Source: Bacteroidia bacterium (GTDB taxonomy: Bacteria; Bacteroidota; Bacteroidia; J057). Taken from it: 64,000 nt of DNA. Under the pieces are notes generated by a model. It did no database searches. It was not told the origin of the DNA and worked only from the letters and a program-made list of their open reading frames with translations. Where the stretch lies: NCBI GenBank assembly GCA_022760475.1, contig JALEFZ010000091.1, positions 1-64,000 of the forward strand, in the 5' to 3' direction. Both the position numbers and the translations under genes were made by a program. The stretch's first letter is position 1, and every line of letters starts with the position of its first letter. Positions 1 to 64,000 of this stretch are shown piece by piece.

Positions 1-2592
1 ATAGTCAATTTCCAACTCAGACCTATCAATTGGACCATTTTGAGGCTTATTTTTCAAGCCATCGAAGCGAATATTGTCCAGAAAGATCCTGTCTCCTACG
101 CCTGATGCATCAGTGCCTACATTTTGATGTACCATTCCCTCAAAACATAACTCAAACTGACTGCCAGCATATGCATCCAGCTTGATTATTTCTGTATTAA
201 AGGTGTCATTGTTTTCTGCTGAGGGAAAGAACCTTGCCAACTCATTCCCATTTGCTGTAACCCTGAGGTTGTTCACCAATTGGGCATTGGTTTCAAGATC
301 TAAGGAGAAATTGTCAGCGTAGTAGGTCGAAAATTTTTGCTTCCGGTCAAAAAATAGATCGAGTTCCAGGTTGGATGTGGCATTTACACACATACAAATT
401 CGAGAAATATGGGCAGGGTTAAGCTCAAAAGGGTCTTCATCAAGACTTGGAAAGAAACTTGTTCTGTTTCCGCCTTCGATTACAAGCCCCCTACTAGCCT
501 CTTTTCCGATTCCCTGGAGAATTTTTACCAGGGACTGTTCCCCGGATTCGATCCTAAGGCTATCCTTGCTACGGGCATCAACGCTATTGAAAGAGATGAA
601 TTCTACACCCTTAAGGGTCTTTGGCTTATTGAGTTTCCTGCTTATTTGGTTATTGATAGGTTCAGGGTCATCGGCCAGGATAACTCCTGCATTTATTGTG
701 AATTCCCCGGATTCAGGTAGTTCCAGGCCCCTGTCAAAAGTAAAAGTAATGATACTTGAAGGGAGAATTTCTTTAAGTTCAAGGCTTTGGTTATCAGCCT
801 GAGAAAGATCAGGTACGCTGTAAGAGAGGTTCAGGATGCCATCATTCAACGTATCACAGCCATTGTATTGGAGGGTTAGGGTAATGGCGCGTTCATCTCC
901 CTCATCCCCACAGATTTCAAACTCCTCCATGTCAGTAATGGCTATATCATTGGGTTGACTTGCATTCCCAAGGCCAGCGGTGTACCATGCATTTACAACT
1001 GCTTTGTATTCGAATGAACATTCACCAAATAAATCTGTGACAGCCTGGATCGAGCCATTTTTAGCATCTTCATAATTTGAGGTAGGGGTCAAATAGGTAG
1101 TCAGGTTCCTATAGGCAATTTGCATGGCCTTCTGAAAACCAATGCCTTTGACATTTATAGGCCTACCAATGTCATCGAATCCCTGACCGCCTTCCACAAT
1201 AAGGTAATACCAATAATTTTGTACACCACTATTGGTATGTACGCCCCCGCCATCACTGTCTCCATTAAACCAAAACCGCCCTTTGTATATCTTTGGATCT
1301 CCAAATTCATGTGGATTGGCCATATTGCGGAATCTTCCTACTTGTTCTCCAACATACCATGTGAATTGGTTCTCATCCAGGAAGTATTCTATTGTATTGC
1401 CGAAAATGTCGCTAAAGGACTCGTTCAGGGCCCCTGATTCATTGGCGTAGATCAAGTCAGCTGAATTTCTGGTAACACCATGTGCAAATTCGTGTGCGTA
1501 AATGTCAGGAGTGGATAAGGGTTGACCATTGCCATCTCCAAAAGCCATAAAGGTTCCGGCAAAGAATGCATTGAAGAAGTTTTCAGCACCATAGTGCATG
1601 TAGGATACTATCGGTCCCCCCTCTCCGTCAAAGCCATTTAATTGAAAATTATCTGCGAAAAAATCGTACGTATATTGCCCTAGAAAATGAGCGTCAGTCG
1701 CTGCTCGGTTCACCTCCTCCGGAAAATTATCCCAAATGTTGTCCTCATCAATAAAGTCGGAGGCATCCGTTAGAATTGTGGAGTTGTTTGCGTCCAGTGT
1801 CCAGATATTGGAACCCCCGCGCCTAAAGGCCTCCCTTAACCTGAAACCTCCTTCAAATTCGTCAGTTACAATCTCTCGTTCACCACTGTAAGCAGTTGAG
1901 GCGGTCCCTGTGGTATTGGTGGTGTGGAGGTTGTCTAACTTTTTCAAAATTTCTCCTGTGGTTGCATCGACATAAATCAAGGTATTTTGAACAGGCTTAA
2001 GGCTTAGTATTTCCATTTTATAAGCCAAAACAGGTTCATATTCTTCGAACTCAAAATCTGTATCGGTGATCACCAACTGTGGATCAGGGAAATAGGATTC
2101 TTCCGGATCATTGTGAGATTCCTTGAGCATTCCTTCCAAGTCCGTATTCCATGCATATCTCAGGTCTCCCAAGGATTTCAATGCATTGTATAAGGCTTTG
2201 TTTTCAGTAATCTGGGCTTCCGTAGGGAGCCACATAGGCAATGGAAGTGGAAGGAAACCATTCGCCTTGATGGGGTAATTCGCTCGGGAATGATTGATCC
2301 ATATGGCATGCTCAACTTCGATTCCCCTATGAAATAACTGGTATTTATCATGGCGAAAGCCAATCTCATCGGTTGATGAACTGATCAATTTCAGTTCTTC
2401 TTCCTCGTTTAGGCCAAAGGCAAACTTATGTTCCTCATATAAGGTGTTGGCTTGGATTGATTTTCCTTTTTTGAAAAATATCCAGGAATTATTCTGGGAA
2501 GGATAGGTAAAATCGGACAACTTATCTTGTGCTTGTATTTCACCACTTAGAAAAAAGAAAATCAATACCCCCAGGAAAAGAAAGTTTTTCAT
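1..2592 (-). CDS. Secreted thermolysin-like (M4) metallopeptidase, 3' end outside the window
   Basis: The reading frame is open from the ATG at 2592 to the left edge (864 codons visible). It begins with a signal peptide (hydrophobic residues about 4-16, cleavage near IQAQ). An FTP-type propeptide appears to fill roughly residues 60-200, followed by the M4 catalytic domain. The zinc motif HEFAH is at residues 367-371, the third ligand Glu is E391 in NESGALNE, and the GVHTN histidine that stabilises the transition state in thermolysin is H452. All catalytic residues are therefore present. After the enzyme come CARDB-like and jelly-roll-like beta segments, as in many T9SS-exported peptidases, so a C-terminal sorting domain is expected beyond the edge but cannot be seen. 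The role is extracellular protein breakdown. It lies downstream of hemH on the same strand, 183 bases away, so co-transcription is uncertain. Confidence 0.9.
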   Translation of the reverse strand, partial: MKNFLFLGVLIFFFLSGEIQAQDKLSDFTYPSQNNSWIFFKKGKSIQANTLYEEHKFAFGLNEEEELKLISSSTDEIGFRHDKYQLFHRGIEVEHAIWINHSRANYPIKANGFLPLPLPMWLPTEAQITENKALYNALKSLGDLRYAWNTDLEGMLKESHNDPEESYFPDPQLVITDTDFEFEEYEPVLAYKMEILSLKPVQNTLIYVDATTGEILKKLDNLHTTNTTGTASTAYSGEREIVTDEFEGGFRLREAFRRGGSNIWTLDANNSTILTDASDFIDEDNIWDNFPEEVNRAATDAHFLGQYTYDFFADNFQLNGFDGEGGPIVSYMHYGAENFFNAFFAGTFMAFGDGNGQPLSTPDIYAHEFAHGVTRNSADLIYANESGALNESFSDIFGNTIEYFLDENQFTWYVGEQVGRFRNMANPHEFGDPKIYKGRFWFNGDSDGGGVHTNSGVQNYWYYLIVEGGQGFDDIGRPINVKGIGFQKAMQIAYRNLTTYLTPTSNYEDAKNGSIQAVTDLFGECSFEYKAVVNAWYTAGLGNASQPNDIAITDMEEFEICGDEGDERAITLTLQYNGCDTLNDGILNLSYSVPDLSQADNQSLELKEILPSSIITFTFDRGLELPESGEFTINAGVILADDPEPINNQISRKLNKPKTLKGVEFISFNSVDARSKDSLRIESGEQSLVKILQGIGKEASRGLVIEGGNRTSFFPSLDEDPFELNPAHISRICMCVNATSNLELDLFFDRKQKFSTYYADNFSLDLETNAQLVNNLRVTANGNELARFFPSAENNDTFNTEIIKLDAYAGSQFELCFEGMVHQNVGTDASGVGDRIFLDNIRFDGLKNKPQNGPIDRSELEIDY

Positions 2593-2775
2593 ATCAATAG
2601 CTGGCTTGTTTGTAAAAGATTAAGGGTTGATCTGGTAGGATGGAGATTGAAAATAGTAATAAAAAGTCAAATTAATTGTATGCTGTTTGACTCAAATAGG
2701 ATTTTTTTAATAAAAGTACCCCAAGACTTTCTTAGCCTCAGGGTTTTTATGGTATAGCTATATTTTTTAGCCAGT

Positions 2776-3861
2776 TTAAATCTTGGCTTCTACACTTTCA
2801 GGCAGTTTTTTGCTTGTATTTTCTCTTACAATATCCCCCAAAGCTTCTATAAACATTGGCATGTCATTGATTCCTCTGGTACAGATGAAGTTTTCGATGC
2901 CCAGTTCGTCAGCGACTTCTTTGAATTCAATTTCGATTTCCATCGATGTTTCAATATGGTCAGAGACAAAAGCAATCGGTATAACCAAGAGATGATTTAG
3001 TCCATAGCCATGAAGTACGTCCAGGAATTCTTCTGTATTGGGTTCAAGCCACTTTACAGGACCGACACGACTCTGGAAGGACAACCAGTGTGGCCTGTCA
3101 TGAGCACGAGCTTCCATGACAGCTTCCATGGTAGCTTTTATCTGAAATGAATAGGGATCACCAGCTTCTCTAAAAGAGATAGGGGTTCCATGAGCACTGA
3201 ATAGCAAATGAACTTCATCCCTGACTTCTTCGGGGAATTGGAGTAAGCCTTCGTCTATTCTTTGGTTAACTGCTGCGATGTATTTGGGATGTAAGTGATA
3301 ATCCTTGATGAAGTGAACCTTCCATTTGTCTTCCCAACCCCTGGCTCTAACCCTTCGTGTCCATTCATTCCAACTGGATGCGGTTGTAGAATATGAAAAT
3401 TGGGGGTAAAGGGGCAGCAATATTACTTCTTCCACACCTTCCTTGTCCAACTCATCCAAAACATGGTCTGTCATGGGATGCCAATAACGCATGGCAGTCA
3501 AGACGATATACTCCACATCTTCTTCTGAATTCTTTTCCAGCTGCTTGGAAAGTGCCCTGCGCTGACCTTCTGTAAGAGGATTGGTAGCAGAGCAGCAGTC
3601 TGAGACCCTGTTAGCTTGCCTGTTAGAGCAGCTTTTGGGGCCTAAACATCCATTAGGACAAGCGTTTATTTCCTTATATTTTTTGGCAACGACCTTGGCC
3701 CGTTGGGTGGTTACGAATTTGATCAATCCTCTTTTTACTCCACCTTTTAAGGGAATTTTGATGATGTCCTCATCCATGAAAAGGTTATAAAGAAAGGGCT
3801 GAACAGCCTCCTCATTGTTGGGGCCTCCCAGGTTAAGAAGCACCACGCCAATTTTCCTCAT
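2776..3861 (-). CDS. hemH: Ferrochelatase with an internal cysteine-rich insert
   Basis: This is protoporphyrin ferrochelatase, which inserts Fe2+ into protoporphyrin IX as the last step of heme synthesis. The 361 residues start with the typical VVLLNLGGP, and the catalytic His lies in LLFSAHGTP. Unusually, in the segment that leads into the conserved NPLT there is a Cys-rich stretch with C68, C72, C78, C89 and C90. Ferrochelatases with an internal [2Fe-2S] site of this kind are known in some bacteria as an alternative to the C-terminal cluster of animal and actinobacterial enzymes. Cluster binding here is inferred from the spacing. The C-terminus is short and has no further Cys cluster. The gene is divergent from the esterase gene at 3987 and may share a 125-base promoter region with it. 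Confidence 0.95.
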   Translation of the reverse strand: MRKIGVVLLNLGGPNNEEAVQPFLYNLFMDEDIIKIPLKGGVKRGLIKFVTTQRAKVVAKKYKEINACPNGCLGPKSCSNRQANRVSDCCSATNPLTEGQRRALSKQLEKNSEEDVEYIVLTAMRYWHPMTDHVLDELDKEGVEEVILLPLYPQFSYSTTASSWNEWTRRVRARGWEDKWKVHFIKDYHLHPKYIAAVNQRIDEGLLQFPEEVRDEVHLLFSAHGTPISFREAGDPYSFQIKATMEAVMEARAHDRPHWLSFQSRVGPVKWLEPNTEEFLDVLHGYGLNHLLVIPIAFVSDHIETSMEIEIEFKEVADELGIENFICTRGINDMPMFIEALGDIVRENTSKKLPESVEAKI

Positions 3862-3986
3862 AAAATTGCTTTCTTTTTGCGTTATTATGGCCCAAGATAA
3901 GTTGAGATAAATAAACTTTTCTTATGGGGCTATATGGAATCCTTGTCCCAATATTAAAACACTAACCAGTTAAAATAACTAAGGTT

Positions 3987-4670
3987 TTGGAAAAGATACC
4001 ACTCGAAGAAATAAATCTGGTAAATTTGAAGACAACCAGAACAGGTAGAGTCGCCCAATTGGGTGATTTGTCAAAAGACACGAAGGAACTTTGGCTGGTT
4101 TTTCATGGCTACAGGATGTTGGCTACCAACTTTTTGAGGAAATTCCATGTACTGTCTAAAGATGACAATTGTATCCTTGCCCCAGAAGGCTTGTCCAGGT
4201 TCTATGTAGACGGGGTATCGGGTAGGGTAGGAGCAAGTTGGATGACCAAGGAAGAGCGCTTATCAGAAATAGCGGATCAAGAAGCATGGCTTGACAGGAT
4301 ATGGGAATGGATTCAGGCAAATATTGACCCCCAAAACTGTAAAATTCATATGCTTGCCTTCAGCCAGGGAGTTGCGACTCTATGGCGGTGGCTGGATAAG
4401 AAAAACATTGTCCCGGAAACCATTACCCTATATGCCGGAAAAATACCTGACGAGACCTCGCCAGAATTTGAAGAAAGACTGCCCAAGTCTAAAAAATTTT
4501 TCTTGTATGGCAATGAAGACCAGTTTATCAATGAGCAGACAGCTGCTTACCTTAAGCAACTGATGTTGGCAAGAATGCCCGATCTGGAAATCATCCAGTT
4601 TGAAGGTAAGCACGATGTATATCCTGATCCCCTGCGAAAACTCAAATCTCTGATTGAAGAAAATGCCTAG
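3987..4670 (+). CDS. Alpha/beta-hydrolase, phospholipase/carboxylesterase type
   Basis: This is a 227-residue cytoplasmic serine hydrolase with no signal peptide. The oxyanion region is VFHGYRM near residue 38. The nucleophile elbow reads AFSQG (about residue 128), a variant of GxSxG with Ala at the first Gly. The acid is probably in GNEDQF (about 177) and the catalytic His in GKHDVYP (about 210). The layout matches the short YpfH/carboxylesterase group that acts on small esters or acyl groups. The substrate cannot be named. The only in-frame start before the conserved part is TTG at 3987; the first in-frame ATG is inside the core fold. It is divergent from hemH, and a long non-coding stretch follows. 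Confidence 0.75.
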   Translation: MEKIPLEEINLVNLKTTRTGRVAQLGDLSKDTKELWLVFHGYRMLATNFLRKFHVLSKDDNCILAPEGLSRFYVDGVSGRVGASWMTKEERLSEIADQEAWLDRIWEWIQANIDPQNCKIHMLAFSQGVATLWRWLDKKNIVPETITLYAGKIPDETSPEFEERLPKSKKFFLYGNEDQFINEQTAAYLKQLMLARMPDLEIIQFEGKHDVYPDPLRKLKSLIEENA

Positions 4671-5431
4671 TTTTGAATGATTATTTGGATATGGAAATTC
4701 CTTTATTTAGCGAAATACCTATTTGGCCACAAAAAATGCCTGTTTCATGTATCGAGTCTAAATTATTAGAAAATTAGCCTTAACTATATAAAGCAAACGG
4801 CAATATCCATGAAAACATTAAAGGGCATAGCCATTTGTTACTGGAAAAGACCCTTTCTGACGTTCTTATATCTTTTCCTGTATGCCCAGCATTAAGATAC
4901 AGCACAACCAATTTTGAACTCCTTCCGGGAGTTTGAAGCAAAGCAGTTACCCTCTTTATCAGATGTCTGGTAAGAGGGTATTTTGGTTCATGAGCGCTAA
5001 TTCTCTATAGAAACGGATAAAGATTTATTTTTCTGGATTTCAGTTGTCCTTTAAGAACCTAGGTTGGATATTTTTTTCGCTTTAGCTCCCCTTAGGCTAA
5101 AAAAATCACTCCCTTGGAAAATTGAATTACTACCTCTGATCCCAGAACACTAAATTTAAGCAGCTCCCTAATCCAGTGAAAAAGAGTGGTCTATGGAAGA
5201 ATTTACAGAAGCCTTTTTTGAATATTTCCATTAAAATAGGATAAAACTTTTCTGGAAGGCATACCAAAATATTGCGAGCCATACTTCATTTGTTAAAACC
5301 ATTCATTTTGACCCTTCGACCTGGGGATTAATACTCGGTTGAAGGGTTTGTTGATCTAAATATTGAGTATGAAGGATAGTTTATTTATTTCAAGAGAGGT
5401 ATAGCATTCTTGTTTCAAAAATTGTTGAGCG
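4671..5431. other. 761-base intergenic region without a supportable gene
   Basis: I see only very short open frames, for example a 28-codon frame from the ATG at 4809 and a 31-codon frame from 4677. Neither has a recognisable product. The only clear structure is the inverted repeat at 5311-5347, listed separately, which lies upstream of the histidine kinase gene. The length and AT content fit a long leader or a decayed gene; I cannot tell which. Confidence 0.5.
5311..5347. repeat. 11-bp inverted repeat upstream of the propeller histidine kinase
   Basis: The arms acccttcgacc (5311-5321) and ggttgaagggt (5337-5347) pair over 11 positions with one G-U type mismatch around a 15-base loop. There is no clean T-run after the second arm, so it is a poor intrinsic terminator. 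It sits 85 bases before the ATG of the kinase gene and could be an operator or a leader hairpin. Confidence 0.4.
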
Positions 5432-8400
5432 ATGATGAAAAATTACGTTGTCTGGAAGTTAGTCCTCTCATGTTTCTGCCTGGCTACTTTTTCAGTGATT
5501 GGCCATGCACAGACCGAAAGACTACTTCAGTTCAGTAGTTCCAATGGCTTGCCTTCCAATACAATCTATGACATAGACATTGATACAAAAGGCTATATCT
5601 GGATTGGTACTGGAAATGGTCTGTGTAGATTTGATGGCGAAAAAGTAAAGACGTATACCAGCCCCTTTTTAAAGGAACATGAAATCATCAGGGTAAAATG
5701 CATACCCAACGGTGATATCTTATTTCTAAATGTTACCCGACAATTGAGCATCATCCGGGATGAGAAATTATATACACCAAGCATTCCCGGATGTGATGGC
5801 TTGGGGGTGAAGGATTTTCTTGTTGACCCCAAAGAAAATTTATGGATTGGCCTCCCACGGAAAAACAAAGATGATGCAGAAAAGTTGGATTCCGGTTTGG
5901 GAGACCCCCATGTATTACTGTCTGATTTATACCCCTCTTATGCTACGGTTAATAGGTTGGGTTTTGGAGGCTTCGCACAAAACATGGAAAGCAATAAATT
6001 ATTGGCTTTCGTAGACCTCCGTTATAAAATCTTTGACGCTGTTAGTCATTTTGGAAAGCCCGTCTATGCCATTTTTGATCAGGCTGAAGATTTGGTTCCT
6101 TCCCAAGAAGTCAATACGCCTAAACTCTCCGGCTACAAATGGCTTAGCAGAATCATTCCCTTTAAAGAGGATTTTTTGATCTTATTCATCGATGGGCAAA
6201 AAGTAGGATATATCTCGGAAGATGGAGAAGTTGAAGTTTTTGAACTGCTGGATAAAAGTAGATTTACCCAAATATTTGATATCCTTCCCTCAAAAAATGG
6301 AGAAATATATTTTGCTACAAACAAGGGCGTTTTCGTGGGAGGATTTGAAGACAAGGAAATAAAGATCAAGAATGATTTTATCTTGAGAAATAAGTCTTGT
6401 ACGAAAATCAACCAGGATAAGAATGGGAATTTTATCATCGGCACAGAGAAAAACGGTTTGTTTATCCTCCCTTATCACAGTTATCGAACTTGGGAACTAA
6501 AGGATGAGCAAGCCGATATCCAGTATATTAGGAACCTCAGTGTGTTCGATGATCGATCCATCATGGGAATTTCCGATCAAGGCAATTGGTATAAGGTTTC
6601 CTCAGACCAAGTCCAACTTTTGGCAAAGATGCCCAAGCATAATTATAAAGGGGTAGTCAAAGGTGGGAATGAAAATTACTATTTCTATGGGAATGATATT
6701 TTTTATGAAATCGACTCACAAGGTGTAAGGAATAACTTTATTTTCAATGCCCAAATCGGTTTTATGAAGAATGTCAAGTGCATTCGGCAAACTTCATTGG
6801 GAACGATCCTGGGCTATTATTACAATGTACTTCATATAAATGAGGAAAGTAAACTGATTGATTCTCTTGCCAATGGACGGACGGTCAGTCTCCTTGAAGA
6901 TATCATTGGCAAAAAAATACTACTTGGGACAAGTCTGGGCTTAAAAGTCTATGATCATAAGAATGGGGTAAAAACATTCATTGATAAAAATAATAAATCA
7001 GTACCCTACATGGTGTATTCCATGGTTCAAACAGACCGTGGAGACATCTTTTTGGGGACTCATGGGCAAGGCCTCTGGCAAGTACGGGACAATGTGTTGA
7101 GCCGGGTAGATGAGATTTGGGGCATTGAGGCGAAGATTTATCCTCTTCTAACGGTATCTAATAATCTCATTTGGGCATCAACTGAAAAAGGCCTTAAAAA
7201 AATTGACACCCAAAATGGCCTTGTCGAAAGCATCAAGCTAACCAGTAATCAGTTGCAAAACGAAATCCTTGGGCTGATAGCCCATGACTCAATGGTTTGG
7301 GTTTCAACTACTGAGGGAATCAGCTTTTTTCCCGTTACCTATCCTATATCAGACCTGGAAAATACCTCTATACATTTGGATGGGATAACCGCCTATAACC
7401 GAGCCGGAGACAAGTCTGAAGGCAAAGTACTTCCCCCTGGCTTTGATCAAATTGAAATTAAGTTTTCAGCTATCTCTATCGGTAAAAGCATCTCTTTTCA
7501 GTTTCGACGCGAAGGAAGTACATCATGGAATGACCTTCCTACACCCTTCCTACAGTTGGACAATATTGCTCCGGGTAAGCATGCGTATGAAATTCGGATC
7601 AAGTCTGGCGATCCCAGAAGCAAGCCAGGAGAAATCCTCAAGGTAAAGTTCACCCTCAAATCCTATTTGTGGCAAGAGGCGTGGTTTTGGATCATGCTGA
7701 TGATAGGTTTTTTTGGGTTGTTGATCATTGAAATAAGAAGAAGAATTCAGCTCAAAGAGCAGAGGGCAAATCAAAAATTAAGGATGGAGAGGGAAATTGA
7801 GTCTTATAGGGTAAAGGCCTTAAGGGCACAAATGAATCCTCACTTTACATTTAATGTACTCAATGCCATCCAGCAGTATCTGTTACTCGGAAACAATGAA
7901 GAGGCACACTTGTACCTGGTTGAATTTTCACGCCTTATCAGGACAGCGCTGAACTCTACCAGCAGGGATTGGATGGAATTGAAAAAAGAAATTACCTTCC
8001 TCAGGACTTATGTCAAGTTGGAATTGTTGAGGTTTTCGGATAAGGCAAGTGTTATTTGGGATGTTTCCAAAGAGCTGGAGAATTCAGAAATTCTGATCCC
8101 CCATATGATTATCCAGCCATTGGTAGAAAATGCTTTCATTCATGGACTTTCCCAGAAAAGAAAAGATGGTTTATTATTTATTAAAATTTTTAGACATTCA
8201 AGCTTATTATTTGTTATTATAAAGGACAACGGGATTGGGTTCAAAAAATCGGGGGAAATGCAGGATGCGAATTACCATTCACACAATTCCCAGGGAATCT
8301 CGATGGTTCAGGAGAGACTTGGACTTTTGTATTCCGACAAAGAAGACATGGTGCAATACGACTTCTTTGATTTGGCAGATAATGATTATGTCCAAAATTT

Positions 8401-8455
8401 TGACCCTATTTTTGAAACCGGTTCTGTGGTAATTTTGCAATTTCCAATTGAATGA
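5432..8455 (+). CDS. Propeller sensor histidine kinase, LytS/YpdA-type
   Basis: This 1007-residue membrane sensor has a signal peptide (cleavage near GHAQ, about residue 27), then a large periplasmic region of two-component-regulator propeller repeats (about residues 35-650; for example IDTKGYIWIGTGNGL and DRGDIFLGTHGQGL). A Y_Y_Y-like beta domain (about 655-745) and one membrane helix (WFWIMLMIGFFGLLIIEI, about 750-768) follow. The kinase core is of the His_kinase/LytS class. The phospho-acceptor is H804 in MNPHFTFN, the N box is QPLVENAFIHG (about 893-903), and the G box is DNGIGF (about 932). Its stop overlaps the start of the LytTR regulator by 4 bases (ATGA), so the two are surely translated as a pair. 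Sensors of this kind often answer to glycans or other outside ligands. No polysaccharide-use genes are adjacent, so the signal is unknown. Confidence 0.92.
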   Translation: MMKNYVVWKLVLSCFCLATFSVIGHAQTERLLQFSSSNGLPSNTIYDIDIDTKGYIWIGTGNGLCRFDGEKVKTYTSPFLKEHEIIRVKCIPNGDILFLNVTRQLSIIRDEKLYTPSIPGCDGLGVKDFLVDPKENLWIGLPRKNKDDAEKLDSGLGDPHVLLSDLYPSYATVNRLGFGGFAQNMESNKLLAFVDLRYKIFDAVSHFGKPVYAIFDQAEDLVPSQEVNTPKLSGYKWLSRIIPFKEDFLILFIDGQKVGYISEDGEVEVFELLDKSRFTQIFDILPSKNGEIYFATNKGVFVGGFEDKEIKIKNDFILRNKSCTKINQDKNGNFIIGTEKNGLFILPYHSYRTWELKDEQADIQYIRNLSVFDDRSIMGISDQGNWYKVSSDQVQLLAKMPKHNYKGVVKGGNENYYFYGNDIFYEIDSQGVRNNFIFNAQIGFMKNVKCIRQTSLGTILGYYYNVLHINEESKLIDSLANGRTVSLLEDIIGKKILLGTSLGLKVYDHKNGVKTFIDKNNKSVPYMVYSMVQTDRGDIFLGTHGQGLWQVRDNVLSRVDEIWGIEAKIYPLLTVSNNLIWASTEKGLKKIDTQNGLVESIKLTSNQLQNEILGLIAHDSMVWVSTTEGISFFPVTYPISDLENTSIHLDGITAYNRAGDKSEGKVLPPGFDQIEIKFSAISIGKSISFQFRREGSTSWNDLPTPFLQLDNIAPGKHAYEIRIKSGDPRSKPGEILKVKFTLKSYLWQEAWFWIMLMIGFFGLLIIEIRRRIQLKEQRANQKLRMEREIESYRVKALRAQMNPHFTFNVLNAIQQYLLLGNNEEAHLYLVEFSRLIRTALNSTSRDWMELKKEITFLRTYVKLELLRFSDKASVIWDVSKELENSEILIPHMIIQPLVENAFIHGLSQKRKDGLLFIKIFRHSSLLFVIIKDNGIGFKKSGEMQDANYHSHNSQGISMVQERLGLLYSDKEDMVQYDFFDLADNDYVQNFDPIFETGSVVILQFPIE

Positions 8456-9228
8456 AAGTGAACCCCTATCCAATTCGGGTGATTATAGTAGAAGACGAAC
8501 TAGCTAGCCAAAGAGCATTAGAACTAACGATAGACAAGTATTGTCCCGAATTAAAAATACTTGGGAAAGCTCAAACGGTAGACGAAGCGATAGAATTGAT
8601 AGACAATACCAATCCACATATTGTATTCCTGGATATCAGGCTGCCTGGGAAAAACGGGTTTCATTTATTGGAATACCTCAATGATTTTTCTTTTGAAGTC
8701 ATCATTACCAGTGCATATGAGAAGTACGCCAGCACGGCTTTCAGATATGCCGCAATTGATTATTTGCTTAAACCTATCCATCCTGAGGAACTCAAGGAAG
8801 CTGTAAAGCGGTACAAAGAGAAAAGACTACTCAAGGCCAATCCCTCCAAATTGAAGAACCTGGGGGAAAATCTCAAGAATAATGTCTCTCAGAAAATGGC
8901 CATTGCAACTCTTGATGGATATAAATTTGTGCCAGTAAACAAGATTATTCGCTGTGAGGCAGATGGAAACTACACGACTTTTGTTCTGGTGGATTCCGGA
9001 AAACTGGTTTCAAGCCGAAATCTCAAATCCTATGAATCTGCACTTGATGGCCTGGTCTTCTACAGGATTCACCGGTCTCACATCATAAACCTGAATTTTG
9101 TAGACCGATATCGCAAAGGTAAAAATCCTGAGATCGAGATGAAGAATGGAGAGATTTTACCCATTTCACAAGTGCGTAAAATTGGTTTCGAGGAAGAGCT
9201 TGCAAAGTTTATGCGTGGAGATTTTTAA
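8452..9228 (+). CDS. LytTR-family response regulator
   Basis: This is a DNA-binding response regulator of 258 residues. The receiver domain (about 8-125) has acidic residues in VEDE (14-17), the phospho-acceptor D61 in VFLDIRLPG, a switch Thr/Ser in IITSAYE, and a conserved Lys in YLLKPIHP. A LytTR domain (about 155-255) follows, with typical segments such as IIRCEADGNYT and FYRIHRSHIINL. It overlaps the kinase gene at 5432 by 4 bases, so it is the output partner of that sensor. No target can be read from the sequence. A non-coding stretch of about 700 bases follows. Confidence 0.95.
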   Translation: MKVNPYPIRVIIVEDELASQRALELTIDKYCPELKILGKAQTVDEAIELIDNTNPHIVFLDIRLPGKNGFHLLEYLNDFSFEVIITSAYEKYASTAFRYAAIDYLLKPIHPEELKEAVKRYKEKRLLKANPSKLKNLGENLKNNVSQKMAIATLDGYKFVPVNKIIRCEADGNYTTFVLVDSGKLVSSRNLKSYESALDGLVFYRIHRSHIINLNFVDRYRKGKNPEIEMKNGEILPISQVRKIGFEEELAKFMRGDF

Positions 9229-9924
9229 ATCTGTCAATCCTTACCCAAGTTAGATTTTAAGAGAAAAATAACAAAAAATCATCCAGGAGCAATCATTTCA
9301 TACATCAAGCTGTTCCTGATGTCTATAAAAACCTCATGACATATATATTACTGAGACGGAGCTTGAATAGGCTTTAATAGATATGTTTTGCATGTTTTCG
9401 CGATACGAATGACAGCCATTCTACTAGAGCACCCCTTACATTCAGAAAAGTTAAGTCCCTGTTATATAGTCATTTGGATAAATTACGAAAACTTGATCAA
9501 ACAGGCTTTTCTTATTTTAACCTCTTTATTTTTTTTCCGTAATAGTAATAAGTTCAATCTATTCCCCTGAATTTACATTTGACCTCAATCCAAAATTCGT
9601 ATGGCTGCAAGCTAGAACGGGCTAATGATTATTGAAATTATAAGTAGATCTGCCAAATAGTTGTTAAGGAGTGCTGGTTGCAAGATTTTTATTGGATGAA
9701 ACATTATTCAACTTTTTTGCATAAAAAATCTTTAAGCGGAAGCATCCTTTCCAGCGAATTTTCGTTCTAAAATTAAAGGGCTTAAGCCAAAGTTGTATTT
9801 TATAGTAAGTTTTTCCTATTTGTTGAAAATCAGGACTTAACAAGCATAAATTATTAACTCTGGATTAATTCTTTCTTAACACTTTTCTTACAACAAACAA
9901 CAAGTTTTAGGACCTAAAGTCATC
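9229..9924. other. 696-base intergenic region, nothing recognised
   Basis: The region is AT-rich. A 60-codon frame at 9388-9570 gives a low-complexity, family-less peptide, and I do not take it as a gene. I see no clean terminator after the LytTR gene, no tRNA and no riboswitch. It presumably holds the promoter of the universal stress protein gene. Confidence 0.5.
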
Positions 9925-10770
9925 ATGAAAAAGATTCTCGTACCGTTAAATCTTCGCTCAGATTACCAAAATGTGTTAAATTATGCACAATCAATAGCTG
10001 AAAAATCTGAGGCAGAGATCCTGTTTTTTCTCTCAGGTCCCAAAAGGGCAATGAAGAAAACCGGTACCTGGAGAATGGGAAGCATTGAGGAGGTAGGAGC
10101 AGTCCTCGACCTAATGAGAAGTAAGCAACTCAGAACGGGCCTTCGTCCACTGCTTGAAACCATGGCACAGATTGGTGCCAATTTTTCTCTAAGGTTCGAA
10201 CCGGGGAACTGGACAAATGAACTAATCAGCTTATCCAAGAATGAGGATTTTGATCTCATGATTGTAGGCACTGATGCCAATAATGGCTTCAGAAGATACC
10301 TTCGCCTATCCTGGATCTCAAGATTATTAGGAGCTGTAAGGATGCCAATTTTTATCCTTCCACCTAAGAGTCCTTTCAATGAGATTCAGCACATTACTTA
10401 TGCTGTTGACTTGACAGACTACGACGCTACGGTTGTTAACCAGATCAAAAGCATTGCCACCCTCTTTGATGCCAAACTTACCATTGCGCATGTAAATGTG
10501 GAAGAAAGTGAAATGCCTGACCAGTACGTAAGTACATTGGATCAGACCATTAGCAACACACTTGATTACCCAAAAATCAACTATAGATTTTTTGATCATG
10601 CCGATCCTTTTGGTGGGATCAAAAACCTGGTTCATCTGAATAACACCCAGGTGTTGGCCTTGATCAACAGGAAGCAGTTTAGTTGGAGAAAATTGTTCCG
10701 TAGCAACAGCATGACAAAGAAAATGGCCACTGAACTTAAGGTTCCCGTATTGGCTTTCAGAAAAAAGTAG
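9925..10770 (+). CDS. Universal stress protein, two Usp domains
   Basis: This 281-residue cytoplasmic protein has two UspA folds in tandem: about residues 1-148, starting MKKILVPLNLRSDYQNVLNYA, and about 150-281, starting ITYAVDLTDYD. The first half carries VGTDANNGFRRYLRLS, which resembles the usual nucleotide-binding G-2x-G-9x-G(S/T) stretch in a degenerate form. In the second half this motif is not evident. Tandem Usp proteins are common in Bacteroidota and help survival under stress or starvation, but their exact function is generally unknown. It appears to be a single-gene unit because a good terminator follows at 10791. Confidence 0.9.
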   Translation: MKKILVPLNLRSDYQNVLNYAQSIAEKSEAEILFFLSGPKRAMKKTGTWRMGSIEEVGAVLDLMRSKQLRTGLRPLLETMAQIGANFSLRFEPGNWTNELISLSKNEDFDLMIVGTDANNGFRRYLRLSWISRLLGAVRMPIFILPPKSPFNEIQHITYAVDLTDYDATVVNQIKSIATLFDAKLTIAHVNVEESEMPDQYVSTLDQTISNTLDYPKINYRFFDHADPFGGIKNLVHLNNTQVLALINRKQFSWRKLFRSNSMTKKMATELKVPVLAFRKK

Positions 10771-10790
10771 ATCCATAATTTGTGATAGAT

Positions 10791-10829
10791 GGCCATTTGT
10801 CCCTGAGGCAGATGGCCTTTTCTTTTTTT
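10791..10829 (+). terminator. Intrinsic terminator after the universal stress protein gene
   Basis: The stem GGCCATTTG (10791-10799) pairs with CAGATGGCC (10809-10817) over 9 positions with one wobble and a 9-base loop. TTTTCTTTTTTT follows at 10818-10829. Confidence 0.8.
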
Positions 10830-10836
10830 AAGAAAA

Positions 10837-10868
10837 TTTCCAAAAGTTGAAGGCAAGAATTAATTTTG
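10837..10868 (+). promoter_or_regulatory. Likely Bacteroidota promoter for the DUF2314 lipoprotein gene
   Basis: The -7 element TAATTTTG (10861-10868) fits TAnnTTTG. A -33-like TTTC (10837-10840) lies 20 bases upstream of it, one mismatch from TTTG. Predicted transcription would start near 10875, about 30 bases before the ATG at 10906. Confidence 0.45.
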
Positions 10869-10905
10869 TTTGCCACCCATAAATGCATAGTATTAATTTC
10901 AAACC

Positions 10906-12249
10906 ATGAAAATTTTAGGAAAGTCCCTAAGCATTCTAATTCTTGTTTCCTTCCTTCTTTGTTCTTGCGAAGACAACAACACAAATCCCGTCAACATACA
11001 AAAAGACTTTTTTGAAGGTTTTTTCTCTATTCACCTACTTCCTGGAGAGCAGCCATATAATTTGGATTCTGTGAAAGCAATTTTTGATTCAAAACTGGAA
11101 GGCTTTGAATGGGTAGATAGCCTTTCCATTGATACAGTTTTGAATGAAATCGTATTAATGGAATTTAAAGATCCTTTGAATGAGTTTCCTCCGTTTGACT
11201 CTGCCAGCTTGAGTTATTATGGAAGAGGACTTACAGAGGATGAAGTCAACCACCTTCAGAACAGTTCTTCTGCGATTGTTGTCAGCCTAACAGGCAGGGC
11301 CTCGCAAGTCATTGAGAAAAACATTTTCATAAATGAGGCCATCCAGGAGTTGCTGAATAGCAGGAAAGGAATCGTAACTGATTTATTAACAGCTGAGGCA
11401 TTTAGTAAGCTGAGCTGGAGAGCGCGGAGGTTGGACAGGTTTAGTATGGAGAATCAGGATATTTCTACCCAGATAACTACCCATTCCTACAGAGAAGGTC
11501 AATATTGCAGGATAGTAAGCCTGGGAATGGAGAAATTTGCTCTGCCAGATATTTCTGCAAATCAGATGACCTGTTCTGATCAATCCTCCTTCGTTTTTCT
11601 GGTGAATGGCATAGCACAACGTATATTCGAAGATCCTGTTGTGAGAGATGACAACAGTTTCGAACTGGATTTAACGGAGATCAGAGATGATTCTGCCAGG
11701 TTCAAGCAGATCATGGCTTGTGTCGATGGAGCGAAGATGAAAGGAAAAATCATGTTTGAGGAGGTGGAACCCCAAGAGGGAGATCCCTATAATGTCCAAT
11801 ATAAACTCAAGTTTGACTACAAGAAAACTAGCTCAAATCAGGAAGGCCAGCAATTTTTGATTGGAAAGCTGTACGGATTTGATGATAACGTCATTGAAGT
11901 TAATCGTAATGAAGCTATTCAAGAAGCTAGCGAACGAGCTAGAGCGGAACTGCCACGATTGCAAAAACTTTTTCAGGATTCATTGAATGTGGGGAATTCT
12001 ATTTTATTGAAGGCTCCCTTCACCACAGATATTGGAGGCAAGGAATGGATGTGGGTAGAAGTAATTGAATGGAACGGCTATACGATCAAGGGCATTTTGC
12101 AAAATGATCCTTATGGAATAAATGATCTGAAGGCAGGGGCAACGGTAACAATTCGACAGAGAGATGTTTTTGATTATATCCTTTACAAAAATGATGGAAG
12201 CGCAGAGGGTAATGAGACTGGGAAACTGATTGAGGAACTGAATCAATAG
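10906..12249 (+). CDS. Lipoprotein with a C-terminal DUF2314-like domain
   Basis: This 447-residue protein begins with a lipoprotein signal (hydrophobic run, lipobox LCSC, lipidated C21), so it is probably anchored in a membrane facing the periplasm or cell surface. The middle (about 40-340) matches no family I recognise. The end (about 360-440) matches the DUF2314 pattern: LLKAPFTTDIGGKEWMWVEV, then GYTIKGILQNDPYG, then GATVTIRQRDVFDYI. DUF2314 proteins are uncharacterised. The fusion of this domain to a large lipoprotein body is less usual than the short stand-alone forms. It has its own promoter-like sequence and a terminator, so it is probably monocistronic. No function is proposed. Confidence 0.75.
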   Translation: MKILGKSLSILILVSFLLCSCEDNNTNPVNIQKDFFEGFFSIHLLPGEQPYNLDSVKAIFDSKLEGFEWVDSLSIDTVLNEIVLMEFKDPLNEFPPFDSASLSYYGRGLTEDEVNHLQNSSSAIVVSLTGRASQVIEKNIFINEAIQELLNSRKGIVTDLLTAEAFSKLSWRARRLDRFSMENQDISTQITTHSYREGQYCRIVSLGMEKFALPDISANQMTCSDQSSFVFLVNGIAQRIFEDPVVRDDNSFELDLTEIRDDSARFKQIMACVDGAKMKGKIMFEEVEPQEGDPYNVQYKLKFDYKKTSSNQEGQQFLIGKLYGFDDNVIEVNRNEAIQEASERARAELPRLQKLFQDSLNVGNSILLKAPFTTDIGGKEWMWVEVIEWNGYTIKGILQNDPYGINDLKAGATVTIRQRDVFDYILYKNDGSAEGNETGKLIEELNQ

Positions 12250-12369
12250 CTAGATGGTTTTGATTTGTCCTTCTGGATTAATTCCACAAAGAATAAATTT
12301 CCATCCCTAATATCCAAAATCCATACTTAAACTGCCTCCTTATTAGGAGAAGAAATTCAAAGAAATTTG

Positions 12370-12396
12370 GCCAGCCTATTGAGGCTGGCTTTTTTT
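12370..12396 (+). terminator. Intrinsic terminator after the DUF2314 lipoprotein gene
   Basis: The perfect 8-bp stem GCCAGCCT/AGGCTGGC (12370-12377 and 12382-12389) has a 4-base loop and is followed by seven T residues. It lies about 120 bases after the stop codon, inside the 320-base gap 12250-12569. The rest of that gap holds only the leader of the TonB receptor gene. Confidence 0.85.
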
Positions 12397-12569
12397 GTTT
12401 GGAGATTTGATAAAAGCGCTACCCGATAAGGGTTAAATCTCACTATAATTTCCAGGAATTCTGTTCTGATTCACGAATCCGAACGTCCTGATTTAAAAAT
12501 ATGACCTTCCAGGCATGCTGAATCCCGTTTCTGAAACCAAACCAATGTATTTCATGAAACTTCAGCAAA

Positions 12570-14900
12570 ATGAAACAACAGACAAACCTATGGTCCCAAG
12601 TTGGGAAGTATTCGATTTTCTCGCTCTTATTAACTTTTCTGAGCATTCCTCAAATTCAGGCACAAAACAAGAGTCTAAGTGGCTATGTAAGGGACGGGAT
12701 GACCGGAGAAGCTCTGATAGGAGCGACGATATTTGTCCCAAGCCTTAAAAAGGGTGCTTATACCAACGACTATGGATTTTACTCATTAACCCTGCCATCT
12801 GGAACTTATGATGTTCAGTTTAGGTACCTGGGCTTTGTGGTAGATACCCAAACAGTTAACCTGACTGAAAACGCCAAAATAGAAGTAGAGCTTTTGCCTG
12901 AGCAGACCTCAGTAGATGAGGTCGTCATCTCTTCAAAGGCTCCTTCCTCAAATGTCAACTCCAACGAGATGGGAGTTACGAGCTTAAGTATCAATGAAAT
13001 CAAGAAGATACCTGTGATTTTTGGAGAGACAGATGTTCTGAAGACCATTCAGTTGTTACCGGGAGTAAAACCCGCTGGAGAGGGCAATTCAGGCTTTTAT
13101 GTACGTGGTGGGTCTAGCGACCAGAACCTGATTTTACTCGATGAGGCCCCCGTTTACAATGCCTCTCACTTATTGGGGTTTTTCTCTGTCTTTAATGGGG
13201 ATGCAATTAAGAACACCAAATTGTACAAGGGAAACCAACCTGCAGAATATGGCGGTAGGTTATCCTCTACCATGGACATCTCCATGCGAGATGGGAATAC
13301 AAAGGATTATAAGTTGACGGGAGGAATTGGCTTGATCTCATCCAGGTTGACCTTCGAAGGCCCAATTAAGGAGGATGAGGGATCATTTATGGTTTCGGGC
13401 AGGAGAACTTATGCAGACTTGTTTCTAGGCCTTTCAAATGATGAGGCTTTGAGTAACTCTGCGCTTTACTTCTATGACCTAAATGCCAAGGCGAATTACA
13501 AACTGGGAGAAAAGGATCAAATCTTCCTTTCGGGTTATTTTGGTCGAGATGTATTCCAGTTTCAGGACAACTTCGGAATCGATTGGGGGAATACCACTGC
13601 TACTTTGCGCTGGAACCACATTTTCAATGACAAGCTCTTTTTGAATTCATCCTTGATCTATTCAGATTATGATTACTCTATTAACATAGATGCAGTAGAT
13701 GGTAGCCTTTTTTCGGGCATCCAGGATTGGAACCTGAAAGAGAATTTTACTTACTACGCAAATAGCCAGAATACCATAGACTTCGGTGTAGATGCTATTT
13801 ATCATACCTTCACGCCTGGAGGCTTTGTTTCTTCTGAAGAAAACCTCAACATGGAATTGGAAGACAGGTACGCCCTTGAGACTGCGGCTTATGTATCTCA
13901 TGACTGGTCTCCAACGAATAATTTCAAATTGACCTATGGACTCAGGCTGTCAAACTTTACTGTGCTTGGGCCTGGCACCTTCTACCAATACAATGCTGAA
14001 GGGGCGGTGGTTGACTCCTCAGTCTATACTTCAAGTGAAGTTGTAAAGAATTATTCAGGTCTGGAACCAAGGATCAATGCAACTTATATCCTGGGAGAGA
14101 ATCACTCTGTGAAGGCTTCCTATGCCCGTAACAGGCAGAATATTCACCTTTTGTCCAACTCTACCTCTTCCACACCTACGGATTTGTGGATACCTTCCTC
14201 GGAAATTGTGGCGCCTGAGATTTCAGATCAATGGTCGGTGGGTTACTTCAGAAACTTTAACGACAACAAATGGGAGGCTTCTGTAGAGGTATATTATAAA
14301 GATTTGCAAAACCAAATTGATTACCAAAATGGAGCTGACATCTTCCTGAATGAAAATGTGGAATCCCAATTGGTTTTCGGAGATGGCTGGGCTTATGGTG
14401 CTGAGTTTTTGTTAAAGAAGAACGTGGGCAAATTCACAGGCTGGGTAAGTTATACGTTGTCAAGGACCATGCGTCAGTTTGAAGAGATCAACGATGGCAA
14501 CCCATTTCCTGCCAGGCAAGATCGTATCCACGACGTCTCGGTGGTCGCAATCTACGAACCCAACAAAAAATGGTCATTCTCGGGTTCGTTCGTTTACTAC
14601 ACCGGGGATGCTATTACCTTCCCAAGTGGCTCATACAGCATTGATGGCAACATTGTGCCTTATTATACGGAGAGAAATGGCTACCGGATGCCAGATTATC
14701 ATCGCCTCGACCTGAGTGCAACCTGGTATGGCAAGAATCCTGAGACCAACCTGAACTTCTCGCTTTATAATGCTTATGGCCGTAAAAACGCCTTTACCAT
14801 TGACTTTAGAGAAAGTGAAACCAATCCAGGTACCACAGAAGCAGTTCGGACTCACCTATTCCAATGGGTGCCTTCAGTAACCTATAACTTCAGTTTTTAA
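12570..14900 (+). CDS. TonB-dependent receptor with carboxypeptidase-like N-domain
   Basis: This is a 776-residue outer-membrane receptor. After a signal peptide (cleavage near IQAQ, about residue 32) comes a CarboxypepD_reg-like domain (about 35-115; LSGYVRDGMTGEALIGATIF). A plug domain follows (about 130-235; VLKTIQLLPGVKPAGEGNSG, FYVRGGSSDQNLILLDEAPV), then a beta barrel that ends in an aromatic residue (SVTYNFSF). It lacks the size and start motif of SusC proteins, and no SusD gene is near. Its partner is the DUF4249 lipoprotein 57 bases downstream, a frequent pairing in Bacteroidota whose ligand is not known. Uptake of a metal chelate, a peptide or another small ligand is possible. Confidence 0.92.
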   Translation: MKQQTNLWSQVGKYSIFSLLLTFLSIPQIQAQNKSLSGYVRDGMTGEALIGATIFVPSLKKGAYTNDYGFYSLTLPSGTYDVQFRYLGFVVDTQTVNLTENAKIEVELLPEQTSVDEVVISSKAPSSNVNSNEMGVTSLSINEIKKIPVIFGETDVLKTIQLLPGVKPAGEGNSGFYVRGGSSDQNLILLDEAPVYNASHLLGFFSVFNGDAIKNTKLYKGNQPAEYGGRLSSTMDISMRDGNTKDYKLTGGIGLISSRLTFEGPIKEDEGSFMVSGRRTYADLFLGLSNDEALSNSALYFYDLNAKANYKLGEKDQIFLSGYFGRDVFQFQDNFGIDWGNTTATLRWNHIFNDKLFLNSSLIYSDYDYSINIDAVDGSLFSGIQDWNLKENFTYYANSQNTIDFGVDAIYHTFTPGGFVSSEENLNMELEDRYALETAAYVSHDWSPTNNFKLTYGLRLSNFTVLGPGTFYQYNAEGAVVDSSVYTSSEVVKNYSGLEPRINATYILGENHSVKASYARNRQNIHLLSNSTSSTPTDLWIPSSEIVAPEISDQWSVGYFRNFNDNKWEASVEVYYKDLQNQIDYQNGADIFLNENVESQLVFGDGWAYGAEFLLKKNVGKFTGWVSYTLSRTMRQFEEINDGNPFPARQDRIHDVSVVAIYEPNKKWSFSGSFVYYTGDAITFPSGSYSIDGNIVPYYTERNGYRMPDYHRLDLSATWYGKNPETNLNFSLYNAYGRKNAFTIDFRESETNPGTTEAVRTHLFQWVPSVTYNFSF

Positions 14901-14957
14901 TCCAATCCATTTACAACAAGGGGTGAACAAGAATTCATCTATATAAGACATAAAATC

Positions 14958-15761
14958 ATGAAAAGATTTCAAATCATCGGCCTCGGCCTTATTGCTCTCT
15001 TCTTTGTTTCCTGTGAAGAGGTCATCGAAATAGACCTGAATGAATCAGAACCTGCCATTGTCATAGAGGCACTGCTTAAGGATGTTGCAAATGGGAACCA
15101 GGTTATCATTTCCGAGACAGGTTCATACTTCGATCCAGGGGAGTTTCCTACGGTTTCCGGTGCAACCGTGAGGCTGATTGATCAGGAAGGAAATGAGGAG
15201 ATCCTGCAAGAGTCTGAGCCAGGAACCTATCCTATTGTGGAGACGCTGGCTCAGGCAGGTGAAACCTATACGTTGAAAGTAGAAGCTGAGAACCAGGTGT
15301 TTGAGGCGAATTCGGTGATGCAAGTACCATTTGCTATTGACAGCCTAGAATTTCAGGAGCGAAATGGTCCCTTTGGGGTGGGCGCTGATGATGGCCAGTT
15401 GATAGTCATCCGATTCGAAGACCCTGTTGGAGACGATAACTTCCTCCTCTTCGAGGCAGAGATCAATGGAGAACTTCAGTCTGACCTGGCCCTGTATGAC
15501 GGGCGCCAGACGGATGGCCTTTCAGCCAGGGTGCCTTTCTTTACCCTTTCGGTAGAAAGCGGGGATTCGGTTAAGTTATTTACCTATGCGATTGATCAGG
15601 AGACCTATGATTATTACAATGCACTTGTAGAATTGGTCGGAACAGGATTTGGAGGGGGCAACTCCGCAACACCCGCCAATCCGGAGAGCAATTGGTCAAA
15701 TGGAGCTTTGGGCTTCTTTGGGACATTGGCCGTAAGTGAGTTGGAGATTGTGGTTCCTTAA
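14958..15761 (+). CDS. DUF4249 lipoprotein, partner of the TonB receptor
   Basis: This 267-residue lipoprotein has C19 in the lipobox FVSC, followed by EEVIEIDLNES and then LVIEALL-like text (PAIVIEALLKD), which is the usual opening of DUF4249 proteins. An Ig-like region (about 25-115; GATVRLIDQEGNEEILQE) is followed by a second beta-rich half. It lies 57 bases after the TonB receptor gene on the same strand and surely forms an operon with it. By analogy with SusD it may be a surface or periplasmic accessory to the receptor, but this is inference because the family has no assigned role. The terminator at 15861 follows. Confidence 0.85.
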   Translation: MKRFQIIGLGLIALFFVSCEEVIEIDLNESEPAIVIEALLKDVANGNQVIISETGSYFDPGEFPTVSGATVRLIDQEGNEEILQESEPGTYPIVETLAQAGETYTLKVEAENQVFEANSVMQVPFAIDSLEFQERNGPFGVGADDGQLIVIRFEDPVGDDNFLLFEAEINGELQSDLALYDGRQTDGLSARVPFFTLSVESGDSVKLFTYAIDQETYDYYNALVELVGTGFGGGNSATPANPESNWSNGALGFFGTLAVSELEIVVP

Positions 15762-15860
15762 GGGGAAGTTAGGGATAAATAGAAAATGGTTGTGTGGAAG
15801 TCCTCCTGGAGCCTTTGGGCTTTGGGAGGCTTATTTTTGGATAAAAAATGAATTAATAAA

Positions 15861-15896
15861 AAAGAGGCTATCATGGAATGATAACCTCTTTTTTAT
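15861..15896. terminator. Bidirectional terminator between the DUF4249 gene and fcl
   Basis: The arms aaagaggctatcat (15861-15874) and atgataacctcttt (15878-15891) pair over 14 positions with one mismatch and a 3-base loop. T-runs follow on both strands, so it can end both converging units. Confidence 0.8.
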
Positions 15897-15911
15897 TTTA
15901 GAAGGATCAGG

Positions 15912-16871
15912 TTAAGCTACAACGCGCTCTCCCTTCACATACTTGTCGATATTCGCCAGGAAGTCCTGATAAACCAGTTCAATGCCCTCTCTCAAATCGA
16001 TTTTATGCTTGAAGCCAAGCTCATTGAGCTTGCCTACGTTCATCAATTTACGTGGCGTACCCGTAGGCTTGGAGGTGTCAAAACGGAGTTCACCTTCGAA
16101 TCCTACTACTTCCTTGATGGTTAGCGCCAATTCCTTGATGGTGATGTCTACACCTGTTCCCACGTTGATGAAGCCTTTGTCGCTGTAGTTTTCCATGAGG
16201 AAAAAGCAGGCCTCGGCCAGGTCATCTACATGTAGGAATTCACGCATAGGGCTTCCATCTCCCCAGATTTCAACGCTCTCGCTTCCATTAACCTTGGCCT
16301 CGTGGAACTTACGAACCAATGCAGGAAGCACATGAGAGTTCTGCAGGTCGTAGTTGTCATTGGGACCGTATAGGTTGGTTGGCATGGCGGAGATGAAATC
16401 GTCGCCGTACTGATCGCGGTAGTTTTCACAAAGTTTGATCCCTGTGATCTTTGCAATGGCGTATGGCTCGTTTGTCGGCTCTAGCTTTCCAGACAACAAG
16501 TCGTCCTCTGTCATTGGCTGAGGGGCAAACTTGGGATAAATGCAGGAAGATCCCAGAAACAACAGTTTCTTTACTCCATGCTGATGCGAGGAGTGAATGA
16601 TATTGGCTTCGATCATCAAGTTGTCGTAGATGAACTCAGCGCGGTAAGTATTGTTGGCAACGATGCCTCCTACTTTGGCAGCTGCCAAAAATACATATTC
16701 AGGCTTCTCCTCAGCGAAGAACTGCTCAACAGCAGCCTGATTCCTCAGATCAAGTTCACGGGAAGTGCGATAAACGATGTTATCATAGCCAGACTGTCTC
16801 AGTTTGCGGACAATGGCAGAACCGACCATCCCGCGATGGCCGGCTACATATATTTTAGCCTCTTTCTGCAT
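15912..16871 (-). CDS. fcl: GDP-L-fucose synthase
   Basis: This is an NADPH-dependent epimerase/reductase that turns GDP-4-keto-6-deoxymannose into GDP-L-fucose. The Rossmann motif GHRGMVGSA is near the N-terminus, and the SDR catalytic pair is Y and K in EPYAIAK, with Ser in [10 protein letters not shown]. The length is about 320 residues, as usual for the family. I chose the ATG at 16871 ([11 protein letters not shown]) because it starts just before the Rossmann strand; a longer frame goes up to 16904. Either way the start overlaps the end of gmd (by 17 bases with the chosen start), which indicates translational coupling. It is the last gene of the cysC-cysD-cysN-gmd-fcl unit. Confidence 0.95.
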
Positions 16872-17895
16872 GTAAAACTTTTGCTTTAGCTTCTGCGATG
16901 TCATTGGTCATCATAATTTCTACCAATTCGTCGATGTCAACCTTAGGTACCCATCCCAGTATCTCTTTGGCTTTTGTTGGATCTCCTACCAACAACTCCA
17001 CCTCTGCAGGACGGAAGTATTTAGGATCAACTTCAACTACCAATTTACCGGTTTTGGCATCATAACCTTTCTCTTCAACACCTTCGCCCTTCCATACGAT
17101 CTCCATATCGATATGTTTGGCTGCCTTCTCTACGAACTCGCGAACTGTGTACATCTTTCCTGTAGCGATGACGAAGTCCTCAGGTTTGTCCTGCTGAAGC
17201 ATCATCCACATCATCTGTACGTAGTCTTTGGCATATCCCCAGTCGCGCTTGGCATCAAGGTTACCCAATTTCAAAACATCAGCCAATCCAACGTGGATTT
17301 GAGAAAGAATGGTGGTGATCTTACGGGTTACGAAAGTCTTTCCTCTTCTTTCAGATTCGTGGTTGAAAAGGATACCATTACAAGCGTACATGTCATAAGC
17401 TTCACGGAAGTTCTTCACGATCCAGTATCCGTATAGCTTAGCTACACCATAAGGGCTTCTTGGATAGAAAGGAGTAGTTTCCTTCTGGGGAATCTCCTGT
17501 ACCTTACCGTAAAGCTCAGAGGTAGAAGCCTGGTAGAATTTTGCATTTGGACAATGCGTCTGCATCGCATCCAAAAGGCGAAGAGTTCCGACAGCATCTA
17601 CCTGTGCGGTGTACTCAGGAACCTCGAAGGATACCTTCACGTGGCTCTGCGCACCCAGGTTGTAGATTTCATCTGGAACGATCTGTCCCAGCAATTTGTT
17701 CAGGTTTGAACTGTCTGTGAGGTCCCCATAGTGCAAGGTAAGTTGGGGGTGCCCCATGATGTGGTCAATGTGATGGGTATTGAAGTTGGAGGCACGGCGA
17801 ATGATACCATGTACTTCATACCCCTTCTCGATTAAGAACTCAGCAAGAAAGGATCCATCTTGTCCAGTAATCCCTGTGATAAACGCCTTTTTCAT
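16855..17895 (-). CDS. gmd: GDP-mannose 4,6-dehydratase
   Basis: This enzyme converts GDP-D-mannose to GDP-4-keto-6-deoxy-D-mannose, the first step to GDP-L-fucose and related sugars. It has 346 residues, and the NADP-binding motif GITGQDGS is at residues 8-15. The RR-x-S loop ([10 protein letters not shown]) and the catalytic STSELYG and YxxxK in YGVAKLYG are all present. The 3' end overlaps fcl and the 5' end lies 53 bases after cysN, so it belongs to one minus-strand unit with the sulfate-activation genes. The product would feed a surface polysaccharide, O-antigen or glycoprotein glycan. Confidence 0.96.
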
Positions 17896-17948
17896 AGAAA
17901 ATTAAAATTATATAGCATCCCCGCAATTCAGGGCCAAGTTGTGTGTTA

Positions 17949-19190
17949 CTACAAAATCATTCCCGCAGCTACGGTCTCGTTGGTAAATTCATCAATCAAG
18001 ATAACGCTACCGGTGTTGCGGTTTCGGTTGTAAGAATCATGGATCAATGGAACTGCAGTCCTGACCTTGATTCTACCTATATCGTTCAAGCCAATCTTCT
18101 TGTCGTCTTGCACTCGGTGAAGTGTATTGATATCCACCTTGTACTCTACATCCTTGATCACACAGCGTGCATCACGCGAAGTGTGGCGCAGTTTATATTT
18201 TCCTCTTTCTTGTAGAGGTTTGTCATTCATCCAGCAAACCATCATTTCAATATCCTGCCCTACATTACCTTGATTGCTTTCTTTTACAATCATGTCTCCA
18301 CGGCTGATGTCGATTTCATCCTCAAGAAGAATTGTTACTGACATCGGAGAAAAGGCTTCCTTTACGGGTCCATCAAAGGTATCGATGGCCTTGATCCTTG
18401 AAGTCAATCCAGAAGGCATCACCATGACTTCATCGCCGGGCTTGAATACACCTCCGGCAACACGTCCTGCGTAGCCACGATAATCTCTGTGCTCTTCAGA
18501 TTGAGGGCGGATCACATACTGTACCGGGAAGCGTGAATCGACGTGATTGTGATCATCAGCGATTTGCACATTCTCCAAATTGTACAATAGAGTAGGGCCC
18601 TGGTACCAGTCCATGTGTTCGGACTTGTTCACCACATTGTCTCCTTTCAAGGCAGATATAGGAATGTATCTGATGTCAGGAATCTGTAGTTTGGAGGTAA
18701 ATGCCTTATATTGTTCTACCACTTCCTGATAGGCCTCCTCAGAATAATTTACGAGGTCCATTTTATTTACACATACTACCAAGTGCTTGATTTGAAGCAA
18801 GTTGGCGATGAATGTATGTCTTCTCGTTTGTTCAATTACCCCATTTCTGGCATCAATCAAGATGATGGCGAGGTTTACGGTGGACGCTCCTGTTACCATA
18901 TTTCTGGTATACTGGATATGTCCAGGGGTATCAGCCAGGATGAATTTTCTTTTTGGGGTAGCAAAATAACGGTATGCTACATCAATGGTAATCCCTTGTT
19001 CTCTCTCTGCCTTCAAGCCATCAGTTACCAATGCCAGGTCGAGGTAATCGTCCCCCCTTTGATTGGATGTCCTCTCGATTGATTCTAGGGTATCCTGAAA
19101 TATAGATTTGGTATCGTACAACAAACGACCAATCAAGGTACTTTTGCCATCATCTACGCTACCTGCAGTGGAAAATCTTAAAAGATCCAT
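17949..19190 (-). CDS. cysN: Sulfate adenylyltransferase large subunit (GTPase)
   Basis: This GTPase subunit of ATP sulfurylase couples GTP hydrolysis to the formation of APS from ATP and sulfate. It has 413 residues and EF-Tu-like G motifs: GSVDDGKST (10-18), DTPGH (about 91-95) and NKMD (about 146-149). Two beta-barrel domains follow. It is about the length of stand-alone CysN, so no APS kinase is fused to it; that enzyme is encoded separately (cysC). It lies 51 bases after cysD on the same strand. No APS or PAPS reductase gene is in the window. Confidence 0.96.
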   Translation of the reverse strand: MDLLRFSTAGSVDDGKSTLIGRLLYDTKSIFQDTLESIERTSNQRGDDYLDLALVTDGLKAEREQGITIDVAYRYFATPKRKFILADTPGHIQYTRNMVTGASTVNLAIILIDARNGVIEQTRRHTFIANLLQIKHLVVCVNKMDLVNYSEEAYQEVVEQYKAFTSKLQIPDIRYIPISALKGDNVVNKSEHMDWYQGPTLLYNLENVQIADDHNHVDSRFPVQYVIRPQSEEHRDYRGYAGRVAGGVFKPGDEVMVMPSGLTSRIKAIDTFDGPVKEAFSPMSVTILLEDEIDISRGDMIVKESNQGNVGQDIEMMVCWMNDKPLQERGKYKLRHTSRDARCVIKDVEYKVDINTLHRVQDDKKIGLNDIGRIKVRTAVPLIHDSYNRNRNTGSVILIDEFTNETVAAGMIL

Positions 19191-19241
19191 CTGTATATGT
19201 CTTGTTTTGTGTGTCTAAAGAAAATGATTGAAAAAAATGGC

Positions 19242-20144
19242 CTAGAAGTATCCTTGTTTTTTGCGGTCTTCCATGGCGCTATCCGAACGTTTGTCATCAG
19301 CTCTTCCCCCTCTTTCCGTAGTTCTCGTAGAAGCGATCTCATCTATGATCAATGGGATTGAATTTGCTTCTGAAAGAACTGCTCCTGTACAAGTTGCATC
19401 ACCGATGGTACGAAAACGAACCATTTTCTCCTCGAACGTTTCATTGCTTCCTAGAGAAATGAATGGGGTATCTGCCAGGAATACTCCGTCTCTATTGACC
19501 ACCTTTCTCTTGTGGGCAAAGTATAGCGGTGGCAAAGGTACTTTCTCCTGCTGCAGGTACATCCAGATATCCAATTCAGTCCAATTACTCAATGGGAAGA
19601 TCCTAAAGTGCTCACCTACATTTTTAAATCCATTGAACAAATCCCAAAGTTCGGGACGCTGATTTTTGGGCTCCCACTGTCCGAATTCGTCTCTATGAGA
19701 GAAAAATCTTTCTTTCGCTCTAGCTTTTTCTTCATCTCTACGAGCTCCTCCAAGGGCTCCATCGAATTTGTATTCTTCAATGGCGTCCAACAATGTGATG
19801 CTCTGAAGAGAGTTACGGCTTGGATTCGGCCCTTTTTCTTCGACTGCTCTTCCTTTATCAATAGACTCTTGAACAGAAGCAACAATCAGTTTGGCACCAA
19901 TATCTTCTATAAATTTATCACGAAACACGATGGTCTCGTCAAAGTTATGTCCGGTATCTACATGCAACAGTGGAAACGGAAGTTTGCCCGGAGAAAAAGC
20001 CTTTCTGGCTAACCATGCCAGGGTAATTGAGTCCTTTCCACCTGAAAACATCAAAACAGGTCTTTCAAACTGCGCAGCAGTCTCCCTGATGATGTAAATT
20101 GCTTCAGATTCTAATTGCTGAAGATGACTTAATCTATAGTCCAT
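19242..20144 (-). CDS. cysD: Sulfate adenylyltransferase small subunit
   Basis: This is the catalytic subunit of ATP sulfurylase and forms APS with CysN. It has 300 residues of the PAPS reductase/N-type ATP pyrophosphatase fold. The PP-loop is LMFSGGKDS near residue 32, and GGARRDEEKARAKER (about 150) and FPLSNWTELDIW (about 199) are typical of CysD. The C-terminus ends with the family-like stretch RTTERGGRADD...MEDRKKQGYF. It lies 34 bases after cysC and 51 before cysN. Confidence 0.97.
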   Translation of the reverse strand: MDYRLSHLQQLESEAIYIIRETAAQFERPVLMFSGGKDSITLAWLARKAFSPGKLPFPLLHVDTGHNFDETIVFRDKFIEDIGAKLIVASVQESIDKGRAVEEKGPNPSRNSLQSITLLDAIEEYKFDGALGGARRDEEKARAKERFFSHRDEFGQWEPKNQRPELWDLFNGFKNVGEHFRIFPLSNWTELDIWMYLQQEKVPLPPLYFAHKRKVVNRDGVFLADTPFISLGSNETFEEKMVRFRTIGDATCTGAVLSEANSIPLIIDEIASTRTTERGGRADDKRSDSAMEDRKKQGYF

Positions 20145-20178
20145 AATGCGCTTGAAGTAACAATTTAAAATGACAAAG

Positions 20179-20775
20179 CTAAGAACGTTTTACTATTGGA
20201 AGTAAGGCCTCTAAAAGTTTTTGGGTAGAGTCTTCTAATGATTCCTGATCTGTTTTTATCTCCATGAATGGATTTTGGGGTGCCTCATAGGGAGAATCAA
20301 TACCCGTAAAATCTTTGATAATTCCAGCTCTTGCCTTTTTATAAAGGCCTTTCACATCTCTTTCTTCGCAAACCGCTATGGGGGCATTTACAAAGACTTC
20401 ATGGAATTCCCCTTCACCAATAATTTCTTTCGCCATTTGCCTGATTTCCAAAGTTGGACTCACAAATGAGCACAAACATATGACTCCTGTATCCAAAAAC
20501 AAACGTGCTGTCTCAGCAATCCTCCTAATGTTTTCCCTGCGATCCTCGACAGAAAAACCAAGGTTATTTCCTAGTCCTGTGCGAATGTTGTCTCCGTCAA
20601 GCAGCTTTACCAGAAAGCCTTTGCCGTGCAATTCCCGTTCCAATCTTTGGGCAATAGTACTTTTCCCTGAACCCGATAGTCCGGTAAGCCAAACAACTAC
20701 TGATTTCTGTTTCAGCAATTCTTCCTTCTCACTACGGGATAGTATTTTATCAAAAATAGGATGTATGTGTTCCAA
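20179..20775 (-). CDS. cysC: Adenylylsulfate kinase
   Basis: This enzyme phosphorylates APS to PAPS, the universal sulfate donor. It has 198 residues, a P-loop at GLSGSGKST (32-40), the DGDNIRTGLGNNLGFS region that binds APS, and FVSPTLEIR in the lid. It is the first gene of the five-gene minus-strand unit. PAPS can serve sulfate reduction or sulfotransferases; the window holds no gene of either kind, so the fate of PAPS has to be inferred from the neighbours gmd and fcl. Confidence 0.96.
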   Translation of the reverse strand: MEHIHPIFDKILSRSEKEELLKQKSVVVWLTGLSGSGKSTIAQRLERELHGKGFLVKLLDGDNIRTGLGNNLGFSVEDRRENIRRIAETARLFLDTGVICLCSFVSPTLEIRQMAKEIIGEGEFHEVFVNAPIAVCEERDVKGLYKKARAGIIKDFTGIDSPYEAPQNPFMEIKTDQESLEDSTQKLLEALLPIVKRS

Positions 20776-21155
20776 AGTGATTTTTGGTTTTAGTCTGGAC
20801 TATTAAAGTCAAATAGAAATGTAAGAGGACGACTTTGCGAGGAGTGTTTCAATTATGGGGCCAAACTAACAAAGCTCCATCGAAGAATGAAAGAACATAA
20901 TGATTTGTTAATCAGAGCTTTGTTTTTAGGACTTTTCTACCACAAAGGTAAATAGTTCCTTTATTCTAAATTTCGAGTCAAAAGTAATTAAAAAGCTCAA
21001 ATTTGATTCAAGGGTCACATGAACTGCCCAAAATATTTCCTGAACTGTTCCAATGCAATACTTAGGATCAGATCATTCCATTTATCTTCAAAAATAAAAG
21101 AAAGATCTGACCCATCTATGGGTAGGAAAGAAATAATGAAAGATTGTCAAATCTG
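20776..21155. other. 380-base intergenic region between mutS2 and cysC
   Basis: This region holds the 3' flank of mutS2 and, on the minus strand, the promoter and leader of the cysC operon. I looked for a SAM-I-like leader, which can precede sulfur genes, and found none. I see no clear TAnnTTTG match and no small gene. Confidence 0.5.
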
Positions 21156-23594
21156 CTATTCATTCAGCTCGATGATGGTCCATCCGGCTCCACCTTCTTC
21201 GACACTTGCATCGCTCAATCGGTCAATAAAAGGAAAGCCTCTCAGGTGGTTTCTTACCGCTTCGCGTAGGGCACCTGTCCCCTTACCATGAAGAACACGA
21301 AGTCTTCGTAAGCCTGCAAGCCTTCCCTCATCCAGGAACTTATCCACTTCATTGAGGGCTTCTTCTACACGCTTACCCATGATGTCCAGTTCAAGTTTAG
21401 CAGATTTGGCAGGTACGTTTTCAACCGTATAAGTCAGGCTATTTGTGGATTTTTTCTGTTTGGGTGTCTCTATTTTGTCCAATTGATCCAGTTTGACATT
21501 GATCCTTAGGCCATCTGTCTCTACAACCCCTTTTTTCCCTTGAATACTGATCAATTGGCCATAAGATTGTGAAGCCTTGAGCTTTACCCAGTTGCCTTCC
21601 TTGAAGTTTCGATCTGTGAGTACCTTTATCCCATTGCCTTGGGAAGCAGGACGCTTGCCATTTTTCTTCTTCTTTTTATTCGTGATAGGGGGCAGGTTGA
21701 GGTTTTCTGCTTCAGAAAGCTCAGGCATTTCTGCCCTCAACTCCTGACGAAGCTCCTTGGTTCTTTCTTTTTCAGCTTGAATCTCCCGAATTTCACGAAT
21801 GGTATTCTCAATCTTTCGATTAGCATCTTTGATCAACTGCTGAGCTTCTCGTTTGGCCTCATTGATGATCTGTTTTTTATTGCTACTCAACTCCTTCTCA
21901 ACCCTTTCGTTCTTCTCAACAAGTTGCTGGAGTCTATGCTCTTTCTTTTTGCTTTCAGATAGGCTGGATTTGAGCTCGGAGTTCTTCTTCTCAAGCTCCT
22001 TCAATACCCTTTCGACATCTATTTCGTCGGTTCCCATTTTTTTGCGGGCCCTCCGGACAATGGTATTGTGGACACCTACCCTTTTTGCCATTTCGAAGGC
22101 ATAGCTTCTTCCAGGCACCCCTTCCATAAGCATGTAGGTGGGCTTGAGTTCCTTATTGTCGAATTGCATGGCGGCATTGATGGTGCCGGAATTTACTTCA
22201 GCAAAGTCTTTCAGGTTTCCATAGTGTGTGGTAATGATTCCATAAGCCATTTGCCTTACAAAACGTTCTAGGAATGACTCTGCAATTGCTCCCCCCATCT
22301 TGGGGTCTGTACCGCTGCCAAACTCATCCACACAAAATAAAGAGTTTTTGCTCATGTTGTCCCCCATCTGTCTCCATGCAGTGAGCCTTGAAGTGTAGGT
22401 ACTCAAGTCAGAATCAATGGATTGCTCATCACCAATGTCAAGAAATAGAGAATCAAAGAAGCGAAACTCTGATCCTTCATCCACGGGCAATAGAAACCCA
22501 GATTGCAGCATCAGTTGGAGGAGCCCAACTGTTTTGAGGGTTACTGATTTACCACCTGCATTTGGTCCTGAGATTACTACGATTCTTTTCTTGCGATCCA
22601 TGCTCAGGTTCAGGGGGACTACCTGAAACTTTTCCCTTAAGGATTTTAACAGCAAAAGAGGATAATAGGCCTCCCTGTAGACCAATCTTTCTCCATCTGG
22701 GATAATTGTTGGAAGGGTGGCTTTCAGCTTTTGAGCCAATTTTGCCTTCGCACGGATCAGCTCTACCTGAATCATTATCTCCCTAAAGGCTTCGATTTCG
22801 GGTAGGTGTATTCTTACTTTATTGGTTATGGCCTGAAGGATTCGCACAATTTCATTGTGCTCCCTAATTTGAAGCTCCCTCATTTCATTGTTAAGAGAAA
22901 GGGCTTCTGTGGGTTCAATGTAGACCGTATTACCCGATTGGGACATGTCATGGACAAAACCCGGCACATGTCTGCGGCTTTCAGCCTTCACAGGAATCAC
23001 CAACCTGTCATTTCTGATGGTAATTTCTTTATCCTGGCTCCAGTTTTGCTCAATGGCTTTGCGAAGTACCTTTTGCAAGGCACTTCTTAATTGATTGGAT
23101 GATTTTCCCAGTTTTTTGCGGATGGATTGCAGTTCAGGAGAAGCATTGTCGCTGATATTTCCATACTGATCCAGTATTTTATCAATGTCATTGATCAACT
23201 GCTGGGAAAAGGGAAGAGATGACACCAGTTCAACTAGAAGGGGATACCTCTCGGTCCGGTTCTTAAAATACTTCCTGATGTCTCGAATACCCTTTAGCCA
23301 TTTATGAAACTGGTCCAATAGCCTCGTATTCAGCCAATCACCTTCAATATCCAGCCTTTCAATGATTTTCTTAAGGGAAATGAAGTGCCCACCAGGGAAG
23401 GGATCGTCGAAATTGAGCATTTCTAAAAACTCAGCTACCCTTTTGAGTTCTGCTGTCAGGTATTCCACATTGGTATCAGGAGCAATGGCTATGCACCTTT
23501 CCTTTGCTTCTTCATTTGAAATAAATGAAGCAGTTTCACTTAAAATAAGGTCAAAACCCAGTTTTTCGTAGGTTTGGGGATGGTAGAGCTTCAT
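21156..23594 (-). CDS. mutS2: MutS2 endonuclease with Smr domain
   Basis: This 812-residue ATPase/nuclease acts on branched DNA and, in some bacteria, on collided ribosomes. The core and clamp regions precede the ATPase with Walker A GPNAGGKS (343-350), Walker B FCVDEFGSGTDP (about 421) and a conserved TTHYGNLK. A long charged coiled coil (about 520-630) and a KOW-like part follow. The C-terminal Smr domain (about 738-812) has LDIMGKRVEEA and the nuclease motif LHGKGTGALR. Its ATG overlaps the stop of the DUF4296 gene by 4 bases, so the two are coupled. This gene pair looks like ordinary Bacteroidota housekeeping. Confidence 0.96.
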   Translation of the reverse strand: MKLYHPQTYEKLGFDLILSETASFISNEEAKERCIAIAPDTNVEYLTAELKRVAEFLEMLNFDDPFPGGHFISLKKIIERLDIEGDWLNTRLLDQFHKWLKGIRDIRKYFKNRTERYPLLVELVSSLPFSQQLINDIDKILDQYGNISDNASPELQSIRKKLGKSSNQLRSALQKVLRKAIEQNWSQDKEITIRNDRLVIPVKAESRRHVPGFVHDMSQSGNTVYIEPTEALSLNNEMRELQIREHNEIVRILQAITNKVRIHLPEIEAFREIMIQVELIRAKAKLAQKLKATLPTIIPDGERLVYREAYYPLLLLKSLREKFQVVPLNLSMDRKKRIVVISGPNAGGKSVTLKTVGLLQLMLQSGFLLPVDEGSEFRFFDSLFLDIGDEQSIDSDLSTYTSRLTAWRQMGDNMSKNSLFCVDEFGSGTDPKMGGAIAESFLERFVRQMAYGIITTHYGNLKDFAEVNSGTINAAMQFDNKELKPTYMLMEGVPGRSYAFEMAKRVGVHNTIVRRARKKMGTDEIDVERVLKELEKKNSELKSSLSESKKKEHRLQQLVEKNERVEKELSSNKKQIINEAKREAQQLIKDANRKIENTIREIREIQAEKERTKELRQELRAEMPELSEAENLNLPPITNKKKKKNGKRPASQGNGIKVLTDRNFKEGNWVKLKASQSYGQLISIQGKKGVVETDGLRINVKLDQLDKIETPKQKKSTNSLTYTVENVPAKSAKLELDIMGKRVEEALNEVDKFLDEGRLAGLRRLRVLHGKGTGALREAVRNHLRGFPFIDRLSDASVEEGGAGWTIIELNE

Positions 23595-24025
23595 TCTTCT
23601 GATTCAGGAGATGATTCAGCAGGAGGATTCTTCAAAGAAGAAGGATTGGGCTTCTTTTTTTCTTTAGCCTTATCTTTCTCACCTGAATCTCCTTTTTCTT
23701 CTAATATTTTAATGATTTGGACATAAATGCTGTCCATCTTTGAAGGGTGCTCCATGTAATACTCGTAACTCTCAAAAAAAGTTTCTTTGGAGACATCATA
23801 TTTTTCCAGGATGTCCTTGGTTAGATCTTTCCTGAACATTTCCCTATAGACAGATAGGCCTCCTCTTCTTCCTGCAATGGCCTCTGCCACATGGAAATCA
23901 ATGAGGATGTCTCTCATCAATTCTTCTGGAAGGGCTTTTTCTTCCGCACTCTTATTTTCAGGATTGCATGCCAATGTGGAAAGTGACATTGCCATTATTA
24001 TTATCCTAAGAATTAATTTGTTCAT
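23591..24025 (-). CDS. DUF4296 lipoprotein
   Basis: This 144-residue putative lipoprotein has Cys in STLAC at residue 20. The DUF4296 core (about 32-115) shows LMRDILIDFHVAEAI, then a YDVSKETFFESYEYYMEHP segment. The last 30 residues are rich in Lys, Glu, Pro and Ser and look disordered. The family is restricted to Bacteroidota and has no known function. Its stop overlaps the mutS2 start (ATGA), so it is translated just before mutS2. The lipobox is imperfect (AC preceded by L), but the charge and hydrophobic pattern support export. Confidence 0.82.
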   Translation of the reverse strand: MNKLILRIIIMAMSLSTLACNPENKSAEEKALPEELMRDILIDFHVAEAIAGRRGGLSVYREMFRKDLTKDILEKYDVSKETFFESYEYYMEHPSKMDSIYVQIIKILEEKGDSGEKDKAKEKKKPNPSSLKNPPAESSPESEE

Positions 24026-24143
24026 CTTGGGTGCAAATTTAACCAGTAATGTATTTTTATTCCAAGTTGAGCTGTTAATTCACCAAAGTTATCCTTGGCT
24101 TGACGGTTCAAAACTCTCACTTATTGGAAAATCGGATTAAATC

Positions 24144-24647
24144 ATGAATACTCAGACCATTGCAGCTATTTATGCTGTTTCAGAAAACGGGGTCATTGGC
24201 AAAGACAACGACTTGCCATGGAAACTGAAGGATGACCTCAAGTTCTTTATGAACACTACCATGGGTTTTCCTATCATAATGGGGCGCAAATCCTTTGAAT
24301 CGTTGGGTAAGCCTTTACCCAAAAGAAGAAATATTGTCATTAGCCGAAACCCGACCTTTAATCCTGAGGGAGTTGAAATGTGTAGATCATTGGAGGAAGC
24401 CATTGATTTACTGAAGGAAGAAGCCCTTATTTTTATAACAGGTGGTGCAGGTGTATATAAGGAATCAATTGATAAGGGCTATGTAAACAAAATTTTTGAA
24501 ACCCTGGTTCATGCTGATGTTGAAGGTGATACCTTTTTCAAATTGCCGAATCCTGATAATTGGGAAATAACAGATGTAGATGCAAGACAAGCAGATGATA
24601 GGAATGAATATGCCTACACTTTCAGAACGTTGATCAAGAAAGCTTAA
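24144..24647 (+). CDS. folA: Dihydrofolate reductase
   Basis: This enzyme reduces dihydrofolate to tetrahydrofolate with NADPH for thymidylate and one-carbon metabolism. It has 167 residues. The N-terminal IAAIYAVSENGVIG and the DNDLPWKLKDDLKFF segment give the substrate-binding acid (Asp in KDDL), followed by PIIMGRKSFESLG and the NADPH-binding FITGGAGVY. It is divergent from the DUF4296-mutS2 pair and followed closely by the DinB gene. Confidence 0.96.
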   Translation: MNTQTIAAIYAVSENGVIGKDNDLPWKLKDDLKFFMNTTMGFPIIMGRKSFESLGKPLPKRRNIVISRNPTFNPEGVEMCRSLEEAIDLLKEEALIFITGGAGVYKESIDKGYVNKIFETLVHADVEGDTFFKLPNPDNWEITDVDARQADDRNEYAYTFRTLIKKA

Positions 24648-24729
24648 CATCACTTTTTGTAGCCTTCACCATGAGTTGATGTACCTAATTGAAAAATTTC
24701 ATTTATTTGCCACCAAAATATGTGCCTGT

Positions 24730-25248
24730 ATGCTTTCCATTCCTACCACCTCTGAATACGCTCCCTATTATGGATCTTACATTGAATATGTAGGAACTGA
24801 GCCTGTACTGGATTTATTAAAAATGCAACTGCCTGAAACCCTAGGGATGTTCAGGGCTTTATCCAAGAAGGAGTTTAAGCACAGGTATCATCCCTCCAAA
24901 TGGTCTGTTGCTGAGGTCTTGGCCCACATGATTGATACCGAACTGGTCATGGCCTCCAGGGCTTTTAGGATTGCTAGGAAAGAGATAAATCCCTTACCGG
25001 GCTTTGATCAAAACGCTTTTATCGAAAATGGAAGCATTGAAGAGTTCGATCCAGAGTGTTTGATCAAGGGTTTTGAAGCTGTAAGGCATAGTACACTCTC
25101 ACTTGCACATCTGATCACACCAGACCAATATTTATTGGTTGGCACGGCAAGTGGATTCAAGGTTTCTGTCCGAGCCCTTTACTATATCATCGCTGGGCAT
25201 GAGTTACATCATACCAAAATCCTTAGGGATAAATATCAGATCAAATAA
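24730..25248 (+). CDS. DinB-family protein
   Basis: This 172-residue four-helix-bundle protein is of the DinB/YfiT-like group. Such proteins bind a divalent metal through three His residues, and some act as thiol transferases. Candidate ligands are His in VAEVLAHMIDTE and the two in GHELHHTKIL near the C-terminus. I chose the ATG at 24730 (MLSIPTTSEYA); upstream in-frame starts (TTG 24676, ATG 24679) would add a hydrophobic Cys-containing tail that does not fit the fold. It lies about 80 bases after folA on the same strand. The substrate is unknown. Confidence 0.82.
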   Translation: MLSIPTTSEYAPYYGSYIEYVGTEPVLDLLKMQLPETLGMFRALSKKEFKHRYHPSKWSVAEVLAHMIDTELVMASRAFRIARKEINPLPGFDQNAFIENGSIEEFDPECLIKGFEAVRHSTLSLAHLITPDQYLLVGTASGFKVSVRALYYIIAGHELHHTKILRDKYQIK

Positions 25249-25342
25249 ATTTGTCTGACTATTTGAAAAGGCTAATTTTGGCCAGGTCAGGTGAATTTTT
25301 ATCTGCCAAAATTTCCAATCAAAATTGCTAATATCAATTACT

Positions 25343-26590
25343 ATGCTGGATACAAGCACAAGAATTTCTTCTCAGGAAGCCATGGATTTAGAGTCCCGCC
25401 ACGGTGCTCACAATTATCATCCACTTCCAGTAGTCCTAAGCAAGGGGGAGGGGGTTTTTCTATGGTCTCCTGAAGGGAAAAAATATTATGATTTTCTCTC
25501 GGCCTATAGTGCTGTAAACCAAGGCCACTGCCATCCAAGGATTCTAACTGCACTTAATGAACAGGCTCAAAAATTAACCTTGACCTCAAGGGCTTTTTAC
25601 AATGATGTCCTTGGACCTTATGAGGCTTATATTACCAAGTTGTTGGGGTATGACAAGGTATTGCCCATGAATACTGGAGTAGAAGGAGGCGAGACTGCTG
25701 TGAAACTTTGCCGTAAATGGGGGTACAAAGTGAAGGGAATTCCCGCAAATCAGGCAAAAATGATCTTTGTTGAAGGGAATTTTTGGGGAAGAACCCTTGG
25801 TGCGATATCTTCTTCAACCGATCCCTCCAGCTTTGAAGGCTTCGGTCCCTACATGCCAGGTTATTCTATTATCCCATACAACAACCTGGAGGCCCTTGAG
25901 GAGGCGCTTAAAGATCCCAATGTAGCAGGCTTTATGGTTGAGCCTATTCAAGGAGAGGCTGGTGTGGTAGTGCCTGATGAGGGTTATTTGAAAAAGGCCT
26001 ACGAGCTTTGCCAAAAATATAATGTCCTTTTTGTTGCTGACGAAGTACAAACGGGGCTATCAAGAACCGGTAAAATGTTGGCTTGTGATCATGAAGGCTT
26101 TAAGCCGGACATCCTGATCCTGGGCAAGGCATTATCAGGAGGAGTTTTTCCTGTTTCTGCAGTTTTGTCAAGCGATGAGGTCATGCTGACCATCCAGCCA
26201 GGCGAACATGGTTCTACCTACGGCGGCAATCCGTTGGCTTGTGCCGTTGCAGCTGAGGCCCTACAAGTCTTGGTGGACGAGAATCTTTCTGAAAATGCCA
26301 GCAGGCTAGGGGAGATCTTTAGACAGAAAATGAGTGAGCTTATAGAGAAACGTCCCGATCTGCTCACACTTGTTCGTGGAAAAGGCCTACTTAATGCAAT
26401 CGTCATCAATGATAGCGAGGATAGCCCAACAGCATGGAATATTTGTCTGCAACTGGCTGAAAATGGCCTTTTGGCAAAACCAACTCATGGAAATATCATT
26501 CGATTTGCTCCTCCTTTGGTGATTACCGAAGCTCAATTGGAGGAATGTTGCGGCATAATCGAAAAAACTATCCTAGAATTTCAAAAGTAA
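25343..26590 (+). CDS. rocD: Ornithine--oxo-acid aminotransferase
   Basis: This is a PLP-dependent class III aminotransferase that converts ornithine to glutamate semialdehyde in arginine/ornithine breakdown and proline formation. It has 415 residues from the ATG at 25343; a TTG at 25325 is less likely. Diagnostic parts are [17 protein letters not shown] (substrate-site Tyr), [14 protein letters not shown], the cofactor Asp in [14 protein letters not shown], and the Schiff-base K262 in [10 protein letters not shown]. The GST(Y)GGNPLA segment and the text as a whole match ornithine aminotransferase rather than acetylornithine or GABA aminotransferases. The TraB-like gene follows after 45 bases. 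Confidence 0.95.
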
Positions 26591-26635
26591 CACAATCCAT
26601 GTCGGAAATTGATAGATCTTTTATTAATTTCAGGC

Positions 26636-27571
26636 ATGGAACGCCATTTCTTGCTTGGTTTCATTGCTTTTGTAGGGTTGTTTTTGATGCCTTTTAACCT
26701 GATTAAGGCTCAAGAAAGCAACCTCAATATCCAGGATTTGACTTCTGAAAGCATAAACGTTAAAGCTTCACAAGGGATTTTGTGGAAAATTTCTGGCAAA
26801 GGCTTAACGCAGGCTTCATATATCTATGCGGTGCTTTATGTAGTACCAAGGTCTCAGTTTTTCTTGCATCCCTCTCTTGACTCAGTCATGGAAGAAATTG
26901 ATATGGTCATGATGGAGGTAGATCCAGAAGAAAATGGTCGAGACTACCTTTTCCGTTCGGAAGTACCTATAGACTCTACACTTGACGTACTGCTGTCAAA
27001 AAGGGATTTCAAGTTGATGGTTGATTTGATCGATGATGAATTGACTGAAGACTCTCGAAAGAAGCTCATTCAAAGATATCCTCCCTTGATTTTGTTGAGG
27101 CAGATGATGGTTGATTATTGCCTATATAGAAAGCTCGGGCAGGAGGTGATTGCTTATGAGGAATACCTGCGTAAAGCAACTCCTGAAAAAAAATTCATTT
27201 CCCTTCAAATGGATTGGGTGAGGCTTGCATGGCTGGATAGTCATAGTTTCCATGAGCAATCTCAAATTATGCTGGGAGCCCTCCAGGAGCGCGAAAAGAA
27301 AAAAATGGCCTACGAAGGGATGCTTAGGGCTTATAGGCAGGGCAATCTTGATCGAGCATGGCTACTATCCTTGGATAGTCCGGACTTGGGAGATAACAAG
27401 CATACACTTATAGATTTAAAAGTAGCAAATTGGAAAAAAGCATTGATCCAGCAAATGCCTACCAACAGCGTTTGTGCAGTTGCACCTGCCATCGCCCTAC
27501 CTGGCGAATATGGCCTTATTCACCTTCTTCGGAAGGATGGGTACAAGGTGGAGGCAATTCGGATCAAATAA
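26636..27571 (+). CDS. TraB/GumN-family protein lacking both GxxH motifs
   Basis: This 311-residue exported protein has a signal peptide (cleavage near IKAQ, about residue 26). The fold signature of TraB/GumN (Tiki-like) proteins is visible: ILWKISGKG at 48-56, SYIY at 61-64, an acidic helix region, and the C-terminal LPGEYGLIHLLRKDGYKVEAI. Active family members carry GTIH after the first strand and GAGH before LPG. Here these read AVLY (65-68) and PAIA (284-287), so both putative metal-binding GxxH motifs are gone. It is probably a non-catalytic homologue; no function is assigned. I preferred the ATG at 26636 over a TTG at 26609 because it begins the signal peptide. The 3' end may overlap the next gene. 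Confidence 0.8.
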   Translation: MERHFLLGFIAFVGLFLMPFNLIKAQESNLNIQDLTSESINVKASQGILWKISGKGLTQASYIYAVLYVVPRSQFFLHPSLDSVMEEIDMVMMEVDPEENGRDYLFRSEVPIDSTLDVLLSKRDFKLMVDLIDDELTEDSRKKLIQRYPPLILLRQMMVDYCLYRKLGQEVIAYEEYLRKATPEKKFISLQMDWVRLAWLDSHSFHEQSQIMLGALQEREKKKMAYEGMLRAYRQGNLDRAWLLSLDSPDLGDNKHTLIDLKVANWKKALIQQMPTNSVCAVAPAIALPGEYGLIHLLRKDGYKVEAIRIK

Positions 27572-29906
27572 AGCATCCCATATATTGAAAATAGCCTTCC
27601 CTTATAAACGAATTAGCCTTGAACCCTGGTTTTTGATAAGCATAGGACTGGTAAATGTCCTTATTGCATGGGGATTGCTGAACTTTACCGACCAGACTGA
27701 AGTCTGGTATTACTTACCTCTAGGGATAGGAACTACATTTTTGATTTTTGGAATTGTCACCTTCTTTTGGTCTTCATCCAAAGCATTCATCTACCACTTT
27801 ATGTTTTTCTCAGGCCTGGGAAGCATGGGAATGTTGGCTTATTGGGCATGGATTGGTGAGGTCCAAGAATTATTCTTTCCCTTATACTTTTCAATACACC
27901 TCACTTGCAGTCTATTGTTAAGGAAGGTATGGAGCTATTTTGCTTATGCGACCCTCGTCACAGCAGTACTTATCCTTGGTTTTTTTTGGGGAGGTGAGGG
28001 GTTTCAACTCGAATTGGTCCACTGGGGAATTTGGTTTCTCTTAACCATGATCATGGCCTATTACCACCTTTGGCATGAGAATAATCGGGAGGATAAAAGA
28101 CTGCATTTTCATCTTTTTCAAGAAATGCTCGACCAATCATCCAGAGCCATGTTTTTACTTGAGCTAGATGAGTACAAAATCCTATCCATAAACAAGCCTG
28201 GCCTTGATTTACTTGAAAAAGCAAATCTTCCAAAAGGCGTAAATGGGAGCCAATGGCTGGAAAAACTTGGGTTTAACCTGACCTATTTGAATAAACGCTT
28301 TACAGAGTCTAACAACAAGTGGGAGGAAAAAAGCTACTATCAGTTAGGGGGAATAAACGGGAGTGAAAAGATTGAACTGGAAATTGTACTCCGAAAAATT
28401 AATTCGAACCAACAGTCTTTTTTACTTCTGAGAATTCAGGATGTTACAGGATTAAGGGCCAAAGATAGAAACCTGGAAAGGTCTCTATCCCTTAATAAAT
28501 CCATGATTGGAGCCATTCCAGATATGCTGGTTACCCTTGATGCTGAAAATAAAGTTCAATCTTTTCACATTCCTTCAGGCTATCCGAGTTTTGCCTACAA
28601 CCTGTTCGAAAACAAACCCTTTGAGTCTTTCCTGGTTTTCTTGCAAATAGAAAAGGTAGATCAAGCCAGCATCATGGCGGCTTTAGAACAAATCAAACAG
28701 GAAGAAAAACTATTTCAACTTTACCTGGATGCCAAGGTAGGGGAGAACGTGTTTAATTTTGAATTGCGCCTTCTTGCATTGGGGATACAAGGAGAAACAC
28801 TTTGTATGTTCAGAAATATCTCTGACCAGGTTGCCCTTGAGCATACAGAAAACCGCTACAAAACCCTGGTTGAAAACATGAATGAGGGCTTGGTGATGAC
28901 TGACAGGGAAGAAAAAGTACTGTTTATCAATCGCCAAATGGTGGATATCCTTGAGACCAGTACCGAGAAGGTATTGGGAAAAAAATCCTTTGAGATTTTT
29001 GGTAATGAAGAAGCACACCAAAAAATCATTTCTAAAACAGGTAATCGAAAAAAGGGAATTGTTGAGCAGTATGAGCTAGAATTATGGCTACATTCCAATA
29101 AGAAAAAGCAATTGTTGATAGCTGCGGTACCCTACCTGGATAGGCAAGAACAATTTCTTGGAACCATTGCCATAATTACGGATATATCAGAAAGGAAGGA
29201 AACCGAACACAAGCTAAAAGAAAAGAAGTACGAACTGGATTCCTTCATGTACAAGGCTTCTCATGACCTCAAAGGACCGATCGCTTCTATAATTGGGATT
29301 ACAAATATCGCCCAGCAGGAAGTAGCTGATTCCGGGGCCCTGCGTTATTTCGATTTGGTAACACAAAGTGCCAAAAAGCTGGACACCATACTCTCCGAAC
29401 TCATTAACCTCACCCGAATCAACAATGCTGAACTGGAGCTAAAGAATTTGGACTTGAAGCAGTTGGTAGATGAAGTGGTAGAGATATTAAGATACCACCA
29501 GGAAGCTGAGAAGATGAAGTTTAACATTCAACTGCAACATGATGCAGAGCTGATTTCGGATAAAAGTCTCTTGCACTCCATCATTCAAAACCTGATCTAC
29601 AACTCTATCCTTTACAGAAATGTTTCCATTCAAAATCCAACCGTAAGCGTAATCAGTTCGGATTATCGCGATGGAATCAAGATATGTGTGCGAGACAATG
29701 GAATTGGGATACCAAAAAGAATTCAGGAAAGGGTATTTGAAATGTTTTATAGAGGGAGTAACCAATCTAAAGGTTCAGGACTAGGCCTTTACATTGTCAA
29801 GTCTGCTGTGGAGAAACTTGGAGGTAAAATTGAATTGGTTTCTCATGTGGATATTGGCTCTGAGTTTATTCTTTACCTCCCAAAATTGAATCACAACCTG
29901 AAATAA
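27537..29906 (+). CDS. Membrane PAS-domain sensor histidine kinase
   Basis: This is a hybrid-free sensor kinase of about 790 residues. The N-terminal part (about 20-175) has five or six hydrophobic helices, for example FLISIGLVNVLIAWGLLNF. It is followed by PAS-like regions (about 190-310, 310-430 and 435-560; the last has DREEKVLFINRQMVDILE and a PAC-type end TDISERKETE). The HisKA domain has H576 in YKASHDLKGPIAS. The HATPase shows IIQNLIYNSILY (N box), DNGIGIP, and GSGLGLYIVK (G boxes). The frame is open up to a GTG at 27474, but that part is a shadow of the TraB-like gene. The real start could be ATG 27537 (35-base overlap) or TTG 27585 just after the TraB stop. No response regulator is adjacent. 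Confidence 0.88.
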   Translation: MGTRWRQFGSNKASHILKIAFPYKRISLEPWFLISIGLVNVLIAWGLLNFTDQTEVWYYLPLGIGTTFLIFGIVTFFWSSSKAFIYHFMFFSGLGSMGMLAYWAWIGEVQELFFPLYFSIHLTCSLLLRKVWSYFAYATLVTAVLILGFFWGGEGFQLELVHWGIWFLLTMIMAYYHLWHENNREDKRLHFHLFQEMLDQSSRAMFLLELDEYKILSINKPGLDLLEKANLPKGVNGSQWLEKLGFNLTYLNKRFTESNNKWEEKSYYQLGGINGSEKIELEIVLRKINSNQQSFLLLRIQDVTGLRAKDRNLERSLSLNKSMIGAIPDMLVTLDAENKVQSFHIPSGYPSFAYNLFENKPFESFLVFLQIEKVDQASIMAALEQIKQEEKLFQLYLDAKVGENVFNFELRLLALGIQGETLCMFRNISDQVALEHTENRYKTLVENMNEGLVMTDREEKVLFINRQMVDILETSTEKVLGKKSFEIFGNEEAHQKIISKTGNRKKGIVEQYELELWLHSNKKKQLLIAAVPYLDRQEQFLGTIAIITDISERKETEHKLKEKKYELDSFMYKASHDLKGPIASIIGITNIAQQEVADSGALRYFDLVTQSAKKLDTILSELINLTRINNAELELKNLDLKQLVDEVVEILRYHQEAEKMKFNIQLQHDAELISDKSLLHSIIQNLIYNSILYRNVSIQNPTVSVISSDYRDGIKICVRDNGIGIPKRIQERVFEMFYRGSNQSKGSGLGLYIVKSAVEKLGGKIELVSHVDIGSEFILYLPKLNHNLK

Positions 29907-29915
29907 ATATTTGAC

Positions 29916-30950
29916 ATGAAAGCACAACCTTATCTGCCTTCTCAACAGCGGGCAATCATTTACATGTTTATCCTATTTTCTACATTTTCCCTTTTCCAAA
30001 CAGCTTTAAATGCGAGTTTTCAGGATCTACCTGAGAGTCATCAATCCCTTCCTAGCTTTCCAATCCCAGCTGCAATAGACCTAAATATTGTTAGTACTCA
30101 AGAACTTCAAGAAGTGGAAGGCATAGGCTTTGTACTGGCGAAAAGGATATTGGCATATCGGAAAAAATTAGGTGGGTTTAGAACTATTGCTGAACTGGAT
30201 AAAGTGTATGGCTTGAACGGGGAGGGGCTTGAAAACCTGAGGATTATGTCTTGTGTAGACAGCCTTGATGTAAGGCCTAAGCCACTTAGATCTTCGCCCA
30301 AGGTGAGGAGGAACAGAAAGCAGATTGCTAAAATCAATTTAAATCGAGCTACTGCAAAAGAATTGGAAAGGATACCTGGAATTGGTAAAAAAATCAGTTC
30401 AAGGATAATCAAATACCGAAGAGCGAAAGGGAATTTTTTAGCCGTTGAGGAATTAAGGGAGGTCAACAATTTTTCTGAGGAAAACTACTACAGAGCGAAA
30501 CCATTTTTAATGGTAAACAAAAGTGATCAGAATGAGATCAAACTTCTCGATCTCAACAAGGCTACAGCTTTCCAAATCAAAAAGCATCTTCAAATTGATT
30601 CCAAACTCGTTGGCAACATTATCGAACTCAGGAATAAAATTGGCTTTTATTCCAATTTGGATCAGTTGAAAAAAGTAAAGTCAATGAAAGCAGATTTGTA
30701 TAACGATTTGATACAGAAATTTACCATTGGCACATCCTTACCTGAACCCATCTACGTACTTGAGCAGGTAAGTACATGGGATTTGGCTGCTTATCCCAAT
30801 ATTTCCGAAAATTTGGCCATGAATTTAGTCATGAAAGTCAAAATAAATGGTAAGTTTGGAAGTTGGGATGAGGTCAATGGGGTAGAGGGAATGAATAAAA
30901 AAGCCCTCGCTGAATTAAAAACATATTTCAAATTGGCTATTCACCAATAG
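29916..30950 (+). CDS. Exported protein with four helix-hairpin-helix repeats
   Basis: This 344-residue protein has an N-terminal membrane or signal segment (about 14-32) and up to four ComEA-like HhH units. They are near 55-105 (IDLNIVSTQELQEVEGIG), 143-195 (INLNRATAKELERIPGIG), 210-262 (LDLNKATAFQIKKHLQID) and 280-335 (WDLAAYPNISENLAM). The first two keep the GIG hairpin that contacts DNA, while the last two have lost it. ComEA-type proteins bind DNA in the periplasm during uptake, but longer HhH proteins of Bacteroidota have not been assigned a role, so competence is only one option. It starts 9 bases after the PAS kinase gene and is probably in the same unit. Confidence 0.82.
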   Translation: MKAQPYLPSQQRAIIYMFILFSTFSLFQTALNASFQDLPESHQSLPSFPIPAAIDLNIVSTQELQEVEGIGFVLAKRILAYRKKLGGFRTIAELDKVYGLNGEGLENLRIMSCVDSLDVRPKPLRSSPKVRRNRKQIAKINLNRATAKELERIPGIGKKISSRIIKYRRAKGNFLAVEELREVNNFSEENYYRAKPFLMVNKSDQNEIKLLDLNKATAFQIKKHLQIDSKLVGNIIELRNKIGFYSNLDQLKKVKSMKADLYNDLIQKFTIGTSLPEPIYVLEQVSTWDLAAYPNISENLAMNLVMKVKINGKFGSWDEVNGVEGMNKKALAELKTYFKLAIHQ

Positions 30951-31033
30951 TTTTAACGAGGGTAACAATTTGATCCTTGGCACGTTTTTCAACATGGTGC
31001 CTTTTTGAAAAAGAGACAAATCACCAGTCAAAT

Positions 31034-31570
31034 ATGCAATTGGAAGCAGCAATAAAAGAACATATCCGCGAAGTTCCTGACTTCCCAATCAAGGGCGTTT
31101 TATTTAAGGATATTTCTCCTTTGTTTTTGAATCCTGGTCTTATTAATTCCTGCACAGAGGCTTTGACACAGCCCTGGAAAGGGATTGGTGTGAATAAGGT
31201 CATTGGAATAGATAGTAGGGGATTTCTACTTGGCCCTCAAATTGCAGCTGGTTTGGATGCAGGTTTTGTAATGATTAGAAAGAAAGGCAAACTTCCCCCA
31301 CAAACTGTTTCAGTAGCATATAGCCTAGAGTATGGTGAGGCAGAATTGGAATCTACTTCAGCTTCGATTGTGCCAGGAGACAAGGTCATCGTTCACGATG
31401 ATTTGCTTGCAACTGGTGGAACGGCCGCAGCAGCAGCTGAATTGGTTCATAAATTGGGTGGAGAAGTTGTGGGCTTCAGCTTTTTAATCTACCTGGATTT
31501 TTTGGGAGGTGAGGCAAAACTTCATCAATACAGTGATAGCCTTCATTATTTGGTGAGTTATAACAGTTAA
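31034..31570 (+). CDS. apt: Adenine phosphoribosyltransferase
   Basis: This enzyme salvages adenine with PRPP to make AMP. It has 178 residues from the ATG at 31034 (MQLEAAIKEHI); the upstream extension to 30977 is not conserved-looking. Typical segments are IREVPDFPIKGVLFKDISP near the N-terminus, IDSRGFLLG and the KGKLPP flexible loop. The PRPP motif is VIVHDDLLATGGTAAAA. It follows the HhH gene after 83 bases. A promoter for the next gene begins inside its 3' end. Confidence 0.95.
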   Translation: MQLEAAIKEHIREVPDFPIKGVLFKDISPLFLNPGLINSCTEALTQPWKGIGVNKVIGIDSRGFLLGPQIAAGLDAGFVMIRKKGKLPPQTVSVAYSLEYGEAELESTSASIVPGDKVIVHDDLLATGGTAAAAAELVHKLGGEVVGFSFLIYLDFLGGEAKLHQYSDSLHYLVSYNS

Positions 31571-31582
31571 CTTGTATATTTG
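31549..31582 (+). promoter_or_regulatory. Likely promoter of the acyl-CoA dehydrogenase gene
   Basis: TTTG at 31549-31552, a 22-base spacer and TATATTTG at 31575-31582 fit the Bacteroidota pattern TTTG / TAnnTTTG exactly. The predicted start of transcription is near 31589, about 50 bases before the ATG at 31638. The -33 part lies within the end of apt. Confidence 0.5.
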
Positions 31583-31637
31583 AATGCTAATTAGATTCCT
31601 CGATTTTTTTGTATAAATACTAACTAAGTTTAATTAT

Positions 31638-32816
31638 ATGGACGCAACTACGCTCATCGGAACGGAGAGCTTTGGTCTTGATTTCAACTACAGTGAGAAT
31701 CAGCAAATGATCGCTGATATGATTAGAAGATATGGTGAGGAGAAAATCCGACCTGTAGTAAATCATTATGACGAAACCCAAGAGTTCCCTATTGAAATCT
31801 TCCGAGAACTTGGAGAAATGGGTTTGATGGGAATTCTGGTTCCTGAAGAATATGGTGGTTCAGGCTTTGGATACGAAGAATATGTAACAGCCATTATTGA
31901 GGTCGCTAAATTTTGTGGAGGCATTGGCCTTTCACTTGCAGCACATAACTCGCTCTGTACCAACCACATCCTTAAGTTTGGTAACGAAGAGCAAAAACAA
32001 AAATACCTTCCCAAACTTGCCTCAGCAGAGCATATTGGTGCTTGGGGATTGACTGAACCAAATACTGGTTCAGACGCAGGCAACATGAAAACATTTGCGA
32101 GAGAAGAAGGTGATTATTTTGTCATCAATGGCGCTAAAAACTTCATTACCCACGGAAAATCCGGACATGTAGCTGTGGTTGTCTGCCGTACCGGCGAACC
32201 CAGGACAAGAAACAATGCAACTGCATTTATCATAGAGCGTGGAACACCCGGTTTTAAAGCAGGTAAAAAAGAAGATAAGCTGGGTATGAGGGCTTCTGAG
32301 ACGGCTGAATTAATTTTTGAGGATTGTAAAATCCATAAATCTCAAATTCTAGGCAAGGTAGGAGAAGGGTTCAAGCAAAGTCTGGCTGTACTGGATGGTG
32401 GAAGGGTTTCCATCGCTGCCCTTTCAATTGGAATTGCTAAGGGCGCATTTGAAGCCAGTTTGAAATATGCTCAGGAAAGAGAGCAGTTCGAAAAGCCAAT
32501 CATCGATTTCCAGGCGATTGCCTTTAAATTGGCTGATATGTACACCAAAATTCAGGCGTCTGAACTTTTGACCTTCAAAGCGGCAGACATGATCAATAGA
32601 AAATTGAAGGTTACCTCTGAATCTGCCAAAGCCAAATTATATGCTTCTGAAACTGCCGTTTGGGTGTCAAATGAGGCGGTACAGATCCACGGCGGTTATG
32701 GTTACATTAAAGAGTTTCCCGTTGAAAAACATTATAGGGACTCAAAATTATGTACCATCGGGGAGGGTACTTCCGAAATTCAGAAATTAGTAATTGCAAG
32801 GGGTATGATAAAATAA
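31638..32816 (+). CDS. Acyl-CoA dehydrogenase
   Basis: This FAD enzyme introduces the trans-2 double bond in acyl-CoA during fatty-acid or branched-chain amino-acid breakdown. It has 392 residues, the usual length of short-chain members. Signature regions are GAWGLTEPNTGSDAGNM (FAD/substrate site), the QIHGGYGYIKEFPVEKHYRD stretch, and the catalytic Glu E376 in IGEGTSEIQ. The Glu position near the C-terminus fits the short- and medium-chain or glutaryl/butyryl type rather than isovaleryl. It has its own promoter-like sequence and a terminator, so it is probably transcribed alone. Confidence 0.93.
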   Translation: MDATTLIGTESFGLDFNYSENQQMIADMIRRYGEEKIRPVVNHYDETQEFPIEIFRELGEMGLMGILVPEEYGGSGFGYEEYVTAIIEVAKFCGGIGLSLAAHNSLCTNHILKFGNEEQKQKYLPKLASAEHIGAWGLTEPNTGSDAGNMKTFAREEGDYFVINGAKNFITHGKSGHVAVVVCRTGEPRTRNNATAFIIERGTPGFKAGKKEDKLGMRASETAELIFEDCKIHKSQILGKVGEGFKQSLAVLDGGRVSIAALSIGIAKGAFEASLKYAQEREQFEKPIIDFQAIAFKLADMYTKIQASELLTFKAADMINRKLKVTSESAKAKLYASETAVWVSNEAVQIHGGYGYIKEFPVEKHYRDSKLCTIGEGTSEIQKLVIARGMIK

Positions 32817-32847
32817 CCCGAGCTCCCAATAGAATTAATCGGTTACG

Positions 32848-32885
32848 AAAGGGAATGCCCAAATTGGGTCTTCCCTTTTGGTTTG
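32848..32885 (+). terminator. Intrinsic terminator after the acyl-CoA dehydrogenase gene
   Basis: The outer stem AAAGGGAA (32848-32855) pairs with TTCCCTTT (32871-32878) and encloses an inner CCCA/TGGG stem with a two-base mismatch on each side. TTTTGGTTTG overlaps and follows, so the T-run is interrupted. Confidence 0.65.
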
Positions 32886-33112
32886 AAATAAAATAAGTTC
32901 AAAACTAGAAATTATTTCATATTTGATATTGGATTGGTTTCCAGCAAACTAAAGCCCTATCTTAAGATGAATACCATATTTTTTAGGTTGAAATGAATAA
33001 AAAAGCTAACATTTTAAGTAGAGCAAACGTTATAACTTGTATATATCTAACTAAATTAGTATTATTGCTAAATAAGTTGGTAAATCGAATTGTTACCCTA
33101 ACCCATTTATTG

Positions 33113-33850
33113 ATGTATAATTTCAACCCTAAAAGGCGTTCGCATCACGCCAAGGGCTATCCTGTAGCCTACGCTGCACCCGGACCTAAATTTAGCAATG
33201 GAAGAATTATCCTTCTTGCTGCTGGAATCTTGTTGGTTAGTAATTTTTTGACCTACATGTTTTCTGCAGCTAAAGAAGACAAGAAGGAGATGGTTTATTC
33301 CATAAAAACTGAGTCCTTGTATCTGATTGATAAGGCAAGCCAGTACATTGCAGATGTAAGTGTCTTTGAGACGAAGGTAAGGCAAGTTGCCAGAAATCTT
33401 GACATTCCACCAGAGTGGCTAATGGCTGTTATGTACACGGAGTCTCGCTTTGACCCTTCAGTTCAAAACTTTAAGGGCAGCGGAGCTACTGGCCTTATCC
33501 AGTTTATGGTTCCAACCGTGAGAGAGTTGAATAATCGGATGGGAACCCAATATTACATGAGTGATATCAGGAGGATGGAAGCTGATGATCAAATGGTCCT
33601 CGTTCAGGAGTATCTTGAAACCATCAAAGAGCGCTATGGCGAGTTTAATAGCTTGACAGATCTGTACTTGGGAATTCTATATCCAAGGGCGATAGGCCAG
33701 GATTACTGCTACACCCTATTTGCATATCCAAGTAAAAAGTATAAGCAGAATTCAGGATTGGATGAAAATAAGGATCATGCTGTTACTGTTTCTGATATTG
33801 ATTCAAGATTAAAAAGAATGTTTCCTACTGCCTACATGGCGAAGAAATAG
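33113..33850 (+). CDS. Membrane-anchored lytic-transglycosylase-like protein
   Basis: This 245-residue protein has one membrane helix (about residues 33-50, ILLAAGILLVSNFLTYMF) and a short positively charged N-terminus, so the rest faces the periplasm. The SLT/lysozyme-like domain shows PPEWLMAVMYTESRFDPS, where the Glu in YTESRF is the expected catalytic acid, then GATGLIQFMVPTV. Such enzymes cleave peptidoglycan glycan strands. The later part (GEFNSLTDLYLGILYPRAIG) is like phage or secretion-associated muramidases. I chose the ATG at 33113 (MYNFNPKRR); a longer frame from 32993 would add an unusual leucine-rich extension. The gene stands alone between terminators. Confidence 0.78.
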   Translation: MYNFNPKRRSHHAKGYPVAYAAPGPKFSNGRIILLAAGILLVSNFLTYMFSAAKEDKKEMVYSIKTESLYLIDKASQYIADVSVFETKVRQVARNLDIPPEWLMAVMYTESRFDPSVQNFKGSGATGLIQFMVPTVRELNNRMGTQYYMSDIRRMEADDQMVLVQEYLETIKERYGEFNSLTDLYLGILYPRAIGQDYCYTLFAYPSKKYKQNSGLDENKDHAVTVSDIDSRLKRMFPTAYMAKK

Positions 33851-33889
33851 AATAAACATGAAAAAAATATACACTGAATTTTATCTTAA

Positions 33890-33919
33890 GGGGCGTCGCA
33901 GAGGCGCTCTTTTTTTTTA
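33890..33919 (+). terminator. Terminator after the lytic-transglycosylase-like gene
   Basis: GGGGCGTC pairs with GGCGCTCT with three wobbles around a GCAGA loop, followed by nine T residues. It lies 40 bases after the stop codon. Confidence 0.7.
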
Positions 33920-33946
33920 TCTGGTCAATTAATTGTAATTGAAGAA

Positions 33947-35023
33947 TCAAAATAAACGCAGTTGTCCTTCGGGTGGAAGCTGAAATGACTTACAGTTATA
34001 GGGCGGGAATTGTCGATCTGAAAAATACTTGGATTTAAGAATTTTAAATAGTCGGTTTACCCCTTCTGCTATGGGGCCTTCACCCCTCATTCTTCTCCCA
34101 TACTGGCTGTCATTCAAGTTGCCTCCATGGGCTTCTTTTATTTGATGCAATACCTTTTTAGCTCGGTCTGGAAGATTTTTCCTGATCCAGTTTTCGAAGA
34201 TCTTACCTACGGCCCCATTGAGCCTCACATATGTATAGGCAGTGGAAAGGGCACCGGCTTCATAAGCCTTTTCCATTAATTGAGCCAACTCGTGGTTGTT
34301 TAAGCCCGGAATAATTGGCCCGAGTAAAACTCCTGTAGGGATACCTGCTTCATTAAGTTTTCGTACGGTTTGCATTCGCTTCATACCAGAAGATGTCCTG
34401 GGCTCCATTAACCTCCGAAGTTCTTCGTCAAGGGTTGTAACTGTCAGGTGAACATGAACCAAATCTTGTTGGGCGAGTTTTGTAAGAATATCAATGTCCC
34501 TTAGAATCAGGGCATTCTTTGTAACTATGCTAAGTGGATGTTTGAATTCAAGGCAAATTTCAAGGCATTTTCTTGTTAATTGAAATTTCCTCTCCAGGGG
34601 TTGGTAACAATCGGTATTTCCCGAAAACATAATGGGTTTGACCTCCCATTTGGGATTTTTGAGCTCCTTTCTCAACAGTTTAGGAGCATTTTCCTTTACA
34701 ATTATCTTTGATTCAAAATCGATACCTGCACTGAATCCCCAGAATTCGTGGGCATTTCTTGCATAACAATAGGTACAGCCGTGTTCGCAGCCTTGGTAAG
34801 GATTGAGAGAATAATCTAATGGTACATCAGGGCTGGTAACCTTATTGATAATTTTCTTAGGATGATCAAGGAATATTTGAGTTTCCTTTTTTGGTAAGTA
34901 TGGTTCATCCAAACCATCCTGGGGCTCTGTATCCAGGCTATGCTTTTTGAATCTATTGTGTGGGTTAATCTGAGCCCCTCTTCCCTTGATATATTCTGAA
35001 TAAGATTCCATAAATGAGTCCAT
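33947..35023 (-). CDS. PA0069-type radical SAM protein
   Basis: This 358-residue radical SAM enzyme has the cluster motif CxxxCxxC at C79, C83 and C86 within YQGCEHGCTYCYARN. It has the family text SLNPYQGC and MFSGNTDCYQPLE, and it ends in a basic tail. It belongs to the spore-photoproduct-lyase-like PA0069/Rv2578c group found widely in bacteria. The reaction is not established, although DNA repair has been suggested from similarity to SPL. It starts 15 bases after metX, so it is very likely co-transcribed with the methionine cluster. Confidence 0.88.
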   Translation of the reverse strand: MDSFMESYSEYIKGRGAQINPHNRFKKHSLDTEPQDGLDEPYLPKKETQIFLDHPKKIINKVTSPDVPLDYSLNPYQGCEHGCTYCYARNAHEFWGFSAGIDFESKIIVKENAPKLLRKELKNPKWEVKPIMFSGNTDCYQPLERKFQLTRKCLEICLEFKHPLSIVTKNALILRDIDILTKLAQQDLVHVHLTVTTLDEELRRLMEPRTSSGMKRMQTVRKLNEAGIPTGVLLGPIIPGLNNHELAQLMEKAYEAGALSTAYTYVRLNGAVGKIFENWIRKNLPDRAKKVLHQIKEAHGGNLNDSQYGRRMRGEGPIAEGVNRLFKILKSKYFSDRQFPPYNCKSFQLPPEGQLRLF

Positions 35024-35038
35024 ACAAGATACTCATAA

Positions 35039-36070
35039 TTATGGATTTTTTGCATGCTTTGCTAAATTATTTCGCAAGATGTGCTCGATAGCTTCTTTTT
35101 CAACTAAAAAACCATCATGCCCAAAAAGTGAAGGGACTAGGTAATGGCTAGAATTTGGTATATAGGTGGATAGGAATAATTGTTCTTCAGGAGGAAAAAG
35201 AAGATCTCCATCTAAAGAAATTATGATAGCATTTGCCTTAATACTAGCTAGGATATCTTCCATTTTACCTCTGCCTCTTGCCAGGTTGTGGGAATCCATG
35301 GCCTTACTTAAGTACCAATAAGTATAGGCATTGAATCGGTCTACAATCTTTTCTCCCATGTAATTTAAGTAAGATGCAGCTTTGAAATTATCGATGGGGT
35401 TGTTTGATTTTTCCTGTTGCTTGAATTCGAAACCGTTGTAACTCCGGTATGACATCATGGCGATGGCCCTGGCAGCCCTCATTCCATTCATACCAGAGAA
35501 CGGCAGCGCCATCGGCCATGTAGGGTCTGTTTGAATAGCCATTCTTTGGGCTTCATTGAAGGCAATTCCCCATGGGGAATGTTTGGCATTTGTTGCGATA
35601 GGAATGATGAATTCAAAGAGGTCTGGTTTCATTACTGCCCATTCGAGTACATGCTGGCCACCCATAGACCCTCCAATCAACACCTTGATTCTCGTAATTC
35701 CCAGGTCTTGACGGAGTAAATCAAAAGATCGAACCATGTCTCGGTTTGTCAAGAGTGGGAAATCATGGTAGTAAGCCCTTCCGCTTTGTGGGTTTAGGCT
35801 TTTTGGCCCGGTAGATCCATAGCAGGATCCAGGCATATTGACGCAGATGATGAAATTATCTTTGGGGTCGAAGAACTTGCCTTTTCCAAAAAGTATATCC
35901 CACCAATTCATCACATTAGGGTGACCGGTAAATGCATGGCAAACCCAAACCACATTGTCTCTTTGCTCATTCAACTTTCCAAAAGTCTCATATACCAGTT
36001 CTAATTCAGGCAATGAATCTCCGGATTCAAGAATAAAAGTCTTTGGGTAAGTAAATGTATGCTCGGCCAT
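35039..36070 (-). CDS. metX: Homoserine O-acetyltransferase
   Basis: This enzyme acetylates homoserine from acetyl-CoA, activating it for sulfhydrylation by MetY. It has 343 residues of the alpha/beta-hydrolase fold. The nucleophile is S135 in LIGGSMGGQ, the acid is in SLDGDLLFP and the His in FGHDGF near the C-terminus. NMPGSCYGSTGP is a hallmark of the family. Some MetX-like enzymes use succinyl-CoA, and the sequence alone does not settle the acyl donor. It forms a minus-strand group with metY and osmC, but a terminator at 36104-36152 separates it from osmC, so it may have its own promoter or depend on read-through. Confidence 0.94.
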   Translation of the reverse strand: MAEHTFTYPKTFILESGDSLPELELVYETFGKLNEQRDNVVWVCHAFTGHPNVMNWWDILFGKGKFFDPKDNFIICVNMPGSCYGSTGPKSLNPQSGRAYYHDFPLLTNRDMVRSFDLLRQDLGITRIKVLIGGSMGGQHVLEWAVMKPDLFEFIIPIATNAKHSPWGIAFNEAQRMAIQTDPTWPMALPFSGMNGMRAARAIAMMSYRSYNGFEFKQQEKSNNPIDNFKAASYLNYMGEKIVDRFNAYTYWYLSKAMDSHNLARGRGKMEDILASIKANAIIISLDGDLLFPPEEQLFLSTYIPNSSHYLVPSLFGHDGFLVEKEAIEHILRNNLAKHAKNP

Positions 36071-36103
36071 CTGAATAAGGAGGGTAAAAAAGTCAGCTTC
36101 TAT

Positions 36104-36152
36104 AAAAAAATGGAAATAGGCAAGTTCATCCCGAGAGCGAACCTGCCTATTT
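36104..36152 (-). terminator. Terminator between osmC and metX
   Basis: On the minus strand AAATAGGCAGGTTC (36152-36139) pairs with GAACTTGCCTATTT (36127-36114) over 14 positions with one mismatch. CCATTTTTTT follows toward metX. It would at least partly end the metY-osmC transcript. Confidence 0.75.
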
Positions 36153-36162
36153 TACTTTAGGT

Positions 36163-36630
36163 TTAGTTCAGAGAGAGATTTTCTTTGCTTCTGATATTTT
36201 CTATGTTCATGAATATGGGAGTTTTATTCCCCAAGTTATCATTAATTGGGCACCTTCTTTCTACCTCTTCAGCCCAAGCATGAATCGTCTGCTCATCTGC
36301 TTCGATATCGGGATCCAAGAATATCTGGATATGCTGATAACCGGCTCTTTCATCATCGCCTTGTCCCAGGAATTTTGCCGGGTTCAAGTCGCCTTCAATT
36401 TTAATGTTGAGGTTTTTAAGTTTTAGGCCATGCTCTTTGGCGACCAGAAAACCTACCACATTTAAGCAACCAGCGAAACTAGCTAAAAGATATTCTACCG
36501 GGTTGGCTCCTTCGTCATTTCCCCCCAATGAAGGTGGCTCGTCGATTACCAGTTCGAAATTTCTTGCTTTGGCAACAAATTTTGTCTCGTTAAGGCTACT
36601 TCCCTCAACAGAGAATTTTAATAAACTCAT
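36163..36630 (-). CDS. OsmC-family protein
   Basis: This 155-residue protein is of the OsmC/Ohr superfamily, whose members reduce organic peroxides with a pair of cysteines. One Cys is in FAGCLNVVGF and the second in RRCPINDN near the C-terminus, matching the usual spacing. The N-terminal beta region FELVIDEPPSLGGNDEGANPVEYLLAS is typical. I chose the ATG at 36630 (MSLLKFSVEG); a longer frame goes to 36684 but runs through the hairpin at 36667. It lies between metY and metX on the same strand, so a link to sulfur or thiol stress is plausible but unproven. Confidence 0.88.
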   Translation of the reverse strand: MSLLKFSVEGSSLNETKFVAKARNFELVIDEPPSLGGNDEGANPVEYLLASFAGCLNVVGFLVAKEHGLKLKNLNIKIEGDLNPAKFLGQGDDERAGYQHIQIFLDPDIEADEQTIHAWAEEVERRCPINDNLGNKTPIFMNIENIRSKENLSLN

Positions 36631-36666
36631 CTTTTTGAGTAATTTTAAATTGTTAATAATGTGAAC

Positions 36667-36709
36667 AGAGGAGGGATTGCCCATGGCAGTGGGTGTTGCC
36701 CTCCTTTTT

Positions 36710-36710
<1 letters not shown>
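36667..36710. repeat. Strong hairpin between metY and osmC, T-run on the plus strand
   Basis: GGAGGG (36670-36675) pairs with CCCTCC (36699-36704), and inside it CCCA pairs with TGGG. The seven-base T-run that follows lies on the plus strand, while the genes here run on the minus strand, where the A-run precedes the stem. It begins directly at the metY stop codon. It could stabilise or separate the two messages, or end an antisense transcript. Confidence 0.6.
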
Positions 36711-38038
<1,328 letters not shown>

Positions 38039-38248
38039 TTACTTAGTATTTGATCTTGAATTGAATATGACCGGAAGGAAATCCGGGCTGTTAAAAATGA
38101 TGGTTCGATAACATGTAGAATATGGGAACCTAGGCTGCTGTGCAACAACAACACTTGGAAAATGGCTTCGAATGGGAAATGATATTCCCTAGTGGTAAGA
38201 CGAAGTTTGAAGAAAGGTTTTTTAGATAATTGGTCATGGCAAATTATT

Positions 38249-38356
38249 AATCAGATTATCATTCCCGAATTTGGGCTGGAAGGGGCACCTTTCAATTTGG
38301 AGGTTGCCAGGGAGTCTTAGAGCCAGATCTCTCGTCCCGTTCTTTATAAGCTGATT
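38249..38356 (-). ncRNA. SAM-I riboswitch (S-box leader) of metY
   Basis: Read on the minus strand, the segment folds as a SAM-I aptamer. P1 is AATCAGCTTAT (38356-38346) with ATAATCTGATT (38259-38249), one mismatch. GGGACGAGAGA and GGCTC give P2a/P2b with GAG/CTC replacing the usual GGG/CCC. The invariant GGCAACC (38308-38302) follows, and P3 closes with AAGGTGC. P4 is formed by TTCC and GGAA. The order and spacing match the S-box consensus. The aptamer lies 216 bases before the metY start, an unusually long distance. No intrinsic terminator is evident between them, so how it controls metY is not clear. Confidence 0.88.
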
Positions 38357-38386
38357 ACACCACACCATAAGAGGAGATGTGTAATC
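38353..38386. repeat. Inverted repeat at the 5' end of the riboswitch leader
   Basis: gattacac (38353-38360) and gtgtaatc (38379-38386) are perfect 8-bp arms. In the minus-strand RNA the second arm to be made includes the first four bases of the P1 helix of the SAM aptamer. The RNA could therefore fold either this hairpin or the full P1. Confidence 0.6.
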
Positions 38387-38396
38387 TAGAACGCTT

Positions 38397-38428
38397 CAAA
38401 GATTGGATGCGAATAATTCATTTCCAAA
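38397..38428 (-). promoter_or_regulatory. Likely promoter of the metY leader
   Basis: On the minus strand TTTG (38428-38425) is followed after 20 bases by AATCTTTG (38404-38397), one mismatch from TAnnTTTG. Transcription would begin near 38390, about 34 bases before the riboswitch. Position and spacing make this a good candidate. Confidence 0.55.
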
Positions 38429-38550
38429 TTTTTTAGAAAATTTTTAAGAATTAGTCCTGAATTTTACATTCTTGGCACTTTTTACCGATTTTTCTGGCTG
38501 CCCAAGACTTCCAATGAACTTTAGCTTTCGTTGATTTGTCAAATGGACAG

Positions 38551-38567
38551 TTTACAATTATTGTAAA
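38551..38567. promoter_or_regulatory. 17-bp palindrome upstream of the T9SS/SprB-repeat gene
   Basis: TTTACAAT-T-ATTGTAAA is a perfect inverted repeat with a single centre base, 115 bases before the ATG at 38683. It has the form of a homodimeric repressor or activator site. AAATTTTG, a near match to the -7 box, overlaps its right end. The 650-base gap 38033-38682 otherwise holds the metY leader. Confidence 0.4.
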
Positions 38568-38682
38568 TTTTGCTAGAATCGAAGAATGATGGCTTTTAGA
38601 TATTGAAATTTTTTTAATAAAAAGCCTAATTCTCTTAACTTACACTTTCAACACAAAATCAATTGATCATAATTTTTATCCT

Positions 38683-41600
38683 ATGAGAAAATTATCCTTT
38701 TTCATTCTCCTAATGGCGTTGGGATCATACGTCTTTGGGCAATCCCTACGCTATATTCAGCCAAGGGAAAAGAGGAACTCTGCGATTGCAGTTCCCGTAC
38801 CCGAAGAGCCAAATGTGACTGCCCAGTCTCCAAACGGAACCGGAGTTCCAAATGGAACCATTCTTTCTGACGCGGTAACTGCGATTAAAATCGGTGAAGC
38901 TTCTAACTTCTATACCACCTTACTAGATGAAGCTCAGGCACTTTCTGTAGAGCCAGGTGTTGGTACCAATGGTGGTGCTATTGCCTTTATTCACCGTCAC
39001 AACATTGGTGATTGTGGTGGGGTAACCATAGACAACGGTCGTCTAAGATATTCTATCTCTTTGGATGGTGGTACATCTTGGAACGTCGGTACTCCTGGTA
39101 CAAGTACAGCCAGTAACCCTCCAACCGTGGGTTGTTTTGGTATCGGTACACTGAATCCACTTTACACCCGTGCAGCAAGGCACCCAAGTATCTTGTTGGA
39201 TGATCCTAAAGAAACAGGAAATGACGACGATCTGGTTTTGGCCTATACAGGTCCTGTACTGGTAAGTGTTACTGTAGGATTTGCAGGTACGGTACTTAGA
39301 GGTTCGGCAATCAATGTTGATACAGATCCAAACCCAATGATTGTTACTGAGGAAGAATACTTCTTCGGTGGTCAGCTTTACTCTCTTTCTCTTACTGAGA
39401 GAGTTCCTGGTGAGTACTGGTACGTAGCTCCAAACTATGATGGTTCTTCTGTAACAGGTACAACTTCAATCTACAAAGGTGATTGGGATACAACAACCAA
39501 TACGGTAAACTGGAGCCTTGTTCAAACAATCCGTCCAAACTTCATTAGTGTTGGTGGTACTGGATTGATTGGAGCTTCTGGAGCTACAGGTCTATCTATC
39601 GGCTTTGACCCTGCAGGTAAAGTAGGTTATGTCGCTGGTTATGGTAACCTGGCTGGTGGGGTAGACAGTACCCTCCAAATCTGGATGTCTGAGTCTCGTA
39701 ATGGTGGTGTAAGCTGGGCAAATCCTGAAAGATTCCCATTGGAGAACTTCCCTGATGTTGCTGATACATTGACTTCAAGGTTCATTGATACGGTTACTGT
39801 TGCTAATCCAGCTCTTGGTTTGAGCGTAGGTGATACCGTAACTGCTGGTCAGGGACTTCCTGGTGCTCAGTTTGCTGGCGTTGATCTGGTAGTAGATGCT
39901 AACGGAAACCCTCACGTGATGGCACTTCTTTACAACCCATTCCAGCACAATGGAAATGGTACCTACACTGCCTTGATCGGTTTCATTACCAATGGACTTG
40001 AGTTGTTCTATGTTGACATGACCAAAGATACTGCAGGTAATTACCAGCTTCTATACTTGGATTATGCTGAAAACTTCTGGGGAAGATGGGGTATCATCGG
40101 TGATCCGGATGATGAATTTTCCGTAACAGGTAGTGTTCAGACTACAAGGTCTAAAGATGGAGAGCTTGTATTCTTTACCTGGACTGAAACTCCTGACACC
40201 CTTTCTGCATTCAACGATGCATCCAACCTTATTACAGTTGCTCTTGACGTGAAGAACCAGACGATGACCGAAATTGTAGATAGAACCTTCAATGACGGTA
40301 ACTTTAGTGGTGGTGCCTTGTTGCCAAGAACTTCTCAAATCGCACTTAATACAGATACCTGTACCTACACTGTTCCTACAGTAATTGCTGACTTGGATGA
40401 TGGAGCGACTTTAACCCAGACCAACTTCTGGTACTTCTCTGACGTATCTTTCAACCGTTGTAGCGACTTCACCCAGTCTCCACGTTACTTCTTCAACTGT
40501 CTTTCTGCTCCTATTACTCTAAATGTTACTGAAAGCAGACCTGACTGTGGCCAGGGTAATGGTGTTTTGACTGCTGCTGCTTCTGGTGGCCAGGGAAGTG
40601 GCTATACTTACTCATGGGACATCAACGGAATAACCGTTGACTCTGCAGTTGCTACCAACCTGTCAGCTGGTGTATATGAAGTTACTGTAACTGATTCAAG
40701 AGGTTGTACTTCTACTTCAACTACCATCCTTAGTAATCAAAATGCTCCCGATGTTACTGTGGGTAGCGTTCTGAATATTTCTTGTGCTGGTTTGGTTGAC
40801 GGTTCTGCAGAAGCGAATCCTGTAGGTGGTACTGCGCCTTATTCTTATGTTTGGGAGCATGGAGAAACTACCAAGATTGCTTCTGCAATCCCTCAAGGAA
40901 CATGGCAGGTTGTTGTAACGGATGCGAATGGTTGTACATCTTTCTCTTCTGTTACCATCACTGAGCCTGATGCTGTAAACGGTACTGCTACATCTACTGA
41001 CGCTTCTTGCTTCGGTGATACCAACGGTAGTGTTGAGGCATTTGCTTCAGGTGGTACCCCTCCATATACCTACGATTGGACAGGTGGAATTGGAAATATG
41101 CAAATTGTAAACAACATTGGGGCGGGTGTTTATATCCTGACTGTTACCGATGCAAATGGATGTCCTGTAAATGATACTGTTACTGTTGCTCAGCCCGATG
41201 AGATCATCGCTGACGTAACTACCGGTTTCAATACCAAGACTACTACTCCATTTGACGGTTCTTTGACAGCCACTCCTAGAAATGGTGCTACGCCATACAC
41301 CTACTACTGGCAAATTCTTGATTCTGTAGATGCAAATGACTCTACCAACTTCTTCTGGGGAGATACCATTAAGGTAGATCAGTCTGATGACAGAAGCCAG
41401 CTTCAGGAAGCAATTGCTTGTAGGTATTTGCTGACTGTAGTAGATGCTAATGGATGTACAGTAGAAACTGTAGGAGAAATTGCTTCATTCCTGGGTGGTG
41501 CGACTTGTACTGCATTGCTACCTACCAATTTGGAAAAAACATTCGACGGCGAGGTATCTCTTTATCCAAACCCGGCTAAGGATATCCTTACCATTGATGT

Positions 41601-41796
41601 AGCTGCTGAGAGATTATCTGGTTTCGGAATCAGCCTGTACGACCTAAGCGGTAAAACGGTTATGTCTAAAGGAATTGAGCCAACAACCAACTTCTCAACT
41701 ACAATGGACGTGAGTGGTCTTAACTCAGGTGTATATCTTGTGAAGATCTACTCTGAGAGCGGTGTCTACACCAATAAAATTATGATCATGAAGTAA
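38683..41796 (+). CDS. Secreted protein with SprB repeats and T9SS type A sorting domain
   Basis: This 1037-residue exported protein has a signal peptide ending near VFGQ (about residue 20). The N-terminal 600 residues are beta-rich, with sialidase/BNR-like text (SISLDGGTSWNVG, ESRNGGVSWANPERF), probably a propeller. Four SprB-like repeats follow (about 610-930), each with a CxG-type start, GGxxPYxYxW and a xxVTDANGC end. The C-terminal 80 residues are a T9SS type A sorting domain (SLYPNPAKDILTID ... GVYLVKIYSESGVYTNKIMIMK as pattern). It is thus delivered to the cell surface or outside by T9SS. Codon choice (many GGT, GTA, ACT, TCT) looks more biased than in neighbours, suggesting strong expression. 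The ligand or substrate is unknown. Confidence 0.88.
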   Translation: MRKLSFFILLMALGSYVFGQSLRYIQPREKRNSAIAVPVPEEPNVTAQSPNGTGVPNGTILSDAVTAIKIGEASNFYTTLLDEAQALSVEPGVGTNGGAIAFIHRHNIGDCGGVTIDNGRLRYSISLDGGTSWNVGTPGTSTASNPPTVGCFGIGTLNPLYTRAARHPSILLDDPKETGNDDDLVLAYTGPVLVSVTVGFAGTVLRGSAINVDTDPNPMIVTEEEYFFGGQLYSLSLTERVPGEYWYVAPNYDGSSVTGTTSIYKGDWDTTTNTVNWSLVQTIRPNFISVGGTGLIGASGATGLSIGFDPAGKVGYVAGYGNLAGGVDSTLQIWMSESRNGGVSWANPERFPLENFPDVADTLTSRFIDTVTVANPALGLSVGDTVTAGQGLPGAQFAGVDLVVDANGNPHVMALLYNPFQHNGNGTYTALIGFITNGLELFYVDMTKDTAGNYQLLYLDYAENFWGRWGIIGDPDDEFSVTGSVQTTRSKDGELVFFTWTETPDTLSAFNDASNLITVALDVKNQTMTEIVDRTFNDGNFSGGALLPRTSQIALNTDTCTYTVPTVIADLDDGATLTQTNFWYFSDVSFNRCSDFTQSPRYFFNCLSAPITLNVTESRPDCGQGNGVLTAAASGGQGSGYTYSWDINGITVDSAVATNLSAGVYEVTVTDSRGCTSTSTTILSNQNAPDVTVGSVLNISCAGLVDGSAEANPVGGTAPYSYVWEHGETTKIASAIPQGTWQVVVTDANGCTSFSSVTITEPDAVNGTATSTDASCFGDTNGSVEAFASGGTPPYTYDWTGGIGNMQIVNNIGAGVYILTVTDANGCPVNDTVTVAQPDEIIADVTTGFNTKTTTPFDGSLTATPRNGATPYTYYWQILDSVDANDSTNFFWGDTIKVDQSDDRSQLQEAIACRYLLTVVDANGCTVETVGEIASFLGGATCTALLPTNLEKTFDGEVSLYPNPAKDILTIDVAAERLSGFGISLYDLSGKTVMSKGIEPTTNFSTTMDVSGLNSGVYLVKIYSESGVYTNKIMIMK

Positions 41797-41815
41797 TAAG
41801 CCTTGAGCTTGTTGA

Positions 41816-41847
41816 AAAAGCCGAACCACATTTGTGGTTCGGCTTTT
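41816..41847. terminator. Bidirectional terminator between the T9SS cargo gene and the ABC ATPase gene
   Basis: AAAAGCCGAACCACA (41816-41830) and TGTGGTTCGGCTTTT (41833-41847) are perfect 15-base arms with a two-base centre. T-runs occur on both strands. It serves both converging genes. Confidence 0.9.
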
Positions 41848-41851
41848 CGTT

Positions 41852-43606
41852 TTAGGCTTTTTGCCATTTTTTCCTTGCTTGAATCATCTCCTCCCAACTC
41901 CCAGCTGGGATGGCATTTATCAGTTCGGCTGTGTAGGGAGTTTTGGGTTTCTTGTATATTTCAAAGGAAGGAGCAGTTTCAACAATTTTTCCATTTTGCA
42001 TGACCATGATCCTGTCGCTCATAAATTTTACCACACTAAGGTCATGTGAAATAAATATGTAGGTCAGCTTGTATTCCTGTTGCAAGTCCTTCAAAAGATT
42101 TAATACCTGTGCTTGGACAGACACATCCAGGGCGGACACCGACTCATCACAGACCACAAAATCTGGACTTACCGCCAAAGATCTCGCAATGGAAACTCTT
42201 TGTCTTTGTCCTCCCGAAAACTGATGTGGATACCTGTCATAATGCTCTGGTTCAAGTCCTACCTTAACCAATAAATCAATGGTCTTTGCTTTTCTTTCGT
42301 TGTGACTGCTTCCTATACCATGAACTTCCATGGGTTCCTGGATGGCTTTACCTATGGTCATTCTTGGATTGAGAGAAGAGTAAGGGTCCTGAAAAATCAT
42401 CTGAAGCTGTTTTCTTTGCCTGCGCATTTCGTCTGGCTTAAGGTCCAAAAGGGATTTTCCTTTCCAATAGATAGACCCAGCAGTGGGTTTAATCAGGTTT
42501 AGGATTGAGCGCCCGAGGGTAGTTTTACCGCAGCCAGACTCTCCAACCAGACCTAGGGTTTCACCTTCAAATACCTCAAAACTAACCCCGTCCACTGCCT
42601 TTACTACCTCTTTTTCCCTTGAGAATAAGCCTCCTCTAATAGGGAAATGTGTTTTCAAATCTGTTACTTCAAGAATGCTTTTCTGTTCCTTTAGCCTTGA
42701 AAGTTGATCTTTTTGATCTGTCTCAGTGATAAGTATTGGTTTGAAATTTGAATCTCCCATAAGAAAATCCTGTAGGGTAGGGAGCCTGTTGAGTTGTTGT
42801 TCCATCCGTGGCCTACATGCCAACAATCCCTGGCTGTATGGATGCTTGGCAGATGTGAAAATTTGCTGGGCAGAACCAGACTCTACTACATCTCCTTTGT
42901 ACATCACGTTGACCCGATCACAAATTTCACCAATTACACCCAAATCATGGGAAATAAATATTACTGAGGTCCCATTTTCTGCTTGAAGTTCCTTGATCAA
43001 CTCTAAAATTCTTTTTTGCACAGTCACATCCAGGGCAGTAGTCGGTTCATCAGCTATTAGTATGGAGGGTTCACAACACAGTGCCATGGCAATCATTACC
43101 CTTTGCTTTTGCCCTCCCGAAATTTCATGAGGATAAGATTTGAAAATATCTTCTACTCTTGGCAACTGAACTTTTTCAAACCATTCCAGACAGAGATTTT
43201 TTGCTTCCTTCTTGGATAGACTTTTGTGTAATTGAAGGGATTCGACTACTTGATTTCCACAAGTAAAGACTGGGTTAAGCGAGATCATAGGTTCTTGAAA
43301 AATCATCCCGATTTCATTCCCTCTCAACTTTCTATACGCTTTTTCCTTGAGTTGCAAAAGGTTTATGCTTGACTCTTTATTGGGATAAAAATATATCTCG
43401 CCAGACTCAACCACTCCTGAATTGGGAAGTAACCCCATGATAGACAAAGCAGTAAGGGATTTACCGCTTCCTGATTCTCCAACGATTCCGAGGGTTTCTC
43501 CCTTCCTCAAGTCAAAGTCAATGCCCTTGAGTGCTGGTTGTAAAGCACCCTTTTTCCCGAAACTTACCCTTAGATTTTTCAGGGACAATATATTCGATGT
43601 TGCCAT
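41852..43606 (-). CDS. Peptide-type ABC transporter, two fused ATPase domains
   Basis: This 584-residue protein is a head-to-tail fusion of DppD- and DppF-like ATPases, as in YejF or GsiA. The first domain has Walker A GESGSGKS and signature SGGQKQR, and the second has GESGCGKT and SGGQRQR. Each has a Walker B followed by Glu or its equivalent ([22 protein letters not shown]; in the second the D-E pair is DES). The linker NPxK-type C-terminal extensions of oligopeptide ATPases are present after each half. It would power import of di- or oligopeptides. No permease or binding-protein gene is adjacent, so the partners are encoded elsewhere. Confidence 0.92.
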
Positions 43607-43778
43607 ATCTTGTAGAGTTCTAATTCCAAATTAGTTTTTTATTTCCAAGGGGAAAATCATTTTGTCGGAGAGCTTGCTTTTGTAGGATTTGATTACCCAA
43701 AGTCGTGGGAATAATTTAACTTCCTACTTACATATCCGTTGAATTATAGGAAGGTTATATCGGGGTAAAAGATCAGAA

Positions 43779-44465
43779 GTGAACAAGGACTTAAAAAAAA
43801 TACTTAACAGTGCAATTGTACCAGCCATATGGATTGTTTTTATGTGGGTTATCCATATTGGAATATGGCTGTTAGATATTCATCATGAGGCAGTTACAAA
43901 CTTTGGCCTTCATACACAGAAAACCAGTGGGTTGATCGGTATCCTTACCGCTCCCTTCCTTCATGGGGACTGGAATCATTTGATATCCAATACAACACCA
44001 TTCTTTATTCTTGGAACGGGGATCATTTATTTTTACAGGAAATCTGCATTTTTGGTATTTCTATTGAGTTGGATTCTTCCAAATGCATTTGTTTGGGCCC
44101 TTGTCAATCCAAGTTATCATATAGGTGCAAGTGGAATGGTCTATGCATTTGCATTTTTTCTTTTTTTCAGCGGTGTTTTCAGAAGGGAACGCAGGGCTTT
44201 GGTCCTTTCCCTGCTTGTATCCTTTGGGTATGGAAGCATTGTTTGGGGAGTATTGCCTATCCAGGAAGGTGTCTCTTGGCAGTCTCACCTATTTGGTGCA
44301 TTGATGGGAATATTGATGGCTTGGCTTTTTCGAGGACAAGGAGACCTAAAGAAAAAAGCTGAAGAAGAAGAGCCCGATCTTTATGAGCCGGGAATCCCTA
44401 TTTGGGATTATAAATCTTTGTATCCTCCCCCAGAAGGTATGAACTACCCAGAAGACGAGAAGTAA
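43779..44465 (+). CDS. Rhomboid-family intramembrane serine protease
   Basis: This 228-residue polytopic membrane protein has about six helices. The catalytic Ser is S118 in GASG (116-119) and the His is H170 in WQSHLFGA. The HxxxN element in loop/helix 2 is in WNHLISNT (65-72). These are the full set expected for an active rhomboid protease. A cytoplasmic acidic tail of about 45 residues (EEEEPDLYEP and later PPPEGMNYPED) follows. The start is GTG at 43779; no in-frame ATG fits the first helix. It is divergent from the ABC ATPase gene. The substrate is unknown. Confidence 0.9.
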   Translation: MNKDLKKILNSAIVPAIWIVFMWVIHIGIWLLDIHHEAVTNFGLHTQKTSGLIGILTAPFLHGDWNHLISNTTPFFILGTGIIYFYRKSAFLVFLLSWILPNAFVWALVNPSYHIGASGMVYAFAFFLFFSGVFRRERRALVLSLLVSFGYGSIVWGVLPIQEGVSWQSHLFGALMGILMAWLFRGQGDLKKKAEEEEPDLYEPGIPIWDYKSLYPPPEGMNYPEDEK

Positions 44466-44553
44466 GGATACTTTTTCCTTTGTTGAAGGTCAGGGAATGT
44501 TAAAAATGCTAGTAGGCTTGGGTGTTCGGAAAATTCTATTGTTTAAAAATAAA

Positions 44554-44597
44554 AAACCTCAGCCCAACTCTATTGGGATGAGGTTTAAGTATATTTA
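44554..44597 (-). terminator. Terminator of the 70-residue protein gene
   Basis: The arms aaacctcagcccaa (44554-44567) and ttgggatgaggttt (44573-44586) pair over 14 positions with one mismatch. The T-rich tail TTTTTATTTTT lies on the minus-strand side (below 44557), just past the stop of the small gene. Confidence 0.75.
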
Positions 44598-44608
44598 TGT
44601 GAGGGGGT

Positions 44609-44821
44609 TTAGCCCTGCATTTTTGCTTTAAGCATATCTGAAAATCTTTCTTCTTGTTTTTCCGCTTGAAGAAGAAAAGTTCTGAGGACGCTGCACTGTG
44701 CCAACATGGCTGGCTCATCAAATTCGGGTAACTGAGCTTGTAATTTTTCTGCTATATCCTTGGCTTGAGTTACCAATTGGCGTAATTCCTCTGATTGCTG
44801 GATTAATTCCTGAGTTTGCAT
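44609..44821 (-). CDS. Small helical protein of unknown function
   Basis: This is a 70-residue cytoplasmic protein with no signal peptide. Almost the whole length is predicted helical by eye: a Gln/Leu/Glu-rich heptad-like stretch (QQSEELRQLVTQAKDIAEKL, residues 8-27), a short Pro-containing turn (PEFDEP) and a second helix. It may form a helical hairpin or coiled coil. The ATG, a plausible gap to the divergent AraC-type gene and a dedicated terminator support it as a real gene. I recognise no family. Confidence 0.6.
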   Translation of the reverse strand: MQTQELIQQSEELRQLVTQAKDIAEKLQAQLPEFDEPAMLAQCSVLRTFLLQAEKQEERFSDMLKAKMQG

Positions 44822-45022
44822 ATGTAGGCTTGTTTGAGCTAAGGAAAAACGAAACTAAACGTAAATTATTGAAAATTAATATTTTTCTCCTAAAAATAAG
44901 GGAAAAAGCTACTTTTAATATGATAAAAACTGAAAATGTGGATAATTAGTATTTCTCATAAATGATTTGAACCTAAAAATTTAGTGAGCATTTTTGGCTC
45001 GGATTCATAAAAATGATATTTG

Positions 45023-46189
45023 ATGGACAATCCAATTCAGTTTACCTTTTTGGCAGTAGTTATGTGGATAGGGGTTTACCAGGGGTTGATCTTGGCGCCT
45101 GTCTTATGGTTCAAGAAAGAGGGTAACAAAGTTACTAACCGCCTACTGGCCGGGTTCTTAGCCATGTTTGCATTGAGGCTGTTGTTCACCATTTTTCAGT
45201 TCTCAAGTAAAGCAGTTTACTCAAATATCTGGCTTGCATACTCTTTGCCTTTAAGTACCTTTTATGGTCCTCTCTACTACCTTTACTTAAAAAGTTACAT
45301 AGAAAGAAGTTTTAGGCTAAAAGGAAAGCAGTGGTTTCACTTCTTGCCTTTTGTAATTTTTGTTCTTGTCGCAAGTACTGTATTGATATTTTTTACCCCT
45401 GATGGAACATCTTATCTGGATATGATCAGAGGAGGAGAGGTAAAGCGAATTGTTTTGATTGCTCCTTTATTTGTTGCGATACAGACATTGACTTATATGG
45501 GCATGGGACTTCGCTTAATACTTAAATATAGGAGGTTTATAAAAGCCGAAGCATCCTTTTCCGAGAATAAACATATCAGGTGGCTGGTAAGCCTAGATTT
45601 TCTCTTATTGATTCCTGCTTTGAGTATATTGGCTATTTTTTTTATGAGACCCCCACCTGGAGATGGGTCTATTATGTACTTTCAGGCCGTTGGGGTCTTT
45701 GTCATGTTGACTGTTATTGGGATTGTCGCCTTGGCCAGACCTGAGTTTTTGCAGGGATTGCCCGAAATACTAAGGGTAGAAAAAGAAGAGGATTTGCTTC
45801 CTTCTCCCTACGAAACTTCTTCCTTGAGTGTCGAGAAAAAGAACTTGTACCACAAGCAATTGACCAGTTACCTTATCAGTGATAAAATATACCTGGAACA
45901 AGACCTCACACTTAGCGAATTATCCTCCAGGTTAAAGATCAATACCCGCTACCTCTCCCAGGTAATTAATGAGCTTGAGGACTCAAGTTTCATTGATTTC
46001 ATAAATAAATTAAGAATCGAGCGAGCCAAAGAAATGCTGCGTCATCCTGCCTACCAGTACTATACCATCGTTGCTATAGCCAACGAAGTGGGATTTAAGT
46101 CTAAATCGGCCTTTTACAATGCCTTTAAGAAGTTTACTCATATGACTCCTTCGGCCTTTAAAGCAGGTAAGGTGCAGGAAAATGTATAG
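45023..46189 (+). CDS. Membrane-bound AraC-type transcriptional regulator
   Basis: This 388-residue regulator has about seven membrane helices in its first 240 residues (for example FLAVVMWIGVYQGLILAPVLW and ILAIFFMRPP region) and a C-terminal AraC/XylS DNA-binding domain (about 290-385; LTLSELSSRLKINTRYLSQVIN, then IVAIANEVGFKSKSAFYNAFKKFTHMTPSAFK pattern). Both helix-turn-helix units are intact. Such membrane AraC proteins are common in Bacteroidota and may sense lipid or membrane signals directly. ATG 45023 is chosen over the TTG right before it. It is divergent from the small gene at 44609 and upstream of glgB, but there is no sign of co-transcription with glgB. Confidence 0.9.
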   Translation: MDNPIQFTFLAVVMWIGVYQGLILAPVLWFKKEGNKVTNRLLAGFLAMFALRLLFTIFQFSSKAVYSNIWLAYSLPLSTFYGPLYYLYLKSYIERSFRLKGKQWFHFLPFVIFVLVASTVLIFFTPDGTSYLDMIRGGEVKRIVLIAPLFVAIQTLTYMGMGLRLILKYRRFIKAEASFSENKHIRWLVSLDFLLLIPALSILAIFFMRPPPGDGSIMYFQAVGVFVMLTVIGIVALARPEFLQGLPEILRVEKEEDLLPSPYETSSLSVEKKNLYHKQLTSYLISDKIYLEQDLTLSELSSRLKINTRYLSQVINELEDSSFIDFINKLRIERAKEMLRHPAYQYYTIVAIANEVGFKSKSAFYNAFKKFTHMTPSAFKAGKVQENV

Positions 46190-46249
46190 TTAATTGATAT
46201 ATTAGATGATTAATATGATGTTGCCTATTCGAAATTTGAATTTAATAGA

Positions 46250-46257
46250 TACATTTG
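46250..46257 (+). promoter_or_regulatory. Possible -7 promoter element of glgB
   Basis: TACATTTG fits TAnnTTTG and lies about 60 bases before the glgB start. The -33 element is not convincing: the nearest GTTG is 26 bases upstream and a TTTG is too close. Confidence 0.3.
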
Positions 46258-46315
46258 CCCGTGTAACATTCTGAATTGGTCTTTTTTATTATTACCAACC
46301 TAAAGCCGTGTCACT

Positions 46316-48370
46316 ATGTCTACCCCAAATTTATCTGGTTCTGAGCAGGAAAAGCCTAACATTAAACTTGCATTGGTTCAGGATGACCCATGGTTAGGGC
46401 CTTATAATCGAGATTTGTTGGATCGCCTGGAAAGGTTTGAAAATCGCCTCGATGAAATCTCCAAAGGGGAAGGTGGATTAGAAGCATTTGTTCATGCCCA
46501 TCATTACCTGGGGTTAAACTATGACCGAGAAAGGCTGGGCTGGTATTACCGCGAATGGGCTCCAAAGGCACATGCTTTGTATGCACTTGGGGATTTCAAC
46601 AATTGGAATAGAGAATCGCACCCCCTACAAAAAAATGATCAAGGTATATGGGAAATCTTCTTTCCAGATTCCGAGTTCGGAGGGAAGATCGAAAACGGAA
46701 CCCGAATCAAAGTTCATGTGGTTGGGGATAATGGGGGGATGGATCGAATTCCTGCTTATATAAAAAGGGTGATTCAGGATACGAATACCACTGACTTTTC
46801 CGGTCAATTTTGGGACTCTCAGGAATTTAAATGGACTGATGAAGGCTTCCATCTTAGAACAGAGGAGGTCTTGGCTATTTATGAGTCTCATACAGGTATG
46901 GCCCAAGAGAAGGAAGGACTAGGGACTTATCGAGAGTTTGAGGAGAATATTTTACCAAGGGTAAAGAGATTGGGCTATAATGCCATACAGTTGATGGCAG
47001 TGCAAGAGCACCCTTATTATGGATCTTTTGGTTACCACGTTTCCAACTTTTTCGCCCCGAGTTCCAGATTTGGAACCCCAGATGAACTCAAGTCGATGAT
47101 CAACAAAGCTCACGAAATGGGGATTGCAGTGATCATGGATGTTGTACATTCTCATGCGGTAAAAAATCTGGCTGAGGGGATCAATCAATTTGATGGTTCA
47201 GAAGATCAGTATTTTCATCCAGGGGGAAGAGGAGAACACAGTGGTTGGGATTCAAAATTATTTAACTACGGCAAAACGGAGGTTCTGCAGTTTCTGCTTT
47301 CCAATATTGCTTATTGGGTGGAGGAATTCCACTTTGATGGATTTCGATTCGATGGTGTTACCTCTATGCTGTATTTTCACCATGGAGAAGGGGTAAGTTT
47401 TGATCATTATGATAAATACTTCAAGGATGGTGTTGAATGGGATGCGATAACCTACTTGCAATTAGCCAATCACTTGGTTCATAAGTTGAATCCCAATGCC
47501 ATCACCATTGCCGAAGACATGTCAGGTATGCCTGGAACCTGTCGAAGCATAAAAGATGGCGGCCTTGGATTCGATTATAGATTAGCTATGGGACTTCCAG
47601 ATTATTGGATCAAAATCCTGAAGCATAAAAAAGATGAAGAATGGAACCTTCATGAGCTATGGCATACCCTTGGGAATAGGCGTTACAAGGAGAAGAACGT
47701 GGCTTATGCAGAGTCTCATGATCAGGCATTGGTTGGAGATAAAACCTTGGCATTCTGGTTGATGGATAAAGACATGTACTGGGATATGGAGGTAGGCAGA
47801 CAAAATCCTGTGATTGACAGGGGGATTGCGCTGCACAAAATGATTCGCTTGATCACAGCTGCTGTTGGTGGAGAGGCTTACCTGACCTTCATGGGAAATG
47901 AATTTGGCCATCCAGAATGGGTTGATTTCCCGAGAGAAGGGAACAACTGGTCATACAAGCATGCCAGAAGGCAATGGTCCTTGGCAGACTATGACAGATT
48001 GAAATACAAATACCTTCAAGCATTCGATAAGGCGATGATTGAGCTGTTACGAACTGACAATGTGCCAATGGCACTCCCAGCCAAGGAGCTCAACATTGAT
48101 CCTCAAAATATGGTGATTGCTTTTGAAAGAGCAAACCTCATTTTCGTCTTCAATTTCCATCCGACCAACTCAGTTCCTGACTACAAATTTTATGTACCAA
48201 ATAGTGGAGAGTACGAGTTGATCCTTAACTCTGATCAAGAAGTTTTCGGTGGATTCAATCGAATTCAGAATGAACTTCCTTATGTAACTGAGGAGGATGA
48301 ATATGGTACCTCATGGTTGAGTATATACAACATCAACCGTGCAGTTCAGGTATTTAAAAGAAAAGAATGA
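46316..48370 (+). CDS. glgB: 1,4-alpha-glucan branching enzyme
   Basis: This GH13 enzyme makes alpha-1,6 branches in glycogen. It has 684 residues: an N-terminal CBM48/E-set domain (about 70-175; WAPKAHALYALGDFNNW), the (beta/alpha)8 domain, and a C-terminal beta domain. The catalytic nucleophile is D346 in FDGFRFDGV and the acid/base is E400 in TIAEDMSGMPG. AESHDQALVGDK holds the third Asp site. The text resembles the eukaryote-like branching enzyme group more than short bacterial GlgB. No other glycogen gene is in the window. Its last codons overlap the methyltransferase gene by 4 bases. Confidence 0.95.
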   Translation: MSTPNLSGSEQEKPNIKLALVQDDPWLGPYNRDLLDRLERFENRLDEISKGEGGLEAFVHAHHYLGLNYDRERLGWYYREWAPKAHALYALGDFNNWNRESHPLQKNDQGIWEIFFPDSEFGGKIENGTRIKVHVVGDNGGMDRIPAYIKRVIQDTNTTDFSGQFWDSQEFKWTDEGFHLRTEEVLAIYESHTGMAQEKEGLGTYREFEENILPRVKRLGYNAIQLMAVQEHPYYGSFGYHVSNFFAPSSRFGTPDELKSMINKAHEMGIAVIMDVVHSHAVKNLAEGINQFDGSEDQYFHPGGRGEHSGWDSKLFNYGKTEVLQFLLSNIAYWVEEFHFDGFRFDGVTSMLYFHHGEGVSFDHYDKYFKDGVEWDAITYLQLANHLVHKLNPNAITIAEDMSGMPGTCRSIKDGGLGFDYRLAMGLPDYWIKILKHKKDEEWNLHELWHTLGNRRYKEKNVAYAESHDQALVGDKTLAFWLMDKDMYWDMEVGRQNPVIDRGIALHKMIRLITAAVGGEAYLTFMGNEFGHPEWVDFPREGNNWSYKHARRQWSLADYDRLKYKYLQAFDKAMIELLRTDNVPMALPAKELNIDPQNMVIAFERANLIFVFNFHPTNSVPDYKFYVPNSGEYELILNSDQEVFGGFNRIQNELPYVTEEDEYGTSWLSIYNINRAVQVFKRKE

Positions 48371-49068
48371 GTACTGAGTCAACATTGGATGAAGCACGGA
48401 AGAGGCTGGAAGAAAAATATGATTTAAAGCATTTTACCCTCAAACTTGGAGACAGGGATTATCATTTGGCTTCTATTGCTAATGTTGACAAACTTCTTGA
48501 CGATATTATTACTCAGGGGCCTGGAAATAAGGCCTTCGATGATGAGCAGATTGCTTACTGGGCAGAGCTGTGGCATGCTGCCATTGGAATGGCTGAAATG
48601 ATCGAATCAGGTAAAGTTGTGAAACCTGAACAGAAGGTAATGGAGGTTGGCTGTGGAATGGGACTTTGTGGAATTGCCGCAGCATTCCAAGGTGGAAAGG
48701 TGGTTCTAACTGATTATCTGCCTGAAGCACTGGAACTAGCCAGGTATAACTGGTTGTTGAACCATTCCTATGAGCCTGATTGTAGGTTGCTTGATTGGAG
48801 GATTCCCCAGCCCGATTGGAAAACAGACATTTTAATGGCTTCAGATGTAGCCTATGAAGCTCGCGCTTTTGATCCTCTCGTAAATTTCTTTCACGAAATG
48901 ATTGTGGAAAATGGAGAAATCTGGCTCAGTGAACCTGGAAGGAGTTTTTCACAGTCCTGGATCTCCCAACTTACAAATAGAGGATTTTACATGGAAAAAT
49001 TTACTAAATTGGTAATTTTACAAGAAATCGAATGTAAGGTTGGTGTTTATAAGCTGACCCTGGCCTGA
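48367..49068 (+). CDS. SAM-dependent methyltransferase, METTL21/Nnt1-like
   Basis: This is a 233-residue class I methyltransferase. Motif I is MEVGCGMGLCGIAAA (about 97-111), followed by VVLTDYLPEAL with the acidic residue that binds SAM ribose. After strand 4 it has ASDVAYEAR, which matches the DxxY motif of family-16 protein lysine methyltransferases such as METTL21. A protein substrate is therefore possible, but small-molecule methylation cannot be excluded. It starts within the glgB stop (ATGA overlap) and is translationally coupled to it. Confidence 0.82.
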   Translation: MSTESTLDEARKRLEEKYDLKHFTLKLGDRDYHLASIANVDKLLDDIITQGPGNKAFDDEQIAYWAELWHAAIGMAEMIESGKVVKPEQKVMEVGCGMGLCGIAAAFQGGKVVLTDYLPEALELARYNWLLNHSYEPDCRLLDWRIPQPDWKTDILMASDVAYEARAFDPLVNFFHEMIVENGEIWLSEPGRSFSQSWISQLTNRGFYMEKFTKLVILQEIECKVGVYKLTLA

Positions 49069-49095
49069 CATATTGGGCAAACAACCATTTGAATC

Positions 49096-50607
49096 ATGAA
49101 GAATTACCTCCTGCTTTTTTTGCTTTCTTTTTCTTTTCTTTCTGCTTCTGCCCAAAATGGAAACAGAGGGCAATTACTTAGCTTTTTGCGCCTTGATAGC
49201 CTTGACCAACAGGAAATCCAAAACTTATATTCAGGCTTTGGCTTGCCCCCATTTTTGGCTCCAATTACCTATTCACTTGAAGTCTATAAGGTTTCTTACC
49301 TTACCCCGGCTGCAAAAGGAGATAGCCTGACTACCGCCTCAGGCTTGGTAATCATCCCGATTAGTGACAGCTTGTGTTTCCCTATTTTCAATTATAATCA
49401 CGGGACTTCCTTTTATGGGGATGAGGTATCTTCTTTGGGTTTTGAATGGTTCTTGGGAGTTCCATTTGCTACTGGCGGATACATCATGGCCATGCCAGAC
49501 TATTTGGGATATGGAGACACTCCTAAAGATCATCCCCATTGTTACATACATGCAAAAACAGAGGCCTCAGCAACGATAGACATGATTCGGGCAACCAGAA
49601 GCCTTTGTGATCTGTTCGGAGTGGGTCTCAACGATCAGCTATTTCTTGGTGGGTATTCCCAAGGTGGGCATACGACGCTGGCCACTCAACGAGAAATGGA
49701 AAAGAATTTTCCCAATGAGTTTAAAATAACTGCGGTTGCTTCTGGAAGTGGGCCATACGACATTTCAAATACCTCTCGTCAGAGATTATTGGAGGAAAGA
49801 CCGACCAGTTCATTCTTTTTGGCTTTTATCATGACCTCCTACCAATTTGTGTATGAGAATCTATGGAATATTCCTTCTGATGTCTTTGTTGCCCCTTATG
49901 ATTCCATTGTGCCCATATTCTTTGACCGCAATACATCTGTCTTACCCAATCCAATGTGGCCGGATACAGCTCTGAGGATGCTGAAGCCATCTTTTATCAA
50001 TGCCTTGAGGAACGATAGCCTGCACCCTGCCAATGTTGCTTTAAGAGACAATGACTTATTGAATTGGACTCCGAGGGCAGAACTGAGGATGTACTACTGT
50101 GAGGCAGATGAGGTTGTTCCTTTTCAAAATGCATTGGTTGCTCTGTCAGGTTTTGTTTCTCGTGGTGCGACAGACGTTAGTGCCATCAGCATCAATCAGA
50201 CCCTGGGACATACAGATTGTACTTTCCCTACCATGCTTACTATCAAAAGCTGGTTTGATAGCAAATACAAAAATTGCAGAATTCCATTTTTGATTCAGGA
50301 TACTTCCTCTCTAAATTCAGAACTAGAAATTTTTACATCCCTTGGTGAGAAAGAAAGGCTAATCCAAGAAATCAGTCTTTTCCCAAATCCAGCCCAAAAT
50401 TATATTTCTGTAGATACACCTGAAGGACTACGGGTAGATGGTCTCGAAGTTTGGTCAGCTGATGGCAAAATTATCCAGGAAATAAGGTCTAAATTTCAAG
50501 CCGGGATACAAAGAATTTCACTTGATGCCTATAGTTCAGGAGTATATTGGCTGAATGTCAAAACTCAGGAACGTTCAACATTTTTACCCTTTGTCGTAAA
50601 TAATTAA
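49096..50607 (+). CDS. Secreted alpha/beta-hydrolase with T9SS type A sorting domain
   Basis: This 503-residue extracellular serine hydrolase is of the lipase/secretory-lipase type. The signal peptide ends near SASAQ (residue 19). The oxyanion text is FNYNHGTSF, the nucleophile Ser is in FLGGYSQGGHT, the acid is in YCEADEVVPF and the His in LGHTDCTFP. The last 85 residues are a type A sorting domain (SLFPNPAQNYISVD, SSGVYWLNVK), so it is exported by T9SS. Esters, lipids or peptides may be substrates. It is 27 bases after the methyltransferase gene and could be in the same transcript. Confidence 0.88.
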   Translation: MKNYLLLFLLSFSFLSASAQNGNRGQLLSFLRLDSLDQQEIQNLYSGFGLPPFLAPITYSLEVYKVSYLTPAAKGDSLTTASGLVIIPISDSLCFPIFNYNHGTSFYGDEVSSLGFEWFLGVPFATGGYIMAMPDYLGYGDTPKDHPHCYIHAKTEASATIDMIRATRSLCDLFGVGLNDQLFLGGYSQGGHTTLATQREMEKNFPNEFKITAVASGSGPYDISNTSRQRLLEERPTSSFFLAFIMTSYQFVYENLWNIPSDVFVAPYDSIVPIFFDRNTSVLPNPMWPDTALRMLKPSFINALRNDSLHPANVALRDNDLLNWTPRAELRMYYCEADEVVPFQNALVALSGFVSRGATDVSAISINQTLGHTDCTFPTMLTIKSWFDSKYKNCRIPFLIQDTSSLNSELEIFTSLGEKERLIQEISLFPNPAQNYISVDTPEGLRVDGLEVWSADGKIIQEIRSKFQAGIQRISLDAYSSGVYWLNVKTQERSTFLPFVVNN

Positions 50608-50700
50608 TAATTATTTCCACAAAATTTAGATATTGCGCTTAGGAATATTAAAAAGTCGAAATTTTAATATTTTGTAGATTGGAGACTTCCTTAAAAAGGG

Positions 50701-50726
50701 AAATAGATATCTATTTATTAATTTTG
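50701..50726 (+). promoter_or_regulatory. Perfect palindrome followed by a -7-like box
   Basis: AAATAGATATCTATTT (50701-50716) is a perfect 16-bp palindrome. TAATTTTG (50719-50726), a match to TAnnTTTG, starts two bases later and lies 38 bases before the response-regulator ATG. The placement suits a regulator that binds over the core promoter. Confidence 0.45.
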
Positions 50727-50764
50727 TCTAAGCATAGATTATTGCTGAATTAAGCACAGTCTGA

Positions 50765-51151
50765 ATGAAGGAAAAGATATCACGCATTTTATTGATAGAT
50801 GATGACGATTTGACCAATCAAATTCACGAAACCGTCATCAGTGTGTGGTCAGGAGGAAAAGCATTTACCAAGGTATTTGCTGATGCAACCAAGGCTTTGG
50901 AGTACCTCAAAAGTTCCCTTCCCGAAGAACTACCCAACCTAATTTTACTTGATCTAAATATGCCAGGAATGAATGGATGGGATTTCATGAGGAAATTTAA
51001 AGAACTAAATTTAAGTCTCCCTATCTGTGTCCTAAGTTCATCCATATTAAAAAGCGACAAAGAAAATGCATTAAAACAATCCTTTGTCGCTTCATTTATT
51101 AGCAAGCCATTAAAACCGGCACATTTGGATCAACTGACTACCATACTTTGA
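50765..51151 (+). CDS. Single-domain response regulator
   Basis: This is a 128-residue receiver-only protein. The acidic patch is IDDDD (11-15), the phospho-acceptor is D63 in LLDLNMPGMNGWDF, and the conserved Thr/Ser and Lys are in VLSSSI and FISKPLKP. With no output domain it probably acts through protein contacts or as a phosphate relay. No kinase is adjacent; the PAS kinase at 27.5 kb is a possible but unproven partner. The stop lies 5 bases from the end of the converging TonB receptor gene. Confidence 0.93.
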   Translation: MKEKISRILLIDDDDLTNQIHETVISVWSGGKAFTKVFADATKALEYLKSSLPEELPNLILLDLNMPGMNGWDFMRKFKELNLSLPICVLSSSILKSDKENALKQSFVASFISKPLKPAHLDQLTTIL

Positions 51152-51156
51152 GAAGG

Positions 51157-53088
51157 CTAGTTTTTTCCTAGTCTGAACTTCACTCCACCCGAAATCCACC
51201 TCAAAGGCAATCTGGCCCCCAAGATGTCCTGGTATTCTACATTTCCAAGGTTGTACACCTGTCCATAGATACCAATATTTGGTGTGAAGTTGACGTTCAA
51301 TTTGGCGTTCCAAATGTTATATCGATCTTCTAAAACAGCATTGATCACAACGTCTTCTGTCCGCTCCCTAATCTTGTTGATGCTTTGGACTGAAAGGGTT
51401 ACCAAAGATTTGTAAGAGAAAATGGCTTGTCTTGAAAATAAAAATCTGGCCCTATTAGACAAATATCGAGTAGCTTCTGCCGTGGGATTTACCGTCTGTA
51501 GAAACTGGTTACCCAGGATTACATCCAGGCTGAAGTTCTCCGAAGAAAACCTATATCTCACTTGAGATTCAAGGCCAAGGGTTTGCACAGAAAGGATATT
51601 TTGTGCCAAAAGGTATTCTGAATTTGGGGCCAGGTTTTCGTTATTCACAATGTCATTGCTATTTACCAATCCATAGTCTATCAGGTTATTGTCTTTTCTG
51701 TAATAGCCCGTAACTCCGATTTTAAGCCCATCGACTGCCTTGATATCTACTCCTAATTCGCCTTGCCAGGACCTTTCTGCAAGTAGATCCGGGTTGCCAA
51801 GGTTTCTCCCCGGGCTCAGGTTGGTGATCTGGGAAGAAATAAATCTCTCGGTAAAGTCTGCCGCTCTGATTGCTCTTCCGCCCATGGCTCGGATCCCGAG
51901 TTTGCCATCCATTACTTTGTAGTTGATGCTCAATTGAGGAGAAAGCTCGAATCCGAAGTTGTCATCCTGATCAGCCCTTAGGCTGGCGTTGATAGAAAGA
52001 TCTTTGGTTGGGGTATATAGGGAGGTAACATAAAGTCCCGTGTGGAAATTGTCATGATCTCCACGGTCAGTACTGACGATATCTCTAAGATCTGCCTGAA
52101 GACCTGCTGCCAGACTTAATTGATCGTTGATGACCACATTGTGGTTCAGCAAGGCAAAAAGGAATTGTGTTCTGTGGATGTTGGCTGGAAAGAGGGGGTT
52201 AAAGGCAAATGTATCCCTGGTGGACTTATAAGCCAGGTCAAGACTGGTATTATTGTTTTTCCCTTGATGTACTACCCTTGCTTGAGACCAAAACTGGGTA
52301 ACAGTTTCTCTTGAAAGGTCAAAGGTACTCCTGGTGTAAAAGTACTGCGCATTGAAATCTCGATAATCCATGGCAGCTCTGGCAGAAATCTTCCAGTCGT
52401 TGATATCCTTTCTTAAAGAGACAGATGCGGTTGTGATGTTGAAGTCAGATTTGATGTCAGTGGAGTCAGGAGGAAGGTCCTGTCCAGCAGCTCTTTGGTG
52501 GATCACTCCAGCTTGTAGGTAACCAACTTTGGTTTTGATTCCCGCGCCAGCCTGGGCAGTAAGAAAACCAAACTCTCCTGCCCCAAGTTGTCCTTCTGCG
52601 AAGCTCTTTTCTCTTTCGGCTCCGTCGAAGTTGTAGGTAATGATATGGATTACACCTCCTACTGCATCTGGTCCGTAAAGAGCGGCAGATGGTCCGTAAA
52701 TGATTTCAATTCTTTTGATTTCAGATGGTGCAATCGGAAGGTAGTTGTTGAAATGACCAGTTAGGGGATCGCTTACCCTGACTCCATCTATCAACATCAG
52801 TACCTGAGAAAAAGTACTACCCCGCAGGCTGATATCAGCTTGCGTACCAAATCCACCCCTGCTTTGGACATTTACTCCAGGTAAGTGCCGCAATAGTTCG
52901 TCTATAGAGGAAATCGGGAGATCCAAAAGGGTATTGCCCTCAATTACGGTAATGTCTCTACCACTTTGCTCAATGGTTTGAGGAATGCGCTGTGAGGCAA
53001 TCATTACCGTATCTAAGTCCATTTTGGACTGTGCAAAAAGGCTTGAACAAGCCAAAAAAGAAATGAAAAAGTAAGTTATTGTTCTCAT
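51157..53088 (-). CDS. TonB-dependent receptor, BtuB-like
   Basis: This is a 643-residue outer-membrane receptor. It has a signal peptide (cleavage near LFAQ, about residue 19), no carboxypeptidase-like domain, and a plug domain (about 40-150) with VIEGNTLLDLPISSIDELLR, LPGVNVQSRGGFGTQADISL and GVRVSDPLTGHFNNYLPIAP. The pattern resembles BtuB/ColI-type receptors. The barrel has typical aromatic girdle strands and ends LRWISGGVKFRLGKN. The upstream gap is only 52 bases and contains no cobalamin riboswitch, so B12 uptake is not supported. It follows the Spy-like gene closely and may be read from the sigma-factor promoter. Confidence 0.88.
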   Translation of the reverse strand: MRTITYFFISFLACSSLFAQSKMDLDTVMIASQRIPQTIEQSGRDITVIEGNTLLDLPISSIDELLRHLPGVNVQSRGGFGTQADISLRGSTFSQVLMLIDGVRVSDPLTGHFNNYLPIAPSEIKRIEIIYGPSAALYGPDAVGGVIHIITYNFDGAEREKSFAEGQLGAGEFGFLTAQAGAGIKTKVGYLQAGVIHQRAAGQDLPPDSTDIKSDFNITTASVSLRKDINDWKISARAAMDYRDFNAQYFYTRSTFDLSRETVTQFWSQARVVHQGKNNNTSLDLAYKSTRDTFAFNPLFPANIHRTQFLFALLNHNVVINDQLSLAAGLQADLRDIVSTDRGDHDNFHTGLYVTSLYTPTKDLSINASLRADQDDNFGFELSPQLSINYKVMDGKLGIRAMGGRAIRAADFTERFISSQITNLSPGRNLGNPDLLAERSWQGELGVDIKAVDGLKIGVTGYYRKDNNLIDYGLVNSNDIVNNENLAPNSEYLLAQNILSVQTLGLESQVRYRFSSENFSLDVILGNQFLQTVNPTAEATRYLSNRARFLFSRQAIFSYKSLVTLSVQSINKIRERTEDVVINAVLEDRYNIWNAKLNVNFTPNIGIYGQVYNLGNVEYQDILGARLPLRWISGGVKFRLGKN

Positions 53089-53140
53089 ACGCCTTAGAAT
53101 GAAGGCGCAAGATTAGCTGAAATTTTGTATTAAACAAAGT

Positions 53141-53557
53141 TTAATTCTCCAAAGGTCGTGGAGGCGGTAAAGGGGGGCGACCATTTTTTCTCGGCCTTTT
53201 TCTTCGGAAAAACCTCATCTCCGAAGTGAGTTTCCCCATTTGATCTTCATCCAGGTATTCGCCCAGATTTACACGCAAATCCATCATTTCGCTTCGCATT
53301 TCTCTTCGAACCTGCTTATTGAGTTCGTGCATCTTATCGAAATGCTCAATTAAAATGGGTTTGATGATTTTCCTTTGCTGAGCAGTAACATTTATTTTAT
53401 CCAACAAATGTTCTACCCGTTGATCTCTATTTTGGAATACTGACCTCACTTGTTCCATCCTGTGTCTGACGAGCATTCCATTTAAAATAAATCCCAACAC
53501 AATCCCTATTAGCAGAGTCAGTAAAAGGATTCCATATGATTGAACTTTCGAATTCAT
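53141..53557 (-). CDS. Spy/CpxP-like membrane-anchored periplasmic protein
   Basis: This 138-residue protein has an N-terminal membrane helix (about 8-28) and a periplasmic part made of long charged helices. INVTAQQRKIIKPILIEHF resembles the LTxxQ region of Spy/CpxP and of periplasmic metal sensors such as CnrX. The end is basic and proline-rich (KRPRKNGRPPLPPP). In sigma-factor systems of the CnrYXH kind such a protein is the periplasmic sensor that works with the anti-sigma factor. Here it lies directly after the putative anti-sigma gene, so the same role is suggested. Metal ligands are not obvious: there is no Cys, and only His33 and a helical H/M pair. Confidence 0.7.
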   Translation of the reverse strand: MNSKVQSYGILLLTLLIGIVLGFILNGMLVRHRMEQVRSVFQNRDQRVEHLLDKINVTAQQRKIIKPILIEHFDKMHELNKQVRREMRSEMMDLRVNLGEYLDEDQMGKLTSEMRFFRRKRPRKNGRPPLPPPRPLEN

Positions 53558-53568
53558 TTTCTTTTTAA

Positions 53569-53979
53569 TTAAAAATCTGACCAGTCGGCGATCATCATAT
53601 TTTCAACATGTACTTCATTGGTTCCTGCAAGGGTATCTAGGTCCAGCTTTTCCTCACCCCAAACCGAAAAGATCAGAAGGAATACAGTAAGTGCAAGGGC
53701 AGGCATGCTGATCCATTTGAAACCAACTGGCAACTTCTCCCACGCCTTTACCCCCTTATCAGGAGCTTCGATTTGCTGCATTACTTTTTCTGCAAAAAAA
53801 CCTGAATAAGTATGCATATGAGTTTCAAGTAGGCCGTTCAATTTTGCAGCTTCCTTTTCATATTTTTTGAGTTCGGGATATTGATCAAAGGCTTGGCGAA
53901 GTTCTTTCTGTTTATCTTCGTCCAGTTTGCTATTGATATTCTCCAAAATCCAGTCCCTATATGTGTCGATCTTTTTCAT
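53569..53979 (-). CDS. Putative anti-sigma factor
   Basis: This 136-residue protein has a cytoplasmic helical N-terminal part (1-80; DWILENINSKLDEDKQKELR, YPELKKYEKEAAKLNG), one membrane helix (about 88-107) and a short acidic periplasmic tail (about 30 residues). The layout and its place 3 bases after an ECF sigma gene indicate an anti-sigma factor, although I see no zinc-binding HxxxCxxC motif. I infer the function from position and topology; the family is not certain. Confidence 0.65.
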   Translation of the reverse strand: MKKIDTYRDWILENINSKLDEDKQKELRQAFDQYPELKKYEKEAAKLNGLLETHMHTYSGFFAEKVMQQIEAPDKGVKAWEKLPVGFKWISMPALALTVFLLIFSVWGEEKLDLDTLAGTNEVHVENMMIADWSDF

Positions 53980-53982
53980 TTA

Positions 53983-54576
53983 CTATACCTCTTTGGGGGT
54001 GTTGACTGATTGTAAATTTTCAAGAATGACTTTCAATTTATCTTGTCCCCTCGCAAGCCTTGAAAGTATTGTTCCTTGAGGCAGGTTTAAGATTTTTGCT
54101 GTTTCTTTGGTCGAATAACCCTGGATCATTCGAAGCACTACAACGGATCTGAATTTAGGTTCCAGCACTTGCAAGCCTGCCTGTACCCATTCTCTTCTCG
54201 CCCATTCTTCTTCGCTCAAATCCTCATTAGGTACATTTAGCAAACGATCCTGATCTTCCTGAGAAGAAAAAGAAAACAGCCTCTTTCTGTCCCTACGTTT
54301 TATTTCATTGAGGGATAGGTTGATCGCAATTCGAGTTATGTAGGTTCCCAACCCTGCTTCACCCCTAAATTTTTCCAGTGATTTGTAAAGCCTTATAAAG
54401 ACTTCCTGCCCAACGTCCTCAGCCGATTGTGTCCTGCCCAACATGCTTACCACAGTCCTCGCAACCTGGTCCTGATAGGATTCCACAATCCTTCGAAAGG
54501 CACTGGAATTACCTTCTATGGCTTGCTGAATCAGCTCTTTCTCTGTCGTTTGGGCCAAGGTCAAATCATTTGTCAT
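53983..54576 (-). CDS. ECF-type RNA polymerase sigma factor
   Basis: This is a 197-residue sigma-70 factor with regions 2 and 4 only. Region 2 shows FRRIVESYQDQVARTV and EDVGQEVFIRLYKSLEKFRG, and region 4 shows LEPKFRSVVVLRMIQGYSTKETAKILN with a helix-turn-helix ending GTILSRLARG. It heads a minus-strand unit of sigma, anti-sigma, Spy-like protein and possibly the TonB receptor, with gaps of 3, 11 and 52 bases. It is divergent from the giant adhesin gene, separated by 99 bases, so it may control both units. The signal is unknown. Confidence 0.93.
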   Translation of the reverse strand: MTNDLTLAQTTEKELIQQAIEGNSSAFRRIVESYQDQVARTVVSMLGRTQSAEDVGQEVFIRLYKSLEKFRGEAGLGTYITRIAINLSLNEIKRRDRKRLFSFSSQEDQDRLLNVPNEDLSEEEWARREWVQAGLQVLEPKFRSVVVLRMIQGYSTKETAKILNLPQGTILSRLARGQDKLKVILENLQSVNTPKEV

Positions 54577-54675
54577 TGTGGAACCATCACAATATAGCTT
54601 TATGAGCTATTTTTTATCCGTTTGACAAAGGATTCCACCATTTTATTCCCAAGTAAATAGAAATTAATTAATTTA

Positions 54676-57600
54676 ATGTTTCCAACCCTCATTGATATGT
54701 ATAAAAGACCAGGCTTGAGTTTGTTAATGCTGTTGATATTCATTGGTGGATTCAATAGCCTCAAAGCACAATATGCTGTAAATGGTGATGCATCAAGGTC
54801 TGGAAACTGTTTTACCCTGACCCCCGATCAACCCTGGAAAAATGGCTCGGTATGGTACCTGGATAGGGTGGATATCAGTACAAAATTTGAGTTGTATTTT
54901 GAGATATTTTTAGGATGTAGAGATGGCTTAGGAGCGGATGGACTTGCCTTTGTGTTGCAGCAGGTAAGTACCAGCATAGGATCTCAGGGAGAGGGGATCG
55001 GCTACCAGGGCATCAGCCCTTCTATAGCGATAGAGTTTGACAACTTTCAAAACGGCAACAGGTTCGACCCCGCAATTGACCATGTGGCCATCATGAAAAA
55101 TGGAGTGGTAAACCACAATTCTGTAAACAACCTCTCTGGGCCCACATCCATTTTATCTTCGGGAGGCAATGCGGAGGATTGCCAGTGGCATGACCTCAAG
55201 ATTACCTGGGACCCTGACACCCAAAAGTTAAGGGTGTTTGTGGATTGCGACCTCCGATTAACCTACACTGGAGATATAATCAATGACATTTTTAACGGAG
55301 ACTCAAGGGTTTTCTGGGGTTTTACCTCAGCAACTGGAGGGTATTCCAATAGACATGAGTTCTGCCTAGATTTTGTATCTTTTGTAGAAGAACTCCAGGA
55401 TACAGCCATTTGCACAGGAGAATCTGTCCAACTTAACGTAGGGTCAGGGGATGAATTCAAATGGACCCCTTCTATTGGACTTAGTTCTGACACCATCGCT
55501 AATCCAATTGCAACTCCAGATACCACCACCACCTACTTTGTGGAAGTAATCGATGGCTGTAATCTACCCCGATATGATACGATAACAGTTTATGTACAGG
55601 ATTCATTGGACAAAATATTTACAGAAGATTATCGGCTTTGTCCAGATGGTGAGATTCTGATAGTCCCTGATTATCCATTTGCCAATTTTCTTTGGGACAA
55701 TGGCTCTACCGCAGATACTTTTTTAGCTACCCAGCCTGGGGAATTTACCCTTCAGGTATCAAGCCGCTGCGGCAGTTTTTCTGATACATTTACTGTATTG
55801 CCTCCGTTATTGCCTGACTTGCAGGTTTTTGATGTCCTTTGTCAAGGTCAGAATAACGGTAGAGCTACCCTAAACCTTCAAATTGGAACTGCCTCATCCC
55901 TGGTTTGGGGATTACCAACTGGTGCCCCCGTAAAAATAAGTTCTGCTGGCTTAATGTCTGATGAAGTTACGGGCTTGGAACCAGGAACTTACCTGTACCT
56001 CTCGGTTGATTCAGCGGGTTGTTTGCTCAGGGATTCATTTCAAATCACCGAACCTGATGATCTACAACTGATCAACCCCGTAACGACTGATGTTGATTGT
56101 AATGGACAAGCAACAGGAAGATTGGCTGCAGAAGTCCTTGGAGGCGTGGCACCTTATGCTTTCAGCATCAATGGTGGAGCTTTTCAAGCCAATCCCAATT
56201 TTTCAAATTTGTCTGCCGGGTCCTATGTCCTGACAGTACGAGACTCCAACGATTGTGAAGAAAGTTTGTCATTTCTTATAAATGAAAGTCCTCCTATTCA
56301 AATTAGTCTCGATTCAATGATTGGAAACCCCTGCTTTGGCGACAGTTTAGGAAAACTGTTTTTCACAGCTTCAGGAGGGACAGGTAACCTGGAATATGCC
56401 TTGGGAGCAGGAGCTTTTCAGGCCAATGGGATATTTACAGGATTAGCTGCAGGTTCCTACCAGCTGAGGGTTCGAGATGCCCTTGGGTGTGAAAATACTT
56501 TCAATGTTGCTGTTTCACAGCCCCCTTTACTAAGCCCATTTGTTGATTTACAAAAGAACGTGGATTGTTTTGGAAACTCTAGCGGAGCGGTGAAACTGGC
56601 GAGTAGTGGAGGTGCAGGATCTTATCGGTTTTCGTTTAACAATTCTCCATTCACTCAAGTTGATTCATTTTTCTCTTTGTCTGCGGGGACATACTCATTT
56701 GCGGTTCAGGATGACAGCGCTTGTGTCAGCCTTGATTCCTTCGAGATTACTCAACCTGATTCATTAATCCTTAATCTTGATCAACTGATTGATGTTGCTT
56801 GTTTTGGAGACTCTACAGGATCAGTGCAACTGAGTGGTGCAGGAGGCAGCGGGTCATATTACTTTGCCCTAGGAAATGGCCCATTTGATACAAATAGCAT
56901 GATTGGAGGGTTGGCTGTGGGAACATATACCTTCCTGATCAGAGATGACAGCTCTTGCCAGAATAGCATTCAGGCCAATATTGCTGAGCCTACTTTACTT
57001 CAAGCCTCTGCCTCCAACATACTGGGAGTTGATTGCCTTGGAAATCAATCAGGTGGGATGACCTTACAGGGAATGGGAGGGACTCCACCTTATATGTATG
57101 CATTTAGAAACTCAGGAAATGTAAGTACAGGATATCGTACAGGAACCTTTTTTGATTCATTATATGCAGGGCCCTATACAGGTCAGGTATTAGATGCTAA
57201 TGGCTGTCTGGCAGAAGTAGACACTTTTATTCCTACACCCACATCTCTTCGGGGAGGTATTGATACTTTGATAGATGTGGACTGCTTTGGGGCCAGTACC
57301 GGTTCAATTTTGATGTTTGCCAATGGAGGAACTGCTCCATATGAATACAGTTTTGACGGAGTCAATTTCGCACCGGGGCCATTCTTTGGGGGACTCTCCA
57401 GTAGAAGGGATACCGTAATCCTACGGGATGCAAATGCTTGTATCATACCAGTGCCCTTTATCATCGGTGAACCTGACTCCTTGGTCCTTTCAGTAGAAAA
57501 TGCCAGGGATATCGCTTGCTTTGGAGGCAATAGTGGGGAAATTTCCCTTGGAGTCTCAGGAGGAGTTGGTCCATTTGATATTGTAATGAACACCCAGCCG

Positions 57601-59421
57601 GGGGTAAGGGATACTTTCTTTTCAAACCTAGCTGCTGGTACTTACAATTTCACACTCACAGATGCCAATGGATGTACTGCAGGAGTTTCCACAGCTTTGT
57701 TGGAGCCTGACTCATTGGAAATCATTGTAGATAGTATTATTCCAGCATCATGCTTTGGAGATCGTGATGGGAGCATAGAACTTTCTCCTCAAGGAGGGGT
57801 AGCGCCTTACCAATTTGCCTTTATAGACTCTACTTTTGGAAGTATTTCCAGTTTTGATAGCCTGCCTGCGGGTAGATATCAGATTCAACTACTCGATGAT
57901 AGTGCTTGTAACACAACAATGTTTATCACTGTGGAGGAACCCGATACTTTGGTGTTGAGTCTTGAAGGAAAGCTGGATATTTTATGCCACGGAGAAAATA
58001 CGGGTAGGGTTGAGTTGAGTTTTATGGGAGGGAATAATTTATTTAGTTATTCAGTTGATGGATCGCCCAATCAAAGTGAGCCGATCTTTGATTCATTGTT
58101 GGCAGGAACATATTTATTTGAAATTGTAGATGAAAAGGCATGTTCGGATAGCCTTGAAATTACCCTATTCGAGCCCAATCCACTAGAATTAAATTTACTA
58201 AGGATTGAAGACGTGGATTGTTTTGGAAATGGGAACGGAGAAATTCTTGTCGCAAGTTTTGGGGGAATGATGCCCTATGAGCTCTCTTTAAATGGGGTTT
58301 TAACAGTTTCTGATAGCCTGTTCGAAATGCTTGAACCAGGTTTTTACGACATCATTCTGACAGATAGTTTTTCATGCCAGGATACCCTTTCAGGCCTTGA
58401 GATTACACAACCAGATTCGTTGGTGGTGGATTTGACAGGCTCTGATGTGCTTTGCCATGGGGAAAATTCAGGTAGTCTTGTGGCCAATGTAAGTGGCGGC
58501 ACAATGCCTTATGAATACCTTTGGGATGGAAACCCGGATATAGAAGGAGAATTACTTGATAATATAGTTGCTGCGGATTACCGCATCGAAGTTCTGGATG
58601 CCAATGGCTGTATTGATGATGCAGAGGCAACTATTTCCCAACCAGATACCCTTCTTCTAGCTTTGGATAGCATAAAGGAAGCATACTGTGACCTTGCAAA
58701 TGGCTATGCTTCCATCAAGGCTACTGGCGGAGTGGGAACCTACGATTTCGTTTGGGTGGGAAGCAGTACTTACCAAGGTGCGAGCCAGTCAGCAATTGAA
58801 GGAGGTAGCTTTATTACAAGGGTTTTGGATGGAAATGGTTGTATCGATACATTGAGAATTGTGGTGCCACAGGATCCACCTCCCGTTCCAAACTTCATCA
58901 GTGATCCTCCTATTGACCAAGTTCTGTTGCTTTCAGAAGCTCAGAATATGCAATTCGTTAATCAGTCTTCTACAAATTCTGTAGAATATCTCTGGGATCT
59001 TGATGCTCCTCTGGGACTTTTTGATACGGAAGATGTTGAGTTTTCATATACAGAGGAAGGTACCTATGTAATCAGTTTGACTGCCTACAATAAGTATTAT
59101 GTTTGTCCAGTAACCTATACCGATACGTTGAGAATTATTCCTGACGGCCAGTTGGAGGTTGCCAATGCATTTACCCCAAATGGAGACGGTATCAATGATG
59201 AGTTTTTCCTTGTAGGCAAAGGGATCGTAGATTTTTCTTTTGTGATATTTAATAAATGGGGCAAACAGGTTTACAGCTTTTCCAGTATTGAAGATGAATG
59301 GGACGGTAGAAACTTCAATGGCGTCAAGCAACCTGAAGGAGTTTATGTTTACCGCCTTCAGGCTACGTTTAACTCTGGAGAGAAAATAGACAGGGCAGGA
59401 ACAATAACTCTTGTGCGTTAG
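54676..59421 (+). CDS. Giant surface adhesin: L-type lectin, SprB repeats, T9SS type B
   Basis: This 1581-residue surface protein has a signal peptide ending near LKAQ (about 32); ATG 54697 is an equally good start. An L-type-lectin-like domain (about 33-245) has LGADGLAFVLQQ, SIAIEFDNFQNG and WHDLKITWDP. A short Ig-like region is followed by about 12-13 SprB-type repeats of about 79 residues (roughly 385-1400), each with a D-x-x-C-x-G start, a central GG(x)xPY and an EPDSL-like end. A PKD-like domain and a gliding-motility/CHU C-terminal domain (VANAFTPNGDGINDEF ... GVYVYRLQATF pattern) close it as a type B T9SS signal. It probably binds surface glycans or supports gliding. It is divergent from the sigma factor gene. 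Confidence 0.92.
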   Translation: MFPTLIDMYKRPGLSLLMLLIFIGGFNSLKAQYAVNGDASRSGNCFTLTPDQPWKNGSVWYLDRVDISTKFELYFEIFLGCRDGLGADGLAFVLQQVSTSIGSQGEGIGYQGISPSIAIEFDNFQNGNRFDPAIDHVAIMKNGVVNHNSVNNLSGPTSILSSGGNAEDCQWHDLKITWDPDTQKLRVFVDCDLRLTYTGDIINDIFNGDSRVFWGFTSATGGYSNRHEFCLDFVSFVEELQDTAICTGESVQLNVGSGDEFKWTPSIGLSSDTIANPIATPDTTTTYFVEVIDGCNLPRYDTITVYVQDSLDKIFTEDYRLCPDGEILIVPDYPFANFLWDNGSTADTFLATQPGEFTLQVSSRCGSFSDTFTVLPPLLPDLQVFDVLCQGQNNGRATLNLQIGTASSLVWGLPTGAPVKISSAGLMSDEVTGLEPGTYLYLSVDSAGCLLRDSFQITEPDDLQLINPVTTDVDCNGQATGRLAAEVLGGVAPYAFSINGGAFQANPNFSNLSAGSYVLTVRDSNDCEESLSFLINESPPIQISLDSMIGNPCFGDSLGKLFFTASGGTGNLEYALGAGAFQANGIFTGLAAGSYQLRVRDALGCENTFNVAVSQPPLLSPFVDLQKNVDCFGNSSGAVKLASSGGAGSYRFSFNNSPFTQVDSFFSLSAGTYSFAVQDDSACVSLDSFEITQPDSLILNLDQLIDVACFGDSTGSVQLSGAGGSGSYYFALGNGPFDTNSMIGGLAVGTYTFLIRDDSSCQNSIQANIAEPTLLQASASNILGVDCLGNQSGGMTLQGMGGTPPYMYAFRNSGNVSTGYRTGTFFDSLYAGPYTGQVLDANGCLAEVDTFIPTPTSLRGGIDTLIDVDCFGASTGSILMFANGGTAPYEYSFDGVNFAPGPFFGGLSSRRDTVILRDANACIIPVPFIIGEPDSLVLSVENARDIACFGGNSGEISLGVSGGVGPFDIVMNTQPGVRDTFFSNLAAGTYNFTLTDANGCTAGVSTALLEPDSLEIIVDSIIPASCFGDRDGSIELSPQGGVAPYQFAFIDSTFGSISSFDSLPAGRYQIQLLDDSACNTTMFITVEEPDTLVLSLEGKLDILCHGENTGRVELSFMGGNNLFSYSVDGSPNQSEPIFDSLLAGTYLFEIVDEKACSDSLEITLFEPNPLELNLLRIEDVDCFGNGNGEILVASFGGMMPYELSLNGVLTVSDSLFEMLEPGFYDIILTDSFSCQDTLSGLEITQPDSLVVDLTGSDVLCHGENSGSLVANVSGGTMPYEYLWDGNPDIEGELLDNIVAADYRIEVLDANGCIDDAEATISQPDTLLLALDSIKEAYCDLANGYASIKATGGVGTYDFVWVGSSTYQGASQSAIEGGSFITRVLDGNGCIDTLRIVVPQDPPPVPNFISDPPIDQVLLLSEAQNMQFVNQSSTNSVEYLWDLDAPLGLFDTEDVEFSYTEEGTYVISLTAYNKYYVCPVTYTDTLRIIPDGQLEVANAFTPNGDGINDEFFLVGKGIVDFSFVIFNKWGKQVYSFSSIEDEWDGRNFNGVKQPEGVYVYRLQATFNSGEKIDRAGTITLVR

Positions 59422-59424
59422 GTC

Positions 59425-60192
59425 TTAAAAATTGAGGTTTGCTTTTTTTATTTTTCTTTTGACCTCACTCGTAAAGTCGCTGTAATAATAGTAGTCACTG
59501 ATACGCTCCCTTTCTTTTTTCCCATTAGAACCCATGCGGTAAAGCTGGCTATTGGCAAAACCAACGGCATCGGTACCCTGGAGGTCTCGAGGCCTCTTCA
59601 AGGCACCGGTCATGATTACTACATTGTGCTTTTTTAGGTCTTTTATGTTTTGTGGAAAAGCTTTTTTAGGAACTGCCAGTTCGTAAACCCAAAACCCCCC
59701 TTCAAATAGACAATTACTCATTACTCCCCCTACTGTGCTGGTGGGACCTAAAATGGTATCCATTTTTCCATTTCTGTTAATAAGCTCTAATTGACTAAAA
59801 CTTTTTGAAATGGCTTCCTTCTTTTCTTTCCAATTAAAAAAAGTAGTCTTCAATTCCTGAGCAGTATTTGGGACCTCTTCTTTAGGGAATCCCAATGGAA
59901 ACCTGACTCCTACTGCCTGTTTATGTGCTTCTTTTTTCCCAAACCACACTGTCAAACCAGTCATTAGCATTTGCTGGCTTTCTTTGCCAGGAGGGATTAA
60001 TAAGCCTAAATAAATGTATTCATTGTCTTCGGCCAGAAAATATTCCCAGTTAGAATCCTGAGAAAACAAACGGGTTTCAGCCGTCCAGGAAATGGGTATG
60101 ATATGGGCTAAAGGCTGGCTCTGGCCATCAGCAGATACAAATGTAAATAGGAGGGTTATGCCAATCAGGATATTTTTTACCATCAATTCCAA
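59425..60192 (-). CDS. Exported protein of unknown function, possibly sugar-binding-like fold
   Basis: This 255-residue protein has a signal peptide ending near ADGQ (about 24). The body is beta-rich; FLAEDNEYIYLGLLIPPG and GLTVWFGKKEAHKQAVGVRF resemble the DOMON/CBM9-like proteins of Bacteroidota, but the match is too weak for a firm name. A conserved-looking YxLxVPKKAFP segment lies near 170-180. The end is rich in Tyr and Lys. It converges on the adhesin gene with only a 3-base gap and is divergent from the NAD(P)-binding gene at 60361. No function is assigned. Confidence 0.6.
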   Translation of the reverse strand: MELMVKNILIGITLLFTFVSADGQSQPLAHIIPISWTAETRLFSQDSNWEYFLAEDNEYIYLGLLIPPGKESQQMLMTGLTVWFGKKEAHKQAVGVRFPLGFPKEEVPNTAQELKTTFFNWKEKKEAISKSFSQLELINRNGKMDTILGPTSTVGGVMSNCLFEGGFWVYELAVPKKAFPQNIKDLKKHNVVIMTGALKRPRDLQGTDAVGFANSQLYRMGSNGKKERERISDYYYYSDFTSEVKRKIKKANLNF

Positions 60193-60360
60193 TATTTGAA
60201 GGGTAGACTGCTAAAGAGTAAGAAAGGTTGTTTGTCCTTTTCTTCTAAAGTAAAATTAATTAAAAAAGTTACTGTTGTATTCTATTAATAATTGAATCCT
60301 AGGATTTTGGCTAATTGAAGCATATTTAGTTATTTACATTGCTAAACTACCACCACACAA

Positions 60361-60996
60361 ATGAAAGTCCTTGTTATTGGTGCAAGCGGTCGCCTTGGTT
60401 CTCATCTCGTAGATTACTCCCTTGAAAAAGGGCATGAGGTAACTGCATTTGCCAGGAACATAGAAAACTATCCAATTACCCACGATAACCTAAAGCTGTT
60501 AAGGGGAGATGTTTTGTACCCAATGCTGATTGAATCAGCCCTTGGGGACCATGACATTGTACTTTCAGTGATTGGTATTCGAAAGTATAGCGGTCCAATT
60601 ACCCTTCTCTCAAGAGGAATAAATAACATCATCCAAAGTATGGAAAAGGCCCAAAAGCAACGGTTAATTACCATAACCGGTGCGGGAATCCTCCAGGAAA
60701 CAGAAAATAGGATGATTATGCAGACCCTTAGTTTTCCCCCAAATTTGCAGAACCTCTCCTTAGATCATAAAAGGGTATTGGATCTTCTGGAAGAAAGTAA
60801 GCTGGATTGGACAATCGTTTGTCCCTCATTTATGCACAAAGGAGAACTTACAGGAGAGTACCTGACTTCAGCAGATTACTATCCCAAGGGTGCAAAAAAT
60901 GAAGTTTCAGTTCAGGATGTCGCAGATTTTATCACCGAAGAAATGGTGAAAAATGAGTATGTAGGCAAAAGGGTTGGAATCGCTCATCCTATTTAA
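60361..60996 (+). CDS. NAD(P)-binding Rossmann protein
   Basis: This 211-residue atypical short-chain dehydrogenase is of the NmrA/BVR-B-like type. It begins MKVLVIGASGRLGSH with the dinucleotide motif GASGRLG, then has FARN after strand 2 and LRGDVL. It has a TGAG element (ITGAGILQ) and a WTIVCPS segment, as in BLVRB-like proteins, but no YxxxK active site. It could be a reductase or a redox sensor. The glutamine synthetase gene begins 11 bases after its stop, so the two are probably co-transcribed. Confidence 0.82.
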   Translation: MKVLVIGASGRLGSHLVDYSLEKGHEVTAFARNIENYPITHDNLKLLRGDVLYPMLIESALGDHDIVLSVIGIRKYSGPITLLSRGINNIIQSMEKAQKQRLITITGAGILQETENRMIMQTLSFPPNLQNLSLDHKRVLDLLEESKLDWTIVCPSFMHKGELTGEYLTSADYYPKGAKNEVSVQDVADFITEEMVKNEYVGKRVGIAHPI

Positions 60997-61007
60997 GTCT
61001 TAAGCAG

Positions 61008-63182
61008 ATGAATGTCAGGCAGGAAGCTCTGCGCTCAATTTTGAGCCGAGCTTTATCCCCGAAAGGAGATAAAGCAGTCAAAACCAAAGAAATTTTTGGG
61101 GAAAGTGTTTTTCACAGGACTGCCATGAAAAGCTACCTTTCTGATCAGGCATACAAAACCCTTTCTGATGCGATGGAAAAAGGCCGCGTCCTCGATAGTG
61201 GCGTCGCTGGTGCGGTGGCAGGAGGAATCAAGGCCTGGGCAATTGACAAGGGAGCCACCCATTATACCCATTGGTTTCAACCCCTCACAGGTCGTACTGC
61301 TGAAAAGCATGAGTCTTTCCTTGCCTTCCTTGAAGGGGAGCCCATAGAAAAGTTTTCTGGGACAGAGCTGAGCCAACAGGAACCCGATGCATCTTCTTTT
61401 CCCAGTGGAGGGTTAAGAACTACCTTCGAAGCAAGGGGTTATACTGCCTGGGATAGCAGTTCTCCTGTGTTCCTATTGGATACGAGTTTTGGGACTACCT
61501 TGTGTATCCCTACCATTTTCGTCAGTTATACCGGGCAATCCCTAGATTACAAGATGCCCTTGCTGAAATCCATTTCCAAAATCAATCAAGCTGCAACAGA
61601 TTTATGTCAATTTTTTGATGTAAAAGTTTCCAAGGTTACTCCTACACTGGGGCTAGAGCAGGAGTACTTTTTGGTAGATAAAAATTACTACCTATTGAGG
61701 CCGGATTTATACCAGACGGGTAGAACTCTCTTTGGTGCCAAACCTGCCAGGGGGCAACAAATGTCTGACCATTATTTTGGAGCCATTCCAGAACGTATTT
61801 ATGCCTTCATGAATGAACTGGAGCTTGAAGCTCATAGGATGGGTATTCCCCTAAAGACCAGGCATAATGAAGTAGCCCCAGGACAGTTTGAGTGTGCGCC
61901 TGTTTTTGAGTCGGTGAACATTGCCATAGACCATGGATTGATGATCATGGACTTGTTGGATCGAATTGCCAATAAGCATGGCCTTGTAGCCCTTCTGCAC
62001 GAAAAACCATTTGCTGGTCTGAATGGCTCTGGGAAACACAACAATTGGTCCTTGATGACAGACAGTGGGAAGAACCTTCTTAGCCCTGGCTCAAAACCAG
62101 GAGAGAATCTAATGTTTCTCTCATTTTTTGTCTGTGTGATCAAAGCAGTTTGGGAACATTCAGGACTTTTAAAAGCTGCTATCGTATCTGCAGGGAACGA
62201 CTTGCGACTTGGCTCGCATGAGGCTCCACCAGCGATTATTTCTGTATTCCTAGGCCATCAATTGGATAAGGTTCTAAAGGACATTGAAAATCCTCCAAGA
62301 AAAAAGAGGAATGAAGATGTCGATCCCCTTATGCATTTGGGAATTGCCAGTATCCCAGAATTGTTACTTGACAATACAGACCGTAATCGTACTTCACCCT
62401 TTGCTTTTACTGGCAATAAGTTCGAAATCCGAGCCGTCGGTGCTTCCGCCAATAGTTCCCTTGCAATGACAGTTCTAAATACCATTGTAGCAGAACAATT
62501 GATAGAATTTAGATCCAGGGTGAAAAGTAAAATAAATCGTGGAAGGCCCCAGGACCTGGCTGTGCTTGATATGTTGAAAGAGTTTATCACCGAAAGCAAA
62601 AATATTCGCTTCGAAGGTGATAGTTATAGCAAAGAATGGGTGGAGTTGGCTACCAAACGAAGTTTGGCAACGTCTTCCCGGACACCGGATGCCTTAGCAT
62701 CTCTGATCCAGTATCCCAGTATTAAGCTGTTCAAAAAAATGGGCGTCATGAGTGAAGCTGAACTCAAGTCAAGGCATGATGTGCTGACTGAGAAATACCT
62801 GCAGCAAGGCTTGATGGAAGCTCAGGTAATGAAAGAACTCATCATGACCAATGTTCTGCCGGCTTCTAGTGAGTATCAGTCCGCTTTATCTGATCTGGCA
62901 TTAAAGAAGAATGAGCTAGGAATCAATAATAATGGCGAACTTTCCTTATTGAGAAAACTAACAAAAATAGGGGAGGAGCTTCTTTTTGGCCTTGAAGAAA
63001 TTGATAAAAGCCTTGATGAATTGTTGGGGATTAATGATAAAGTCGAACAAGCGCGAAAGTTTTCCAACATCCTACCCAATCAATTGGTCTTTTGTAGAGA
63101 AAAGATCGATCAATTAGAAGTCTTACTACCTGACCAATCATGGCCTTTTCCAAAGTACAGAGAATTGTTGTTAATTCGATGA
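61008..63182 (+). CDS. glnN: Glutamine synthetase type III
   Basis: This enzyme makes glutamine from glutamate, ammonia and ATP. The 724-residue length is typical of the GSIII class found in Bacteroidota and cyanobacteria, and about 250 residues longer than GSI. Visible class features are FTHWFQPLTGRTAEKHESF-like text near 88 (THYTHWFQPLTG), LGLEQEYFLVD with the metal-binding Glu pair, RHNEVAPGQFECAPVF, and NGSGKHNNWSL with the catalytic His/Asn stretch. A C-terminal helical region (about 570-724) follows. No PII or amtB gene is adjacent. Confidence 0.96.
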   Translation: MNVRQEALRSILSRALSPKGDKAVKTKEIFGESVFHRTAMKSYLSDQAYKTLSDAMEKGRVLDSGVAGAVAGGIKAWAIDKGATHYTHWFQPLTGRTAEKHESFLAFLEGEPIEKFSGTELSQQEPDASSFPSGGLRTTFEARGYTAWDSSSPVFLLDTSFGTTLCIPTIFVSYTGQSLDYKMPLLKSISKINQAATDLCQFFDVKVSKVTPTLGLEQEYFLVDKNYYLLRPDLYQTGRTLFGAKPARGQQMSDHYFGAIPERIYAFMNELELEAHRMGIPLKTRHNEVAPGQFECAPVFESVNIAIDHGLMIMDLLDRIANKHGLVALLHEKPFAGLNGSGKHNNWSLMTDSGKNLLSPGSKPGENLMFLSFFVCVIKAVWEHSGLLKAAIVSAGNDLRLGSHEAPPAIISVFLGHQLDKVLKDIENPPRKKRNEDVDPLMHLGIASIPELLLDNTDRNRTSPFAFTGNKFEIRAVGASANSSLAMTVLNTIVAEQLIEFRSRVKSKINRGRPQDLAVLDMLKEFITESKNIRFEGDSYSKEWVELATKRSLATSSRTPDALASLIQYPSIKLFKKMGVMSEAELKSRHDVLTEKYLQQGLMEAQVMKELIMTNVLPASSEYQSALSDLALKKNELGINNNGELSLLRKLTKIGEELLFGLEEIDKSLDELLGINDKVEQARKFSNILPNQLVFCREKIDQLEVLLPDQSWPFPKYRELLLIR

Positions 63183-63314
63183 AAAATTGATCGTCTGACT
63201 GGACTTTCAAATATGAAATGCAATATTTTTGCGGTTCATCCTACTACGGATGTCGGATTGAACAAATTCTTTAATCGCACAACCATTTGACATAATATAT
63301 ATCCCGAAATAATT

Positions 63315-64000
63315 ATGAAAATTATCATAGCTGGGGCTGGAGAAGTTGGTTTCCATGTGGCTAAAATGCTTTCTCATGAAGATCATGACATCATTTTGAT
63401 TGATAAAAATGATGAGCGGCTAGCACATGCCGAGTCCCACATTGACGTAGGAGTGATCAAGGGTAATGCCCTGTCAATCAGCCTGCTCGAAGAGTCTGGC
63501 GTCAAAGATGCCGATTTGCTAATTGCTGCCACCTCATCAGAAGAGACCAATCTTAGCGTTTCCATTATAGGTAAACATCTAGGAGCCAAAAGAACCATTG
63601 TTCGAATCAGCAATCCTGAATTTCAGGATACGGAGGGAAAGCTGGATATGGGATCCCTGGGTATTGACGCCATGGTCTTTCCTGAAGATTTGGCAGCCAA
63701 AGAGATATATCGACTGATCAAACTCTCCAGTCTTACGGATTCCTTTGAGTTTGGAGATGGAAAACTGGCGCTTACAGGGCTAAAGATTGAAGATGATGCC
63801 CCAATTGTTGGTAAAAACCTGGTTGAGGCAGCTCAGATTGATCCCCGACTCAAATTCACCGCTGTTGCCATCCAAAGGAAGAATAAAACCATCATTCCTC
63901 GAGGAGACACAAGTTTCAAGTCTAATGATCATGCATATTTCATTAGTCATCCAAACTGTGTGAACAATCTCATGGACTTTGCCGGAAAGGAATCATTTGA
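63315..64000 (+). CDS. trkA: Trk potassium-uptake regulator TrkA, 3' end outside the window
   Basis: This is the NAD-binding regulatory subunit of the Trk/Ktr potassium channel. 228 codons are visible. The first RCK_N domain starts MKIIIAGAGEVGFHVAKML with the GxGxxG motif GAGEVG, then ILIDKNDERL, and GNALSISLLEESGVKDADLL. An RCK_C (TrkA-C) domain begins near residue 143 (SFEFGDGKLALTGLKIE). Full-length TrkA normally has a second N/C pair, which would lie beyond the right edge. The partner channel gene trkH often follows. Confidence 0.93.
   Translation, partial: MKIIIAGAGEVGFHVAKMLSHEDHDIILIDKNDERLAHAESHIDVGVIKGNALSISLLEESGVKDADLLIAATSSEETNLSVSIIGKHLGAKRTIVRISNPEFQDTEGKLDMGSLGIDAMVFPEDLAAKEIYRLIKLSSLTDSFEFGDGKLALTGLKIEDDAPIVGKNLVEAAQIDPRLKFTAVAIQRKNKTIIPRGDTSFKSNDHAYFISHPNCVNNLMDFAGKESF

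Follow-up and report, generated by a model that had tools for sequence, protein, structure and literature searches.

The main envelope-stress sigma systems have been worked out in Proteobacteria and Bacillus, and the anti-sigma factors RseA and RsiW are removed by regulated proteolysis. In FecI/FecR/FecA cell-surface signalling, the anti-sigma factor carries a FecR domain and the receptor an N-terminal signalling domain. For the module described here, its promoter, and the association of LTXXQ proteins with ECF sigma factors, the literature offered one direct match, PMC13114119 (2026), while the available portions of PMC10141476 and PMC12045153 hold nothing on the module. According to the accessible part of PMC13114119, cirY, cirZ and spy of Phocaeicola vulgatus are co-transcribed and autoregulated, and deletion of cirZ raises cirY and spy. 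In this species, a second sigma/anti-sigma/spy set, whose spy gene is raised 3-fold, precedes a strongly down SusC/D pair. Other targets of CirYZ-Spy, a carbohydrate-binding hydrolase and a glucosaminidase/LysM protein, are transcribed apart from it. CnrYXH of Cupriavidus metallidurans also combines an ECF sigma factor, a one-pass anti-sigma factor and a membrane-anchored periplasmic helical protein (available parts of PMC7689651 and PMC7406223).

The window analyzed here is a stretch of 64,000 nt, positions 1-64,000 of JALEFZ010000091.1 (GCA_022760475.1), and the genes studied are on its minus strand. Four ORFs are separated by exactly 3, 11 and 52 bases, as given in the initial annotation: an ECF sigma factor of 197 aa (53983..54576), a one-pass membrane anti-sigma factor of 136 aa (53569..53979), a membrane-anchored LTxxQ/Spy-like periplasmic protein of 138 aa (53141..53557), and a BtuB-like TonB-dependent receptor of 643 aa (51157..53088). 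They had been regarded as one unit; this holds for the first three, which are conserved together and are designated as the triplet, and not for the receptor, which is outside the conserved group.

Based on the gene order, the sigma branch, the promoter element, the candidate targets and the anti-sigma class, all established computationally, the genes at 53141-54576 probably (at roughly 0.7) constitute an ECF sigma switch for envelope stress that regulates itself and is independent of the TonB receptor. The triplet is best read as an envelope-stress switch akin to CirYZ-Spy, to which it is likened by the kinds of parts and by the order sigma, anti-sigma, Spy-like, whereas the predicted targets here are an outer-membrane barrel protein and Spy-like proteins that look secreted (compared with the targets in the accessible part of PMC13114119).

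Conservation of the triplet

The sigma factor matches Pfam sigma-70 regions 2 (E 1.1e-16) and 4 (E 1.8e-9) and scores 96.7 bits against NCBIfam TIGR02937 (cut-off 42.9). With regions 2 and 4 only, it is an ECF sigma factor, and it is 52-57% identical to four orthologs of its family. The Spy-like protein alone as a query against genome contigs returned no relatives, and therefore the sigma alignment was used as the query instead. Downstream genes were read at the best 17 among the 80 loci from the sigma search and at 10 others; across genomes, up to 8 candidates were scored per genome.

Within the window's family, 5 of 13 genomes have the order sigma, anti-sigma, Spy-like; 6 genomes of a second family share it, as do 15 of the best 17 named loci. 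This gene-order survey, which the initial annotation had proposed, reveals a conserved module across two families and the named loci, and it is distinct from the sigma-FecR-SusCD arrangement, as had been pointed out. The triplet sigma factors fall on one branch of the tree (SH-aLRT 99), and the loci of this branch are labelled Bacteroidota, Aminicenantes, Zixibacteria, Gemmatimonadetes and Caldithrix. At 27 of the 29 branch loci, the anti-sigma gene is followed by the Spy-like gene. The two exceptions are L055, where the contig ends after the sigma gene, and L061, which is FecR-like by reading of its sequence. L088, one of the 10 others, is labelled "other" in the tree and is a triplet too. 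An acidobacterial locus, L075, shows a sigma factor, a zf-HC2 anti-sigma factor and a Spy-like protein in the same order, but its sigma factor is outside the branch and its anti-sigma factor retains the zinc ligands.

Promoter element and candidate targets

A predicted ECF-type promoter of the triplet, GGAATA-N16-TGTCAAA, lies at 54621..54649 on the minus strand, 44 bases upstream of the sigma start codon, and is an exact match to GGAATA-N16-TGTCnAA. With at most one mismatch, this element was found in 22 of the 27 sigma upstream regions, always with a 16-base spacer, and in none of the 27 with spacers of 12-15 or 17-20 bases. Adding L055 (exact) and L088 (absent) brings the count to 23 of the 29 sigma genes of the branch. 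The motif was first spotted by eye in 19 upstream regions; the independent test consists of the 8 later ones together with L055 and L088, and 8 of these 10 loci carry the element. It was observed in none of the 60 control upstream regions, one of which (L088) proved to be a triplet; with 5 mismatches upstream, L088 is scored as a miss. The motif is absent directly before the sigma gene in the triplets L044, L047, L057, L069 and L088, and L045 shows two mismatches. The FecR-like L061 carries it with one mismatch. The window's own genome contains 3 exact sites, one of them intragenic (1 for the reversed pattern), and 10 sites with one mismatch (5 for the reversed pattern). G012 has the triplet and no exact site.

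The triplet would be autoregulated via the element before the sigma gene, which would be read by the sigma factor of the triplet itself. The promoter resembles the Escherichia coli sigma E consensus in layout, and the logic of an envelope-stress response would be common to both. Compared with sigma E/RseA/RseB, the triplet has a Spy-like protein in place of RseB, beside an anti-sigma factor without a long periplasmic domain. The ECF promoters of F. psychrophilum described in the available part of PMC9723704 have a CGT box, unlike GGAATA-N16-TGTCnAA.

In relatives, the element is also present upstream of genes for outer-membrane barrels and for secreted Spy-like proteins. In all three genomes that have both the triplet and the barrel ortholog, an exact copy lies 26-45 bases ahead of this ortholog, while all seven genomes without a triplet show at least 3 mismatches upstream of the ortholog. 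This contrast (3/3 vs 0/7) corresponds to 1 in 120 by counting, with kinship uncorrected. The barrel gene of G002 shows 3 mismatches in a scan from the matched region. The exact motif precedes the Spy-like genes L148, L149, L151, L159, L160 and L166, and L172 follows the motif with one mismatch. Pfam LTXXQ backs L149, L160 and L166, above the cut-off for L160 only. L148, L151 (as L139), L159 and L172 show no Pfam LTXXQ match, and the targets without Pfam backing were assigned by similarity or reading. The motif-bearing Spy-like targets look secreted from their sequences, and one candidate has a type IX secretion tail. The readable promoter element and the short list of predicted targets make this Bacteroidota counterpart directly testable.

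These targets bear on the earlier comparison with CnrYXH-type metal or envelope stress systems. In a metal sensor of that type, the metal-bound Spy-like protein would free the sigma factor and metal resistance would be turned on. At L063, an OEP efflux gene is located 137 bases downstream, which would suit such a sensor. However, no efflux gene was seen at any of the 27 exact sites in 11 genomes, where several targets are unnamed and the recognisable ones are Spy-like and outer-membrane genes.

Anti-sigma class and proposed role of the Spy-like protein

The anti-sigma factor has four cytoplasmic helices, one membrane helix and a periplasmic tail of ~28 residues; the membrane segment and the tail length were read from the sequence. 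It contains no Cys and thus no zinc motif, as had been noted, and does not belong to the zinc-type class I (ZAS, HxxxCxxC). A single-sequence Pfam search gave no match up to E 1. In profile comparison with hhalign, 16 anti-sigma factors matched an RsiW/zf-HC2 set of 7 with 97.0% (E 1.1e-10) over residues 8-110, spanning the cytoplasmic domain and the membrane helix, against 2.1% for the negative control (n = 1). zf-HC2 was detected in 2 of the 16 members (best E 0.0024), and the best PDB sequence match is RsiW (5wuq_C, E 0.036). The AlphaFold2 model (pLDDT 78) has four helices preceding the membrane helix. Both hhalign and the model place the protein in ASDI, the helical domain akin to RsiW/RseA. 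The class had been called unclear; by profile it is class I of the RsiW/zf-HC2 type, with the zinc ligands absent. SigW/RsiW of Bacillus and relatives shares the class I domain (hhalign 97%), whereas here the zinc ligands are lost, the periplasmic part is short, and a Spy-like third gene is added.

Short anti-sigma factors (L044-L049, L057, L068, L071) were considered as CnrY-like class II and rejected, as they align to the long ones, with a short-vs-long score that is inflated by three rows common to both alignments. When profiles of the short ones were searched against the PDB, CnrY was unlisted and the best matches were unrelated. In the available part of PMC7406223, only 6% of Bacteroidetes ECF factors are tied to recognised class I anti-sigma domains. 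The present protein escapes single-sequence Pfam and is class I by profile alone, which suggests that part of this gap is a matter of detection.

The Spy-like protein of the window has no Pfam LTXXQ match and a sub-threshold match to Metal_resist (E 0.062). Its profile matched 6 LTXXQ-type proteins with 95.6% in hhalign (E 1.2e-8; negative control 0.4%, n = 1). The Spy-like character assigned in the initial annotation is borne out by this comparison, which puts the protein in the LTxxQ/Spy superfamily (PF07813 or PF13801), with the window protein alone below the Pfam cut-offs. At E <=0.01, one of the 15 Spy-like members matches PF07813 and one PF13801, and the own genome contains no PF13801 member. 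G18, G22 and Q106 are invariant in the 15 proteins, and the N-terminal membrane helix with GxxxG is kept in all of them. The AlphaFold2 model is all helical (pLDDT 88). Foldseek searches with the anti-sigma and Spy-like models against PDB gave no match at E <1, perhaps because of the membrane helix inside the models. For the Spy/CnrX fold, Foldseek and VIA-align returned just unrelated helical matches. The best PDB match of the Spy-like profile is apolipoprotein A-I (E 2e-8), probably as a generic amphipathic helix; Spy itself is at E 0.48.

The gene order of CnrYXH differs from that of the triplet. The three kinds of parts are the same in both, the third protein resembles CnrX in being membrane-anchored with a periplasmic helical domain, and 4 of the 5 Spy-like proteins of the family retain His72. 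However, no His/Cys/Met column past the start codon is more than 40% conserved in the 15 Spy-like proteins (window and named loci), so that the conserved metal-ligand set is absent. Moreover, the anti-sigma factor is class I, whereas CnrY is class II (classes from the available part of PMC7406223), and the targets differ. A metal sensor is thus improbable. The triplet works partly like CnrYXH and is not a member of it; the CnrX-like topology of the third protein is supported, and metal sensing is not.

The envelope-stress switch proposed here would work as follows. In the calm state, the sigma factor would be bound and held at the inner membrane by the class I domain of the anti-sigma factor, and the Spy-like protein, periplasmic beside the short anti-sigma tail, would lock the complex. 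Unfolded envelope proteins, or another ligand, may occupy the Spy-like protein, and the lock would then open and the sigma factor be freed. The free sigma factor would act at GGAATA-N16-TGTCnAA before its own operon and the genes of the outer-membrane beta-barrel protein and the secreted Spy-like proteins. For the Spy-like protein, both its ligand and its part in the lock are inferred.

There is a real though lesser chance that the Spy-like protein is a mere effector chaperone, and that the anti-sigma factor senses stress by itself and is degraded by regulated proteolysis. The relationship to RsiW points in this direction, other motif-bearing Spy-like genes resemble plain effectors, and deletion of cirZ alone frees CirY (accessible part of PMC13114119). 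However, a tail of ~28 residues, as deduced from the sequence, would leave little for a protease and a sensor site. The third protein keeps its GxxxG membrane helix in 15 of 15 cases, whereas the other Spy-like targets look secreted. That its gene comes after the anti-sigma gene at all but two of the 29 branch loci also argues for a role in the switch.

A wider proposal is tentative: the triplets may represent a little-described ECF family across several phyla, in which a Spy-like gauge of unfolded proteins locks an RsiW-class anti-sigma factor and drives an outer-membrane biogenesis stress response via GGAATA-N16-TGTCnAA. If true, a widespread family would run the outer-membrane stress response, including a barrel and a type-IX-secreted chaperone-like protein.

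The TonB-dependent receptor and its neighborhood

The receptor shows Pfam Plug (E 3.6e-23) and barrel (E 6.1e-21) domains and scores 155.9 bits against TIGR01779 (cut-off 599.7). It had been suggested to take part in a signal-and-uptake loop, in which the receptor would be co-transcribed with the triplet and controlled by its sigma factor, and the substrate signal would be fed back. The same strand and the 52-base gap are consistent with such a loop. No terminator was found in this gap, which leaves room for read-through into the TonB gene, and in the Caldithrix locus L069 a TonB receptor is right behind the Spy-like gene. However, the L069 receptor is of different architecture and that locus is without the motif. 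In the window, the ECF motif is absent from the gap (best 5 mismatches). With the Plug already beginning at residue 41, an N-terminal signalling domain would not fit, and Pfam detected neither a FecR domain on the anti-sigma factor nor a signalling domain on the receptor. Orthologs of the receptor (42-48% identity) are apart from the triplet in G001, G010 and G012, the three relatives with both, and are present without any triplet in G007 and G008. The loop is thus unlikely, and the suggestion is not upheld.

A separate promoter of the receptor, which the initial annotation had named as evidence against the loop, is suggested by the sequence. A motif scan indicated a possible vegetative Bacteroidota promoter, TTTG-N19-TAATCTTG, at 53108..53138 on the minus strand, outside the module, with one mismatch to TTTG-N19-TAnnTTTG (p 0.034). 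An equally good site appears in 0.02 of shuffled gaps. The support is nevertheless modest: the 4.2-kb region overall contains 2 such sites, where shuffles give 4.4, so that they are unenriched, and a vegetative-type site is clearer before 2 of the 5 receptor orthologs and unconvincing before the other 3. The receptor is most likely a neighbor with its own promoter, outside the module. With Rfam, no cobalamin riboswitch was found in the window or near the five BtuB-like orthologs, so cobalamin uptake is without riboswitch support.

The flanking genes belong to two synteny blocks. The lectin/SprB-repeat/CHU_C surface protein gene (54676..59421, plus strand; Pfam), divergent from the sigma gene, is 42% identical to the gene at the same position beside the G012 triplet. 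The response regulator receiver gene (50765..51151, plus strand), convergent with the TonB gene, is 48% identical to the gene at the same position beside the TonB receptor ortholog in G012. The receptor seems to have been joined from this second block, downstream of the triplet, by rearrangement. The TonB receptor directly 3' of the Spy-like gene in Caldithrix carries a CarboxypepD_reg domain.

Conservation of the sigma, anti-sigma and Spy-like genes

Four minus-strand genes separated by gaps of 3, 11 and 52 bases were confirmed in the sequence. Based on Pfam, the first (53983-54576) encodes an ECF sigma factor and the fourth (51157-53088) a TonB receptor; the second (anti-sigma, 53569-53979) and the third (Spy-like protein, 53141-53557) have no Pfam match above the cut-off. 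The first three genes constitute one conserved set, here designated as the triplet. Within the window's family, five of the 13 genomes have the anti-sigma, and each of these keeps the order sigma, anti-sigma, Spy-like (the window and L021-L024). In the class-wide search of 395 genomes, in which up to 8 candidates were scored per genome, the sigma model was matched by 10 genomes at E ≤1e-40, four from the window's family and six from one other family, and all six of the latter carry the same triplet. Among named genomes, the triplet was found in 15 of the best 17 of 80 loci; the remaining two are L055, which stops at a contig end, and L061, with a protein read from its sequence as FecR-like. 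The record titles of named loci, mostly metagenome-assembled, include Bacteroidota, Aminicenantes, Zixibacteria, Gemmatimonadetes and Caldithrix.

In a tree of 58 sigma factors, a single branch (SH-aLRT 99) unites all 26 triplet sigmas, two undecided ones and L088, which was included as an "other" sigma on a long end branch and whose locus is itself a triplet. The Roseithermus sigma at L061 (5959-7716) lies inside this branch, paired with the FecR-like protein rather than a triplet; its promoter nevertheless differs from the triplet element by a single mismatch, and this is possibly a partner swap. An Acidobacterial locus, L075 (6001-7569), encodes a sigma outside the branch, a zinc-type (zf-HC2) anti-sigma and a Spy-like protein. 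The architecture is the same as in the window, but the L075 anti-sigma retains its zinc ligands; this arrangement is perhaps an older or parallel form of the triplet.

The alignment of 16 anti-sigmas was compared with 7 RsiW/zf-HC2 anti-sigmas assembled from loci found in this analysis, and hhalign scored 97.0% (E 1.1e-10, residues 8-110), against 2.1% for one negative control. F-x-x-x-V-M is common to both sets. Of eight PDB sequence matches, the best was RsiW (E 0.036), RseA was at E 0.79, and the other six were unrelated. The structural model has four helices followed by a long membrane helix. According to PMC7406223, the sigma contacts in class I complexes are made by helix 1, with region 4, and by helix 4, with region 2; the window anti-sigma is predicted to bind its sigma in this manner. 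In the anti-sigmas of ~100 aa from L044-L049, L057, L068 and L071, the initial helices are missing and the F-x-x-x-F-x-x-x-V helix is retained; these short proteins may bridge class I and CnrY-like minimal anti-sigmas.

The Spy-like profile matched six LTXXQ-type proteins at 95.6% (E 1.2e-8), and a single control at 0.4%. All 15 aligned members have an N-terminal hydrophobic helix with GxxxG and an invariant Q106. No His, Cys or Met past the start codon is conserved above 40% in this alignment; His72 is retained in four of the five Spy-like proteins of the window's family. E. coli Spy and CpxP are soluble and differ in this respect; the topology is therefore that of the membrane-anchored CnrX. 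The Spy-like protein may act as a lock or gauge.

The closest known system is cirY-cirZ-spy of Phocaeicola vulgatus. As described in PMC13114119, these genes are co-transcribed, deletion of cirZ frees the regulon, and cirY, cirZ and spy are up 143-, 132- and 155-fold in colitis. This kind of module is thus already known; what the window adds is a promoter element shared across phyla, together with predicted targets in the outer membrane.

Promoter element and predicted regulon

The candidate ECF promoter GGAATA-N16-TGTCAAA is located at 54621-54649, upstream of the sigma gene. The element was first noticed in 19 upstreams and then tested in 27, of which 8 were new. With at most one mismatch, it is present in 22 of the 27 and in 7 of the 8 new ones, always with a spacer of 16; no element was found in the same 27 with spacers of 12-15 or 17-20. 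Two loci were added, L055 with an exact element and L088 without, which brings the branch to 23/29 and the loci outside the initial viewing to 8/10. The branch loci missing it are L044, L045 (two mismatches), L047, L057, L069 and L088; in L044 and L045, an exact copy (L148, L149) lies upstream of the Spy-like gene that precedes sigma. None of 60 other ECF upstreams, L088 included, has the element at one mismatch or fewer. Literature searches on the module, the promoter, and LTXXQ with ECF listed no mention of it; the main ECF classification may describe it.

The exact pattern GGAATA-N16-TGTCnAA occurs three times in the window's own 6.86 Mb genome (reversed control, 1): one site precedes the sigma gene, another stands 26 bases ahead of a gene for an outer-membrane barrel on contig C10, and the third falls inside a gene. 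A longer pattern with one mismatch allowed gave 10 sites versus 5, one of them 41 bases before the gene for a secreted protein with a type IX secretion tail on contig C28. This protein is 38% identical to a protein of the relative G010 whose gene has the exact motif. Neither has an LTXXQ Pfam match, but each shows 23-25% identity over ~130 residues to one LTXXQ-type protein from the other family.

Ten relatives contain 24 exact sites versus 4 for the control; G012 has none despite its triplet. Three precede sigma genes, three CarboxypepD_reg genes read as outer-membrane barrels (L146, L154, L161), and six secreted Spy-like genes (L148, L149, L151, L159, L160, L166); four lie within 90 bases upstream of other genes, and eight are intragenic or without a clear target. 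LTXXQ was matched at E ≤0.01 by L149, L160 and L166, above the family cut-off only by L160; for L148, L151 (as L139) and L159, which LTXXQ did not match, the Spy-like label comes from sequence.

Homologs of the C10 barrel were found in 10 of 13 family genomes. In G000, G006 and G010, all with the triplet, the exact motif stands ahead of the best homolog; in the triplet-less G002, G003, G004, G005, G007, G008 and G009, 3 to 5 mismatches are seen at this position. Four extra homologs (two in G000, one each in G006 and G010) have 4 mismatches. G001 and G012 carry the triplet and no barrel homolog at that cut-off; in G001 the motif precedes a different barrel gene (L161).

Position of the TonB receptor gene

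The initial annotation took the TonB receptor as the fourth member of the unit, which is not borne out: its orthologs lie apart from the triplet or in genomes without one, and it is probably not a member. Orthologs with 42-48% identity were found in G001, G007, G008, G010 and G012. The distance from the triplet is ~0.3 Mb in G001 and ~3.5 Mb in G010; in G012 the two are on separate contigs, the receptor with other neighbours, and in G007 and G008 the anti-sigma search found no triplet. A gene named phosphoesterase-like by sequence alone precedes the receptor in G012 and its orthologs in G007 and G001. In G012, a convergent response regulator gene (48% identical) comes after the receptor and a lectin-SprB gene (42% identical) is divergent from the triplet, both as in the window. 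Since G012 keeps these as separate blocks, the window looks like two older blocks joined within the 52-base gap.

Downstream genes were read for 26 triplet loci, of which L059 and L068 end within 415 bases past the Spy-like gene, leaving 24 informative; Pfam was run on 8 genes, and the others were assessed by size and sequence. In two of the 24, the window and L069, the gene that follows in the same orientation encodes a TonB receptor, that of L069 with a CarboxypepD_reg domain (Pfam). At L069 (7383-9713), from a Caldithrix genome, the receptor start overlaps the Spy-like gene end by four bases. The C10 barrel has no meaningful similarity to the window receptor (best E 0.30). In P. vulgatus, a second sigma/anti-sigma/spy set lies upstream of a SusC/D pair, which is strongly down while the spy of that set is 3-fold up (PMC13114119), a published example of such neighbours that are not co-regulated.

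In the 52-base gap, the ECF element was not found (best match, 5 mismatches). It does contain TTTG-N19-TAATCTTG, which departs by one mismatch from the vegetative promoter of Bacteroidota (p 0.034, shuffles), a promoter made up of a TTTG box and a TAnnTTTG box. The box TAnnTTTG (PMC9723704) occurs without mismatch, 23-25 bases ahead of the start, in two of five receptor orthologs (p 0.006, 0.002), and the other three have no convincing vegetative site upstream. Such sites are not enriched in the 4.2-kb region (2 observed vs 4.4 in shuffles). A separate promoter for the TonB gene is a candidate of moderate confidence, and the gene-order case for its independence is stronger than the promoter case. 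The inverted repeat GCGCCTT-CATTCT-AAGGCG (53089-53108), without a T run, lies directly upstream of the TonB start codon and could form a small leader hairpin.

Elsewhere in the window, a SAM riboswitch aptamer (RF00162, 58.4 bits, 38253-38352, minus strand) immediately precedes the gene for a PLP enzyme of Cys/Met metabolism (36710-38032); this looks like an ordinary methionine operon.
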